From IMG/VR virus record IMGVR_UViG_3300047498_000021, positions 1 to 37,003 of that record: 37,003 bases of DNA; one strand, given 5' to 3'. The position numbers were made by a program, and so were the translations under genes. Below are positions 1 to 37,003 of the stretch, piece by piece; positions within the stretch are counted from its first letter, which is position 1, and every line of letters starts with the position of its first letter. The notes beneath the pieces are model-generated. The model had not been told where the DNA came from, ran no database searches, and was given only the letters and a program-made list of their open reading frames with translations. Source of the stretch: a virus.

Positions 1-58
1 GCAGATGCATGCGCGCAAGCGTGTCAGTGATCTGTTGACGTTGTTCCATAGTTAGCAT
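1..58 (-). CDS. Second copy of Ala/Ser-repeat protein, N-terminal fragment
   Basis: Only the start of the gene is present; it runs off the left edge. It is identical over its visible length to the first residues (MLTMEQRQQITD and on) of the gene at 34377-35063. The AGGAG ribosome binding site lies 9 bases before the ATG at 58; an in-frame ATG at 64 is also possible but only 3 bases from the same site. It follows the ERF gene and a small gene on the same strand, so in a circular genome it continues across the contig junction into the membrane-protein gene at 36848-37003. Function is unknown. Confidence 0.6.
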   Translation of the reverse strand, partial: MLTMEQRQQITDTLARMHL

Positions 59-127
59 GTTCATTTTCTCCTTTTGCTGAGTCTTAGCCCGCGTCATCGC
101 TCAACGCCTCCGACGCACTAGACGCCG
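1..127. repeat. Direct repeat identical to 35006-35132 (edge of a collapsed duplication)
   Basis: All 127 bases match 35006-35132 exactly; the two sequences part at 128 versus 35133. On the minus strand the repeat carries the ribosome binding site and the first codons of the Ala/Ser-repeat protein gene, plus the tail end of whatever lies upstream. A match of exactly 127 bases at a contig end is what a de Bruijn assembler with k=127 leaves at a repeat branch, so this is probably the right edge of a second copy of the 34260-35132 block. The identity is seen directly; the assembly explanation is inferred. Confidence 0.9.
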
Positions 128-278
128 GGCGTAGTCGAGCACGACGGTCGTGCAAGACTCCTCCGAGCGGCGTTTCGTCCACGCCAATTCATACGCGCCC
201 GGCAGTACCCAAGCCCAACCACCCCAAACCTGGCGGGCAGTGCCCGGGAATATCGTCAACGCTGATCTCGTGTTCCAT
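101..278 (-). other. Small gene with probable frameshift, downstream of ERF
   Basis: An ATG at 278 follows the ERF stop by 10 bases and has a good AGGAG site at 7 bases, so translation very likely starts here. The frame (MEHEISVDDIPGHCPPG...) closes after 29 residues at 189. The next frame over carries protein-like sequence (GWAWVLPGAYELAWTKRR...) down to a stop at 101. Removing one base from the four-C run at 222-225 joins both into a protein of about 58 residues. This may be a sequencing or assembly error, a real mutation, or two overlapping small genes. An alternative GTG ORF at 84-182 shares its C-terminal residues with the 35089-35280 protein. Function is unknown. Confidence 0.4.
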
Positions 279-288
279 GTCTGTCTCC

Positions 289-906
289 TTATTTCCGGGG
301 GTCCTGCGCGTCACGGATAGTGTTCTTCACGTCGGAAGGCAGCGTGCGCCAGACCGAGGACGCGACTTCTTCCGACGAATCCTTCAATTCGGAGAGGATA
401 TCGACCGCCGCCGACACTTTGCCGGCTTCGATGGCCGCGATGATCCGCTTCGACTGCTCGTTGATCGCCTTGGTCTCCTTGCCACCTCGAGTGTTGTAGG
501 GGTCGCTAGGACGGCCGTGCGCACCGTCGGCGTCGTCATCCATTTGATAGACCCCTACCATGGCCGCCAGCCCGTAGCGACGCGCATAAGTGATCGCAGA
601 GCCGACAGCTTGCGGGCTCGGGTCTTTCGGATTCAGCAACTGCACCCCCTCGATCCACTGCCCGCTGCTGTGAAGCAGGCGCGTGACCAATGCCTCGGAG
701 ACGGTTCCATCGAGGTGCGCGACGTACTGAGCGACACTGAGCCCGTTATCCGTGAGGGCGTTGCGGCAGGCGTCCCAGACGCTCTGCAGGTCCGCGTACT
801 TCGATTTGAAGAACGGGTTGGCCGAGTCCTTTTTGGCCCCTTCCATCTGGCTCTGCGCCTTCGCCAGAGCAGTCGCCAGTTCGTTGATCTGTTCGCTCGT
901 ATTCAT
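289..906 (-). CDS. erf: ERF-family single-strand DNA annealing protein
   Basis: A 205-residue protein of the ERF superfamily, the recombinases typified by P22 Erf. These bind single-stranded DNA and anneal complementary strands, often to circularise or repair phage DNA. Family marks are the N-terminal helix with FFKSKYADLQSVWDACRNAL (residues 33-52) and the conserved SAITYARRYGLAAMVGV (103-119), followed by the acidic MDDDADG. The C-terminal 70 residues are variable and helical. ATG at 906 overlaps the stop of the preceding small gene (ATGA), and an AAGGA-type site lies upstream. It belongs to the leftward early operon. It fits a phage that keeps internal direct repeats and lacks an integrase. 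Confidence 0.93.
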   Translation of the reverse strand: MNTSEQINELATALAKAQSQMEGAKKDSANPFFKSKYADLQSVWDACRNALTDNGLSVAQYVAHLDGTVSEALVTRLLHSSGQWIEGVQLLNPKDPSPQAVGSAITYARRYGLAAMVGVYQMDDDADGAHGRPSDPYNTRGGKETKAINEQSKRIIAAIEAGKVSAAVDILSELKDSSEEVASSVWRTLPSDVKNTIRDAQDPRK

Positions 907-1037
907 GGCTGCTTATCCTTGTTCGGGGTCATGGCGCTGCTTTCGCGAGGGCGGCGCGGTAGGTCGCTCATGGCTTCAAAATGTACGGATGCGGCGCTTG
1001 GGCTCACGAGGCGGTCAAAGTCGGTGGGCCATTTCAT
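903..1037 (-). CDS. Small hypothetical protein (44 aa)
   Basis: A short ORF that fills the gap between two early genes exactly. Its ATG at 1037 overlaps the stop of the 64-residue gene (ATGA), and its stop overlaps the ATG of the ERF gene. The protein begins MKWPTDFDRLV and has no recognised motif, no membrane segment, and a basic, Arg/Pro-rich second half. The stop-start overlaps on both sides are the main reason to call it; translational coupling to ERF is likely. Function is unknown. Confidence 0.6.
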   Translation of the reverse strand: MKWPTDFDRLVSPSAASVHFEAMSDLPRRPRESSAMTPNKDKQP

Positions 1038-1228
1038 GACGCCTGCTCCCGGAGGATCGCCGGCCGATCCGCGTTCAGCCGCTCAATCCGCTCGGCGATG
1101 GTATCGACGCACCCGTGCGTATACGCCAGCGCCAAGGCCGCTCGGACGGCATCAAGGTTGGATACCGCACCGCAGAGCAGCAGGCGGGTCAGAATCGGCT
1201 CAATGGCGGCGCTCTGACGGTCGTTCAC
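1034..1228 (-). CDS. Small helical protein, paralogue of 36227-36421
   Basis: A 64-residue protein starting at a GTG that overlaps the stop of the zinc-ribbon gene (GTGA). It contains RAALALAYTHGCVDTI (about residues 28-43), which resembles VAALSVAYTLGALNAM in the 36227-36421 protein; both are short, helical and in the same leftward operon, so they look like paralogues. No catalytic motif or membrane segment is visible. The role is unknown. Confidence 0.65.
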   Translation of the reverse strand: MNDRQSAAIEPILTRLLLCGAVSNLDAVRAALALAYTHGCVDTIAERIERLNADRPAILREQAS

Positions 1229-1515
1229 AGTTGCCCCTCGTTGAATTCTTCCAGCGCATCTCGATACGCCCGATCCTCCGCGTCGAAGCGCGCATTGCAT
1301 TCTTCGCAAAAATCGGAGCCTTCCTCCGGTTCTCCGGGGCAGTCCTCCGTCGCACAGACGGGCGCTTCCTCGAGCTCCCCGCCGCAATCGGGGCAGACGT
1401 ATTCCTGTACAGTCACCGGAGTGACGGAGCCCCAGAACTCCACGCGCTCGGTGCGGGAGACCTCTTCGGGGTCTCGGCCTTTCCAATGGCACTCAATGCA
1501 GGCGTAGTCGTTCAT
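1225..1515 (-). CDS. Zinc-ribbon protein, first gene of leftward operon
   Basis: A 96-residue acidic protein with several cysteine pairs: CIEC at the N-terminus (residues 6-9, with a nearby His), CPDCGG mid-protein, a C-x4-C (CATEDC), and CEEC near the C-terminus. This pattern suggests two zinc-binding ribbons or a rubredoxin-like knuckle. ATG at 1515 is preceded by GGGAG. It is the first gene after the divergent control region facing the XRE regulator, so it is probably the first gene of the early transcript. Such proteins may bind DNA or a host protein; the exact role cannot be told from sequence. Confidence 0.75.
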   Translation of the reverse strand: MNDYACIECHWKGRDPEEVSRTERVEFWGSVTPVTVQEYVCPDCGGELEEAPVCATEDCPGEPEEGSDFCEECNARFDAEDRAYRDALEEFNEGQL

Positions 1516-1601
1516 GGTCGGCTCCCGTTTGAAGGTGGGAGTATGAAATCACACCGCTATAGCATTTGCAATGGTTATTTTTGTGTGGTTTACTAAGCCC
1601 C
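1516..1601. promoter_or_regulatory. Divergent control region between regulator and leftward operon
   Basis: This 86-bp gap separates the start of the leftward operon from the XRE regulator. It is the AT-richest stretch nearby. The palindromic hexamer TTGCAA at 1566-1571 could serve as a -35 box in either direction. Rightward, a weak TTTACT at 1589-1594 follows at 17 bp, which would start RNA almost at the regulator's ATG. An inverted pair AATCACAC (1547-1554) and GTGTGGTT (1583-1590), with one mismatch, flanks the centre and could be operator half-sites. All box assignments are by eye. Confidence 0.5.
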
Positions 1602-1781
1602 ATGAAGAAGCTTGCGAAACTGAGACGCGCGAAGGGTCTCTCTCAGACCGCTCTGGCTGCGATGCTGCGAACCAGTCAATCCAACGTCTGCAATTGGGAA
1701 TGGGGCAAGACCAAGCCTCGACCCAACACCGTGACGCGCATCGCGGCGGCGTTGGGGTGTACGGAGAAAGAGCTGTCGTGA
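1602..1781 (+). CDS. XRE/Cro-family transcriptional regulator
   Basis: A 59-residue protein that is almost entirely a helix-turn-helix domain of the Cro/CI type: LRRAKGLSQTALAAMLRTS (residues 8-26), then QSNVCNWEWGKTKPRPNTV, the usual recognition helix and the W-E-x-G-x-x-x-P turn. It has no peptidase or oligomerisation domain, so it is closer to Cro than to LexA-like CI. ATG at 1602 is chosen because the HTH begins there; 12 residues could be added from an ATG at 1566. No ribosome binding site is visible, and a possible promoter would give a leaderless message. It faces the early operon divergently, so it probably controls the early switch. Confidence 0.88.
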   Translation: MKKLAKLRRAKGLSQTALAAMLRTSQSNVCNWEWGKTKPRPNTVTRIAAALGCTEKELS

Positions 1782-1812
1782 GCGTGAAACGGTACATCTA
1801 CCGGACGCCGGG

Positions 1813-1849
1813 AAAAAGCCCCGGCTCGGAGATCCAAGCCGGCCGGGGC
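1813..1849 (-). terminator. Rho-independent terminator reading leftward
   Basis: GCCCCGGC (1818-1825) pairs with GCCGGGGC (1842-1849), an 8-bp GC stem, and the A5 run at 1813-1817 becomes a U tract for transcripts read on the minus strand. It would stop leftward RNA entering from the 2-kb intergenic side before it reaches the regulator and early promoter. On the plus strand there is no U tract. No leftward gene is recognised to its right, so the source RNA is unclear. Confidence 0.6.
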
Positions 1850-1974
1850 GATCTAGAGGGGCAGTGACGACTAGGGGTGTGCCCGCTCGGAGACTACGGG
1901 CAGTGTAGCAAGCACTGTGCCGCCCGCGAAACAGTGCTCAAGCTTATGGACAATCAGCAAGTAGGGCGCATAAA

Positions 1975-2017
1975 ATGCAAACGCCCCGACAGGAGTAATC
2001 CGGTCGAGGCGTTGCAT
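1975..2017. other. Long imperfect hairpin with AGGAG in the loop
   Basis: ATGCAAACGCCCCGAC (1975-1990) pairs with GTCGAGGCGTTGCAT (2003-2017), giving a stem of about 15 bp with one bulged A and one mismatch, around a 12-base loop that contains AGGAGTAA. On the minus strand it is followed by a T-rich stretch and could act as a leftward terminator. The loop resembles a presented ribosome binding site on the plus strand, but no start codon follows at useful distance. Its role is unknown. Confidence 0.5.
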
Positions 2018-2118
2018 GCGGGCTTGGCGCCCCGGCTGCGACGAGGCGAAAGTAAAAGGCTGAACCTCGCCGGCTCCGGTTATCATACCAGACCCGGGGT
2101 TCCCTGAAAACCCTCCTC

Positions 2119-2145
2119 GTCCGCCTGTGTCCGCCGCTGTCCGCC
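2119..2145. repeat. Three GTCCGCC direct repeats at 10-bp spacing
   Basis: GTCCGCC occurs at 2119-2125, 2129-2135 and 2139-2145, one helical turn apart, so the copies would face the same side of the DNA. Such phased repeats are typical of protein-binding sites or iterons. They sit in the gene-free region ahead of the rightward operon. Confidence 0.5.
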
Positions 2146-2401
2146 GGCAGGATGGACGGGCAACACCAGCATCCTGTCGTTCAAGCCTCTACTGGGGGAT
2201 TCGTCTCAGAGGCAGGCCCACGGGTTTAGCGTGGAAGGGCTGACGGCATAGAAGTGACCACGCAGCGGTACTCGGCTCCGGCCAGCACGCCCGTCCTCCT
2301 GACGCTGAGTCGGGATAGGACGGGTGCGCCCTCTCACCAGCCAGCATCGATTCGGGCGGAGTTGACGTCAGAGCAACGAGAGCATTTACGGGGGATTCGC
2401 G

Positions 2402-2686
2402 ATGGATATTGAGGAAGCGAACCGGGAATCGCGGGTGGCGTGGACCGAGCTGATCCGCGAGAAAGGGGATCTCGGTCGAATCTATCATTTAGAAGCTCTC
2501 CTTGCCCGATACCGGATACTTGAGGTACACCCGGACCAGGTGAAGGCGCGAACCGAAGAGATCCGAGCTCGGCTCGGGGAGATCCTGAGGCTTGGAGATA
2601 AGCGCAAGCTGGCCCAGGACTACAAAACCCGTAGCCTCGTGCTGGCCCTGTTCGGTCCTGCGGGGATCGAGAGGTTGGAGGCGTGA
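2402..2686 (+). CDS. Hypothetical helical protein (94 aa), first gene of rightward operon
   Basis: The ATG at 2402 has a strong purine-rich site (GGGGGA) 7 bases upstream. The protein is strongly charged and helical (MDIEEANRESRVAWTELIREKG..., EEIRARLGEILRLGDKRK), with no membrane segment or known motif. Its stop overlaps the GTG start of the nuclease gene by four bases, so the two are likely translated together. It may be a partner of that nuclease, but this rests only on position. Confidence 0.72.
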   Translation: MDIEEANRESRVAWTELIREKGDLGRIYHLEALLARYRILEVHPDQVKARTEEIRARLGEILRLGDKRKLAQDYKTRSLVLALFGPAGIERLEA

Positions 2687-2979
2687 GTCTTGCTCGGTAT
2701 GCGAAGCGTCGCGACGAAGCCGAAGCCGCGATTATCGCGGCGCTCGAACGCGCTGGGTGCTCCGTGTTGCAATGCGATCATCCGGATTTGATCGTCGGTC
2801 GTGGCAACCAGAACTATCTGCTGGAGGTGAAGCGTCCGGGGTATACAACCGCCGACTTAACGCCCGCGCAAAAGCTGATGCTCGCGACTTGGAACGGGCA
2901 GTACGCGATCGTGACGAGTCCGACTGAAGCGGCGGAAGCGGTGGGTTTGGGAGTTTTATGGACGACCAAGACGACCTGA
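2683..2979 (+). CDS. VRR-NUC-like small nuclease
   Basis: A 98-residue protein with the compact PD-(D/E)xK layout of VRR-NUC phage nucleases: an N-terminal helix (EAEAAIIAALERAG), then HPDLIVG with the catalytic Asp at residue 35, and YLLEVK with Glu48 and Lys50. The usual LTPAQKLML...W helix (59-70) follows and the protein ends in a beta-alpha unit (YAIVTSPTEAAEAVG). Family members cut branched or structure-specific DNA and are often replication or recombination factors, here perhaps resolving DNA before packaging. GTG at 2683 overlaps the previous stop. Its 3' end overlaps the next small membrane gene by 22 bases. Confidence 0.82.
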   Translation: MSLARYAKRRDEAEAAIIAALERAGCSVLQCDHPDLIVGRGNQNYLLEVKRPGYTTADLTPAQKLMLATWNGQYAIVTSPTEAAEAVGLGVLWTTKTT

Positions 2980-3077
2980 AAACCGTGAGGGCAATTTTTT
3001 TGACCGCTCAGGCCGTCTCGGCTATGCTCTGGATCGCCATTTTTGTGCTCGTCCATTACCTGCGGAGTGGTGCGTGA
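2958..3077 (+). CDS. Small single-span membrane protein (39 aa)
   Basis: A 39-residue ORF in a frame different from the nuclease it overlaps. It has an acidic N-terminus (MDDQDDLKTVR) followed by one hydrophobic helix (about residues 13-35) and a short basic tail. The stop overlaps the GTG of the next gene. Too small to identify; single-span phage proteins of this kind can be superinfection or host-membrane factors, but nothing here decides it. Confidence 0.55.
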   Translation: MDDQDDLKTVRAIFLTAQAVSAMLWIAIFVLVHYLRSGA

Positions 3078-3250
3078 AAAACGATTACCCGAGTCGGACC
3101 GAGAACAAGCGTTCGGAGAAGGGCGAGAGCATGGCCAAGCCCGGCAAGGGCGGGGACGTGGGCTCGGAGATGAAAGTCGGCGGCCCCAGCGGCGTGCGCT
3201 TTCCCGTGCCGAATCATCCCGACAAATCGGTGATGAGCCCGGAGGAGTGA
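3074..3250 (+). CDS. Hypothetical Lys/Gly-rich small protein (58 aa)
   Basis: The GTG at 3074 overlaps the preceding stop (GTGA), and its own stop overlaps the next GTG. The 58-residue product is basic and glycine-rich in the middle (GESMAKPGKGGDVG) and ends with VRFPVPNHPDKSVMSPEE, so it is probably flexible. No domain is recognised. It sits in a run of small proteins just ahead of the co-chaperonin-like and terminase genes. Confidence 0.6.
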   Translation: MKNDYPSRTENKRSEKGESMAKPGKGGDVGSEMKVGGPSGVRFPVPNHPDKSVMSPEE

Positions 3251-3519
3251 GCACCAAGCAGGGTGATCGTCGTCCGATCGTTCGTGGAGGCGGCCAGCCC
3301 GACTCCGACCGCCGCGCCGTCGTGGGAGCCTCAGGGAGGCCCCGAGAAGGCATGATTCTCGAGAGCGGTGCCCAGACCGTCGCCAAAGTGCTCGGCCGCT
3401 ACAGCGCCTCGGATCGCGATTTACGCACGACCGGCGGACACTTCAACGTCTCGGACCTCACGGACGTGAGCATCGGCGCTGCGCCGGACGGGAGTGAGGG
3501 CGGAGCGCTCAAGGGGTGA
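3247..3519 (+). CDS. Hypothetical protein (90 aa)
   Basis: GTG at 3247 overlaps the previous stop; a longer reading from 3043 would run through the two upstream genes and is rejected. The protein has an Arg/Gly-rich N-terminus (RRPIVRGGGQPDSDRR) and a more ordered C-terminal half (LESGAQTVAKVLGRY, GGHFNVSDLTDVSIG). No membrane segment or catalytic motif is visible. Its stop overlaps the ATG of the next very small gene. Confidence 0.6.
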   Translation: MSTKQGDRRPIVRGGGQPDSDRRAVVGASGRPREGMILESGAQTVAKVLGRYSASDRDLRTTGGHFNVSDLTDVSIGAAPDGSEGGALKG

Positions 3520-3596
3520 TGCGTCTCGGCGACTATATGCGTCGGTTTCTACCTGCGCCGAAGAAGAAGTACCGCGACGAGAAGCCGAAGAAGTGA
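3519..3596 (+). CDS. Very small basic protein (25 aa)
   Basis: A 25-residue ORF (MRLGDYMRRFLPAPKKKY...) packed exactly between neighbours: its ATG overlaps the previous stop and its stop is directly followed by the ATG of the GroES-like gene. It is lysine/arginine-rich. It could be a real microprotein or a coupling ORF that feeds ribosomes to the next gene. Confidence 0.4.
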   Translation: MRLGDYMRRFLPAPKKKYRDEKPKK

Positions 3597-4001
3597 ATGG
3601 ACACCGACCAGATCCACAGTCCCGGCGTCCGTGATGGGCACGAGAGCGCCTACGCTGTCCCTGCGGAGGCCGACATCCGTCCCCTGCGAGATCACCTCGT
3701 GCTCGAAATCCTCCCCTGGAAGCCTTCCCCGATCCTCGAAGTGGTGTATCACGGCCGACCGCTTCGGGGTCGTATCCTTCGGGCCGGTCCGGGCCGCTAC
3801 CCGATCCGCTACAACGGCCCGAAAGGGCGTCGTACGAAGTCCTGGGACAGTAAAGCGTTTCGTCCCTGTGACGTACACGAAGGCGACATCGTGGAACTCG
3901 GAGGCTTAGAGTTGGACGGCTACCTGCACAAGTCCTTCCGCTGGGGATCGAAGCAAGTGTTGATGTGCCGCGAAGAAGATGTGGCAGGGGTCGTGGAATG
4001 A
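3597..4001 (+). CDS. GroES-like co-chaperonin
   Basis: A 134-residue protein whose second half has the order of motifs of the Cpn10/GroES fold: IRPLRDHLVLEIL (27-39; compare the GroES opening PLxDRVxV), a mobile-loop position (40-57), RGRILRAGPGR (57-67; GroES has V-x-x-x-G-x-G), then HEGDIVELGG (94-103; GroES VKVGDxVxF) and QVLMCREEDVAGVVE (120-134; GroES ends in E-D-I-L-A-I-V). Phage GroES relatives such as T4 gp31 work with host GroEL to fold the coat protein. The position just before terminase and head genes suits that. The first 26 residues are extra. The call is from motif order by eye. Confidence 0.75.
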   Translation: MDTDQIHSPGVRDGHESAYAVPAEADIRPLRDHLVLEILPWKPSPILEVVYHGRPLRGRILRAGPGRYPIRYNGPKGRRTKSWDSKAFRPCDVHEGDIVELGGLELDGYLHKSFRWGSKQVLMCREEDVAGVVE

Positions 4002-4159
4002 GGAAGCGCCGCGCTCGCCGTCGTCTGCGCCAGGCTTGGAGTATTGCGCGAGCGACGACCGCGCCGAACCCGCTGCGCGAAGCCCTCCAATGGCTCGCGA
4101 CGGGAGCGTATTCCTCAATTGCGGCCGTGCGGGAGAAGGCCGCGAGGGCGCTGGAGTGA
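3998..4159 (+). CDS. Small basic protein (53 aa)
   Basis: ATG at 3998 overlaps the stop of the GroES-like gene (ATGA), and its stop overlaps the GTG of the next gene. The product is Arg-rich at the N-terminus (MRKRRARRRLRQAW) and then helical (LREALQWLATGAYSSIAAVREKAARALE). The cationic N-terminus suggests nucleic-acid binding, but there is no known domain. Confidence 0.6.
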   Translation: MRKRRARRRLRQAWSIARATTAPNPLREALQWLATGAYSSIAAVREKAARALE

Positions 4160-4404
4160 ACGCCCAAGGCATTGCCGAGCGCACCGAGAACGGCAAGCGC
4201 ATCGAGGTGCTGAAGTACAGCCTGCGCATGAGCGACATCGACTACGGCCATCTCATCCAGCGCAACCAGTTCGTCAAGCTCGTGATCAATCCGCTGATGG
4301 ACGCGACTGAGAAAGCTTTGAAGCTGGACCACATTCCGGGCTCCGAGACGCGATACACCTTATCGCTCTTGATCGAGTCCGAGCGCGAAGTCGAGATGCA
4401 GTGA
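4156..4404 (+). CDS. Hypothetical protein (82 aa) upstream of terminase
   Basis: GTG at 4156 overlaps the preceding stop. The 82-residue protein is mixed alpha/beta (GKRIEVLKYSLRMSDIDYGHLIQRNQF, then LMDATEKALKLDHI) and ends with a strand-rich ETRYTLSLLIESEREVEMQ. It ends 6 bases before the small terminase gene. No family is recognised. Confidence 0.65.
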   Translation: MNAQGIAERTENGKRIEVLKYSLRMSDIDYGHLIQRNQFVKLVINPLMDATEKALKLDHIPGSETRYTLSLLIESEREVEMQ

Positions 4405-4410
4405 CAGTGA

Positions 4411-4815
4411 ATGAATACTGCGACTGCAGCGGCTCCTAATCGTGCTCGGTCTGGCCTCATCCCTTGGCAGCCGGGCCAGTCTGGAAACCCTGCCGGCCGG
4501 CCCAAAGGCAGCCGCAATAAGCTCGAGGAAGGCTTCCTTGCCGACATGGCTGCCGATTGGGCCGATCACGGGCGACAGGTCATTATTGACGCTCGAGAGA
4601 AGGACCCCGTTGCTTACCTCAAGATCGTGGCGAGCCTCATGCCGAAACAGGTTGAGCCCGACGCAGGCGTGCCGGGGTTAAGCCGTGACGAGCTCCGCGC
4701 AGCCATCAACGTCTTGGGATCCCTACTCGCTGCTCGAGCAACTGCGGGCGATGGAAGCGAAGCTGGCTCAGGAAGAGAAGCTGGCGGACTACCGGCCGTA
4801 TCCGAAGCAGAGTGA
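4411..4815 (+). CDS. Probable terminase small subunit
   Basis: A 134-residue protein with PGQSGNPAGRPKGSRNK (residues 21-37), the signature of the DUF5681-type family often found as the gene just before large terminase. It is followed by a helical region (EEGFLADMAADWADHGRQVI, YLKIVASLMPKQ) and a Ser/Gly/Ala-rich tail. Small terminases recognise the packaging site and load the large subunit. Its tail coding region overlaps the large-subunit ORF by up to 131 bases, an unusual length. The function is assigned mainly from position plus this motif. Confidence 0.75.
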   Translation: MNTATAAAPNRARSGLIPWQPGQSGNPAGRPKGSRNKLEEGFLADMAADWADHGRQVIIDAREKDPVAYLKIVASLMPKQVEPDAGVPGLSRDELRAAINVLGSLLAARATAGDGSEAGSGREAGGLPAVSEAE

Positions 4816-6124
4816 ATTCCACCGAGCGGGCGCGACGTACCGTGAACGGCTGCTCATGGCGGGGAACCAGTTAGGGAAAACGCTGGCGGCAGGGATGGAG
4901 TACGCCTGCCACGCTACGGGACATTACCCTTCAGATTGGGCGGGCAAGGTTTACGATCGCCCGATTGTCGGATGGGCCGCTGGAATCACCGGAGAGAGCA
5001 CTCGCGATAATGTCCAACGCATCCTTCTAGGCAGACCTGGGGCGTTTGGGACGGGCTCAATCCCTAAAGCTGCAATTGTGGAGGTCACCTCCGCCCGAGG
5101 ACAGCCCGACCTCCAGGACAGCATCAAAGTCCGGCACGCGTCCGGCGGCGTGAGCCACATCGCGCTGAAGTCGTATGAGAAGGGCCGCGAGAAGTGGCAG
5201 GGCGAGACGCTCGACGTGGTGTGGTTCGACGAAGAACCCCCGTATGACATCTACATTGAGGGCCTGACGCGCACGAACAGCACGCTGGGGCCGGTGTTTG
5301 TGACCTTCACCCCGCTCTTGGGCATGTCGGACGTGGTGAAGCGGTATTTGATCGACAAGGTAGCGGGCACTCACGTCACGCAGATGACCATTGACGATGT
5401 GGCGCACTACACGCCTGAGCAACGGGCCGCGATTATCTCAAGCTATCCGGAGTACGAACGTGACGCCAGAACAAAGGGAATCCCTCAGCTTGGCTCAGGC
5501 CGCGTGTTCCCGATTTCAGAGGATGAACTATCCATCGTTCCCTTCCCGATACCCCCTCACTGGCCTCAGTTGGGGGGATTGGATTTCGGTTGGGATCATC
5601 CTTCCGCTGCCGTGCGCGTGGCTTGGGACCGCGATAGCGATTGCCTGTATGTGACCGCGTGCCACCGGCAGCGAGAGCAGACCCCGGCGATGTTTGCGGC
5701 GTCCGTGCGTCCGTGGGCTCCGTGGCTTCCGTGGGCGTGGCCCCATGACGGCCTGCAGCACGACAAGGGCTCAGGGGAGCAACTCGCCAAGCAGTATCGC
5801 GACCAGGGCTTGATGATGATCGGCCAGCGCGCGACGTTTGAGGACGGTACATCAGGCGTAGAAGCAGGGATTGCCGAGATGCTCGACCGGATGCAGACCG
5901 GGCGGCTCAAGGTATTCAGCACGCTGAACGACTGGTGGGAGGAGTTCCGGATGTATCACCGCAAGGACGGGCTGATCGTCAAGGAACGGGACGACCTGAT
6001 GGCCGCGACGCGCTATGCGGTGATGATGCGTCGGTTTGCGGAGGTGCAGTTCAAGCAGGTTCAGCCCAAGGCGGGACGCTCGTTCTCGGGCATGGCGTCG
6101 TCGGAAGCGTGGATGGGTTCATAG
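4685..6124 (+). CDS. Terminase large subunit
   Basis: The ATP-driven packaging motor and nuclease. Of 479 residues from the GTG at 4685, the ATPase carries Walker A AGNQLGKT (59-66) and Walker B LDVVWFDEEP (176-185). The RNase H-like nuclease starts at GGLDFGWDHPSA (297-308), with Asp300 as first acidic residue, and later acidic residues lie in WPHDG and KERDDLMAATRYA. Length fits the family. An ATG at 4751 is an alternative start that would shorten the overlap with the small subunit; PYPKQSEFH ahead of Walker A is kept either way. It is translated in the same operon as the portal. Confidence 0.95.
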   Translation: MTSSAQPSTSWDPYSLLEQLRAMEAKLAQEEKLADYRPYPKQSEFHRAGATYRERLLMAGNQLGKTLAAGMEYACHATGHYPSDWAGKVYDRPIVGWAAGITGESTRDNVQRILLGRPGAFGTGSIPKAAIVEVTSARGQPDLQDSIKVRHASGGVSHIALKSYEKGREKWQGETLDVVWFDEEPPYDIYIEGLTRTNSTLGPVFVTFTPLLGMSDVVKRYLIDKVAGTHVTQMTIDDVAHYTPEQRAAIISSYPEYERDARTKGIPQLGSGRVFPISEDELSIVPFPIPPHWPQLGGLDFGWDHPSAAVRVAWDRDSDCLYVTACHRQREQTPAMFAASVRPWAPWLPWAWPHDGLQHDKGSGEQLAKQYRDQGLMMIGQRATFEDGTSGVEAGIAEMLDRMQTGRLKVFSTLNDWWEEFRMYHRKDGLIVKERDDLMAATRYAVMMRRFAEVQFKQVQPKAGRSFSGMASSEAWMGS

Positions 6125-6158
6125 GTGAGACAATCCACCCTCACGGTCTCGCATTTTT
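6125..6158 (+). terminator. Weak terminator-like hairpin between terminase and portal
   Basis: GTGAGAC (6125-6131) can pair with GTCTCGC (6146-6152) apart from one mismatched pair, and ATTTTT follows. The stem is short and the loop is 14 bases, so at most it would be a partial terminator or processing site. It lies in an 82-base gap, the longest between the early structural genes. Confidence 0.35.
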
Positions 6159-6206
6159 CCGGTCTGGCACTTCGCTCACCCCCTTCATTGGCGCGCGTCT
6201 GAAACA

Positions 6207-8339
6207 ATGCCCCAAATCCCCACTGACTTCGACCAGGAAGCCGAGACCGACGAGGAGATCTTCCTTGAGTGCGCCGAGAGGCTGAAGATCGCGACGGAAG
6301 CGGAGTCCGTCAACCGCGCGCAGGCCGTGGATGACCTGACCTTCGCGGATGGGGAGCAGTGGCCGGACGACCTGTTCAACCAGCGTCGCCTCTCCCGTCG
6401 TCCGACGCTCACGATCAACCACACCGCGACCTTGGTGCGTCGGGTCGTCAACAACATGAAGGAGCAACGCCCGCGGATCAAAGTCCACCCCACCGGGGAT
6501 GGTGCCCAAGTTGAGGATGCCAAGGTCATCAATGGGCTGACCCGGCACATTGAGACGCTCTCCAATGCTTCGGTGGCCTATGACACGGCCGGCGAGAGTG
6601 CCGTCCGCATTGGGTGGGGTTACTTCCGGATCATGGGCGAGTACGTGGATGAAAAGAGCTTCGATCAGGAATTGAAGATCAAAGCCGTCCGGAACCCGAT
6701 GACGGGGTATATCGACCCGGCCGCAGAGCTCCCCGATGGGTCGGATATGGACTGGTTCATCTTCTCCTCTAAGATGAAGCGCACGGAGTTCAAGCGCCTG
6801 TACCCCGATGAAGAACTCGTGGACTACCCGATGGGGGCGGGGGGGGACAACCTCAGGAACTGGCTGACCAAGACCGAGATACGGATTGCCGAGTACTACC
6901 GCATCCGGCATCGAAAGGACACGCTCTGTGAATTATCAGACGGTCGGACGCTGTTCCGGTCGCAGTTCAAGCTGCCCGCGATGGAAGCGGCTGGTCTCGT
7001 TGTGGTACGGGAGCGACCCACTACGCGGCGTCAAGTCCAGTGGTTCCGAATCAACGGCCTTCGCATCGTGGATCGTCGCGACCTGCCAGGGCGCTGGATA
7101 CCAGTCGTGCGCGTCGAAGGTAACGTGCTCGATGTCAATGGGGAAGTCCGCCGCAAAGGGATGATCCGAGACCTTAAAGATCCCGCGCGGATGTTCAACT
7201 ACTGGGAGACGGCCAAGACCGAGAAGCTGGCGCTCTCCTCCAAAGCTCCTTGGGTCATGGCGGCAGGGCAGGCCGACGGACATCCGGAGTGGGAGGACGC
7301 CAACCAGAAGCCCTACTCGGCTCTCTTCTACGAGATCCTGAAAGGCACCGATGGCCAACCGCTCAACGTGCCTCCTCCGATGCGTCAGCCGGCGATCGAA
7401 GTGGAAGCGGGCTTTGCCGAAGCCTCCCAGAGTGCGGCTCGCAATCTCATGGCCGTGGCCGGGATGCCTCATGAACCGGGACAGGACACTCCGGGAACGG
7501 TGGTTTCGGGCGTGGCGCTCCGTCGTCGGCAAGCGATCTCGGACATCAGCCACTTCCAGTATTACGACAACCAGACCCAGGCGATCGCCCACTGTGGAGT
7601 GATCCTCCTTGACCTGATCCCGTTCTACTACTCCGAGGAGCGGATGCAGCGGATCATCGGGGAGGATGGCGTGCCCTCCATGGTCGAAATCAATCAGCGC
7701 CAAACCGGGCCGAATGGCGTTCAGACGGTCAAACACGACATGACCGTGGGCCGCTATGACGTGGTGATGGACACGGGCCCGGGCTATGAGAGCAAGCGCC
7801 TTGAGGGCGCGGAGAACATGCTCGACCTCCTCAAAACGCCTATTGGGGAGACGGTCGTCAAGACCGGCGCGGACATCGTGCTCCGCAACATGGACTTCCC
7901 CGGCGCGGATGAGTTGGCCAACCGCGCGATGCCCCAGAGCCCGCAGGGGATGGAGAAGGCGATGGAATCGCTCCCCTCGGACGCGAAGGCCATCGTGCAA
8001 AGCCTTCTGGCCGAACGGACGCAGTTGCAGCAGGCGATGCAGCACCTGCAGCTCGAGCTCAAGTACAAGACGCAGATCGAGCAGGGATGGATGCAGACCG
8101 AGATGGCCAAGGCGCGGCTGCAGACCGACACCAAAGCCCATGACGCGGTGCTTAAAGCCCAGACGACGCACGACGACATGCACGTCAAGGCGCAAGCCTC
8201 GATTGCGGTGGCCGAGATCAACAATGCCGGCAAGCTCCTGGATACCCACGTCAAGGGAAAACAGGACGTGGATGCGCGGGAACACGAATTAGCCGTAGCC
8301 AAAGCGGCGGAAAAGCAGAATGGGAGTTCCAATGCCTAA
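6207..8339 (+). CDS. P22-type portal protein
   Basis: A 710-residue protein of nearly the same length as P22 gp1 (725). The dodecameric portal sits at one capsid vertex and is the channel for DNA. Visible family features are LTFADGEQWPDDLFNQRR near residue 45, long alpha/beta wing regions, a segment with FQYYDNQTQAIAHCGVILLDLIPFYYSEERMQRI typical of the stem helix, then DVVMDTGPGYESKRLEGAENM, and a long helical Gln/Lys-rich C-terminus, the likely barrel or coiled coil. It overlaps the scaffold start by 8 bases. Confidence 0.93.
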   Translation: MPQIPTDFDQEAETDEEIFLECAERLKIATEAESVNRAQAVDDLTFADGEQWPDDLFNQRRLSRRPTLTINHTATLVRRVVNNMKEQRPRIKVHPTGDGAQVEDAKVINGLTRHIETLSNASVAYDTAGESAVRIGWGYFRIMGEYVDEKSFDQELKIKAVRNPMTGYIDPAAELPDGSDMDWFIFSSKMKRTEFKRLYPDEELVDYPMGAGGDNLRNWLTKTEIRIAEYYRIRHRKDTLCELSDGRTLFRSQFKLPAMEAAGLVVVRERPTTRRQVQWFRINGLRIVDRRDLPGRWIPVVRVEGNVLDVNGEVRRKGMIRDLKDPARMFNYWETAKTEKLALSSKAPWVMAAGQADGHPEWEDANQKPYSALFYEILKGTDGQPLNVPPPMRQPAIEVEAGFAEASQSAARNLMAVAGMPHEPGQDTPGTVVSGVALRRRQAISDISHFQYYDNQTQAIAHCGVILLDLIPFYYSEERMQRIIGEDGVPSMVEINQRQTGPNGVQTVKHDMTVGRYDVVMDTGPGYESKRLEGAENMLDLLKTPIGETVVKTGADIVLRNMDFPGADELANRAMPQSPQGMEKAMESLPSDAKAIVQSLLAERTQLQQAMQHLQLELKYKTQIEQGWMQTEMAKARLQTDTKAHDAVLKAQTTHDDMHVKAQASIAVAEINNAGKLLDTHVKGKQDVDAREHELAVAKAAEKQNGSSNA

Positions 8340-9375
8340 AGTCATCAGTTCCGAGGGCCTGCAGACGTTCATTGAGACCGGCAAGCCTACGGAGACCATT
8401 CCCCGCGAGAAGCGCGAGGCTCGCCCTGCCGCTCCGGCCCTTGAGATGAAGGCCGGCAACGGCGCGGCACCTCCGGTGGCCGATGCTCCGGGCACGTCGG
8501 AGGAGCCAAAAGCGGAGGCCAAGGCCGAAGCGAAGCCGGAAGATGATCTCGGCCTCGACCCCGAGGATCACGATCTCGCCGAACGCGCGAAAAAGCGCAT
8601 CGGCAAGAAGCACTACGAGATGAAGAAGGCGCAGGAGGAGGCTTCTGCGAAAGCGGCTGAGGCGGCCGAGTCCGAACGCTTCGCCGAACAGCTCTTCAAC
8701 GAACGCGAGGAGTGGAGGAAGCGTGCCGAGGCGGCCGAGAAGGCCCGGGATGAGCTGAAAGCGAAGGCCGAACCGCCGCCTGCGGCCCTCACGAAGCCCG
8801 ATCCGGAGAAGTACTACGACGACAAGCGCAATTTCCGAGCCTTTGACTACGCCAACGACTTAGCGGAATACACCGCGAAGAAAGCCATTGCGGATGATCG
8901 AGCGGAGCAGGAAAAGGCCGCGCGAGCGAAGGCCGAAGAAGCGCAGAAGGCCGAATTCACCAAGCGCATTGCGAAAGCGACCGAGAAATACCCCGACTGG
9001 CAGAAGGTCGTGGGCGGCTCAGACTTGGTGCTGCAGAACCAAGCCTTGCAATATCTCTCGGAGTCGGAGTATGGTACGGACCTAGCGTACTTCTTGGCCA
9101 AAAACCGGGACATCGCGGAAAAGATCAAAGCAATGCCGGTCATCCGGGCCATTGCGGAACTCGGTAAGCTCGAGACCAGCTTCGAGAAGCCTGCGAACCC
9201 TCCCGCGAAAGCGGAAGCAGCTCCCCCAGCGGTCGAACGTCCCGGTGCGCCCGCACCTATTACGCCCATCTCCACCTCTGGCACGGGAACCATTAACACG
9301 GACCCGGCCAAGATGAACTTTCAGGAGTTGCGCGCGTATCGGCGGCAGCAAGCGATAGAGAAATCGCGCCGCTAG
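8332..9375 (+). CDS. Capsid scaffolding protein
   Basis: A 347-residue protein very rich in Ala, Glu and Lys, placed between portal and coat as P22 gp8 is. The middle (about 60-200) is highly charged helix (EEASAKAAEAAESERFAEQ, KAADEL-type runs), and the C-terminus is basic (NFQELRAYRRQQAIEKSRR), matching the coat-binding helix-turn-helix end of scaffolds. ATG at 8332 is preferred to the ATG at 8320 because GGGAG lies 5 bases upstream of it. It would direct procapsid assembly and then leave. Identity is from composition, place and basic tail. Confidence 0.85.
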   Translation: MPKVISSEGLQTFIETGKPTETIPREKREARPAAPALEMKAGNGAAPPVADAPGTSEEPKAEAKAEAKPEDDLGLDPEDHDLAERAKKRIGKKHYEMKKAQEEASAKAAEAAESERFAEQLFNEREEWRKRAEAAEKARDELKAKAEPPPAALTKPDPEKYYDDKRNFRAFDYANDLAEYTAKKAIADDRAEQEKAARAKAEEAQKAEFTKRIAKATEKYPDWQKVVGGSDLVLQNQALQYLSESEYGTDLAYFLAKNRDIAEKIKAMPVIRAIAELGKLETSFEKPANPPAKAEAAPPAVERPGAPAPITPISTSGTGTINTDPAKMNFQELRAYRRQQAIEKSRR

Positions 9376-9402
9376 GAGGTTCGCCCTCAGGCCAAGGCCG
9401 CA

Positions 9403-9426
9403 CCTAAGTGTGTTTCAACTTAGGAG
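9403..9426 (+). promoter_or_regulatory. Hairpin enclosing the coat-gene ribosome binding site
   Basis: CCTAAGT (9403-9409) and ACTTAGG (9418-9424) are perfect 7-base complements around an 8-base loop. The second arm contains most of the TAGGAG (9421-9426) that is the ribosome binding site for the coat gene's TTG start 9 bases further on. In the RNA the hairpin would hide this site, so coat translation may be regulated or depend on ribosomes arriving from the scaffold gene. The pairing is seen directly; the control role is inferred. Confidence 0.6.
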
Positions 9427-9435
9427 TCCGCTGCT

Positions 9436-10791
9436 TTGGCCAACAACCTGTTGACGATGAGTTACATCACGAACGAGGCGCTCGTCGTCCTCGAGAATGA
9501 ACTCGTCATCGCGAACCGCGTAGAGCGGCAGTACAGCGCCGAATTCGCCCAGACTGGCGCGAAGATCGGCAACACGTGCAACGTGCGCCGCCCGCCCAGG
9601 TACAAGGGCACCTACGGTCCTCCGCTCAACGTCGAGGACACGAACGAGTCCTATATCCCCGTGGCCCTGAACTACCAGTTCCACGTCGATATCCAGTTCA
9701 CGACGCAGGATCTCGCCTTGAGCATGGACATGTTCAAGAAGCGGGTGCTGAAGCCCCAGGTGGCCGCCGTCGCGAACCGGATCGATAGTGACACCGCGCA
9801 GTACGCCTACCTGAACACCGCCGCGCAGCTCGGAACTTTTGGCGTCTCGCCCAACTCCCTGAAGATCTTCACCGACGCCCGCGCGTACCTCGCGAATGAG
9901 GCGTGCCCGCGTGAGGGCGAGAAGAACGCAGTGCTCGACCCGACCTCGATGAGTTCGATGGTCGCGACCGTGCAGGGCCTCTTTAATCCTCAGGCCAAAA
10001 TCAGCGACTTCCTCGACACCGGCATGATCGCCCGAGAGTTTGCGGGCCTCGACTGGTGGGAGGATCAGAACATTCCCGTGTTCACCACGGGTGCGCAGGG
10101 CGGTACGCCCATCGTGGCCGCCACCCTCGCGGGTAGCGCGCTCCTGACCTCAGGCTGGGCGCAGAGCGGAACGCTCTCGACCTCCGGCTGGACCGCCTCG
10201 ACCGCTGTGGTCTCGGTCGGCGACATCATCCAGATCGCGGGCGTATACCCGGTCAACCCCCAGAGCCGCCAGCAGTACGGCAAGACGCTGCGCCAGTTCG
10301 TGGTGCTGCCGCCGGGTGGGTTCGTGGCTCCCCCGAACGGAGCCGCGAATCCTGGTCTCACCTTCGGAGCCGCGACGCTCACCGCAGGAACCTTTAACCC
10401 GACCACGGGGCTCTATACGAGCTCCGGCACCGGCACGCTGTACCTGACGATCGGCGATTGCATCATCTCCGGCGGCCAGTTCCAGAACGTCACGGCGGCG
10501 CCGGCTGCGAGTGCCGCGATCACGGTCAACGGGGGCACGGCCTACGCCTCCACGGTCTCGCCGCAGTCGCTCGTGTTCCACAAGTACGCCTATGCGCTCG
10601 CGTTCGCGGATCTGCCGCTGCCGAGGGGCGTGGAGTTCGCCGCCCGCGCCTACGACGATGAGGACGTGGGGATGAGCATCCGGGTGGTGAGTCAATATAC
10701 GATCAACAACGACAGTGAACCGACCCGCTGCGATGTGCTCTACGGCCCGGCTTCCCTCTACAGAACGCTCGGCCTTCGGGTCGCAGGGTAA
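9436..10791 (+). CDS. Major capsid (coat) protein, P22 coat family
   Basis: A 451-residue protein whose ends match the P22 gp5-type coat family: an N-arm and helix (ITNEALVVLENELVIANRV), NTCNVRRPPRYKG and a C-terminal third with VFHKYAYALAFADLPLPRGV, then MSIRVVSQYTINNDSEPTR and LYGPASLYRTLGLRVAG. The middle (about 215-350) is Gly/Thr-rich and beta-like, the place of the inserted I-domain in P22 coat. It starts at TTG with TAGGAG 9 bases ahead; no ATG fits. It makes the HK97-fold shell with scaffold help. A hairpin covers its ribosome binding site. Confidence 0.92.
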   Translation: MANNLLTMSYITNEALVVLENELVIANRVERQYSAEFAQTGAKIGNTCNVRRPPRYKGTYGPPLNVEDTNESYIPVALNYQFHVDIQFTTQDLALSMDMFKKRVLKPQVAAVANRIDSDTAQYAYLNTAAQLGTFGVSPNSLKIFTDARAYLANEACPREGEKNAVLDPTSMSSMVATVQGLFNPQAKISDFLDTGMIAREFAGLDWWEDQNIPVFTTGAQGGTPIVAATLAGSALLTSGWAQSGTLSTSGWTASTAVVSVGDIIQIAGVYPVNPQSRQQYGKTLRQFVVLPPGGFVAPPNGAANPGLTFGAATLTAGTFNPTTGLYTSSGTGTLYLTIGDCIISGGQFQNVTAAPAASAAITVNGGTAYASTVSPQSLVFHKYAYALAFADLPLPRGVEFAARAYDDEDVGMSIRVVSQYTINNDSEPTRCDVLYGPASLYRTLGLRVAG

Positions 10792-10802
10792 GGAGTAACT
10801 AC

Positions 10803-11363
10803 ATGCCTTCAGTCAATCCCGGCCCTGCCTCGACCGCCACGCCCTCCGCGACGGCGGTTATGGCTCCCGCTGTCACGCCGAACTTCGGCAATCTGTACCA
10901 GGGGTCGCAGGCGTATCGCTGCTTGGCCTTCGGTCGCCAGATTCCGGTCAACGCGGTAGGAGATGCGGCGTTCCTGCCGCTGATCAACACCTTTGCCTTC
11001 GACTTCCTGCCGGCGGCTTCCGCCATCGTGTTCGCAAATCCCGGCACGATCACCAACGGCGTCTTTGCCTTCGCGAGCATCGCGAGCACCGTGGCACGCC
11101 TCTGGTCCGGGCCGGCCGGCACCGGCCTCGCGCTGTGTGCCTCGACGACGCTTAGCACCCTTTCGGCGACGACCGCAGCGACGTATCTGCAGGTCGTCAC
11201 GGCGACGGCTCTCGGGTACTACCAAAGCTCCACCTGGGGTGTAGGCCAGACCAACGGCATCGGAGGCGCACCAAGTAATGGCATCTACGTGAACATCGGC
11301 ACCGCCTCAGGCGTGACGAATTCCTATGTGGACGTGTTCGTCTACGGTTGCGATTTTACGTGA
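10803..11363 (+). CDS. Hypothetical head-associated protein (186 aa)
   Basis: ATG at 10803 has AAGGAG 7 bases upstream. The product is rich in Ala, Thr, Ser and Gly with alternating beta-like segments (PAASAIVFANPGTITNGVFAF) and no membrane helix or catalytic motif. It directly follows coat in a set of eight co-directional genes before the neck genes. The composition and place suggest a virion surface or decoration protein; this is inference. Confidence 0.65.
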   Translation: MPSVNPGPASTATPSATAVMAPAVTPNFGNLYQGSQAYRCLAFGRQIPVNAVGDAAFLPLINTFAFDFLPAASAIVFANPGTITNGVFAFASIASTVARLWSGPAGTGLALCASTTLSTLSATTAATYLQVVTATALGYYQSSTWGVGQTNGIGGAPSNGIYVNIGTASGVTNSYVDVFVYGCDFT

Positions 11364-11380
11364 TCGCCTAAGGATTCCCC

Positions 11381-11872
11381 ATGACTCAGTTCCTCGGAGC
11401 CTTTCGCGACGACTTCTACAACGCGATGAGCATCCTGCCCGGGACGCAGTTCACCAAAATCACGGGTGCGCTGTCGGCCACGGTGCTTACGGGTGCTCAG
11501 ATGTCGGGGGCAGAGGATACGTACATCGTCCTCAGCACCCAGACCTCGGCCCAGACCGCGACCACGGACACGGCCGCGAACATCATCAACAACCTGCAGA
11601 CGGGCGTCGCGGCCTCGCTCGCCACAAACCCTTTTGGGTCAGCGGGGCTCGAGCCTCCGTCCGGCGTCACGAACCTCTATAACCTCACGTGGACCCTCAC
11701 GATCAACAACCAGAACCTGACCGCCGGCACGCTCACACTCACGGCTGGAACGGGAGTGACGCTCGCGACGGCTGGGACGGCTTCCGCCACCGTGGTCACG
11801 TTCAGCACCTCCGCGATCTTCATGGGCCAGGTGACCGGCCCCGCTGCGGTGACGTTCACCCGACTCGCCTGA
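11381..11872 (+). CDS. Hypothetical virion protein (163 aa)
   Basis: The ATG at 11381 is preceded by AAGGA. The N-terminal 30 residues (FLGAFRDDFYNAMSILPGTQF) are helical, the rest is Thr/Ala/Gly-rich and beta-like, with LTAGTLTLTAGTGVTLATAG typical of phage surface proteins. It ends directly against the next ATG. No enzyme motif is visible. Confidence 0.62.
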   Translation: MTQFLGAFRDDFYNAMSILPGTQFTKITGALSATVLTGAQMSGAEDTYIVLSTQTSAQTATTDTAANIINNLQTGVAASLATNPFGSAGLEPPSGVTNLYNLTWTLTINNQNLTAGTLTLTAGTGVTLATAGTASATVVTFSTSAIFMGQVTGPAAVTFTRLA

Positions 11873-12253
11873 ATGGCGCTCAGCTACCACTTCACGACCA
11901 CGACCGGAGCCGTCACGGCCAACCTCGTGGCCGGAGGTGCAGCCTCTAACTGGTACGGCGTCATCGCGACGAGTGCTGAGGCGGCGACGTATTACCTCAA
12001 GCTCTATTGGGAAGGGACCGGCACGGCCGCCCCCTCCATTGGTGGCGTGCAGCCCACGACCACGCTTCCGGTGCCGGGAACGAACAAGCCTCATCTGACG
12101 ATCCCGGTCCCGACGACCGGACTCAGCAGCCGCGCGGCCGATGCGATCAACATGGGTGGGCGCATGTGGTACTGGGTCACCGCCAACGCTGCCGACACCG
12201 ATACCACCGTGCTCACGGCCGGTGGAGACGTGATCTCCATCATCTATGGCTAA
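11873..12253 (+). CDS. Hypothetical virion protein (126 aa)
   Basis: The start codon follows the previous stop with no gap. The protein is beta-rich with few charged residues (MALSYHFTTTTGAVTANLV, AATYYLKLYWEGTG, VLTAGGDVISIIYG), like small outer capsid or head-tail proteins. It overlaps the next gene by 8 bases. No family is recognised. Confidence 0.62.
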   Translation: MALSYHFTTTTGAVTANLVAGGAASNWYGVIATSAEAATYYLKLYWEGTGTAAPSIGGVQPTTTLPVPGTNKPHLTIPVPTTGLSSRAADAINMGGRMWYWVTANAADTDTTVLTAGGDVISIIYG

Positions 12254-12590
12254 CCTCATTGCCACGGGCGCGCGAGACATGGATGCGACCGGCACGCCGC
12301 TTCAGACCGCAGGACAGTTGATCAACGCGGCGTTTGCTCCGCTGTTCGCGGCGATTGGCGTCACGCCGCAGGTCATCAATACTTCCAAGTACACCAACAG
12401 TGGCTTGGGGGATTCGGCCTACGTGGGGTTTACCAAGATCAACGCGAACTTCGCGACGCTCGCCCAGTATTACGCCTTCACTCCGCTCGTCATCAACGTC
12501 GCCGCCGCCGCCTATAACGGCGCCATCGGGGCCGGCGATCCGGGGAAAGCGGCGATGCTTAAGGTCAACGCGAACTTCGCGGCCCTATGA
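12246..12590 (+). CDS. Hypothetical virion protein with duplicated K-x-NANFA motif (114 aa)
   Basis: Contains two related segments, FTKINANFATL (about residues 61-71) and MLKVNANFAAL at the C-terminus, each preceded by a G-D element. This K-x-N-x-N-F repeat is common in phage virion proteins of unknown role and may form small coiled or trimeric units. It overlaps neighbours at both ends (8 and 4 bases). Confidence 0.62.
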   Translation: MANLIATGARDMDATGTPLQTAGQLINAAFAPLFAAIGVTPQVINTSKYTNSGLGDSAYVGFTKINANFATLAQYYAFTPLVINVAAAAYNGAIGAGDPGKAAMLKVNANFAAL

Positions 12591-12781
12591 AGGTGTTTAC
12601 CACCCAGGGGCTCGTGGAGATGGACGCGCTCACTGTTCGGGATGTGGTGGAACTTGAGGGCAACCACCGCAAAGTCGCCACAGAATTTTATTTAGGCGAT
12701 GAACTCGTGCGCCGGGACGTGGCCGTGAGCATTCTCGCGCCGCCTGGCGTGAACATCACGCAAGGAGAAATCGGTGGCTAA
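12587..12781 (+). CDS. Hypothetical small protein (64 aa)
   Basis: ATG at 12587 overlaps the preceding stop, and its 3' end overlaps the next gene by 8 bases. The protein is compact and more acidic than its neighbours (TTQGLVEMDALTVRDVVELE) with a hydrophobic end (VAVSILAPPGVNITQGEIGG). No family recognised; the tight packing supports that it is real. Confidence 0.6.
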   Translation: MKVFTTQGLVEMDALTVRDVVELEGNHRKVATEFYLGDELVRRDVAVSILAPPGVNITQGEIGG

Positions 12782-13229
12782 TTCCACGGCAATCGCAACG
12801 AGTTTCAAGGCTGAGATTCTGACGGCTTACCACGCGTTGGGCACGACCGTCACGCGCGGAGCCACGACGGCCGATACGCTCAAGGCAGCGTTGTACCTCA
12901 CGACAGGCAGTATCGGTGCAGGGACGACCGCGTACTCAAGCACGAGCGAAGTCAGCGGCACCAACTACACCGCCGGCGGCGTCACCGTCACGAACGCCAA
13001 CGCGCCCACGACGTCCGGCACTACCGGCTACTGGACGCCCTCGGCGGCCATCGTCTATACGACGGTCACGCTTTCCACGGCCTTCGATACGGTGCTGCTC
13101 TATAACTCGACGCAGAGCAACCGGGCTATTTTGAGTTACAACTTCGGCTCGACCACGGTGACGGCGGGTACCTTGACCCTGAACATGCCAACGAACGCGG
13201 CCGGAACGGCGCTGATTCAGTTGAACTGA
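12774..13229 (+). CDS. Hypothetical virion protein (151 aa)
   Basis: GTG at 12774 lies inside the previous gene's end, with AAGGAGA just upstream. The protein is almost uncharged after residue 30, Thr/Ala/Gly/Ser-rich and beta-like (VSGTNYTAGGVTVTNANAP). Proteins of this look are widespread in tailed phages between coat and neck genes and are usually annotated as structural or unknown. It probably coats the head. Confidence 0.62.
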   Translation: MANSTAIATSFKAEILTAYHALGTTVTRGATTADTLKAALYLTTGSIGAGTTAYSSTSEVSGTNYTAGGVTVTNANAPTTSGTTGYWTPSAAIVYTTVTLSTAFDTVLLYNSTQSNRAILSYNFGSTTVTAGTLTLNMPTNAAGTALIQLN

Positions 13230-13230
13230 G

Positions 13231-13698
13231 GTGGCGTCCGGCTTCCCCACCACGACCGGCAGTACGCCCCTCACGCTGAATGAGGGGCTCACCATCGCGC
13301 GCAACATCGCGACGCAGATCAAGCTTCAGGTCGTGAACGTGCTGCTTCCCGGCGCGCAGACGAACGGCATTTCGTCGCAGGTGCTGTTGCAGATGCCGCA
13401 GACCTACACCAACTGGATCGCGACGCTGAACTCCGCCGCCGCCATTTCCGGGATGGCCGCCTACGCTCAAGCGCAGTTGAACAACGACGTGAACATCGCG
13501 ACTCAGTTTTCCGTGATGATCAGCGCGATCACGGCGGTGGTGAATTGGATCGACGCCAATTTCCCCTCAACTGACGGGTATCTCGAGTACGCGCAGCTCA
13601 ATGCCGCCACTGGGCTAGTATCGTACGTGACCTTCACCCCGACCCAACTCGCCGGGCTGGTCCCGCTTTTGCAGGCGCTACAAGCCGCGTTGGATTGA
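13231..13698 (+). CDS. Hypothetical protein (155 aa)
   Basis: The gene starts at GTG one base after the previous stop, with no clear ribosome binding site of its own. After a short beta-like N-terminus the product is mostly helical (NEGLTIARNIATQIKLQVV, AISGMAAYAQAQLNNDV, TAVVNWIDANFPSTDG), unlike the beta-rich neighbours. This could be a head-interior or adaptor protein, but no motif settles it. Confidence 0.62.
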   Translation: MASGFPTTTGSTPLTLNEGLTIARNIATQIKLQVVNVLLPGAQTNGISSQVLLQMPQTYTNWIATLNSAAAISGMAAYAQAQLNNDVNIATQFSVMISAITAVVNWIDANFPSTDGYLEYAQLNAATGLVSYVTFTPTQLAGLVPLLQALQAALD

Positions 13699-13712
13699 GT
13701 AGGTAGCTCGCC

Positions 13713-15140
13713 GTGGCTATCGGCGTCGGGCTCAATGGGCCGTTAGCCGGGTTCGGCGGCCTGACCGTCAGCGGAAAAACCGCGCTGACGGGATCGACGT
13801 TCATCGTCGTGACGACGGCGGCTATCAATGGCACGACCGTCGTTCTCAGCGACAATTACAACAGTGCTTCCAGTTATCAGCTCGCGCAGTCGGTAACGTG
13901 GACCTTTGGGAACATCACCCTATACCTCTACTACCTGATTAACGGGTCGGGTAGTGGGCCGAGCGGCACGAATCACACGATCTCGCTGTCCGGCACTAGT
14001 GCCTCCGCCCTTTTTTGCGAGTTTACCGGCGTCGGCGCAGGGTCGCTTGATGCGGCACCGGCAGGGACCAGCTCGGGCAATAGCCAGGTCTCTTCGCTAG
14101 TCGCTCCTACGCCCACGACGACGGTTTCCGGCGAGTTGGTCATCAGTGCCGCTTGTCCCTATGGCCAAAGCACGGCCCTCACGGACAGCGGCTCCGGGTT
14201 TTCAATTGCGGTGGCCGGTACCCCCGGCTACGCGGGTAACGGCTCCTCGGCCCTAAGCTGGGCGGTCGTTTCCACGGCCGGGACGGCGGCGGGTGACACG
14301 TTCAACGCCTCGACCGCCGACTACCTCGGCGCGCTCACGATCACGATCAAGCCCGCGAGTGGCGGTGGCGTCACCGAAACGCTTACCGGTCAAGCAATCA
14401 CCTCGACCGAAGGCACGATCACCCGCGCGCTTTCCTACGGCGTTACGGGCCAAGCCATCGCTTCAACGCTCGGCACCATTACGCCGACGATCACTTACCC
14501 CGTCACGGGCCGGTCGATCACGAGCACCGAAGGCGCCCTCACTGACACGGTGAGCTACGGCCTGGCGGGCCAGTCGATCACGAGCACCGAAGGTGCCCTG
14601 ACCTACGGCGTGAGCTACGGCGTTACCGGCCAATCGATTACTTCGACCGAAGGCAATATCTCGGCCACTACGGGCGGGAACGTCACCGACACGCTGACGG
14701 GTCAGGCGATCACCTCAAGCATAGGGACGATTACCTCGACCGTCAGCTATTCCGTGAGCGGCCTCTCCGTGGTCAGCACCGAAGGCACCGTAACCCCCAC
14801 GCTCGGGTTCTCCCTGACGGGACTCGCGCTCAACAGTTCCGAGGGCACGGTGACTCCCTCGGAGTCCGGTCCCGTCACCAAGACCCTCACGGGTCAGAAT
14901 ATCGCGATCTCTCTGGGTACGATCACCGTCACCAACAGTGGCGCGGCGGTATTCATCCCGCCCACGGTCTCCGCCTGGACCGCGGACAGCTCGCTCGTCA
15001 CCTTTGACAGTATCAATTTCACCTGCGACGGCGCGGACCTCGTGAACGGCGGGGGCACCTCCATTCCCCGAAACCATCGGATTTCCAACACGGCCGCCAT
15101 CCCGATCCTGCCGACAGGCGTATACAAGGGCGGGACTTAG
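13713..15140 (+). CDS. Repeat-containing surface/decoration protein (475 aa)
   Basis: GTG at 13713. Residues 1-215 form a beta-rich, Ser/Thr/Gly domain. From residue 226 to about 410 there are nine copies of a mostly 20-residue repeat with the core GQ-(S/A)-I-T-S-T-E-G followed by T/L-T and a SYGVT-like end. The C-terminal 65 residues (FIPPTVSAWTADSSLVTFDS...) are a separate domain. Such repeats suggest a long beta fibre or array of small beta-domains on the capsid. It lies just before the neck genes. No enzyme motif is visible. Role is inferred from composition and location. Confidence 0.68.
   Translation: MAIGVGLNGPLAGFGGLTVSGKTALTGSTFIVVTTAAINGTTVVLSDNYNSASSYQLAQSVTWTFGNITLYLYYLINGSGSGPSGTNHTISLSGTSASALFCEFTGVGAGSLDAAPAGTSSGNSQVSSLVAPTPTTTVSGELVISAACPYGQSTALTDSGSGFSIAVAGTPGYAGNGSSALSWAVVSTAGTAAGDTFNASTADYLGALTITIKPASGGGVTETLTGQAITSTEGTITRALSYGVTGQAIASTLGTITPTITYPVTGRSITSTEGALTDTVSYGLAGQSITSTEGALTYGVSYGVTGQSITSTEGNISATTGGNVTDTLTGQAITSSIGTITSTVSYSVSGLSVVSTEGTVTPTLGFSLTGLALNSSEGTVTPSESGPVTKTLTGQNIAISLGTITVTNSGAAVFIPPTVSAWTADSSLVTFDSINFTCDGADLVNGGGTSIPRNHRISNTAAIPILPTGVYKGGT
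14388..14942 (+). repeat. Nine tandem 60-bp coding repeats
   Basis: Units begin at 14388, 14448, 14508, 14568, 14628, 14700, 14760, 14820 and 14892. Most are 60 bp; the fifth and eighth are 72 bp and each carries four extra residues (VTDTLT or VTKTLT). Units 3 and 4 share CGATCACGAGCACCGAAGG exactly, so duplication may be recent. Confidence 0.85.
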
Positions 15141-15203
15141 CATTAAGCTCAAGTCAGCATTCCCTCGGGAATCGCGGTCGTTTTCACCTCCCACGGGGAC
15201 AAA

Positions 15204-16403
15204 ATGGCTGCGGTTACCTCGACGGCTTCGGATCTCATCATCGGCGCGCTGCGCAATATCAACGTCCTCGCAGCCGGGGAGCCGTTGGGCGCGAACGACG
15301 GAGCCGATGCGCTCCAAGTCCTGAACGACCTCCTCGATTCGCTCTCGACGGATAAGCTGTTCATCTACACGCCGAACGAGAACATCGTCGCGTGGACCCC
15401 CGGCCAGTACCAGTACACCATCGGCAACCCCACCCAAGGCACGTTTACGGGCTTTACGGTCTCAGGGAGCCCGATCATTACGGGAGTGACGGCTCTCGCC
15501 TCCCTGACCCTGACCTACGGCATCAACGCCTCCGGAGCCACGGTAGGCGGCACGCTCACCGATACCCAAGCCGCCATACCCACCGGTACCACCATCGCCT
15601 CCTCGAGCTCTGGGGGCGTCTACAGCATCACGTTTACCGGAGCGCCCACCGGTTCCAGCGCCACGCTCACGACGAACTGGACGCAGCCCACCGGGCTGTA
15701 CCTCATCACGTTCAGCGACGGCGAGACCCGCTCCGGGACCCTGACGCGGAACTCTACGGCCGTCACCTGGAATACGGCGCTGACCGGAACCCCCACGGCC
15801 GCCGGGAACCAGGTCAACACCAACACCATCACGATGTCGGCCAATGCCACCCAGACCCTGACGGCCGCCGACTCCATCAGCTACACCGCGCCGGGTAACT
15901 TCGCCATTCCCCGTCCCCTTCGTATCCGGCCGGGCTTTACTCGGATCATCCCCTCCGGGGGCGGAATCGACTATTGGTTCGATGTGTGCGGAATCGATGA
16001 TTACAACGAAATCGGCTTCAAGGCGCAGGCCGGGCCGTGGCCGGACCTCCTGGCGTACCAGCCGACCTACCCCTACGGCACCATCTGGGTCTACCCCAAC
16101 CCCCAGACCTCGGCGCAGGTCTTTCTCTGGACCGACCTGCTGCTGACGGAATTCACGACCCTGACGCAGACCCTCTCGCTCCCTCAGGGCTACTCAAGAG
16201 CCCTGAAAAAGCTGCTCGCGCTCGAGCTCGCGCCGGAGTACGGAAAACAGCCGACGCTTGAGCTCATGCGACAGGCGGCTGAGGCGCGGGAGTTCATCAA
16301 GAACCTCAATTCCACGCCCGTCAAAAAGATGAGGTATGACGCTGCGCTAGTCGCTGGAAACGGGAAAGACGCGGGCTGGATCTATCACGGAGGCTTCCGC
16401 TGA
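15204..16403 (+). CDS. P22 gp4-like neck (head-completion) protein with inserted beta-domain
   Basis: The N-terminus (TASDLIIGALRNINVLAAGE, DALQVLNDLLDSLS) and the C-terminal third (GIDDYNEIGFKAQAG, YPYGTIWVYPNPQT, LPQGYSRALKKLLALELAPEYG) match the gp4/tail accessory factor family, which binds the portal and closes the head. P22 gp4 has 166 residues; this one has 399. The extra length is a Thr/Ser/Gly-rich beta-like insertion at about residues 74-235. The ATG at 15204 has GGGGAC upstream, and the stop overlaps the next ATG by one base. Confidence 0.85.
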   Translation: MAAVTSTASDLIIGALRNINVLAAGEPLGANDGADALQVLNDLLDSLSTDKLFIYTPNENIVAWTPGQYQYTIGNPTQGTFTGFTVSGSPIITGVTALASLTLTYGINASGATVGGTLTDTQAAIPTGTTIASSSSGGVYSITFTGAPTGSSATLTTNWTQPTGLYLITFSDGETRSGTLTRNSTAVTWNTALTGTPTAAGNQVNTNTITMSANATQTLTAADSISYTAPGNFAIPRPLRIRPGFTRIIPSGGGIDYWFDVCGIDDYNEIGFKAQAGPWPDLLAYQPTYPYGTIWVYPNPQTSAQVFLWTDLLLTEFTTLTQTLSLPQGYSRALKKLLALELAPEYGKQPTLELMRQAAEAREFIKNLNSTPVKKMRYDAALVAGNGKDAGWIYHGGFR

Positions 16404-18160
16404 TGCCTGCCGTCGCGGTAGACCCGGGTATCGTCGGGCCGAGCTACCAAGCGCCCATGCTGTTGCAGGACGCTGAAAACGCGATCAACTATTATCTTGA
16501 AGTCGCGGAAGTAGACGGCGCAAAAGAGCCCATCGCCCTCCTAGGCGCTCCCGGCCTGAATCCCATCATCTCCACCACCAGCGCCCAGGTGCGGGGCGGC
16601 TGGGTGCTCCCCGGCGGTCAGACGGCCCTCGTGGTCTCCGGCTTCGGGTGTTACCTCGTGACGGCCACGGCTCCCGCGACCCAGACCACCATTGCGCAGT
16701 TCTCGTGTGTCCAAGTGGGCACGCTCCTCACCAACTCGGGCCCCGTGTGCATGCGGGACAACGGAGTCGTGAGTAACGCCAAGGGCGGCTATGTCTTTAT
16801 CGTTGACGGCCTCTATTGGTACTACTACGCCATCAACGGTGGGGGAAGCGTGACCTTCACCGCTGCCACCCTGAACACCACCACGACGCTGACCCTTCCC
16901 TCTACGCTTCCTGCCGGCCTCATCATCTCGCCAAACGCGGTGCTGTCGGATGCCTCGGGATACATCCCTTCCGGAACCGTCATCTCAAGCATCAATTACA
17001 ACACCCCCTCCATCACCATGTCGGCGGCCGCGACCGGAACCACCTCGGCGGAGACCATCACGCTGACGGTGGCTCAGTTCGGGCAGTTGAGCGATCCCGG
17101 ATTAGTTCCAGTAGACCATCTGATTTTCATAGAGGGCTGGATTCTCGCGAACCAGACCGGAACGCGAACGTTCATCTGCAGTGGCCCGACCCCTTACACG
17201 CAGACGTTTCCGCCCTCTTTTTTCTCCCTCAAAGACTCCTCCACCGACAACCTCATCACGATGTATGAGAACAACCGGGAGGCGTGGATGGTCGGAGAAC
17301 GCACGACCGAGGTCTGGTACAACAACTCAGGGCAGAACGCGAATTTCCCATTCTCGCGAGTTCCAGGCGTTGGCCCACAGATCGGCTGTGCGGCGAAATA
17401 CTCGATCACTCGCATGGGTCCGTCGCTCGTGTGGCTCGCGAAGAACGAGCAGGGCGAGAACATGGTGGTTCAGACGGTGCAGTACAGTTGGCAGCGGATC
17501 AGCAATCATGCGGTGGACTACGCTCTCAGCACCTATCCCCTCGTGTCAGACGCGATCGGTTACAGCTATGAGGAGGGCGGCCATGTGTTCTACGTCCTTA
17601 TCCTCCCCACCGCTGACCAGACATGGGTGTATGACGCCACCGCCTCAGCGCTTCTGTCTAAACCCTGTTGGCATCAGCGCCTTTCGTTCGATCCCGTAGC
17701 CGGGGTCTACCACCGGCATCGCTCCAACTGCTATTTCGAGATGCAGAACCTGCGGCTGGTCGGGGACTACCAGACCGGCCAGATTCACCAGATGTCGCGG
17801 CAGTTCTATACCGACGCGGGAAACCCCTTAAGAGCGCAGCGCCGATCCAAGCACGTATGGAAGAAACCCTCTCGAGAACGGGTGGCGCAGACCTCTCTAC
17901 AGATTGAGTTCACGCCCGGAGTGGGGCTCCAGACGGGACAGGGATCCAGTCCCCAAGCCATGCTGCGCTGGTCGAACAACGGCGGCTTTAGCTGGAGCAA
18001 CGAGCACTGGCAGACGATCGGCGCAGCCGGAGCCTATATGAATCGTGCGAAGTGGAACCGCTTGGGCAACGCAAGGGATCGGGTGTACGAGGTGAATTTC
18101 TCTGATCCCGTTCCGCGAGACATCATCGGAGCCACGCTCTATGCCGAGGTGGACGCATGA
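16403..18160 (+). CDS. P22 gp10-like packaged-DNA stabilisation protein
   Basis: A 585-residue protein of the gp10 (phage stabilise) family that forms the tail hub below gp4. The N-terminus (YQAPMLLQDAENAINYYLE, LLGAPGLNPI) and later parts (NNREAWMVGERTTEVWYN, PFSRVPGVGPQIGCAAKYS, SLVWLAKNEQGENMV, WVYDATASALLSKPCWHQR) are characteristic beta-propeller-like sequence. P22 gp10 has 472 residues; the surplus includes a Thr-rich insertion at about 148-230. It starts right at the end of the gp4-like gene, as in P22. Confidence 0.87.
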   Translation: MPAVAVDPGIVGPSYQAPMLLQDAENAINYYLEVAEVDGAKEPIALLGAPGLNPIISTTSAQVRGGWVLPGGQTALVVSGFGCYLVTATAPATQTTIAQFSCVQVGTLLTNSGPVCMRDNGVVSNAKGGYVFIVDGLYWYYYAINGGGSVTFTAATLNTTTTLTLPSTLPAGLIISPNAVLSDASGYIPSGTVISSINYNTPSITMSAAATGTTSAETITLTVAQFGQLSDPGLVPVDHLIFIEGWILANQTGTRTFICSGPTPYTQTFPPSFFSLKDSSTDNLITMYENNREAWMVGERTTEVWYNNSGQNANFPFSRVPGVGPQIGCAAKYSITRMGPSLVWLAKNEQGENMVVQTVQYSWQRISNHAVDYALSTYPLVSDAIGYSYEEGGHVFYVLILPTADQTWVYDATASALLSKPCWHQRLSFDPVAGVYHRHRSNCYFEMQNLRLVGDYQTGQIHQMSRQFYTDAGNPLRAQRRSKHVWKKPSRERVAQTSLQIEFTPGVGLQTGQGSSPQAMLRWSNNGGFSWSNEHWQTIGAAGAYMNRAKWNRLGNARDRVYEVNFSDPVPRDIIGATLYAEVDA

Positions 18161-18486
18161 GCCTCGCGTCCCTTCCGACCTACGATACCGCCCTGACCAA
18201 AAGCGGACAGACGAATACCCCGTGGTATCGGTTCTTCACCGCGCTCTATCAAGGCACCCCACCCGCGAATGAAAAGACGCTCACCCTAGGGGCCTCCCCT
18301 TACGCCTATCAGGCTCCGGTCAAGGGCTTCGTGATCCTTTCCGGGGGCAGCGTGAGTGCGGTGCAGTTCACGCGCTCGGTCACGACGCTGACGAATCAGA
18401 CCTCGGGGATCTTTCCCTTGAACCAGGGCGACACGCTGACGATCACCTATGCCTCGCTCCCGAGCGCTACTTGGGTGCCGGCGTGA
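18157..18486 (+). CDS. Small tail/neck protein (109 aa) in the tail-needle position
   Basis: ATG overlaps the previous stop. The protein has WYRFFTALYQGTPP near residue 23 and a beta-rich second half (KGFVILSGGSVSAVQFTRS, GDTLTITYASLPSATWVPA). It occupies the place of the tail needle gp26 in P22, but is far too short (109 versus 233 residues) and has no long coiled coil, so it may be a plug, knob or fitting protein. Function is not settled by sequence. Confidence 0.62.
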   Translation: MSLASLPTYDTALTKSGQTNTPWYRFFTALYQGTPPANEKTLTLGASPYAYQAPVKGFVILSGGSVSAVQFTRSVTTLTNQTSGIFPLNQGDTLTITYASLPSATWVPA

Positions 18487-19064
18487 GGAATTTTAGCCTG
18501 CTGGGAACCGCTGATGTGACGGCGCTACTGCACCAAATTCACAGCCAGCCTGAGTTGTGGAAGTCTGACACTTACCTCAGAGACTACCCGCAAGGTCCGT
18601 TCGGAGACACCGAGACAATCTTCCTGCGCTTCCCGCCATCCTCCGTGTCGGAGCTTGAGCAGGGAACGAAAGATCAGCACGAATGCATCTGGATGGATGG
18701 CGCGGTCCATCTTCCCGCGGCTCGCCCCATCGTGTTGTGGCTAAACATGCGCGTTGAGGGCGAGCGCATAGGCCGCGTGATGATCAACAAACTTAGGCCT
18801 GGCGGAAAGATATTTGCCCATGCGGATACGCCTGTGCATGCGGAGTATTGGGAGCGGCATCACGTCGTATTGCAGTCGGGTCCGGGCTGCAATTTCCGAT
18901 GCGGTGATGAAATCCTGAACATGAAAACCGGGCAAGTGTGGTGGTTTCAGAATGCCATCGAGCACGAGGTTTTTAACAATTCAGACACCGACAGAATCCA
19001 CATGATTGTGGACATCCGAACCTTCCACATTGACGCGCAAGCGTCGCTGCCGACAAAGCCATGA
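18483..19064 (+). CDS. Aspartyl/asparaginyl beta-hydroxylase-like dioxygenase
   Basis: A 193-residue protein from a GTG that overlaps the previous stop. It shows the 2-oxoglutarate/Fe(II) oxygenase signature of the Asp/Asn hydroxylase (LpxO-like) family: KLRPGGKIFAHAD with iron ligands His113 and Asp115, the distal HEVFNN with His161, and DRIHMIVDI with Arg171 as the 2-oxoglutarate ligand. The core between (ERHHVVLQSGPGCNFRCGDE) also fits. It could hydroxylate a residue in a phage or host protein, or a surface lipid. Metabolic genes are unusual between neck and ejection genes. It is followed by, and overlaps, a GNAT gene. Confidence 0.85.
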   Translation: MRNFSLLGTADVTALLHQIHSQPELWKSDTYLRDYPQGPFGDTETIFLRFPPSSVSELEQGTKDQHECIWMDGAVHLPAARPIVLWLNMRVEGERIGRVMINKLRPGGKIFAHADTPVHAEYWERHHVVLQSGPGCNFRCGDEILNMKTGQVWWFQNAIEHEVFNNSDTDRIHMIVDIRTFHIDAQASLPTKP

Positions 19065-19516
19065 TTACTTTCTGCGCGGAACGGCTGAGCGACTGCATGG
19101 AATACCTGAAGCCCATGTTCCCCAAGCATTACCGGGAACTCGCGCTCGACCAGGATCGGGTGCCGCTAGACCCGCAGTATGACGTTTATCTCGCCCGCGA
19201 AAATCGTGGCGAAGTTCTTTTTGTGACGGCGCGAAAAAGTGGGGAGATCGTCGGGTATTTCGTCGGGTTCTTAGCCCCCGGGCTCCACTACAGAACCTGC
19301 CTGACCCTGACGATGGATATTTTCTGGATTGACCCGGCGCATCGCGGAAGCGGGGCTGGCTATCAGTTATTCAAGTTTGTGGAGAACGAAGCCAAGCAGC
19401 GCGGCGTGCAACGCATGTTTGTCGGCTCGAAGCTCCATAAAGATGCTTCGTGGCTATTTGATCGTCTCGGTTATCAGGAAGTAGAGCGATATTATTCCGC
19501 TTGGCTGGGGGGTTAG
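19061..19516 (+). CDS. GNAT-family N-acetyltransferase
   Basis: A 151-residue GNAT protein. Motif A reads DIFWIDPAHRGSGAGYQLFKFVENEA, with the acetyl-CoA loop R95-G-S-G-A-G100. It is preceded by the typical central strands (EVLFVTARKSGEIVGYFVGFL) and followed by a motif-B-like FDRLGYQEVERYYS. The N-terminus (AERLSDCMEYLKPMF) resembles phage-borne acetyltransferases. The substrate is not visible. ATG overlaps the stop of the hydroxylase-like gene, so the two enzymes probably form one unit, possibly modifying virion proteins or a host factor. Confidence 0.87.
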   Translation: MITFCAERLSDCMEYLKPMFPKHYRELALDQDRVPLDPQYDVYLARENRGEVLFVTARKSGEIVGYFVGFLAPGLHYRTCLTLTMDIFWIDPAHRGSGAGYQLFKFVENEAKQRGVQRMFVGSKLHKDASWLFDRLGYQEVERYYSAWLGG

Positions 19517-19517
19517 C

Positions 19518-20264
19518 ATGGTAGCGGCAGCCGTTATAGGCGCGGGTGTCATCGGCGCGGTCGGGTCTGCGACCGCCGCTGGCGATCAGGCCAATGCTTC
19601 GAGGGCAGCCATTGCCGAACAGCAGCAGATGTACCAGCAGCAAGAGTCCTATCTTGCTCCGTACCAGCAGGGGGGCGTCGGGGCGCTGAACCAACTCAAC
19701 TACCTGGAAGGCAACGGTTCCCCAACGGCCACGACGAGCTCGGCCGGAGGTTATGGCTCGCTGAATGCGCCCTTTACGGAGGATACGTTCCAACATTACT
19801 CCCCCGCCTATCAGTTCCAGCTTCAGCAGGGGCAGCAGGGCGTCCTCAATAGCGACAGCAGCAGCCAAGGGGCGCTCTCCGGGGCCGCGCTCAAGGATTT
19901 GACCTCCTACAACCAGAACTATGCTGGCACTGCGTTTAACAACGCTTTTAACCAGTACCAGACCCAGAACCAGAACGTCTATAACCGACTTTCTGGAATC
20001 GCCAATCTCGGCGAGTCTGCTTCGACGAGCGGTGCGACGGGAAGTACCGCGTTCTCGAGCGGCATCGCGCAGAGCACGCAAAATGTCGGGACCGCCGAAG
20101 CGGGCGGGGTAGTCGGCGTCGCGAACAGTATCGACAACGCGGCGCTGCTCGGCTCGCTCTACCAAGGCGGAGCCGGCAATCCGAATAACGATCAAAGCCC
20201 GGTCACGTACTACACTTCGGACGGTAAGCCCTATACCGGAACCGTGGCGAGCGGTGGATTTTAA
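19518..20264 (+). CDS. Ejection protein, P22 gp7-like DNA transfer protein
   Basis: A 248-residue protein (P22 gp7 has 229) starting one base after the GNAT stop. A hydrophobic Ala/Gly-rich N-terminus (residues 3-22) precedes a Gln-rich stretch (AIAEQQQMYQQQESYLAPYQQ). It has SPAYQFQLQQGQQGV, GALSGAALKDLTSYNQNYAG and FNQYQTQNQNVYNRLSGIANLG, the recurring segments of this DNA transfer family. Ejection proteins leave the virion with the DNA and form a conduit across the cell envelope. It heads a set in the order seen in P22. Confidence 0.85.
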   Translation: MVAAAVIGAGVIGAVGSATAAGDQANASRAAIAEQQQMYQQQESYLAPYQQGGVGALNQLNYLEGNGSPTATTSSAGGYGSLNAPFTEDTFQHYSPAYQFQLQQGQQGVLNSDSSSQGALSGAALKDLTSYNQNYAGTAFNNAFNQYQTQNQNVYNRLSGIANLGESASTSGATGSTAFSSGIAQSTQNVGTAEAGGVVGVANSIDNAALLGSLYQGGAGNPNNDQSPVTYYTSDGKPYTGTVASGGF

Positions 20265-20266
20265 GC

Positions 20267-21607
20267 ATGCCCGATGCCATTCAACCCGTAGGCGCGATGG
20301 TCAAAGGTCCGGATCTCGGGACGCTCTCGAGCATCTTAGGTATTCAGCAGCAGCGCCAGGCGTTGCAAACGGGAGCGTATCAGCAGCAGGCGGTACAGGC
20401 GGACAGCGCGCAGGCGCAGCAGAAGAACGCCGAGCTACAGGCGGTCGGAAACCTCGTCAAAACCGCAACGACCAGCGGACGGTATCTGAAGCCCGATGGC
20501 AGCTTTGACGACGGCAAGTTTTCCTCGGACGTGGCCCAAGTGGCCCCCGTTTACGGGCAGGGCATTCGCACACAGGCGCTGTCAGCGGCCAATGAAATCC
20601 TGGCCAATAGGCAAGGCTTACAGGCGCTGAACGAGAAGCAGCAGACTCAACTCGGGGGCCTCCTGACCTCGCTCGCCCAAAAGCCCGACCTAAATAATTC
20701 CGACATCATCGACGCGATTGAGTCCGCGCGGCAACTGAACCCGTCGCCCGAATTCAGTCGCATGCTGACGAGTGTCGCCACGCATCTCCAGCCCGATGCG
20801 GGGCCGGATGCGCTGCGCGCCACGGTGCAGCAGATTCAGTCGCAGGTCACCGGCCAGCCGCTCGCGACGCCCTCTACCATCACCGGCACGCAAGGCATCG
20901 TTCCCGGGACGACGCAGCGGTTTACGGGCCAGTTCACCCCGGCAAGCGGAGCGATACCCGGAACGGCTCCGGGGGCCATTGCGGGTGCCACTACGGCGGG
21001 CGCGGGCTCTGCCAATGTCGATGTGCAGAGGCAGGCAGACGTCAGCAACGGCGTTCAGGCGGCGTCCGCAGGTATCCCGCTCACGCAGCAGGCGGACCGC
21101 CTCGTAGACATGATCAGCTCCGGTAAGGCAGCACAGTGGCTGGCCGAAAAGAAGATCGCGGTCGGCAGCAATTCGCCTGAAGCCGTTGCCCGGGTGGAGC
21201 TCGGCAAGATCCTTTCAGCCATCCAGAACAACGGCGCGGCCAGCGCGGGCGCTAAGAGCGTGGAGGCTCTACAGCAGCAGGCGGCGGCCAACCCCCATGC
21301 GGATTATCCGACCGATGCGGTCCATGCGGCAATGGATGTTGCCCGCGGCAGCATGCGCCAGGCGGTCGAGCGCAATGCCAACTTGACGAGCTACCTTGCC
21401 AAGCACGGAAACGTCGGCGGTTTTGCGACCGCAGATGCAACGCTGACCGGCGCGCACAATCCGCTGGTGGTCGAGTACAACGCTATTAGCGACCCGGCCG
21501 CCAAGGCGGCATTCCTCAAGCGCCAGTTCCCAAACGACAGGAACGCGGCCAAGTCGTTCATAGAAACGGTAAGGGGCTCTTACCACGCGGTGCCCGGTGG
21601 CCAGTAG
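20267..21607 (+). CDS. Ejection protein, P22 gp20-like position
   Basis: A 446-residue protein, close to P22 gp20 (471), lying between gp7-like and gp16-like genes. It is helical and Gln/Ala-rich early on (QQRQALQTGAYQQQAVQADSAQAQQKN), with a Gly/Thr/Pro-rich linker (about 210-250) and a helical C-terminal half ending in ERNANLTSYLAKHGNVGGFATAD. Direct similarity to gp20 is not asserted; length, order and composition support the call. Its 3' end overlaps the next GTG by 11 bases. Confidence 0.72.
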   Translation: MPDAIQPVGAMVKGPDLGTLSSILGIQQQRQALQTGAYQQQAVQADSAQAQQKNAELQAVGNLVKTATTSGRYLKPDGSFDDGKFSSDVAQVAPVYGQGIRTQALSAANEILANRQGLQALNEKQQTQLGGLLTSLAQKPDLNNSDIIDAIESARQLNPSPEFSRMLTSVATHLQPDAGPDALRATVQQIQSQVTGQPLATPSTITGTQGIVPGTTQRFTGQFTPASGAIPGTAPGAIAGATTAGAGSANVDVQRQADVSNGVQAASAGIPLTQQADRLVDMISSGKAAQWLAEKKIAVGSNSPEAVARVELGKILSAIQNNGAASAGAKSVEALQQQAAANPHADYPTDAVHAAMDVARGSMRQAVERNANLTSYLAKHGNVGGFATADATLTGAHNPLVVEYNAISDPAAKAAFLKRQFPNDRNAAKSFIETVRGSYHAVPGGQ

Positions 21608-23456
21608 CCCGGACGACTCGATTCTCGATGCCGCTTATGGGTTGAGCGCGGCGGCGAGTTCCGCCCCCGGCGGATCCGATGACCAATCCATCTTGGATGC
21701 GGCCTATGCGCCGAGCGCCCCCAAGGCATCCGACATGCCGAAATGGATGCAGGTCGGGAATCAAATGGTGATGCCTGTCGCGCACGCTGCTTCCGCTGTA
21801 CTGGGGGGCGCTGCGCACGCTGTCGGAAATCTCGCGGATGTCGTAACGCTCACAGGACCGGGAAAGGGAAGCTATGCGGACGCCTTTGCAGCGCCCTTCG
21901 CGTTACCTGTCACTCCCGACGATCACGTCACGCAGGCCGTGACACGGGGTATCGGCGCGGCCACGGGGGCAGTCAGTCGAGGGTATGACGCCGCATTCGG
22001 CACCGGGCCGGCGGCGCAGACGGTCAAAGAGCGGATACCGCAGGCGCTTGAGGCGGTGGGCGCGGTTGTGCCAGCGGCTCGTGCCTTTGGGATAGAAAGC
22101 ACGGCGGCGGTTGGTTCTCGTCAATCGTTGGGGGCAGCTTCTGCCGCTCCGGATCTGACTGGAGTCAGCCCGCCCCTACGCCAAGCCGTGACAAAAGCCG
22201 TTCAGAACTCGGGGGGAAATGTTACCCAAGAATTAAACGATGCCATCACGAACCATATAGAAGCTGAAAAGCACGGAGTCCAGTTGATGGAGGGTCAAGC
22301 GACCCGCGATCCCGAAAAGTTTTCAGCGGAACAGAACACCACTAACCCGCAGATCGTCAAACGCATCAACGATCAGAATACTCAAATGGTCGATGACTTG
22401 GACCGCATCCGCCGGGAAGCGGGACCAGGTACGGTTCAGAACAATCCCATTGAAAACGGCCAGCTTGTGGTCGATGACTTGAAGCGTGCCGATATCCCCA
22501 TTCGTCAAGACATCACGAATGCTTACGAAGCTGCCAAAAAAGCATCCGCGACCGGCGATTTACAAATGGATGGGCAATCGTTCGTAGATTCCGCAAACGC
22601 GGCTTTGAAGCCTCAAAGCAAGTTCAGGTTTTTGCCGAGTACCGTAAAAGGCATTCTGGACGATGTGTCCGAAGCGGGCGGAAAGATGAACTTGGACGAT
22701 TTCCAAGCTTATCAGACGCAGATTTCCGCCGAAATCAGAAAAGCGCAGCGAGCGGGAGACGGAAATGCGGTGGCCGCGATCAGCAGAGTCCAGGATGCGC
22801 TTAAATCTACAGCTCCGATGAGCGGAGAAACGGCTCAAGCAAAAGCGCTCTTTGATGTGGCGATAGGGAAAGCTCGAGCGCGTTTCGATGCGATTGATGC
22901 CGATCCCGCTTACGCCGCTGCCGTGGACGAAAGCACCGGCGCTCGCCCGATTAAACCCGGCGAACCCTCCCCTTTGGCCGACACGTTCATCGATAAATAC
23001 GTTTTGGGAAAAGGTGCTCCCAAAGCCAATGTCGATAACCTGATGGGAAAACTCAGTCCTGAAGCCAAGGAAGCAATTGCTTCGCACACGCTCGGAACGA
23101 TTCGCAATTCCGCAGTCGGCCCCAATGGGATTATTTCTCCGTATGGCCTAAACGGCGCGCTGGCGAAATACGGGCCGAAGCTTGATTCCCTAGTTTCTCC
23201 CGCCACCCGCGAAGATATTGAAGGCTTAGGGCGCGTAGTGCACAACGCAAAGGTCGCCCCGGCGGGCCATAGCGTCAATTATTCCAAGTCAGGAGTGATC
23301 ATGAACGCTGCGCAAGGCTTGGGAGAAGCGGCCTTGAATGGAAAAACCTTGGGGCTGGGCGTCCCGATTATCAAAAACATTGCCGCAAGCCGCGCTGCTG
23401 CCCGCACTCTCCAACCCGGGGCCGGGCTCGGAAAACTATCGGACTTGGCGAAGTGA
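21597..23456 (+). CDS. Large ejection protein, P22 gp16-like position
   Basis: A 619-residue protein (P22 gp16 has 609) starting at a GTG inside the end of the previous gene. It begins with two near-copies of D-D-(Q)-S-I-L-D-A-A-Y, a short tandem motif (residues 3-37). A hydrophobic stretch (MVMPVAHAASAVLGGAAHAV) follows, then long helices to the end. Base use shifts from about 22150: that later part is clearly less GC-rich than the first, which may mark recombination. It probably ends the ejection set; its last 21 bases overlap a gene on the other strand. Confidence 0.75.
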   Translation: MASSPDDSILDAAYGLSAAASSAPGGSDDQSILDAAYAPSAPKASDMPKWMQVGNQMVMPVAHAASAVLGGAAHAVGNLADVVTLTGPGKGSYADAFAAPFALPVTPDDHVTQAVTRGIGAATGAVSRGYDAAFGTGPAAQTVKERIPQALEAVGAVVPAARAFGIESTAAVGSRQSLGAASAAPDLTGVSPPLRQAVTKAVQNSGGNVTQELNDAITNHIEAEKHGVQLMEGQATRDPEKFSAEQNTTNPQIVKRINDQNTQMVDDLDRIRREAGPGTVQNNPIENGQLVVDDLKRADIPIRQDITNAYEAAKKASATGDLQMDGQSFVDSANAALKPQSKFRFLPSTVKGILDDVSEAGGKMNLDDFQAYQTQISAEIRKAQRAGDGNAVAAISRVQDALKSTAPMSGETAQAKALFDVAIGKARARFDAIDADPAYAAAVDESTGARPIKPGEPSPLADTFIDKYVLGKGAPKANVDNLMGKLSPEAKEAIASHTLGTIRNSAVGPNGIISPYGLNGALAKYGPKLDSLVSPATREDIEGLGRVVHNAKVAPAGHSVNYSKSGVIMNAAQGLGEAALNGKTLGLGVPIIKNIAASRAAARTLQPGAGLGKLSDLAK

Positions 23457-23588
23457 ACCGACAAACCAACGCAAGCCTATTAAGACGCCAAACAAAAACA
23501 CGCCGCAGAGCAAACCGAATGCAGGTGACTCGGTGATCGTTCCAAGGAAAAGCGTCGCGAACACGGTCAGCCACCAGATGAATGCCAT
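23436..23588 (-). CDS. Hidden antisense two-helix membrane protein (50 aa)
   Basis: A complete 50-residue ORF on the opposite strand in the gap between the ejection and tail genes. The ATG is preceded by AAGGAGGA, spaced 5 bases from AGGAGG, the best ribosome binding site seen in the window. The protein begins MAFIWWLTVFATLFLGTI and has a second hydrophobic helix (FGLLCGVFLFGVLIGLRWFV) and a basic end. Only Glu20 and three Arg are charged, giving two membrane spans. It overlaps the gp16-like gene end by 21 bases. A self-contained reverse gene in a late operon is typical of a moron such as a superinfection-exclusion or membrane-toxin gene; the function itself is not known. Confidence 0.75.
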   Translation of the reverse strand: MAFIWWLTVFATLFLGTITESPAFGLLCGVFLFGVLIGLRWFVGSLRQVR

Positions 23589-23654
23589 ACAGTCCTCCTT
23601 AACTGCCGTCACTGTATACCCCGATAAGTTTGGGGCGTTACTGGACGTCCATCC

Positions 23655-25574
23655 ATGACGACCCCCGCCGTCCTCGCTCCAGTCCTGACGCTCAAGTCAT
23701 GGCTCTCGACAGGCGTTCCTAACGCCAATGGCACCGTAGCCACGTATCAGGCCGGGACCGTGACGCCGGGCGCGACGTACCTGGACTCGACCGGCACAAC
23801 GACCAACACCAACCCGATTACGTTAAACGCTCGGGGTGAAGCTTCGGTATGGCTGACGCCGAACGTGGCTTACAAGTTTGTCGAATCGGATCAGTACGGG
23901 AACCTGATTAAGACGACGGATCAGGTCACGGTCGCGCAACTCCTGACGCTTTGGGGCGGCACCGACTCCGGGAGCGCCAGCGCCTACGTGCTGACTTTCA
24001 CCGCCAGTTTCTCGGCCTACGCGAACGGCACAGTCATTTACTGGGTGCCTGCGAATTCAAATACCGGAGCCGCCACCCTCAACGTCAACGGCTTGGGGGC
24101 CATTCCGATCCTGAACCCCACGGGCGGGGTGTTGGGGGCGAACCAGATCCAAGCGGGACTGATCCAGCAGGTCATATTCTACAATGGAACCTTCTACCTC
24201 CAGTCGCTGAACTCATTCTCCGGCGCGACCATCGGCACCTTCGGAGCCGAAACCGGCCTCACCGCTGCCGCCACCACCGACCTAGGCAGCGCCACCGCCC
24301 ACGTCGTCGCCATCGGCGGCACGACCACGGTCACGGGCTTTGGCTCAAGCGCCTCGCTTTCCGCCCCGATCTATACGGTGCGGTTCACCAATTCCCTGAC
24401 GCTGACGAACTCCACGAGCCTGCTGTTGCCGGGTGCCACGAACATCCAAACTTCGAGCGGCGACTGGCTGCTGGCACAGTATTTCGGCAACGGAGTCTGG
24501 CGCGTACTCACTTACCAGCGGGCCCAAGGCAACACGCAGCTTAAGATCAAGCCCGCCGATACCTCCGTGGTCTCCAGCACCACGCTCACCAACGACCCGG
24601 ACCTGTTCACCGGCACGCTTGCCGTGGGGCGGTACAGCTACGAGCTCTATCTGCTGTTCAACTCGGTTTCAGGGGCAGCGGGGTTCAAGTTCACGAATAC
24701 CGGAACCGCCGTCGATACCCGCGCGGTCGTCCCGGCGCTCGCCACGGGCTTCATCAACGCCACCGCCTACGGCCCCAAGAACGACACCTTCTACGGCACG
24801 ACGGTCACCTACAGCACGATTTCCACGAGCCCTGACAGTAACCAGGTGCTCTACAAAGGCTCCATCCTCGTCGGCACCGCCGGAACCTTTGGGATCGCGT
24901 GGGCACAGAACACCTCAACCGCCAGCAACACCACCCTTGAGGCGGGCTCTTACCTCTCGCTCTCGCTGCTCAATACCGGAAGCTCTACCGGCCCCTTCCA
25001 GCACCTTTACACGACCGCAGGAAGCGGGACCGAGACCATCCCCACCGGCTACACCACCCTGACGATTGAGGTCTGGGGAGCCTCTGGAGGCGGCGGGAGT
25101 GGGTACTTCAACTTCATGCCCACCGGAACACTCGGGGGCGGAGGGGGAGGCTCGGGGGGCTATGCCAAATCCACCTATACCGTCACCGGAGCGGGAGGGC
25201 AGACGATCGCTTACACCGTGGGGGCGGCGGGGGCAGGGGGAACGTACCCCGGTAACGGCACGGCCGGCGGGACGAGTTCTACGGCCTCAGGGACGTTTAC
25301 GATTACCTCCATTTCTTGCACCGGAGGTGGGGGAGGGGGACAGGCCAACACGTCGACTTATGGGTCCGGAGGCGCGGCCGGAGCCGCGAGCGGCGGGACG
25401 GTGACTAACACCTCGGGCAACGTCGGCAATGCCGGCACGGCCTCCGGAGGCGGCGCAGGCGGCTTCGGCATCGCCGGACTCAACGACACCGGCAACATCG
25501 GCGGCATGGGCGCGGCCTCGCCTTATAACGGTTATGCGGGAGGCACCGGAATCGTATGCTTCTCCTACTCTTGA
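23655..25574 (+). CDS. Tail fibre/adhesin with glycine-rich tip
   Basis: A 639-residue protein in three parts. Residues 1-90 (GTVATYQAGTVTPGATYLDS, NPITLNARGEASVWL, AYKFVESDQYGN) are the anchor domain also found in the next gene. The middle is beta-rich (TGAATLNVNGLGAIPI). The last 170 residues are extremely Gly-rich (WGASGGGGSGY, GGGGGGSGGYAKS, CTGGGGGGQ) and end in CFSYS, a pattern of the polyglycine-type tip domain of receptor-binding adhesins such as T-even gp38 relatives. It probably binds the host surface. There is no catalytic motif. No clear ribosome binding site was seen. Confidence 0.82.
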   Translation: MTTPAVLAPVLTLKSWLSTGVPNANGTVATYQAGTVTPGATYLDSTGTTTNTNPITLNARGEASVWLTPNVAYKFVESDQYGNLIKTTDQVTVAQLLTLWGGTDSGSASAYVLTFTASFSAYANGTVIYWVPANSNTGAATLNVNGLGAIPILNPTGGVLGANQIQAGLIQQVIFYNGTFYLQSLNSFSGATIGTFGAETGLTAAATTDLGSATAHVVAIGGTTTVTGFGSSASLSAPIYTVRFTNSLTLTNSTSLLLPGATNIQTSSGDWLLAQYFGNGVWRVLTYQRAQGNTQLKIKPADTSVVSSTTLTNDPDLFTGTLAVGRYSYELYLLFNSVSGAAGFKFTNTGTAVDTRAVVPALATGFINATAYGPKNDTFYGTTVTYSTISTSPDSNQVLYKGSILVGTAGTFGIAWAQNTSTASNTTLEAGSYLSLSLLNTGSSTGPFQHLYTTAGSGTETIPTGYTTLTIEVWGASGGGGSGYFNFMPTGTLGGGGGGSGGYAKSTYTVTGAGGQTIAYTVGAAGAGGTYPGNGTAGGTSSTASGTFTITSISCTGGGGGGQANTSTYGSGGAAGAASGGTVTNTSGNVGNAGTASGGGAGGFGIAGLNDTGNIGGMGAASPYNGYAGGTGIVCFSYS

Positions 25575-25590
25575 CCATAACGATAAACCA

Positions 25591-27789
25591 ATGACCGTCC
25601 CCACCGTCTTTTTCGGTCCCTTCTCGTCCATCAGTTCACTCGGCGCACCTAACTCTTTTGGTACGCTCGCGACGTATGCGGCGGGAACCTCAACCCCGCA
25701 GGCGACTTATCAGGATTCGGCCCTGACGATCCTGAACCAGAACCCCATTACCTTGAACGCTTTGGGTCAGGCATTCGTGTTCCTCACGGCCGGGCAAGCC
25801 TACAAGTTCATCTGCTTCGACAGCCTTGGGAATCAGTTGTGGTCTGAGGATAACGTGACGGGGCCGGTGAGCACGGCTCAGTCGCTGATCCCTTCGGTCA
25901 CGAACACGTATAACATCGGATCACCTGCATATACGTGGGCGAATGGGTATTTCGGAACCGCTCTGTACGTCGGGGGAATTCCCGTCTTGACGTATCCGAT
26001 CACGACGCAAGAGACCACCGCCGGGATCACGCCGACCAACTACCTGTATCCACCGGGTAACGTCCTGCGGTATGGGGCGGACCCGACCGGGGTCGCCGAC
26101 AGTACCGCCGCGTTCCAGTCGGCCTTGAACTCCGTGAGCTATATTGTGAGCCCCACAACAATTGCGCAGTGTCTCGCGCACGGCGGCGAGGTGTATGTCC
26201 CTCGCGGGCTCTACACGATCAGTTCGACGCTGTACCTCAACGCCAACGTCCACCTGGTCGGCGAGGATTGCGGGCCCATCCAGCAGTCGCCGCTGGTCGA
26301 GACCCTGCCGCCGGGGGCCGCGATCATCAGCTACACCGGCGGTGCGAACACCATAGCGATCGATGCCTCCGGATTCTGGTTGGTGGGGCAGACCGGGTAC
26401 AGCGGCACGGCGAGTGCCGGCGCTTCCAGCACCATCACAATCACTACGGGCCTCACCATCGGCTCGGCGGCGTCGATCACGATTTCGAGCGGCACGGGTG
26501 CCGGACAAACTCGCACGATCGCGAGTTACAACAGCGGGACGGGGGTCGCGACCGTCTCTTGGCCGTGGGATACCGCGCCGAACAACACGAGCGGCTGGTC
26601 CATTCCCGACGTCGCCATCGGCAGCCGCATGACTCGGCTGATCTCCCAGTCCGAAAACGGCCTGGAGACCTACGGCATCGGCAGCTACTCGCAAGGCGTC
26701 GCCGTCAAGAATCTCGCGATCGTCGCGACCGCCAATCAGTACATGGGGCTGAGGTTTAACGTCGCCCCTCAAGGCAACGCCGAGAACCTGCTCATCAGCG
26801 GATTTAAAACGAGCTTTGAATGCACCGGGTGCGCCTATCCGATCCTGAAGAACATCATCAGCGAGGCCACGCTCATCGGCTTCGGCTGGGTGCAGAACGA
26901 TCATGCGACCCGAATCAACTGTATGGAGTTCGGCGTCGCCGCGACCAGCACTCCGCTCAATTCGAGCAACCGGCCGTGGTTCGTGGATTACATGGCGCAG
27001 GAGGGCAACGATCCGAACCCGAGTTACTGGACCGCGCATTACAGCGTGCCGCAGTCGTCGGGCACCTACCTCAATTGCGATGGGGAGGGCGGCGACCGCA
27101 GTTATTTCATCGGAGGCGGGACCGGATACGAGGTGTTCATCGGTTGCCACATGGAGCGTTACAACCTGATCGGGGCGTACTTCAGCAACTGCACGGCCCT
27201 ATGGCTGGGAGGGGATTGGTTCTCGAACAACGCGAGCCTTCCCCCCGCTTTCTCGGGCGTGACCTGTAATGTGACGATCGACAGCGTGCTCCCCGATCCC
27301 GGCATGAGCGGGAACGTGGTCACCATCGGCTCGTTTCCCAACACGTACGGCGGACGTGTGACCGTGCGTAACTGCCCTCCCCAAGCGGGAGATTCGCGTC
27401 CCGCCGTGGGGCAACTCACCGTCTGGGACGCCTACCCGCCCGAGATCAGCACGACGGCGGTCACCACCGTGGGCGCGGCGACCTTCACCGCCCAGGCACT
27501 GATAGGAGGGGCCATCACGCGCGGCGGCACGCAGAGCTCGGGATTTTCCGACACCCTTCCGGCTGCTTCAAGCTGCATCGCGGTCATTCCTGGTTATGCT
27601 ACGGTTGGCATGAGCTACCAGTGCCAGATCTTCAACAAAACCACCCAGACTGAAACTCTGCTGCCCGGTTCGGGCGTCACGTTCGACGGCAACTTGGCCT
27701 CGAGTGCGACGATTGCGGCCGGCGCGAGTCGCGTGCTTACCGTCCAAGTCACCAACGTGGGCACGCCTGCCGTGACGGTGCTCGGATGA
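25591..27789 (+). CDS. Tailspike with pectate-lyase-like beta-helix
   Basis: A 732-residue protein from the ATG at 25591; a longer frame from 25429 overlaps the fibre gene and is rejected. Residues 1-95 repeat the anchor of the preceding fibre (GTLATYAAGTSTPQATYQDS, NPITLNALGQAFVFL). At about 155-215 lies VLRYGADPTGVADSTAAFQS and GGEVYVPRGLYTISSTLYLN, the start of a pectate-lyase-3 type right-handed beta-helix. A Thr/Ser-rich insertion (about 270-335) interrupts it. Tailspikes of this type bind and often cut surface polysaccharide. Catalytic residues cannot be assigned by eye. The C-terminus is small and beta-rich. Confidence 0.87.
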   Translation: MTVPTVFFGPFSSISSLGAPNSFGTLATYAAGTSTPQATYQDSALTILNQNPITLNALGQAFVFLTAGQAYKFICFDSLGNQLWSEDNVTGPVSTAQSLIPSVTNTYNIGSPAYTWANGYFGTALYVGGIPVLTYPITTQETTAGITPTNYLYPPGNVLRYGADPTGVADSTAAFQSALNSVSYIVSPTTIAQCLAHGGEVYVPRGLYTISSTLYLNANVHLVGEDCGPIQQSPLVETLPPGAAIISYTGGANTIAIDASGFWLVGQTGYSGTASAGASSTITITTGLTIGSAASITISSGTGAGQTRTIASYNSGTGVATVSWPWDTAPNNTSGWSIPDVAIGSRMTRLISQSENGLETYGIGSYSQGVAVKNLAIVATANQYMGLRFNVAPQGNAENLLISGFKTSFECTGCAYPILKNIISEATLIGFGWVQNDHATRINCMEFGVAATSTPLNSSNRPWFVDYMAQEGNDPNPSYWTAHYSVPQSSGTYLNCDGEGGDRSYFIGGGTGYEVFIGCHMERYNLIGAYFSNCTALWLGGDWFSNNASLPPAFSGVTCNVTIDSVLPDPGMSGNVVTIGSFPNTYGGRVTVRNCPPQAGDSRPAVGQLTVWDAYPPEISTTAVTTVGAATFTAQALIGGAITRGGTQSSGFSDTLPAASSCIAVIPGYATVGMSYQCQIFNKTTQTETLLPGSGVTFDGNLASSATIAAGASRVLTVQVTNVGTPAVTVLG

Positions 27790-28007
27790 CCGAACCCTTG
27801 GTGTCGTCCGAACAGATGCCGTGGGCGATCGTCACGCTCCTCGCGCTCTGGGGGTTTACCGTGCGCTTGCTCTTGGGCCGAGAGATCGCCTCGCGCGACC
27901 AGATGGAGAAGGACATCCGCGAGATCAAGGATCGGCTGTCGAGGATCGAAGGCCAACTCCTGAGTGCCGCCGACTTGGCGAGGCATTGGGACCATGACGC
28001 TCCCTGA
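27786..28007 (+). CDS. Membrane protein with coiled coil (73 aa), possible lysis accessory
   Basis: ATG overlaps the tailspike stop. One hydrophobic helix (WAIVTLLALWGFTVRLLL, about 13-30) is followed by a charged coiled-coil (EKDIREIKDRLSRIEGQLL). This membrane-anchor-plus-coiled-coil order resembles an i-spanin or a small phage envelope protein, but the length is short for a spanin. It opens the lysis cassette. Confidence 0.6.
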   Translation: MTEPLVSSEQMPWAIVTLLALWGFTVRLLLGREIASRDQMEKDIREIKDRLSRIEGQLLSAADLARHWDHDAP

Positions 28008-28022
28008 GAAGGCGAATCCGAC

Positions 28023-28355
28023 GTGAGTCTCCTTGCCGAACTCATTGCGAAACAGGAGGGGTTCGGCATCCCCGGAACCATTCCGACGACACACCAGAAT
28101 CCCGGCGACCTGACGGCCGCCCCGGGCGAGACGCATACGCCCGGAGAGCCGGTGGGCTCATTCGCGACGGTTCAGCAGGGGTGGGCAATGCTCGAGCGCC
28201 AGCTCCAGCTCTACGCCGACCGAGGGCTGACGCTCCAGGAGATGGTGAATATCTACGCCCCGCCCCCCGAAAATGACACCGCTGCCTATCTCAAATTCCT
28301 GTGTCAAGGGTTAAACTGTAGTCCCGACACCTTGGTCTCCGCACTGCACCCCTGA
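28023..28355 (+). CDS. Putative muralytic (lysozyme-like) protein (110 aa)
   Basis: A 110-residue protein from a GTG at 28023. The N-terminus (LIAKQEGFG with Glu12, then HQNPGDL at about 24-30) matches phage lysozyme-like proteins that begin with a helix carrying the catalytic Glu and a following N-P-G-D/N turn. VGSFATVQQGWAMLERQLQLY and GLTLQEMVNIYAPPPENDT continue the expected fold, with the latter like the C-terminal part of transglycosylase-type domains. It lies among holin-like genes, so it is the best endolysin candidate here. It has no signal peptide. Confidence 0.6.
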   Translation: MSLLAELIAKQEGFGIPGTIPTTHQNPGDLTAAPGETHTPGEPVGSFATVQQGWAMLERQLQLYADRGLTLQEMVNIYAPPPENDTAAYLKFLCQGLNCSPDTLVSALHP

Positions 28356-28657
28356 TGCTCAACCTCATTTGTACCTTCGCGATCGGGATCTTCCCCTTCA
28401 ATTTCCCCCTCTCCGTCAATACGACGGATAGCACGGTTTCCCTGAACGGAGGGACGCCCTTCCCGGCGCTCGTGGTCTCGCCGACCCAGGTGAAGTTCAT
28501 CTATCCCCTCACGGTCCTTGGCCGGGGCCAGTCCTTATGGGGGACGAAACCCATTCTGACGCTGCGCCGGCCCTCCCTTGGCCTCAACATCTACGTCCCG
28601 GTAGGGTTTTGGAGTAACTCCACGACCTTGGCGGGTCAGTGTCAGCCCGCCCCATGA
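28355..28657 (+). CDS. Hypothetical protein (100 aa)
   Basis: The ATG shares its first base with the last base of the previous stop. The protein has a hydrophobic N-terminus (LICTFAIGIFPFNFPL) that may be a signal or anchor. It is otherwise beta-rich (FPALVVSPTQVKFIYPLTVL) and ends in a Cys/Pro-containing tail. No family is recognised; located within the lysis cassette. Confidence 0.55.
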   Translation: MLNLICTFAIGIFPFNFPLSVNTTDSTVSLNGGTPFPALVVSPTQVKFIYPLTVLGRGQSLWGTKPILTLRRPSLGLNIYVPVGFWSNSTTLAGQCQPAP

Positions 28658-29037
28658 ACGCCATTCCGTGGTATCGCTCGCCGGTCTTTGTGAGCGCAGC
28701 GGTCTCGGTCGTCTCGAGCCTCATCGGGCTGACCCCAAGGCTGGCGGTGGCGCTCGGCCTTACCTCTCCGGGCGCGATCCAGAGCGCCGTGGACAGCGTA
28801 TTCCAGGTCATCGGCTTAGGGGCTGCCCTGTATGCCGCCGTCAAACGGCAGTCGTCCGAGATTCAGCCCCTGACGCTCAGCCAGAAGGCCGCAGACGCCC
28901 ATCCGGCCAATACCCCTACCCCTGTGGCTCCCTTTCCTTCTGCGCCTCCTGTAGCCCCGCTCCCTCGCGCCCCAAGCGTTCCTGAGAACACTCGCCACCT
29001 CGACGCCGCCATTGATGCGCTGCAAGGAAAGAAATGA
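28654..29037 (+). CDS. Holin-like membrane protein
   Basis: ATG at 28654 overlaps the preceding stop (ATGA), preferred over a GTG at 28639. Two hydrophobic helices (VFVSAAVSVVSSLIGL, and VDSVFQVIGLGAALYAAVK) sit in the first 65 residues, followed by a long Pro/Ala-rich soluble tail and a final helix (TRHLDAAIDALQGKK). The total is 127 residues. Small two-span proteins beside lysis genes are often holins, which permit endolysin release. The tail is longer than in most holins. Confidence 0.6.
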   Translation: MNAIPWYRSPVFVSAAVSVVSSLIGLTPRLAVALGLTSPGAIQSAVDSVFQVIGLGAALYAAVKRQSSEIQPLTLSQKAADAHPANTPTPVAPFPSAPPVAPLPRAPSVPENTRHLDAAIDALQGKK

Positions 29038-29381
29038 AGCTCTATGACCTGATCCTGCTTCCTGCGCTGCTGATGCTCGTGTCCTGCGCGACGTCAGCCA
29101 GCAACGCTTTCCTGACCTCCCTCCACGACACGGCGCTCGTGAATGATGCCGTCGTGGTCACAGCCACCGCTGCCCTGCAATCCGGTGCCATCTCGAGCAC
29201 GGAAGCGACTAAGATTCTCGCCATCACGGACGGAGTGAACGCGCTATTAACTGCCGCCAACGCCGCTTACGTCGCCGGCAATACCGCGCTCGCTTCAACC
29301 GATCTTGCGTCCGCGACGTCCAAGGCAACGCAGACCCAAGCGTGTCTCAAATCCCCGCCGGTCTCGGGGTGCCTGCCATGA
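29034..29381 (+). CDS. Lipoprotein (115 aa)
   Basis: The N-terminus LILLPALLMLVSCATSASN has a hydrophobic signal and the lipobox LVSC, with Cys18 as the lipidated residue, giving a 98-residue mature lipoprotein. The rest is Ala/Thr-rich helix (DAVVVTATAALQSGAISSTEATKIL) and ends in a two-Cys tail (CLKSPPVSGCLP). It may be an outer-membrane spanin-like lysis partner or another envelope lipoprotein; the absence of a long coiled coil leaves this open. Overlaps both neighbours by 4 bases. Confidence 0.72.
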   Translation: MKLYDLILLPALLMLVSCATSASNAFLTSLHDTALVNDAVVVTATAALQSGAISSTEATKILAITDGVNALLTAANAAYVAGNTALASTDLASATSKATQTQACLKSPPVSGCLP

Positions 29382-29575
29382 GCATCACTGCGGCCCTCGC
29401 GATCCTCCAAGCCCTGATGTCCGCCGCCCCGGCTGTGTTGTCTCTCATCCAGACCGCCGAAGCCGCAGGCGGTACGGTGAGCGAGGCCGATATCCAGGCG
29501 ATCCTCACCCAGTACGGGGTAGACCGCGTGGTGTTTGCCTCCGCGATTGCAGCCGCCAAAGCGGCAGGGAAATGA
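29378..29575 (+). CDS. Small Ala-rich helical protein (65 aa)
   Basis: ATG overlaps the lipoprotein stop (ATGA); earlier in-frame starts would overlap it further and are not used. The product is a moderately hydrophobic helix (AALAILQALMSAAPAVLSLI) followed by SEADIQAILTQYGVDRVVF and ends in AIAAAKAAGK. It lacks clear polar or enzymatic motifs. It may be a membrane-associated lysis accessory. Confidence 0.58.
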   Translation: MSITAALAILQALMSAAPAVLSLIQTAEAAGGTVSEADIQAILTQYGVDRVVFASAIAAAKAAGK

Positions 29576-29576
29576 C

Positions 29577-29762
29577 ATGATTTCAACGCTACTCGTCGCC
29601 TTCATCGTCCTCTGTATCGTGGGCCTCATCCTCTGGGGAATCGGCCAGATACCGGGTGTCCCGCCCATCGTGAAAACGGTGGTGTACGTGATCGTCGGCA
29701 TCATCCTGCTACTCTGGCTGCTCGGTCAGGTACAGGGCGGCATGCATCTCTCCCTACATTGA
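29577..29762 (+). CDS. Thivi_2564-type two-span membrane protein, possible holin
   Basis: A 61-residue protein with two hydrophobic helices (TLLVAFIVLCIVGLILWGI and VVYVIVGIILLLWLLG) joined by the turn QIPGVPPIVKT. This P-x-x-P-x-x-P-x-I-K-T turn is the hallmark of a small membrane-protein family found in phages and bacteria. It is a good holin candidate by size and place. The start at 29577 is one base after the preceding stop. Confidence 0.7.
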   Translation: MISTLLVAFIVLCIVGLILWGIGQIPGVPPIVKTVVYVIVGIILLLWLLGQVQGGMHLSLH

Positions 29763-29763
29763 T

Positions 29764-31098
29764 GTGCGTATCGCGTTCTGCACGACCTGCCGAGGGCGCG
29801 CTCCGCACCTAAAAGAAACCCTACCCCGTAACCTCGCGGACAACGCAGACGGGGTGTTCATCGTGCTCGACTACGGCAGCACCGATGACCTGATCCCGTA
29901 CCTCAAAGCCTACCACGCCCGAGACATCGCCTCCGGGCGGCTCGTGGTCTACCAGCATCCGGCCAAGAAGTGGCACATCAGCCACGCCAAGAACATGGCC
30001 GCTCGGTGCGGGCTCCGGGAAGGGGCCGATGTCCTCGTCACGCTCGACGCCGATAACTTCACCGGCCCCGGCTTCTCGGACTTCCTACGACAGTCCTTCG
30101 CCGAACCTGGAGTGCGCCCTGGCATTTTCCTGTGCCCCGACTACGCCTACATCAAGAGCCTTCCCCACGGCCCCGGACGGCCACAGAGAGGCTATGCCGG
30201 ACGTCTAGCCGTATGGGCCTCGACCTTTGTCAAGATGGGCGGCTATGACGAGGCGTTCTCAGAGTGGGGGCGCGAGGACATCTGCATGAACTTCCGGCTC
30301 CAGCGGGCCGGCTACACGATGCGGCATATCCCGAACCACTACCTGAACGCCATCCCTCACGGGGCCGATGTGCGGTTCAAGGAATACCCCCAAGCCCAAG
30401 CCAACGAGACCTTTAAGGTCGTGGAGGAGTTGAAATCGAGAACCGAGACCGTCGTCAACTTCGGCCGCTGGGGGTGCGGGACCGTCACCCGGAACTTCGA
30501 TCCGACGCCTATTTCCTTGGACCCGCTGCCCACGCGAATCTTCGGCATCGGCTTTCAAAAGACGGCCACCACGTCTCTGGCCAAAGCCCTCGCGATCCTG
30601 GGGTACGACAGCTTCCATTGGGGGGAGGGGGAAGCACCCCTCATCTGGTACGAGATGCAGGGGCTGGGGCGCTCCAAAACGCTCGAGCAATGGTATGCCC
30701 TGTGCGATAACCCGATCCCGGCCGTGTACCGCGAGCTCGACCAGGCGTATCCGGGGTCCAAGTTCATCTTGACCGTCCGGGATGAATGTGACTGGCTCCG
30801 CTCCTGTCGAGACCTCTGGGACTACGCGAAGAACCCCACCCGACGCCTGTGGGACATCTACCCCTTCAGCCACGTCATTCACACGGCCCTTTACGGCCAG
30901 CGGGAATTCGATCCCCTCGTGATGCTCGCACGCTACCGGCGGCACAACGCGGAAGTGATCGAGTACTTCAAGGGCCGCGAGGATCTACTCGTGCTGCGTC
31001 AGCCCGCGTGGGGGCCGCTGTGTGGATTCCTCGGGCTTGCCGTTCCGCAGATCGCCTACCCGGTATTGAACCGGGTCCGCGAGGACCCTTGCACTTGA
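29764..31098 (+). CDS. Glycosyltransferase-sulfotransferase fusion protein
   Basis: A 444-residue two-domain protein from the GTG at 29764. Residues 1-250 look like a GT-A glycosyltransferase: an N-terminal strand (RIAFCTTCRGRAP), LVTLDADNFTGPG with the DxD at 95-97, and the acceptor-side motif EAFSEWGREDICMNFRLQRAG (164-184). Residues 257-444 resemble a sulfotransferase: TRIFGIGFQKTATTSLAKAL, whose GFQKTATT (263-270) matches the 5'-phosphosulfate loop, and SKFILTVRDECDWLRSC for the 3'-phosphate site. It may add and sulfate a sugar, perhaps on surface glycans or phage proteins. No signal peptide. Confidence 0.82.
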   Translation: MRIAFCTTCRGRAPHLKETLPRNLADNADGVFIVLDYGSTDDLIPYLKAYHARDIASGRLVVYQHPAKKWHISHAKNMAARCGLREGADVLVTLDADNFTGPGFSDFLRQSFAEPGVRPGIFLCPDYAYIKSLPHGPGRPQRGYAGRLAVWASTFVKMGGYDEAFSEWGREDICMNFRLQRAGYTMRHIPNHYLNAIPHGADVRFKEYPQAQANETFKVVEELKSRTETVVNFGRWGCGTVTRNFDPTPISLDPLPTRIFGIGFQKTATTSLAKALAILGYDSFHWGEGEAPLIWYEMQGLGRSKTLEQWYALCDNPIPAVYRELDQAYPGSKFILTVRDECDWLRSCRDLWDYAKNPTRRLWDIYPFSHVIHTALYGQREFDPLVMLARYRRHNAEVIEYFKGREDLLVLRQPAWGPLCGFLGLAVPQIAYPVLNRVREDPCT

Positions 31099-31104
31099 GT
31101 CCCA

Positions 31105-31491
31105 ATGGGCGTGCGGCGTGACGCGCTGCGCCGGGCGCGGGAGGAGTTCAATCGCGTCAACCGGCCGCGGCTGCCCTCGTGGACGCCACCAAATCCGCCG
31201 AAACCACCGAAGCCGCAGCCCAAGTTCGTCGAACCTCCCCAACCTGTCGAACCTCCGGAGCCCGTGGAACTCCCCACGTTTCACGATGCCGTCCGCGCCG
31301 CGCGCTATCACTACTTGGTGCAAGTGCTGACCATAGCCGAAGGCAATGCGCGCGTAGCCGCGAAAATCGCCGGCATGAACCGGACCTACTTTTACGCGTG
31401 GCTCCACAAGCTCTCGATCCAACCCAACGACTACCGTCCCAAGGGTTCGCCGGCCGCGAATCGGGCGCACCGGGGGAATTGGGGGGATTAG
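31105..31491 (+). CDS. Fis-type HTH DNA-binding protein with proline-rich linker
   Basis: A 128-residue protein at the end of the rightward operon. The C-terminal part (about 62-105) is a Fis/NtrC-type domain: AARYHYLVQVLTIAEGNARV, then AAKIAGMNRTYFYAWLHKLSI, the classical G-N-x-x-x-A-A-x-x-x-G-M-x-R-x-x-x-Y helix-turn-helix. Before it is a Pro/Lys-rich linker (PPNPPKPPKPQPK, 27-39) and an Arg-rich start (MGVRRDALRRAREEF). No ATPase domain is present, so it is a stand-alone binder, perhaps for late-gene control, host nucleoid interference or DNA condensation. The gene end meets the convergent operon 3 bases away. Confidence 0.82.
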   Translation: MGVRRDALRRAREEFNRVNRPRLPSWTPPNPPKPPKPQPKFVEPPQPVEPPEPVELPTFHDAVRAARYHYLVQVLTIAEGNARVAAKIAGMNRTYFYAWLHKLSIQPNDYRPKGSPAANRAHRGNWGD

Positions 31492-31494
31492 GGG

Positions 31495-32202
31495 TCAGGC
31501 CGCCGCCAGTAGTTTGAGAAGCTGGCTGGCCATGCGGGTGTAGGCAGCGCTCGCCGCGCTCGCCGCGCTCCACTCCGCGCTCCACTCCGCGCTCCTCGCC
31601 GCGCTCCACTCCGCGCTCTCCGCGCTCAACGCGCACGCCGCCGCGCTCGCCGCGCTCCACGCCGCGCTCCTCGCCGCGCTCCACTCCGCGCTCTCCGCGC
31701 TCGCCGCGCTCCTCGCGCTCTCCGCCGCGCTCTCCGCGCTCTCCGCCGCGCTCCTCGCCGCGCTCTCCGCCGCTTGGATATCTACAAGCTCCCCCTTCGT
31801 CAGCGGCACCAGCACGTCCGCGCATTGCCGCACGACATCGCGCACGAGCGGGTGCTCCCGCCCGGCCAGTTCTTCCGTCAGCAGCCAGTGCAGGAATTTC
31901 CACTGCACCCTCGACAAATCCACGCCCACGGGAATTACGCTGAGCCATTCGACTGCGAATCGCTTGCTCTTGTCGTTGGGCAGCCCCTCAAACAGCCGAT
32001 CGACCAATCGGCAAATTGCGAGCGGCACGCCGAGCACGTCCGCTAGCTTGGCGTGGTCGGACCCGTGAATCAGGCAGCCGATCGCGCAGCCCTTGCCGTT
32101 CTCCCAGTATTCTCCGTGGATGAGCTCGTCCGCGTCGGCGTGTGACTGGATGCGGGCGACGTAGGTATTTTTGATGGCGGCGTCATTGTGAAATGCGGGC
32201 AT
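31495..32202 (-). CDS. Phage protein with Ala/Ser/Trp repeat tail (235 aa)
   Basis: ATG at 32202; upstream in-frame extension lies inside the previous gene and is rejected. Residues 1-145 are a compact globular domain (NGKGCAIGCLIHGSDHAKLA, RLFEGLPNDKSKRFAVEWL, VQWKFLHWLLTEELAG) that belongs to a family I recognise only as common among phages and prophages, without known function. Residues 146-225 are nearly all Ala, Ser, Glu, Arg and Trp in 3- and 4-residue steps (SAAE, SAEW, SAAR). The C-terminus (TRMASQLLKLLAAA) is amphipathic. Last gene of the leftward operon. Confidence 0.78.
   Translation of the reverse strand: MPAFHNDAAIKNTYVARIQSHADADELIHGEYWENGKGCAIGCLIHGSDHAKLADVLGVPLAICRLVDRLFEGLPNDKSKRFAVEWLSVIPVGVDLSRVQWKFLHWLLTEELAGREHPLVRDVVRQCADVLVPLTKGELVDIQAAESAARSAAESAESAAESARSAASAESAEWSAARSAAWSAASAAACALSAESAEWSAARSAEWSAEWSAASAASAAYTRMASQLLKLLAAA
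31543..31783 (-). repeat. Short-period coding repeat (9/12 bp)
   Basis: Built from GCGCTC-type units at 9- or 12-bp steps (CCGCGCTCCACT, CCGCGCTCGC...), coding SA-x and SA-x-x steps. A 48-bp block at 31611-31658 is identical to 34454-34501 in the second repeat gene, which shows exchange or duplication between the two loci. Confidence 0.85.
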
Positions 32203-32203
32203 G

Positions 32204-32563
32204 TCAGGGGTCCTTGTTGGGGTTGAGGAATTCGTCCAGCTTCGCAATGCGATCGCCCAACCCGGTCATCGATCGGGTGCGCGCGAGCGAGTCCGGGCCG
32301 TGGCCAATGGACATCAGATCCGCCTCGAAAATTTCCATGTCCTCGCGCAGCAGGTGTTGAGCCTTGGACAACTGCGCTTCGAGCAGTTCGATGCGCTTCA
32401 ATAGCTGGCTGTTCACGGTTTCGCTGCCGCGCTTCCACTCGTCGAGTTCGGTTTTGAGCGCGGCGTAATCGGAGTAACGCACCCATGCTCCGTCTGGGGC
32501 CTGCAGCAGCCAAATACCACTCTCTCGGTGGTACCACGGGGCGTACCACTTAACCTCATTCAT
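32204..32563 (-). CDS. Hypothetical protein with coiled coil (119 aa)
   Basis: ATG at 32563 overlaps the methyltransferase stop. The N-terminal part (KWYAPWYHRESGIWLLQAPDG, WVRYSDYAALKTEL) is a short aromatic-rich unit; the middle (EWKRGSETVNSQLLKRIELLEAQLSKAQHLLRED) is coiled coil. No catalytic motif. The upstream extension of this frame to 32626 lies inside the methyltransferase and lacks support. Confidence 0.7.
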   Translation of the reverse strand: MNEVKWYAPWYHRESGIWLLQAPDGAWVRYSDYAALKTELDEWKRGSETVNSQLLKRIELLEAQLSKAQHLLREDMEIFEADLMSIGHGPDSLARTRSMTGLGDRIAKLDEFLNPNKDP

Positions 32564-33498
32564 TTCTCGAACATCCTCCCCTGCCTGAGTGTTGCCGGGA
32601 GACACGCGGGCGAGTACCAAATGCATTCGCTGTTAGTGGTTTTGCTGCCTGAGTAGGTCAACCGGCCACGCGACCACTCCACGGCGTCCCATCCGGCCAG
32701 CTTGTAATCGTCACGGTGCCCGCATAGGGCGATCCGCAGGTGCTCGTTCTCGCGCGCCCATGTCTCTACGGCATCGGCAACCGCGCCGGCTTTGCCGTAG
32801 AGCGCCTCGTACGACCGATATGGCGGGTCCAGGAACACGGCCGTATCATCGCCGCCGAAATGATTGTTAAGGCAGCGCGACCAATCACCATGCACCACGC
32901 GGACCCGCTCAAGCCTGTCTGCGATCCGATGCAGCCACGCCCATGCTGTGCGCCCGCAGGAGGTCAGCAAGGCGTCCGCGCCCATACCGGCATTGCTCGC
33001 GTGCGGGATTTGGCCGATGGCCTGCACGCCCATACCGGCATTGCTCGCGTGCGGGATTTGGCCGAACCAGTCGCACCAGCCGGAACCGATCCAGCAGCAT
33101 TGACCCCACAGCCACCAGCCTGCGACTTTTGCATCGCCGGGCCAGGCCGGATCTTGCATTTCCGCGCCGATGCGATCTCGCTGCGCCATGAGCCATCCGT
33201 GGCGCGCGCCGAGGTCAATGTGCGATACCGGGTAATCCGCCCATTCCGCCACCGCCGCCGGTTGATGCTTGACCGCGCGCCAGAAATTAGCGATGAATCC
33301 GGAGCCGTCGCACACGACTTCAAGCGCAGCCGGGCGGGGGCACGCTAGCAAAACCGCTGCCGATCCGCAAAACGGCTCGATGTATTGCGCAGGCGATCCG
33401 AGCCGAGCCCACACATCCGCCGCAACCGTGCGCTTCCCGCCGAAGTACGGGAACGGGGACAGCAAGAGCGTCGCGTCTCCGATGTGCTTAACCCACAT
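32560..33498 (-). CDS. D12-class DNA N6-adenine methyltransferase
   Basis: A 312-residue Dam-like enzyme. Residues 16-23 are FPYFGGKR, the S-adenosylmethionine loop of this class, followed by YIEPFCGSAAVL (39-50) and catalytic FLDPPYRSY (222-230, DPPY at 224-227). It methylates adenine in duplex DNA, typically protecting phage DNA from host restriction or marking sites. An odd feature is a 16-residue tandem repeat, GQIPHASNAGMG at 146 and 162, within the target-recognition zone. Its start at 33498 precedes, by 21 bases, a small coiled-coil gene on the same strand. The specificity is not predictable. Confidence 0.93.
   Translation of the reverse strand: MWVKHIGDATLLLSPFPYFGGKRTVAADVWARLGSPAQYIEPFCGSAAVLLACPRPAALEVVCDGSGFIANFWRAVKHQPAAVAEWADYPVSHIDLGARHGWLMAQRDRIGAEMQDPAWPGDAKVAGWWLWGQCCWIGSGWCDWFGQIPHASNAGMGVQAIGQIPHASNAGMGADALLTSCGRTAWAWLHRIADRLERVRVVHGDWSRCLNNHFGGDDTAVFLDPPYRSYEALYGKAGAVADAVETWARENEHLRIALCGHRDDYKLAGWDAVEWSRGRLTYSGSKTTNSECIWYSPACLPATLRQGRMFEK
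32979..33065 (-). repeat. Two-copy 48-bp tandem repeat in methyltransferase gene
   Basis: 32979-33017 equals 33027-33065 over 39 bases with a 48-bp period, in frame, so the protein has GQIPHASNAGMG twice, 16 residues apart. The DNA identity suggests recent slippage or an in-frame duplication near the DNA-recognition region. Confidence 0.92.
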
Positions 33499-33519
33499 AG
33501 GACTGCCTCACTGTTTCAT

Positions 33520-33714
33520 TCATCCTGCGACGGTCAGCCCGCTTTCCAGCGCCGCTCGCAGCCGCTCGACCTCGGCCTGCAGAGCGCCGCGCTCTGCAAT
33601 CAGCGACTCGATGGCGTTGGCGGCTTCGCGCAGCGAATCCTCAATCTGATACCCAGCTTCAAACGCTTCGTCGGCCTCGAAGCGCAGCCGCTCCACCAGT
33701 TCCTTCGTGCTCAT
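33520..33714 (-). CDS. Small coiled-coil protein (64 aa)
   Basis: MSTKELVERLRFEADEAF begins a protein that is all helix (ANAIESLIAERGALQAEVERLRAAL). It has the Glu/Leu spacing of a short dimeric coiled coil and no membrane segment or enzyme motif. The common phage protein layout of EADEAFEAG followed by EAANAIESL is recognisable but has no known function. Confidence 0.72.
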   Translation of the reverse strand: MSTKELVERLRFEADEAFEAGYQIEDSLREAANAIESLIAERGALQAEVERLRAALESGLTVAG

Positions 33715-33764
33715 GCTAATTTCGCCTCAAGTGGCTGTCCATCGATTCAGTAGTCACTGGCTCT

Positions 33765-34259
33765 CTACTCTTCACGGCGCAACTCCTTGATCTGCCAAGC
33801 CAAGCGGCCGCACTCGCTCCGCACGTACCAAAGCGCCCGATATTGCGTGGTGGGGTCAAGCGACCAGAAGCTGTCCTCCCGCGCTCGTACGTGATCTTCC
33901 GGCGACTGATCAAAACAATGAGCGCAATCGAATCCAAACCACCATAGATGCTCGGGATCGCCGGGTGCGGGCACGTGGCAGATGGTCTCCGCTGGCGGTC
34001 CCTCCTGACAGGAATCCGCGAACGTGAGTCCGCCGTGCACGCTCGGTCCATAATCCGGCAAGTCGTCATAGCTCTTTCCGTGCCACGGGTGACTCTCGGA
34101 AACGCCAACATACCCGCACCAGTGCCCGCTTCTAGGGTGGCGCTTGGCGAGGCAGGACAGGCCAGTCGCCTTGTCCGTCCATTGCACTTTGTCCGGCTCG
34201 TGGTCCCACTCGCCGGGCGGCCACTGGCTGCGATCGCAGCGCGGATCAATCCAAGTCAT
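33765..34259 (-). CDS. Conserved phage protein of unknown function (164 aa)
   Basis: Residues have the look of a widespread phage family: HWCGYVGVSESHPWHGKSYDD, VHGGLTFADSC, ICHVPAPGDPEHLWWFGFDCAHCFD. Conserved His, Cys, Asp and Trp suggest a metal-binding or enzyme-like fold, but the function is unknown to me. The ATG at 34259 lies at the exact edge of the duplicated block (34260), so the gene is present only next to this copy and could have lost its original upstream neighbour. Confidence 0.82.
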   Translation of the reverse strand: MTWIDPRCDRSQWPPGEWDHEPDKVQWTDKATGLSCLAKRHPRSGHWCGYVGVSESHPWHGKSYDDLPDYGPSVHGGLTFADSCQEGPPAETICHVPAPGDPEHLWWFGFDCAHCFDQSPEDHVRAREDSFWSLDPTTQYRALWYVRSECGRLAWQIKELRREE

Positions 34260-34380
34260 TCAGCACGATATATTGGACCGCGATCACGAGCTGCCGGCGC
34301 ATCGTCTCGCGCGCCCAGCGCTCGGCCACGCGGCGCGCGTAGTCCCGCGAGTCGCGCGGCCGTCGGCCTGGGGCGCTCAT
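34246..34380 (-). pseudogene. Truncated copy of small membrane protein (44 aa)
   Basis: ATG at 34380 overlaps the stop of the repeat gene (ATGA). Its first 40 residues (MSAPGRRPRDSRDYARRVAE and on) are encoded identically at 36889-37003 as far as that copy is visible, but here the frame changes into NDLD and stops, while the other copy continues with MAATVAVVWMA, completing a membrane helix. The cut sits exactly at the duplication edge, so this is a copy shortened by recombination; whether it still works is unknown. Confidence 0.7.
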
Positions 34381-35063
34381 TGCGCCTCCGTGACCGCAAT
34401 CAGCCGCTCCAGCAGACCGCAGGGGTCCAGGGTGTCCCACGCCGCGCTCCACGCCGCGCTCTCCGCGCTCAACGCGCACGCCGCCGCGCTCGCCGCGCTC
34501 CTCGCCGCGCTCCACTCCGCGCTCAACGCGCACGACGCCGCGCTCCACGCCGCGCTCCTCTCCGCGCTCAACGCGCTCTCCGCCGCGCTCTCCTCCGCGA
34601 TCCACGCCACGCTCGCCGCGCTCCTCTGCGCGCTCGCCGCCGCGCTCCACGCGCTCAACGCTGATTCCGCGCTGCGCTCAACGATCATTTCCCGCCACGC
34701 ACCGCCAAAGCCGCGCGCATCCGCGAGCGGTTGCACTATCGGCAGCGCCACCGTCCACATGTGATCCATCAGAATTTGCAGCCGTTCTGGCTCATGACTG
34801 CGTCCCGTGCCGGCCGCGAGCGGCAGTAGGCTTTTCCAGCGAGTCGAATTGCGCAATGAGTCAGGCATAGAATCTTGCATCACGATGATGCAGTTCCCGA
34901 CGACCTCGGACATGCACGCTGGAATCCTGTCTGTGAGTTTACCGGTGAGCGCAAGATTGATCGCCGCGATCGAACATGCGTTTTCGGGTGTGCCGAGCCC
35001 GGACGGCAGATGCATGCGCGCAAGCGTGTCAGTGATCTGTTGACGTTGTTCCATAGTTAGCAT
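34377..35063 (-). CDS. Second Ala/Ser/Trp-repeat protein (228 aa)
   Basis: ATG at 35063 with AGGAG 9 bases upstream; a second ATG at 35069 is closer to the site and less likely. The N-terminal 130 residues are mixed (ITDTLARMHLPSGLGTPENAC, GNCIIVMQDSMPDSLRNSTRW, PLADARGFGGAWREMIVE) and differ from the domain in the 31495 gene. The next 80 residues are Ala/Ser/Glu/Trp/Arg repeats of the same kind, coded by partly identical DNA. The end is LLERLIAVTEAQ. An identical start (1-58) shows that a second gene copy exists in the genome. Confidence 0.8.
   Translation of the reverse strand: MLTMEQRQQITDTLARMHLPSGLGTPENACSIAAINLALTGKLTDRIPACMSEVVGNCIIVMQDSMPDSLRNSTRWKSLLPLAAGTGRSHEPERLQILMDHMWTVALPIVQPLADARGFGGAWREMIVERSAESALSAWSAAASAQRSAASVAWIAEESAAESALSAERSAAWSAASCALSAEWSAARSAASAAACALSAESAAWSAAWDTLDPCGLLERLIAVTEAQ
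34439..34664 (-). repeat. Short-period coding repeat, second locus
   Basis: The same GCGCTC-based 9/12-bp units as at 31543-31783, coding SAA-W/R/E steps. 34454-34501 equals 31611-31658 over 48 bp. A region like this is prone to slippage and to assembly collapse. Confidence 0.85.
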
Positions 35064-35088
35064 GTTCATTTTCTCCTTTTGCTGAGTC

Positions 35089-35280
35089 TTAGCCCGCGTC
35101 ATCGCTCAACGCCTCCGACGCACTAGACGCCGAACCTGCCGTAGTCACGGGAAAGAAAAACCTTACCCCACAACGCGGGCACCAGTAAAGCATGACGGGG
35201 TCGCCGGTCAGCGGGCTCGATTGGGGATACATCGGCTTGATGCTTGGGCGTGGCAACGTGCGATCGTGCTGGCAACTCAT
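35089..35280 (-). CDS. Small zinc-ribbon protein (63 aa)
   Basis: MSCQHDRTLP has Cys3 and His5, and YWCPRCGVRFFF has a CPRCG knuckle, together a possible one-zinc site. The Ser/Ala-rich tail (SASSASEALSDDAG) is coded inside the duplicated block, while the rest is outside it. AAGGA precedes the ATG. Function is unknown. Confidence 0.7.
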   Translation of the reverse strand: MSCQHDRTLPRPSIKPMYPQSSPLTGDPVMLYWCPRCGVRFFFPVTTAGSASSASEALSDDAG

Positions 35281-35311
35281 TCGAATTCCTTCCTCGTAGT
35301 TAGCTCAACGT

Positions 35312-35551
35312 TCAGCGATCCGCTTTGGTGCGCCGCCCGGGCCAGCGCACGACGTTCGGCGGCAACGGCCGGGGCTTCGGCAGCAGCCACAATTTCGCGG
35401 CCTGCGCGCGCGGCAGAAATCGCGTCCGCCAGCGGATGCGCTCGGCCGGCGTCATTGCGTCTGGACAGCTCCAGCCGAGCGCGCGCTTGTACGTGTACTC
35501 GGCGAGCAGCCGAGCGAGCCGCTCGCGCTCGGTCTCGCCGTGCGCGGTCAT
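35312..35551 (-). CDS. Small basic protein (79 aa), paralogue of 36084-36230
   Basis: ATG at 35551 overlaps the previous stop. The pattern ERERLARLLAEYTYKRALGW, then KLWLLPKPRPLPPNVVRWP, matches the 48-residue protein at 36084 (ERLAKLRAAWVYKRARDW, LLPKPAPLPANVVR), here with an insert of about 22 residues between the halves. These are two copies of one small phage gene. Confidence 0.72.
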   Translation of the reverse strand: MTAHGETERERLARLLAEYTYKRALGWSCPDAMTPAERIRWRTRFLPRAQAAKLWLLPKPRPLPPNVVRWPGRRTKADR

Positions 35552-35814
35552 GGCACCCGCCTCAATTCGCAACCCGTGCAATCCATGGGCTTCCCGACCC
35601 GGAGCGCGGCAACCAACCCCCAGCACAGCAATAGTGCATCGACGTGTTCCCGAAGTGTCTGATACCCGCAGCACGTCGGGATCGCAGCGGCGTATCGCGC
35701 CTCGAAATCATCGGTGTGCCCATCCGGTATCTCGCCGTCGCAGACTTTGCAGCACCAGTGCTTGTCGAGAAAGTGGCCGTTTCGGTCGTCGCTCGGCTTA
35801 GGTTCGTTATTCAT
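35548..35814 (-). CDS. Cys-rich small protein (88 aa)
   Basis: Cysteines fall in HWCCKVCDG (about 19-27), TCCGYQ (47-52), and DCTGCE near the end, with an amphipathic helix (REHVDALLLCWGLVAALRVG). This suggests a zinc-binding fold. The ATG overlaps the end of the upstream gene by 8 bases and its stop overlaps the next ATG. Function is unknown. Confidence 0.68.
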   Translation of the reverse strand: MNNEPKPSDDRNGHFLDKHWCCKVCDGEIPDGHTDDFEARYAAAIPTCCGYQTLREHVDALLLCWGLVAALRVGKPMDCTGCELRRVP

Positions 35815-36061
35815 AGCGGCCCTCGTTCATTGCTAGGTCCTCGGGGATAACCAGTCGATGTTTGCGGTATTTCCAGTGACGCAGTGTGTTGTAAATCGGG
35901 AAACTTAGCGCAAACGACCCGGCTAACCCAGATCGCAAACCGAACGTGCGAATGTTCCCTTTCCAGTATCGCCATTGACCCCAATCTACCAATCTAAAAT
36001 GCCAAAGCGCCGCTCGCCAAGGCTGAGTCGTTCTTTCATCGCAAATTAAACAGCGGTTCAT
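35807..36061 (-). CDS. Hypothetical Trp-rich basic protein (84 aa)
   Basis: ATG at 36061 has AAGGAG upstream (5-base spacing after AAGCC), preferred over the longer upstream frame. MNRCLICDE offers a CxxC at the N-terminus, then WRAALWHFRLVDWGQWRYWKG is strongly aromatic and basic, and SGLAGSFALSFPIYNTL may touch the membrane. No family is recognised. Confidence 0.68.
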   Translation of the reverse strand: MNRCLICDERTTQPWRAALWHFRLVDWGQWRYWKGNIRTFGLRSGLAGSFALSFPIYNTLRHWKYRKHRLVIPEDLAMNEGRYE

Positions 36062-36083
36062 GGCTTCTCCTTCATGTCCGTGC

Positions 36084-36230
36084 TCATCGCCGCCGCAGCC
36101 TAACCACGTTCGCGGGCAACGGCGCAGGCTTCGGCAAGAGCCAATCGCGGGCGCGCTTGTAAACCCACGCCGCGCGCAGTTTCGCGAGGCGCTCGGCATG
36201 GGTGTCATCCGGGTGGACATCAAGATTCAC
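36084..36230 (-). CDS. Small basic protein (48 aa), shorter paralogue
   Basis: GTG at 36230 overlaps the previous stop (GTGA). The sequence (HAERLAKLRAAWVYKRARDW, LLPKPAPLPANVVRLRRR) is the compact version of the 35312 protein, missing its middle insert. A basic end suggests nucleic-acid or anionic-partner binding, unproven. Confidence 0.68.
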   Translation of the reverse strand: MNLDVHPDDTHAERLAKLRAAWVYKRARDWLLPKPAPLPANVVRLRRR

Positions 36231-36421
36231 TGCAATTCTCCTTGCCCGAGTTCCGCGCGCTGCCCGGCCGCGATCCCGGACTGCATCGCGTTCAACGCCC
36301 CGAGCGTGTACGCCACCGACAGCGCCGCCACGATCCGCGAGGCGGAAATCATCGGGCTTGATAGCAGATCGCTCGCGAGCCGCGACAACGCCTGCTCGGC
36401 GTTCCACTCAAAACCGTTCAA
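36227..36421 (-). CDS. Small helical protein (64 aa), paralogue of 1034-1228
   Basis: A TTG start at 36421 overlaps the previous stop (TTGA); no ATG fits. RIVAALSVAYTLGALNAM (about 29-46) resembles RAALALAYTHGCVDTI in the 1034 protein. Both are short, mostly helical, in the same operon. No motif identifies a function. Confidence 0.65.
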   Translation of the reverse strand: MNGFEWNAEQALSRLASDLLSSPMISASRIVAALSVAYTLGALNAMQSGIAAGQRAELGQGELQ

Positions 36422-36705
36422 GAGTTCGATTCCGGCACGAGGGCGTCGAGCGACTTCCGGGCCTCGCCGAGGCGAGCCCGAGCACCCTCAACATAGCGCT
36501 TAAGCGCCTGTTCTTCCCGATCCAAAGCCGAGAACGCGTCTTGGGGTTCGACGGCCCTCGGCACAAAGTCCGCCTCGACATACTGCGAGATCCGGATATA
36601 GCCGGAGTCCTCGAGGTAGTGCGCGCTTTCCTCTTTCATTATAACGCCGTACTCGAGGGCCGGGTAATTCGAGTCGCACACGCGCTGGAAAATGGCTATT
36701 CGCAT
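36418..36705 (-). CDS. Hypothetical protein (95 aa)
   Basis: The first half is alpha/beta (MRIAIFQRVCDSNYPALEYG, YIRISQYVEADFVPR) and the second half is a coiled coil (REEQALKRYVEGARARLGEA). The ATG at 36705 lies inside the end of the preceding small membrane gene. No family recognised. Confidence 0.72.
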   Translation of the reverse strand: MRIAIFQRVCDSNYPALEYGVIMKEESAHYLEDSGYIRISQYVEADFVPRAVEPQDAFSALDREEQALKRYVEGARARLGEARKSLDALVPESNS

Positions 36706-36851
36706 GGATCGTCCTTTCCGTAGTTAGGTGGCGGCGGCAACGATCGTCGATATCGTGACCGCCACAGGTCGAGACACAGATCAATCGTGACGTCGATCAG
36801 GATCGCGGCCACGATTGTCGCTAACAACAATTTCAGCGCGCTCGCGCTCAT
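36696..36851 (-). CDS. Small single-span membrane protein (51 aa)
   Basis: ATG at 36851 overlaps the stop of the preceding gene (ATGA). A hydrophobic helix (ALKLLLATIVAAILIDVTI, residues 5-23) is followed by a basic, Pro-rich tail (WRSRYRRSLPPPPNYGKDD). It forms a pair with the next-door membrane gene. It overlaps the following gene by 10 bases. The pair may be an envelope-acting set, but no family is known. Confidence 0.65.
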   Translation of the reverse strand: MSASALKLLLATIVAAILIDVTIDLCLDLWRSRYRRSLPPPPNYGKDDPCE

Positions 36852-37003
36852 GCCATCCACACGACGGCCACGGTCGCCGCCATGACAATCAGCACGATAT
36901 ATTGGACCGCGATCACGAGCTGCCGGCGCATCGTCTCGCGCGCCCAGCGCTCGGCCACGCGGCGCGCGTAGTCCCGCGAGTCGCGCGGCCGTCGGCCTGG
37001 GGC
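36848..37003 (-). CDS. Small membrane protein, intact copy (53 aa, start beyond window)
   Basis: The first visible codon is residue 3; the first two codons lie just past the right edge if the duplicate of 34380 holds. An Arg-rich N-terminus (RRPRDSRDYARRVAERWARE) leads into a hydrophobic C-terminal helix (LVIAVQYIVLIVMAATVAVV, about 31-50). The copy at 34246-34380 lacks the end of this helix. The stop overlaps the next ATG. Upstream would lie the second repeat-protein gene, whose start is at 58. Confidence 0.68.
   Translation of the reverse strand, partial: APGRRPRDSRDYARRVAERWARETMRRQLVIAVQYIVLIVMAATVAVVWMA
36889..37003. repeat. Direct repeat identical to 34260-34374 (other edge of duplication)
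   Basis: All 115 bases match, starting at TCAGCACGATATATTGG; upstream the two diverge at once. This is the left edge of the second copy of the duplicated block, and continues off the window end. Confidence 0.9.

Follow-up and report, generated by a model that had tools for sequence, protein, structure and literature searches.

A divergent GroES-like co-chaperonin with an enlarged basic roof, encoded ahead of the head genes of a phage with a P22-like coat

The window analysed here, 37,003 bases long, is a virus record in which a short gene for a protein of 134 residues lies upstream of a packaging and head module. The resemblance of this protein to GroES raises the questions of whether it belongs to the GroES/Cpn10 family (PF00166), and what a phage with a P22-like coat would do with a co-chaperonin of its own. 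That phages can carry GroES is well established; it is, for example, a core gene of the HTVC023P-type pelagiphages (PMC9599517). In phage T4, gp31 replaces GroES on GroEL and is required for the capsid protein (PMC3012670).

Identification of the GroES-like protein

The gene occupies positions 3597..4001 (+ strand), with an ATG start and a TGA stop. As stated in the preliminary description, it encodes four GroES-like segments in order, with 26 residues preceding I27-R-P-L-R-D. A chance reading frame was ruled out by comparing 21 aligned genes of the family, where pN was lower than pS in all 210 pairs; the closest pair has dN 0.04 and dS 0.35, and the gene is under purifying selection. The stop codon of a small basic ORF of 25 residues (3519..3596, +) abuts the ATG of the GroES-like gene, an arrangement that may couple the translation of the two. 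Several relatives have an in-frame P-A-Q-E-type stretch right before the GroES-like start, and this stretch or the 25-residue ORF is perhaps a small leader or a ribosome-binding site. At the other end, the stop codon overlaps the start of a small Arg-rich ORF (3998-4159, +) as ATGA.

The HMM search against Cpn10 proposed in the preliminary description drew a blank for the single sequence, which had no match in Pfam or PHROG at an E-value of 10. The protein alone scored 0.08 against the NCBIfam GroES family, and its best phmmer match in the PDB was GroES (0.03); it reached significance in no library searched, and the single-sequence evidence is weak. The same comparison succeeded at the level of the family. 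Seven relatives with 56-63% identity were found in viral contigs, and a profile search then gave 20 loci with relatives. Two profiles of the GroES-like family were used, A1 with eight rows and A2 with 21 rows. GroES was the top match of A1 in the PDB (8.4e-8), and matches of this profile to the ribosomal protein uS17 (0.006 at best) were taken as chance. Pfam Cpn10 was matched by five of the eight family members (best E-value 0.0015) and the PHROG GroES family by three (best 0.00077), and single-domain members of G015 and G005 passed the Pfam Cpn10 cut-off. Alignment of A2 with 17 bacterial GroES by hhalign (98.4%, E-value 7.5e-15) was colinear along the length, with one gap of 14 residues located at the roof. 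All 17 bacterial GroES scored 22.7-34.3 bits with A2, against no more than 9.1 bits for shuffled GroES (n = 3400). Bacterial genomes scanned with A1 yielded no relatives, and hence no prophage or host was identified.

Structure prediction, the other check proposed beforehand, recovered the GroES beta-barrel in an AlphaFold2 model of the window protein (pLDDT 77.4, pTM 0.68). All 28 Foldseek matches at E ≤ 0.001 were GroES/Cpn10 proteins (best 4e-6), and so were the 13 best rows in VIA (Z 8.5-10.8). Below these came Cpn20 (7.3), two gp31 rows (6.9 and 6.3), and the first oxidoreductase (6.0). The alcohol-dehydrogenase-type GroES-like domain was rejected, as its Z values (4.7-6.0) fall short of every Cpn10 row, bacterial or organellar, and of the two gp31 rows. 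The window family and GroES share the barrel fold and strand order, and the family has kept the R-P-L-x-D start, the R-G-x-V-x-A-x-G-x-G centre, the V-K-x-G-D-x-V segment and the R-E-x-D-V end.

Three distinct sequences carry the divergent GroES-like domain with a canonical one joined in frame behind it (L157:6001-6690; L158:6001-6804; L160:5087-5779), and L158 does not differ from L159 across the 6 kb compared. The canonical half passes Pfam Cpn10 at about 1e-25, and such fusions tie the divergent domain to chaperonin work. In bacterial genomes this half matched mostly GroES of Pseudomonadota (best identity 61%), a weak hint at this group as host. The head-to-tail layout resembles that of chloroplast Cpn20, which consists of two tandem Cpn10 domains (PMC5780408). 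In contrast to Cpn20, the two domains of the phage fusions are very unlike each other, and the window protein is single-domain and so falls outside the Cpn20 type. The structure model of the tandem fusion was unusable (pLDDT 36). In two of the three fusion loci, a gene for the window-type terminase large subunit (TerL) is situated not downstream of the fusion but 3-4.6 kb upstream, and the module is thus rearranged there. Since profile, fold, synteny and fusion evidence all support it, we firmly identify the window protein as a divergent member of the GroES/Cpn10 family, and the initial proposal, a divergent phage co-chaperonin encoded before the packaging genes, is upheld.

Remodelled regions of the GroES-like protein

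The family differs from GroES in a 26-residue N-terminal extension, a shortened mobile loop and a strongly basic roof of 29-36 residues in place of 15. These regions were compared in 42 members, comprising 21 of the A2 profile and 21 from virus records, after five duplicates had been dropped. The extension (residues 1-26, 3597..3674, +) contains a G10-x-R12 motif conserved family-wide, with R12 present in all 42 members and G10 in 41. Residues 1-13 have low confidence in the AlphaFold2 model.

The mobile-loop segment (residues 40-57, PWKPSPILEVVYHGRPLR, 3714..3767, +) was aligned to the mobile loop of GroES and is presumed to contact GroEL. According to the hhalign and multi-sequence alignments it is four residues shorter than in GroES, and it is seven shorter in four members. 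The I-V-L anchor of GroES (G-G-I-V-L) is not conserved as such, and in the family its place is taken by a patch of hydrophobic character, S-x-I-[IL]-x-V-[VA]. Within this loop, block 41-50 of the model has lower confidence (pLDDT 61).

The roof (residues 67-95, 3795..3881, +) is an enlarged basic hairpin of 29 residues with a net charge of +5, exceeding the 15-residue roof of GroES by 14 residues and thus about twice as long. With the mobile loop, it bears out the unusual loop segments reported from the first inspection. Its net charge across the 42 members ranges from +3 to +9 (mean +5.7), as compared with a mean of +0.6 in 17 bacterial GroES, all with roofs of 15 residues. It is among the most conserved stretches of the family, with the majority sequence YPKRYNGPKGxRTKSWDSKxFxP; a divergent subgroup has YPNIHxRGxxDGKxxRxVRxxxxF with length and charge kept. 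In the model, the roof is predicted to form a hairpin of strands 70-73 and 80-83 (pLDDT 86-92 by block).

The parallel with T4 gp31 drawn in the preliminary description holds only in general. Both gp31 and RB49 CocO are phage-encoded replacements of the GroES lid with the same fold; in the comparison with the window model, the score of gp31 is clearly lower than those of the bacterial Cpn10 proteins. It does not extend to the loops. Compared with GroES, gp31 has a longer flexible loop (22 versus 16 residues) and no roof loops (PMC6318259), whereas in the window family the mobile loop is reduced and the basic roof enlarged. A larger chamber has been proposed for T4, but a review points out a preference of gp31 homologues for the capsid proteins of their own phages, so that subtler features may decide (PMC3012670). 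The window family deviates from GroES the other way round at each of the two loops. A larger cage is therefore unlikely to be its advantage, and the bigger-cage explanation does not carry over.

Linkage to head genes and GroES proteins of related phages

Downstream of the GroES-like gene, the + strand of the window encodes a DUF5681 protein that may be the small terminase subunit (4411..4815; PF18932, 1.2e-9), TerL (4685..6124; PF03237, 5.5e-32; PF17289, 3e-24), a P22-like portal (6207..8339; PF16510, 2e-145), a scaffolding protein (8320..9375; phrog_8865, 4.3e-28) and a P22-like coat protein of 451 residues (9436..10791; PF11651, 3.9e-36; phrog_283, 1.9e-69). Each of the 20 other loci of the profile-found set has the GroES-like gene 5' of the head genes and in the same orientation as these. 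In a coat-led search, from which the best 80 of 363 loci were taken, 27 of the 35 loci with at least 5.5 kb upstream had the gene within this flank. From the remaining eight, one has a C-terminal piece of the gene at the contig edge, one starts inside the DUF5681/terminase genes, and six carry the gene elsewhere in their records. When coat-led records were searched whole (30 of the best 80 loci), the gene was present in 27, and in the three misses (L059, L077 and L104) the record reaches no more than 1.5 kb beyond the coat gene on its upstream side.

The nearest phage coats to that of the window are those of PBR31 (55% identity), MW202674 (47%) and MW202520 (47%), and each of these phages has an annotated GroES just upstream of its packaging genes, with the MW202520 match spanning the start of the circular record. 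An annotated GroES is also present upstream of the portal in DSL-LC05. These were the only four with Cpn10 among 17 records of phages with P22-like coats searched; the other 13 had none. A tree of coat proteins with 26 rows placed 12 GroES-bearing rows in one well-supported group (100/99) and DSL-LC05 apart from it; the sister of DSL-LC05, MW202483, has no GroES. The coat clade of the window regularly has a co-chaperonin of its own, although P22-like coats in general do not need one, as judged from the 13 phages without it.

Like the window gene, the GroES genes of the podophages PBR31, MW202674, MW202520 and DSL-LC05 are found 5' of terminase or portal genes in phages with a P22-like coat, and those of MW202674 and MW202520 share the mobile-loop segment S-x-I-I-D-V with the window family. 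They differ in having neither the N-terminal extension nor the long basic roof, and three of the four have almost no roof. The long roof was also absent from the three aligned GroES of Vibrio, Acinetobacter and Erwinia phages. PBR31, the nearest cultured phage found, has a GroES of another type, and the terms GroES and chaperon are absent from the main text of the paper describing this phage (PMC10975493). In our literature search, which was largely confined to open-access papers, neither a roof of this kind nor a tandem GroES from a phage came up.

Several of the related loci showed further peculiarities of the head module. The coat gene is interrupted in L094 (10100-10360), L103 (10100-10302) and L107 (16870-17089) by inserts of about 200-260 bases that have stop codons in every frame and by eye resemble a self-splicing intron core; the coat gene of the window is uninterrupted. 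Rfam searches of the window and the interrupted coat genes gave no RNA family at the gathering score and nothing meaningful at a permissive threshold. The portal and scaffold genes, adjacent in the window, are separated by about 5-7.6 kb in L097 (1362-8987) and L103 (3686-8813), and portal matches were partial in L090, L094 and L097.

Proposed lid function and its client

We propose, with a probability of about 0.7, that the protein is a phage lid for host GroEL and that the coat protein is its likeliest client. Of the two parts, lid function is very likely and the coat as client likely. GroES-fold subunits would assemble into a ring, probably a heptamer, capping host GroEL and replacing host GroES or mixing with it. 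Contact with GroEL would be made by the hydrophobic I/L-x-V-V patch of the shortened mobile loop, which would dock there, and the enlarged Lys/Arg-rich hairpin, if directed towards the cage, would line or close its top, giving a basic ceiling. The favoured purpose would be folding of the phage's own coat protein, which is acidic (47.9 kDa, pI 5.0), so that a basic ceiling may face an acidic client. A phage-borne GroEL partner was sought and rejected: no Cpn60 gene was found in any of the 32 records searched (the window, 27 relatives and four phages, many of them possibly fragments), and a lid, if it is one at all, must therefore use host GroEL.

The choice of the coat as client is favoured by its linkage to the GroES-like gene. 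Against this choice, a coat of 48 kDa should fit the ordinary GroEL cage, 13 of the 17 sampled phages with P22-like coats have no Cpn10, and MW202483, the sister of DSL-LC05, has none either. It is conceivable, though rather unlikely, that the protein caps GroEL mainly for another late protein, such as TerL, a tail protein or an internal protein. The GroES-like gene is nearest to the terminase in most loci, and TerL (53.7 kDa) is also cage-sized. However, six of the 20 loci have no window-type terminase and instead an ORF of phrog_38 (four loci) or phrog_979 (two loci), with the GroES-like gene and the portal kept, and the GroES-like distances correlate least with those of TerL (0.26, 23 loci). 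Over 28 loci, the correlation of GroES-like distances was highest with the coat (0.45), and those with the portal (0.38) and scaffold (0.34) were nearly as high, all far below that between portal and scaffold (0.89). The gaps between these values are too small to be decisive or to set the coat convincingly apart from the portal, and the coat linkage could reflect common descent of one head module. The portal (79.8 kDa), for its part, exceeds the size limit of the GroEL cage.

Two further readings set phage folding aside to different degrees. The main effect of binding to host GroEL might be that host GroES is displaced and host folding slowed or redirected, with phage folding secondary. The altered mobile loop and roof and the absence of a phage GroEL from the 32 records searched would suit this role, but in all complete cases the gene accompanies the head module, among the late genes, and other phages of the clade have a more ordinary GroES at the same place. 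We consider such displacement highly improbable. We give least credence to a protein that has kept the GroES fold and left the chaperonin system, for instance as a head or packaging component binding DNA via its basic loop. Its roof is Lys/Arg-rich and so highly conserved as to be unlike a passive one, and its gene adjoins the terminase, yet three distinct relatives continue in frame into a canonical GroES domain, clear GroES proteins occupy the same position in related phages, and the hydrophobic patch persists where the mobile loop should be.

Returning to the lid for host GroEL, a broader proposal can be made tentatively, at somewhat below even odds. This phage lineage may have remodelled the GroEL cage from the lid in a manner opposite to gp31, by shortening the tether and evolving a ceiling that is large, conserved and basic and suits an acidic capsid protein, with some lids fused to a canonical GroES to give two-domain, possibly mixed Cpn20-like rings. 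The effect of a phage lid on the GroEL cage is still debated. In the present set, more than 40 naturally occurring putative lids are linked with coat genes and vary at the roof and mobile loop; beside them stand roofless relatives and fusions combining both lid types. Lid/coat swaps across this set would show directly whether roof size and charge set the choice of client.

Outside the head module, the window has several genes of other kinds. A single ORF (29764-31098, +) combines a galactosyltransferase-type segment (PF02709, 4.3e-7) with a following sulfotransferase domain (PF17784, 5.6e-32). An aspartyl/asparaginyl beta-hydroxylase (PF05118, 1.1e-17) is encoded beside a GNAT acetyltransferase (PF00583, 9.7e-11) at 18471-19516 (+), downstream of long ORFs with no Pfam match, and a D12-class adenine methyltransferase match (PF02086, 1.5e-7) lies on the opposite strand (32560-33498, -).

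Follow-up and report, generated by a model that had tools for sequence, protein, structure and literature searches.

The evidence indicates that the two ends of the window, the whole stretch of 37,003 bases analysed here, most probably meet through a second copy (R2) of a repeat-containing gene, R, whose complete copy (R1) lies inside it. The window is an entire IMG/VR record, classed as linear, and would represent one nearly complete circular map of approximately 37.6 kb whose assembly stopped at R2. Reading leftward, Erf would be followed by R2, fused to a small gene (b); next would come a 1.76-kb cluster of small genes, then R1, whose b is truncated, and lastly the remainder of the operon. 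Short-read assembly presumably failed to cross R2, leaving a contig that both starts and ends inside it. The observations behind this reading are exact repeats, a fusion of R to b and the gene order in a relative, G001. A preliminary description of the same DNA, which had joined the ends through a second copy of the block, is correct in substance and over-exact in detail.

The phage and its end repeats

The window belongs to a tailed phage that encodes Erf and has a P22-like terminase. Between about 4.7 and 28 kb, the plus strand encodes the portal, terminase, scaffold, major head, connector, DNA ejection and tail proteins. The leftward operon runs from the Erf gene (906-289) off the left end and resumes at the right end, continuing down to 31495, and is divergent from a helix-turn-helix (HTH) regulator (1566-1781, plus strand). 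Erf, a single-strand annealing protein (289-906, minus strand; PF04404, E = 5.6e-25; phrog_2324), is encoded upstream of R2 in this operon. The terminase is nearest to those of Rhizobium phages (57%), e.g. RHph_N2, and is ~48% identical to those of P22-like Salmonella phages; this fits headful packaging, the mode suggested by the terminase type, and a circular map. A glycosyltransferase-like gene with a further domain (29764-31098) is 67% identical in a structural relative, G004, and the adenine methyltransferase gene contains a 39-bp direct repeat (32979-33017 and 33027-33065, starts 48 bp apart) that doubles part of the protein (GQIPHASNAGMG).

Comparison within the window revealed that both contig ends duplicate parts of one internal repeat. 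Bases 1-127 are identical to 35006-35132 (127 bases) and bases 36889-37003 to 34260-34374 (115 bases); both matches are exact, direct and maximal, as the preliminary description had recorded. They coincide with the two ends of R1 (34260-35132, minus strand), a block of 873 bp that occurs in full only once in the record. Other repeats in the window reach at most 48 bp, within alanine-rich arrays, which excludes chance as the source of the end matches. Between R1 and R2 is a segment of small genes (35133-36888, 1756 bp, minus strand), the order of which is shared with G001. A terminal repeat of virion DNA was considered and rejected, as four distinct sequences flank R.

The R gene (34377-35102, minus strand) is an open reading frame of 241 codons, comprising a conserved head that is 97% identical in G001, an alanine-rich array of SAAW-type repeats and a short tail, and belongs to a family of 10 sequences. 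Tandem Repeats Finder placed the imperfect array at 34437-34661 (minus strand), with a period of ~12 bp. At the left end of the window (1-127, minus strand), R2 begins with the first 32 codons of R and the bases upstream of them, in a frame (2-97) that is open at the contig end. At the right end (36889-37003, minus strand), a 33-bp R tail is fused to b. Translations and alignment placed the b start of R1 at 34260-34380 (minus strand); this b breaks off after ~40 codons, precisely where the gene at 33765-34259 has its start codon. At the right end, b (frame APGRRPRDSRDY...AVVWMA*) is complete but for the first two codons, and the start of the small gene that follows overlaps its stop. Two end-truncated genes had been proposed previously and both exist: the left one is R, and the right one is this b frame, not the long open reading frame at 36696-37001.

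A second, related alanine-rich array (31547-31773, minus strand; Tandem Repeats Finder) is found in the gene at 31495-32247. Its head is unlike that of R but the array is of the same kind and has at most 48 exact bp in common with R1, and sequence exchange between the two arrays is possible. The architecture had suggested that the two heads are homologous; hhalign aligned only 18 columns, leaving homology unproven.

Comparison with the relative G001

What G001 (IMG/VR, 32,320 bp) has in common with the window is limited to part of the leftward operon. Its single R gene lies at the place of R1, and the operon genes, R, the segment after it and b are in the same order as in the window on one contig. 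After R, the G001 sequence equals that of the window for 34 bp from the b start codon and then diverges. The 33-bp sequence that ends the window is present in G001 solely right after the R gene; G001's own b is without it and differs in its N-terminus. There is no R2 in G001, where a different gene precedes b, and no other record spans the joint; both points weigh against the proposed joint. Among the viral contigs searched, the R tail was found in one only, G001. As these ~33 bases follow R and nothing else in G001, and the start of b is different there, those at the window end are derived from R, and b at this end is fused to the last part of an R copy. This fusion supports, independently of the exact repeat, an R gene following beyond 37003. 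At the other end, the window starts inside R with an upstream flank (D) that is unlike the flank of R1 (C), and it is the C flank that G001 carries.

The R genes of the window and of G001 differ at several positions; the head differs by 0.95%, and the array by 16.5% plus 63 gap bases. Because the arrays diverge this fast, that of R2 may well differ from that of R1. The ~631 bp previously given for the missing middle is thus sound as an estimate but not as an exact figure: a single R2 would fill a gap of ~630 bp, with an uncertainty of at least tens of bases. The circular total of ~37.6 kb proposed with it is likewise a probable estimate, and it fits the genome size of the relatives (38-40 kb).

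A larger gap, holding two or more R-like copies or additional genes between 37003 and 1, is improbable. R2 is visible for 242 bases only, and one family member (L059) holds two tandem R-family genes, but the fragments fit a single copy, as does the genome size of the relatives. That tandem pair also makes the R2 joint itself plausible, since it shows that such duplications occur. We consider it highly improbable that 35133-36888 and R form a separate circle, or a recombination variant in the population, misjoined into one contig. The direct repeats flanking this segment would permit loop-out, and an R entered by two paths and left by two can be resolved in two ways, but G001 has the operon genes, R, the segment and b in the same order on one contig.

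The assembly break

The right-end fusion is genetically sensible in the light of G001 and the 127- and 115-bp matches are exact, leaving scarcely any room for a linear fragment whose ends never meet, although linear is the IMG/VR class of the record. The window ends are instead most probably a commonplace assembly break where a repeat gene is duplicated. In COBRA simulations, contigs that metaSPAdes and MEGAHIT break at a repeat still overlap by maxK at their ends (PMC10914622). On the left, the 127 overlapping bases would be the k-mer of the presumed assembler, and the right end would have halted 115 bases into R2. The k-mer interpretation, already offered in the preliminary description, is backed by these published rules and by another contig (G008), which has an exact 127-bp prefix and suffix match. 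The structural relative G004 (39,794 bp) is broken in the corresponding part: Erf is followed by an alanine-rich repeat gene where the contig ends, while the other end begins within an alanine-rich array, in a frame leading into a DUF6745-containing product. The head of this gene, however, is unlike that of R. Together with the G001 junctions and the conserved order around R1, this break in a repeat gene downstream of Erf makes it probable that a second copy of the block joins the window ends.

The preliminary description had envisaged the plain collapse of two identical copies, with R2 equal to R1 across all 873 bp and a genome of 37,634 bp. This is a special case of the second-copy explanation, and all 242 visible R2 bases do match R1, despite the differences of the R gene from G001. 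In a small graph calculation with k = 127, an identical R2 gave an overlap of 127 bases at each of the four flanks, with the 873-bp block as a unitig of its own. Observed instead were a contig that crosses R1 but not R2 and overlaps of 127 (left) and 115 (right). The 115-base end is absent from the prediction, although paired reads may resolve the repeat; as 115 is smaller than k, a merge with R1 at k = 127 does not account for the right end, which is rather a dead or trimmed end. A variant could accommodate this: mate pairs would have led the assembler across R1, and the shortening of the right end would be accidental. Given the break expected at R1, the 127 bases expected at both ends and the speed at which the array diverges, exact identity is unlikely. 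A second copy whose middle is somewhat different from that of R1 is preferred; a differing array may help to explain why R1 was crossed, insofar as the assembler is the one presumed.

The record, filed as a linear fragment, would accordingly become a nearly complete genome.

The R-gene family and comparison with known systems

The R-gene family, defined in the present analysis as a head plus an alanine-rich array, comprises ten cases: nine viral contigs with the R head motif and Synechococcus phage S-H1 (34377-35102 of the window, L051, L053-L059 and, for S-H1, L050). Members have a conserved head (NACSIAAINLALTG), a variable alanine-rich array and a short tail. More than 60 columns are invariant among the heads, and the window R gene carries the invariant motif NACSIAAINLAL..LT..IP.CMS. 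In the partial loci available, the phages have no detectable structural genes in common, except for a distant portal in L055. Between the tandem genes of L059 (393-1836), the heads differ by 13% and the arrays by 22%.

An exact 30-mer of the window R start had no match in the viral contigs, the R motif was not found in the bacterial genomes searched, and the head had no sequence match in Pfam, PHROG, NCBIfam or PDB. A literature search for alanine-rich phage repeats found no papers. The AlphaFold model of R is all-helical but poor (pLDDT 57.5), and a PDB search with it gave nothing significant.

In four of the ten members (L054, L055, L057 and S-H1) the record breaks off within the array or immediately ahead of it, compared with 0.27 expected under a uniform-break model (P ~6e-5, a figure that is indicative, as the 450-bp interval was chosen after the data were seen). 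L055 and L057 were rejected as circles broken in R, since their other ends are without the rest of the array; they are fragments. The R family is a point where viral assemblies repeatedly stop, and some phage genomes, whether listed as partial or, like S-H1, as complete, may be cut at an R-family gene. Tentatively, R genes could be an undescribed phage family with conserved heads and hypervariable arrays, within-genome duplication and exchange between copies, perhaps via the phage's own Erf, that systematically breaks viral assemblies.

S-H1 (MK105819) is an otherwise unrelated phage. Its start encodes an R-family head with ~70% identity across 63 residues; the record stops short of the array, and the remainder of the gene is missing from the other end. 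It was deposited as a complete genome and begins within an R-family gene (L050:1-250), and this end may be an assembly break. The window resembles breaks that follow the COBRA rules (PMC10914622) in its left overlap of exactly 127, a usual largest metaSPAdes k, but differs in its right overlap of 115 and in that the other copy, R1, was assembled through. With the circular, terminally redundant maps of P22-like headful phages it shares a related terminase and an Erf-type annealing protein; the overlap in the window, by contrast, is a repeat gene and not a terminal redundancy.
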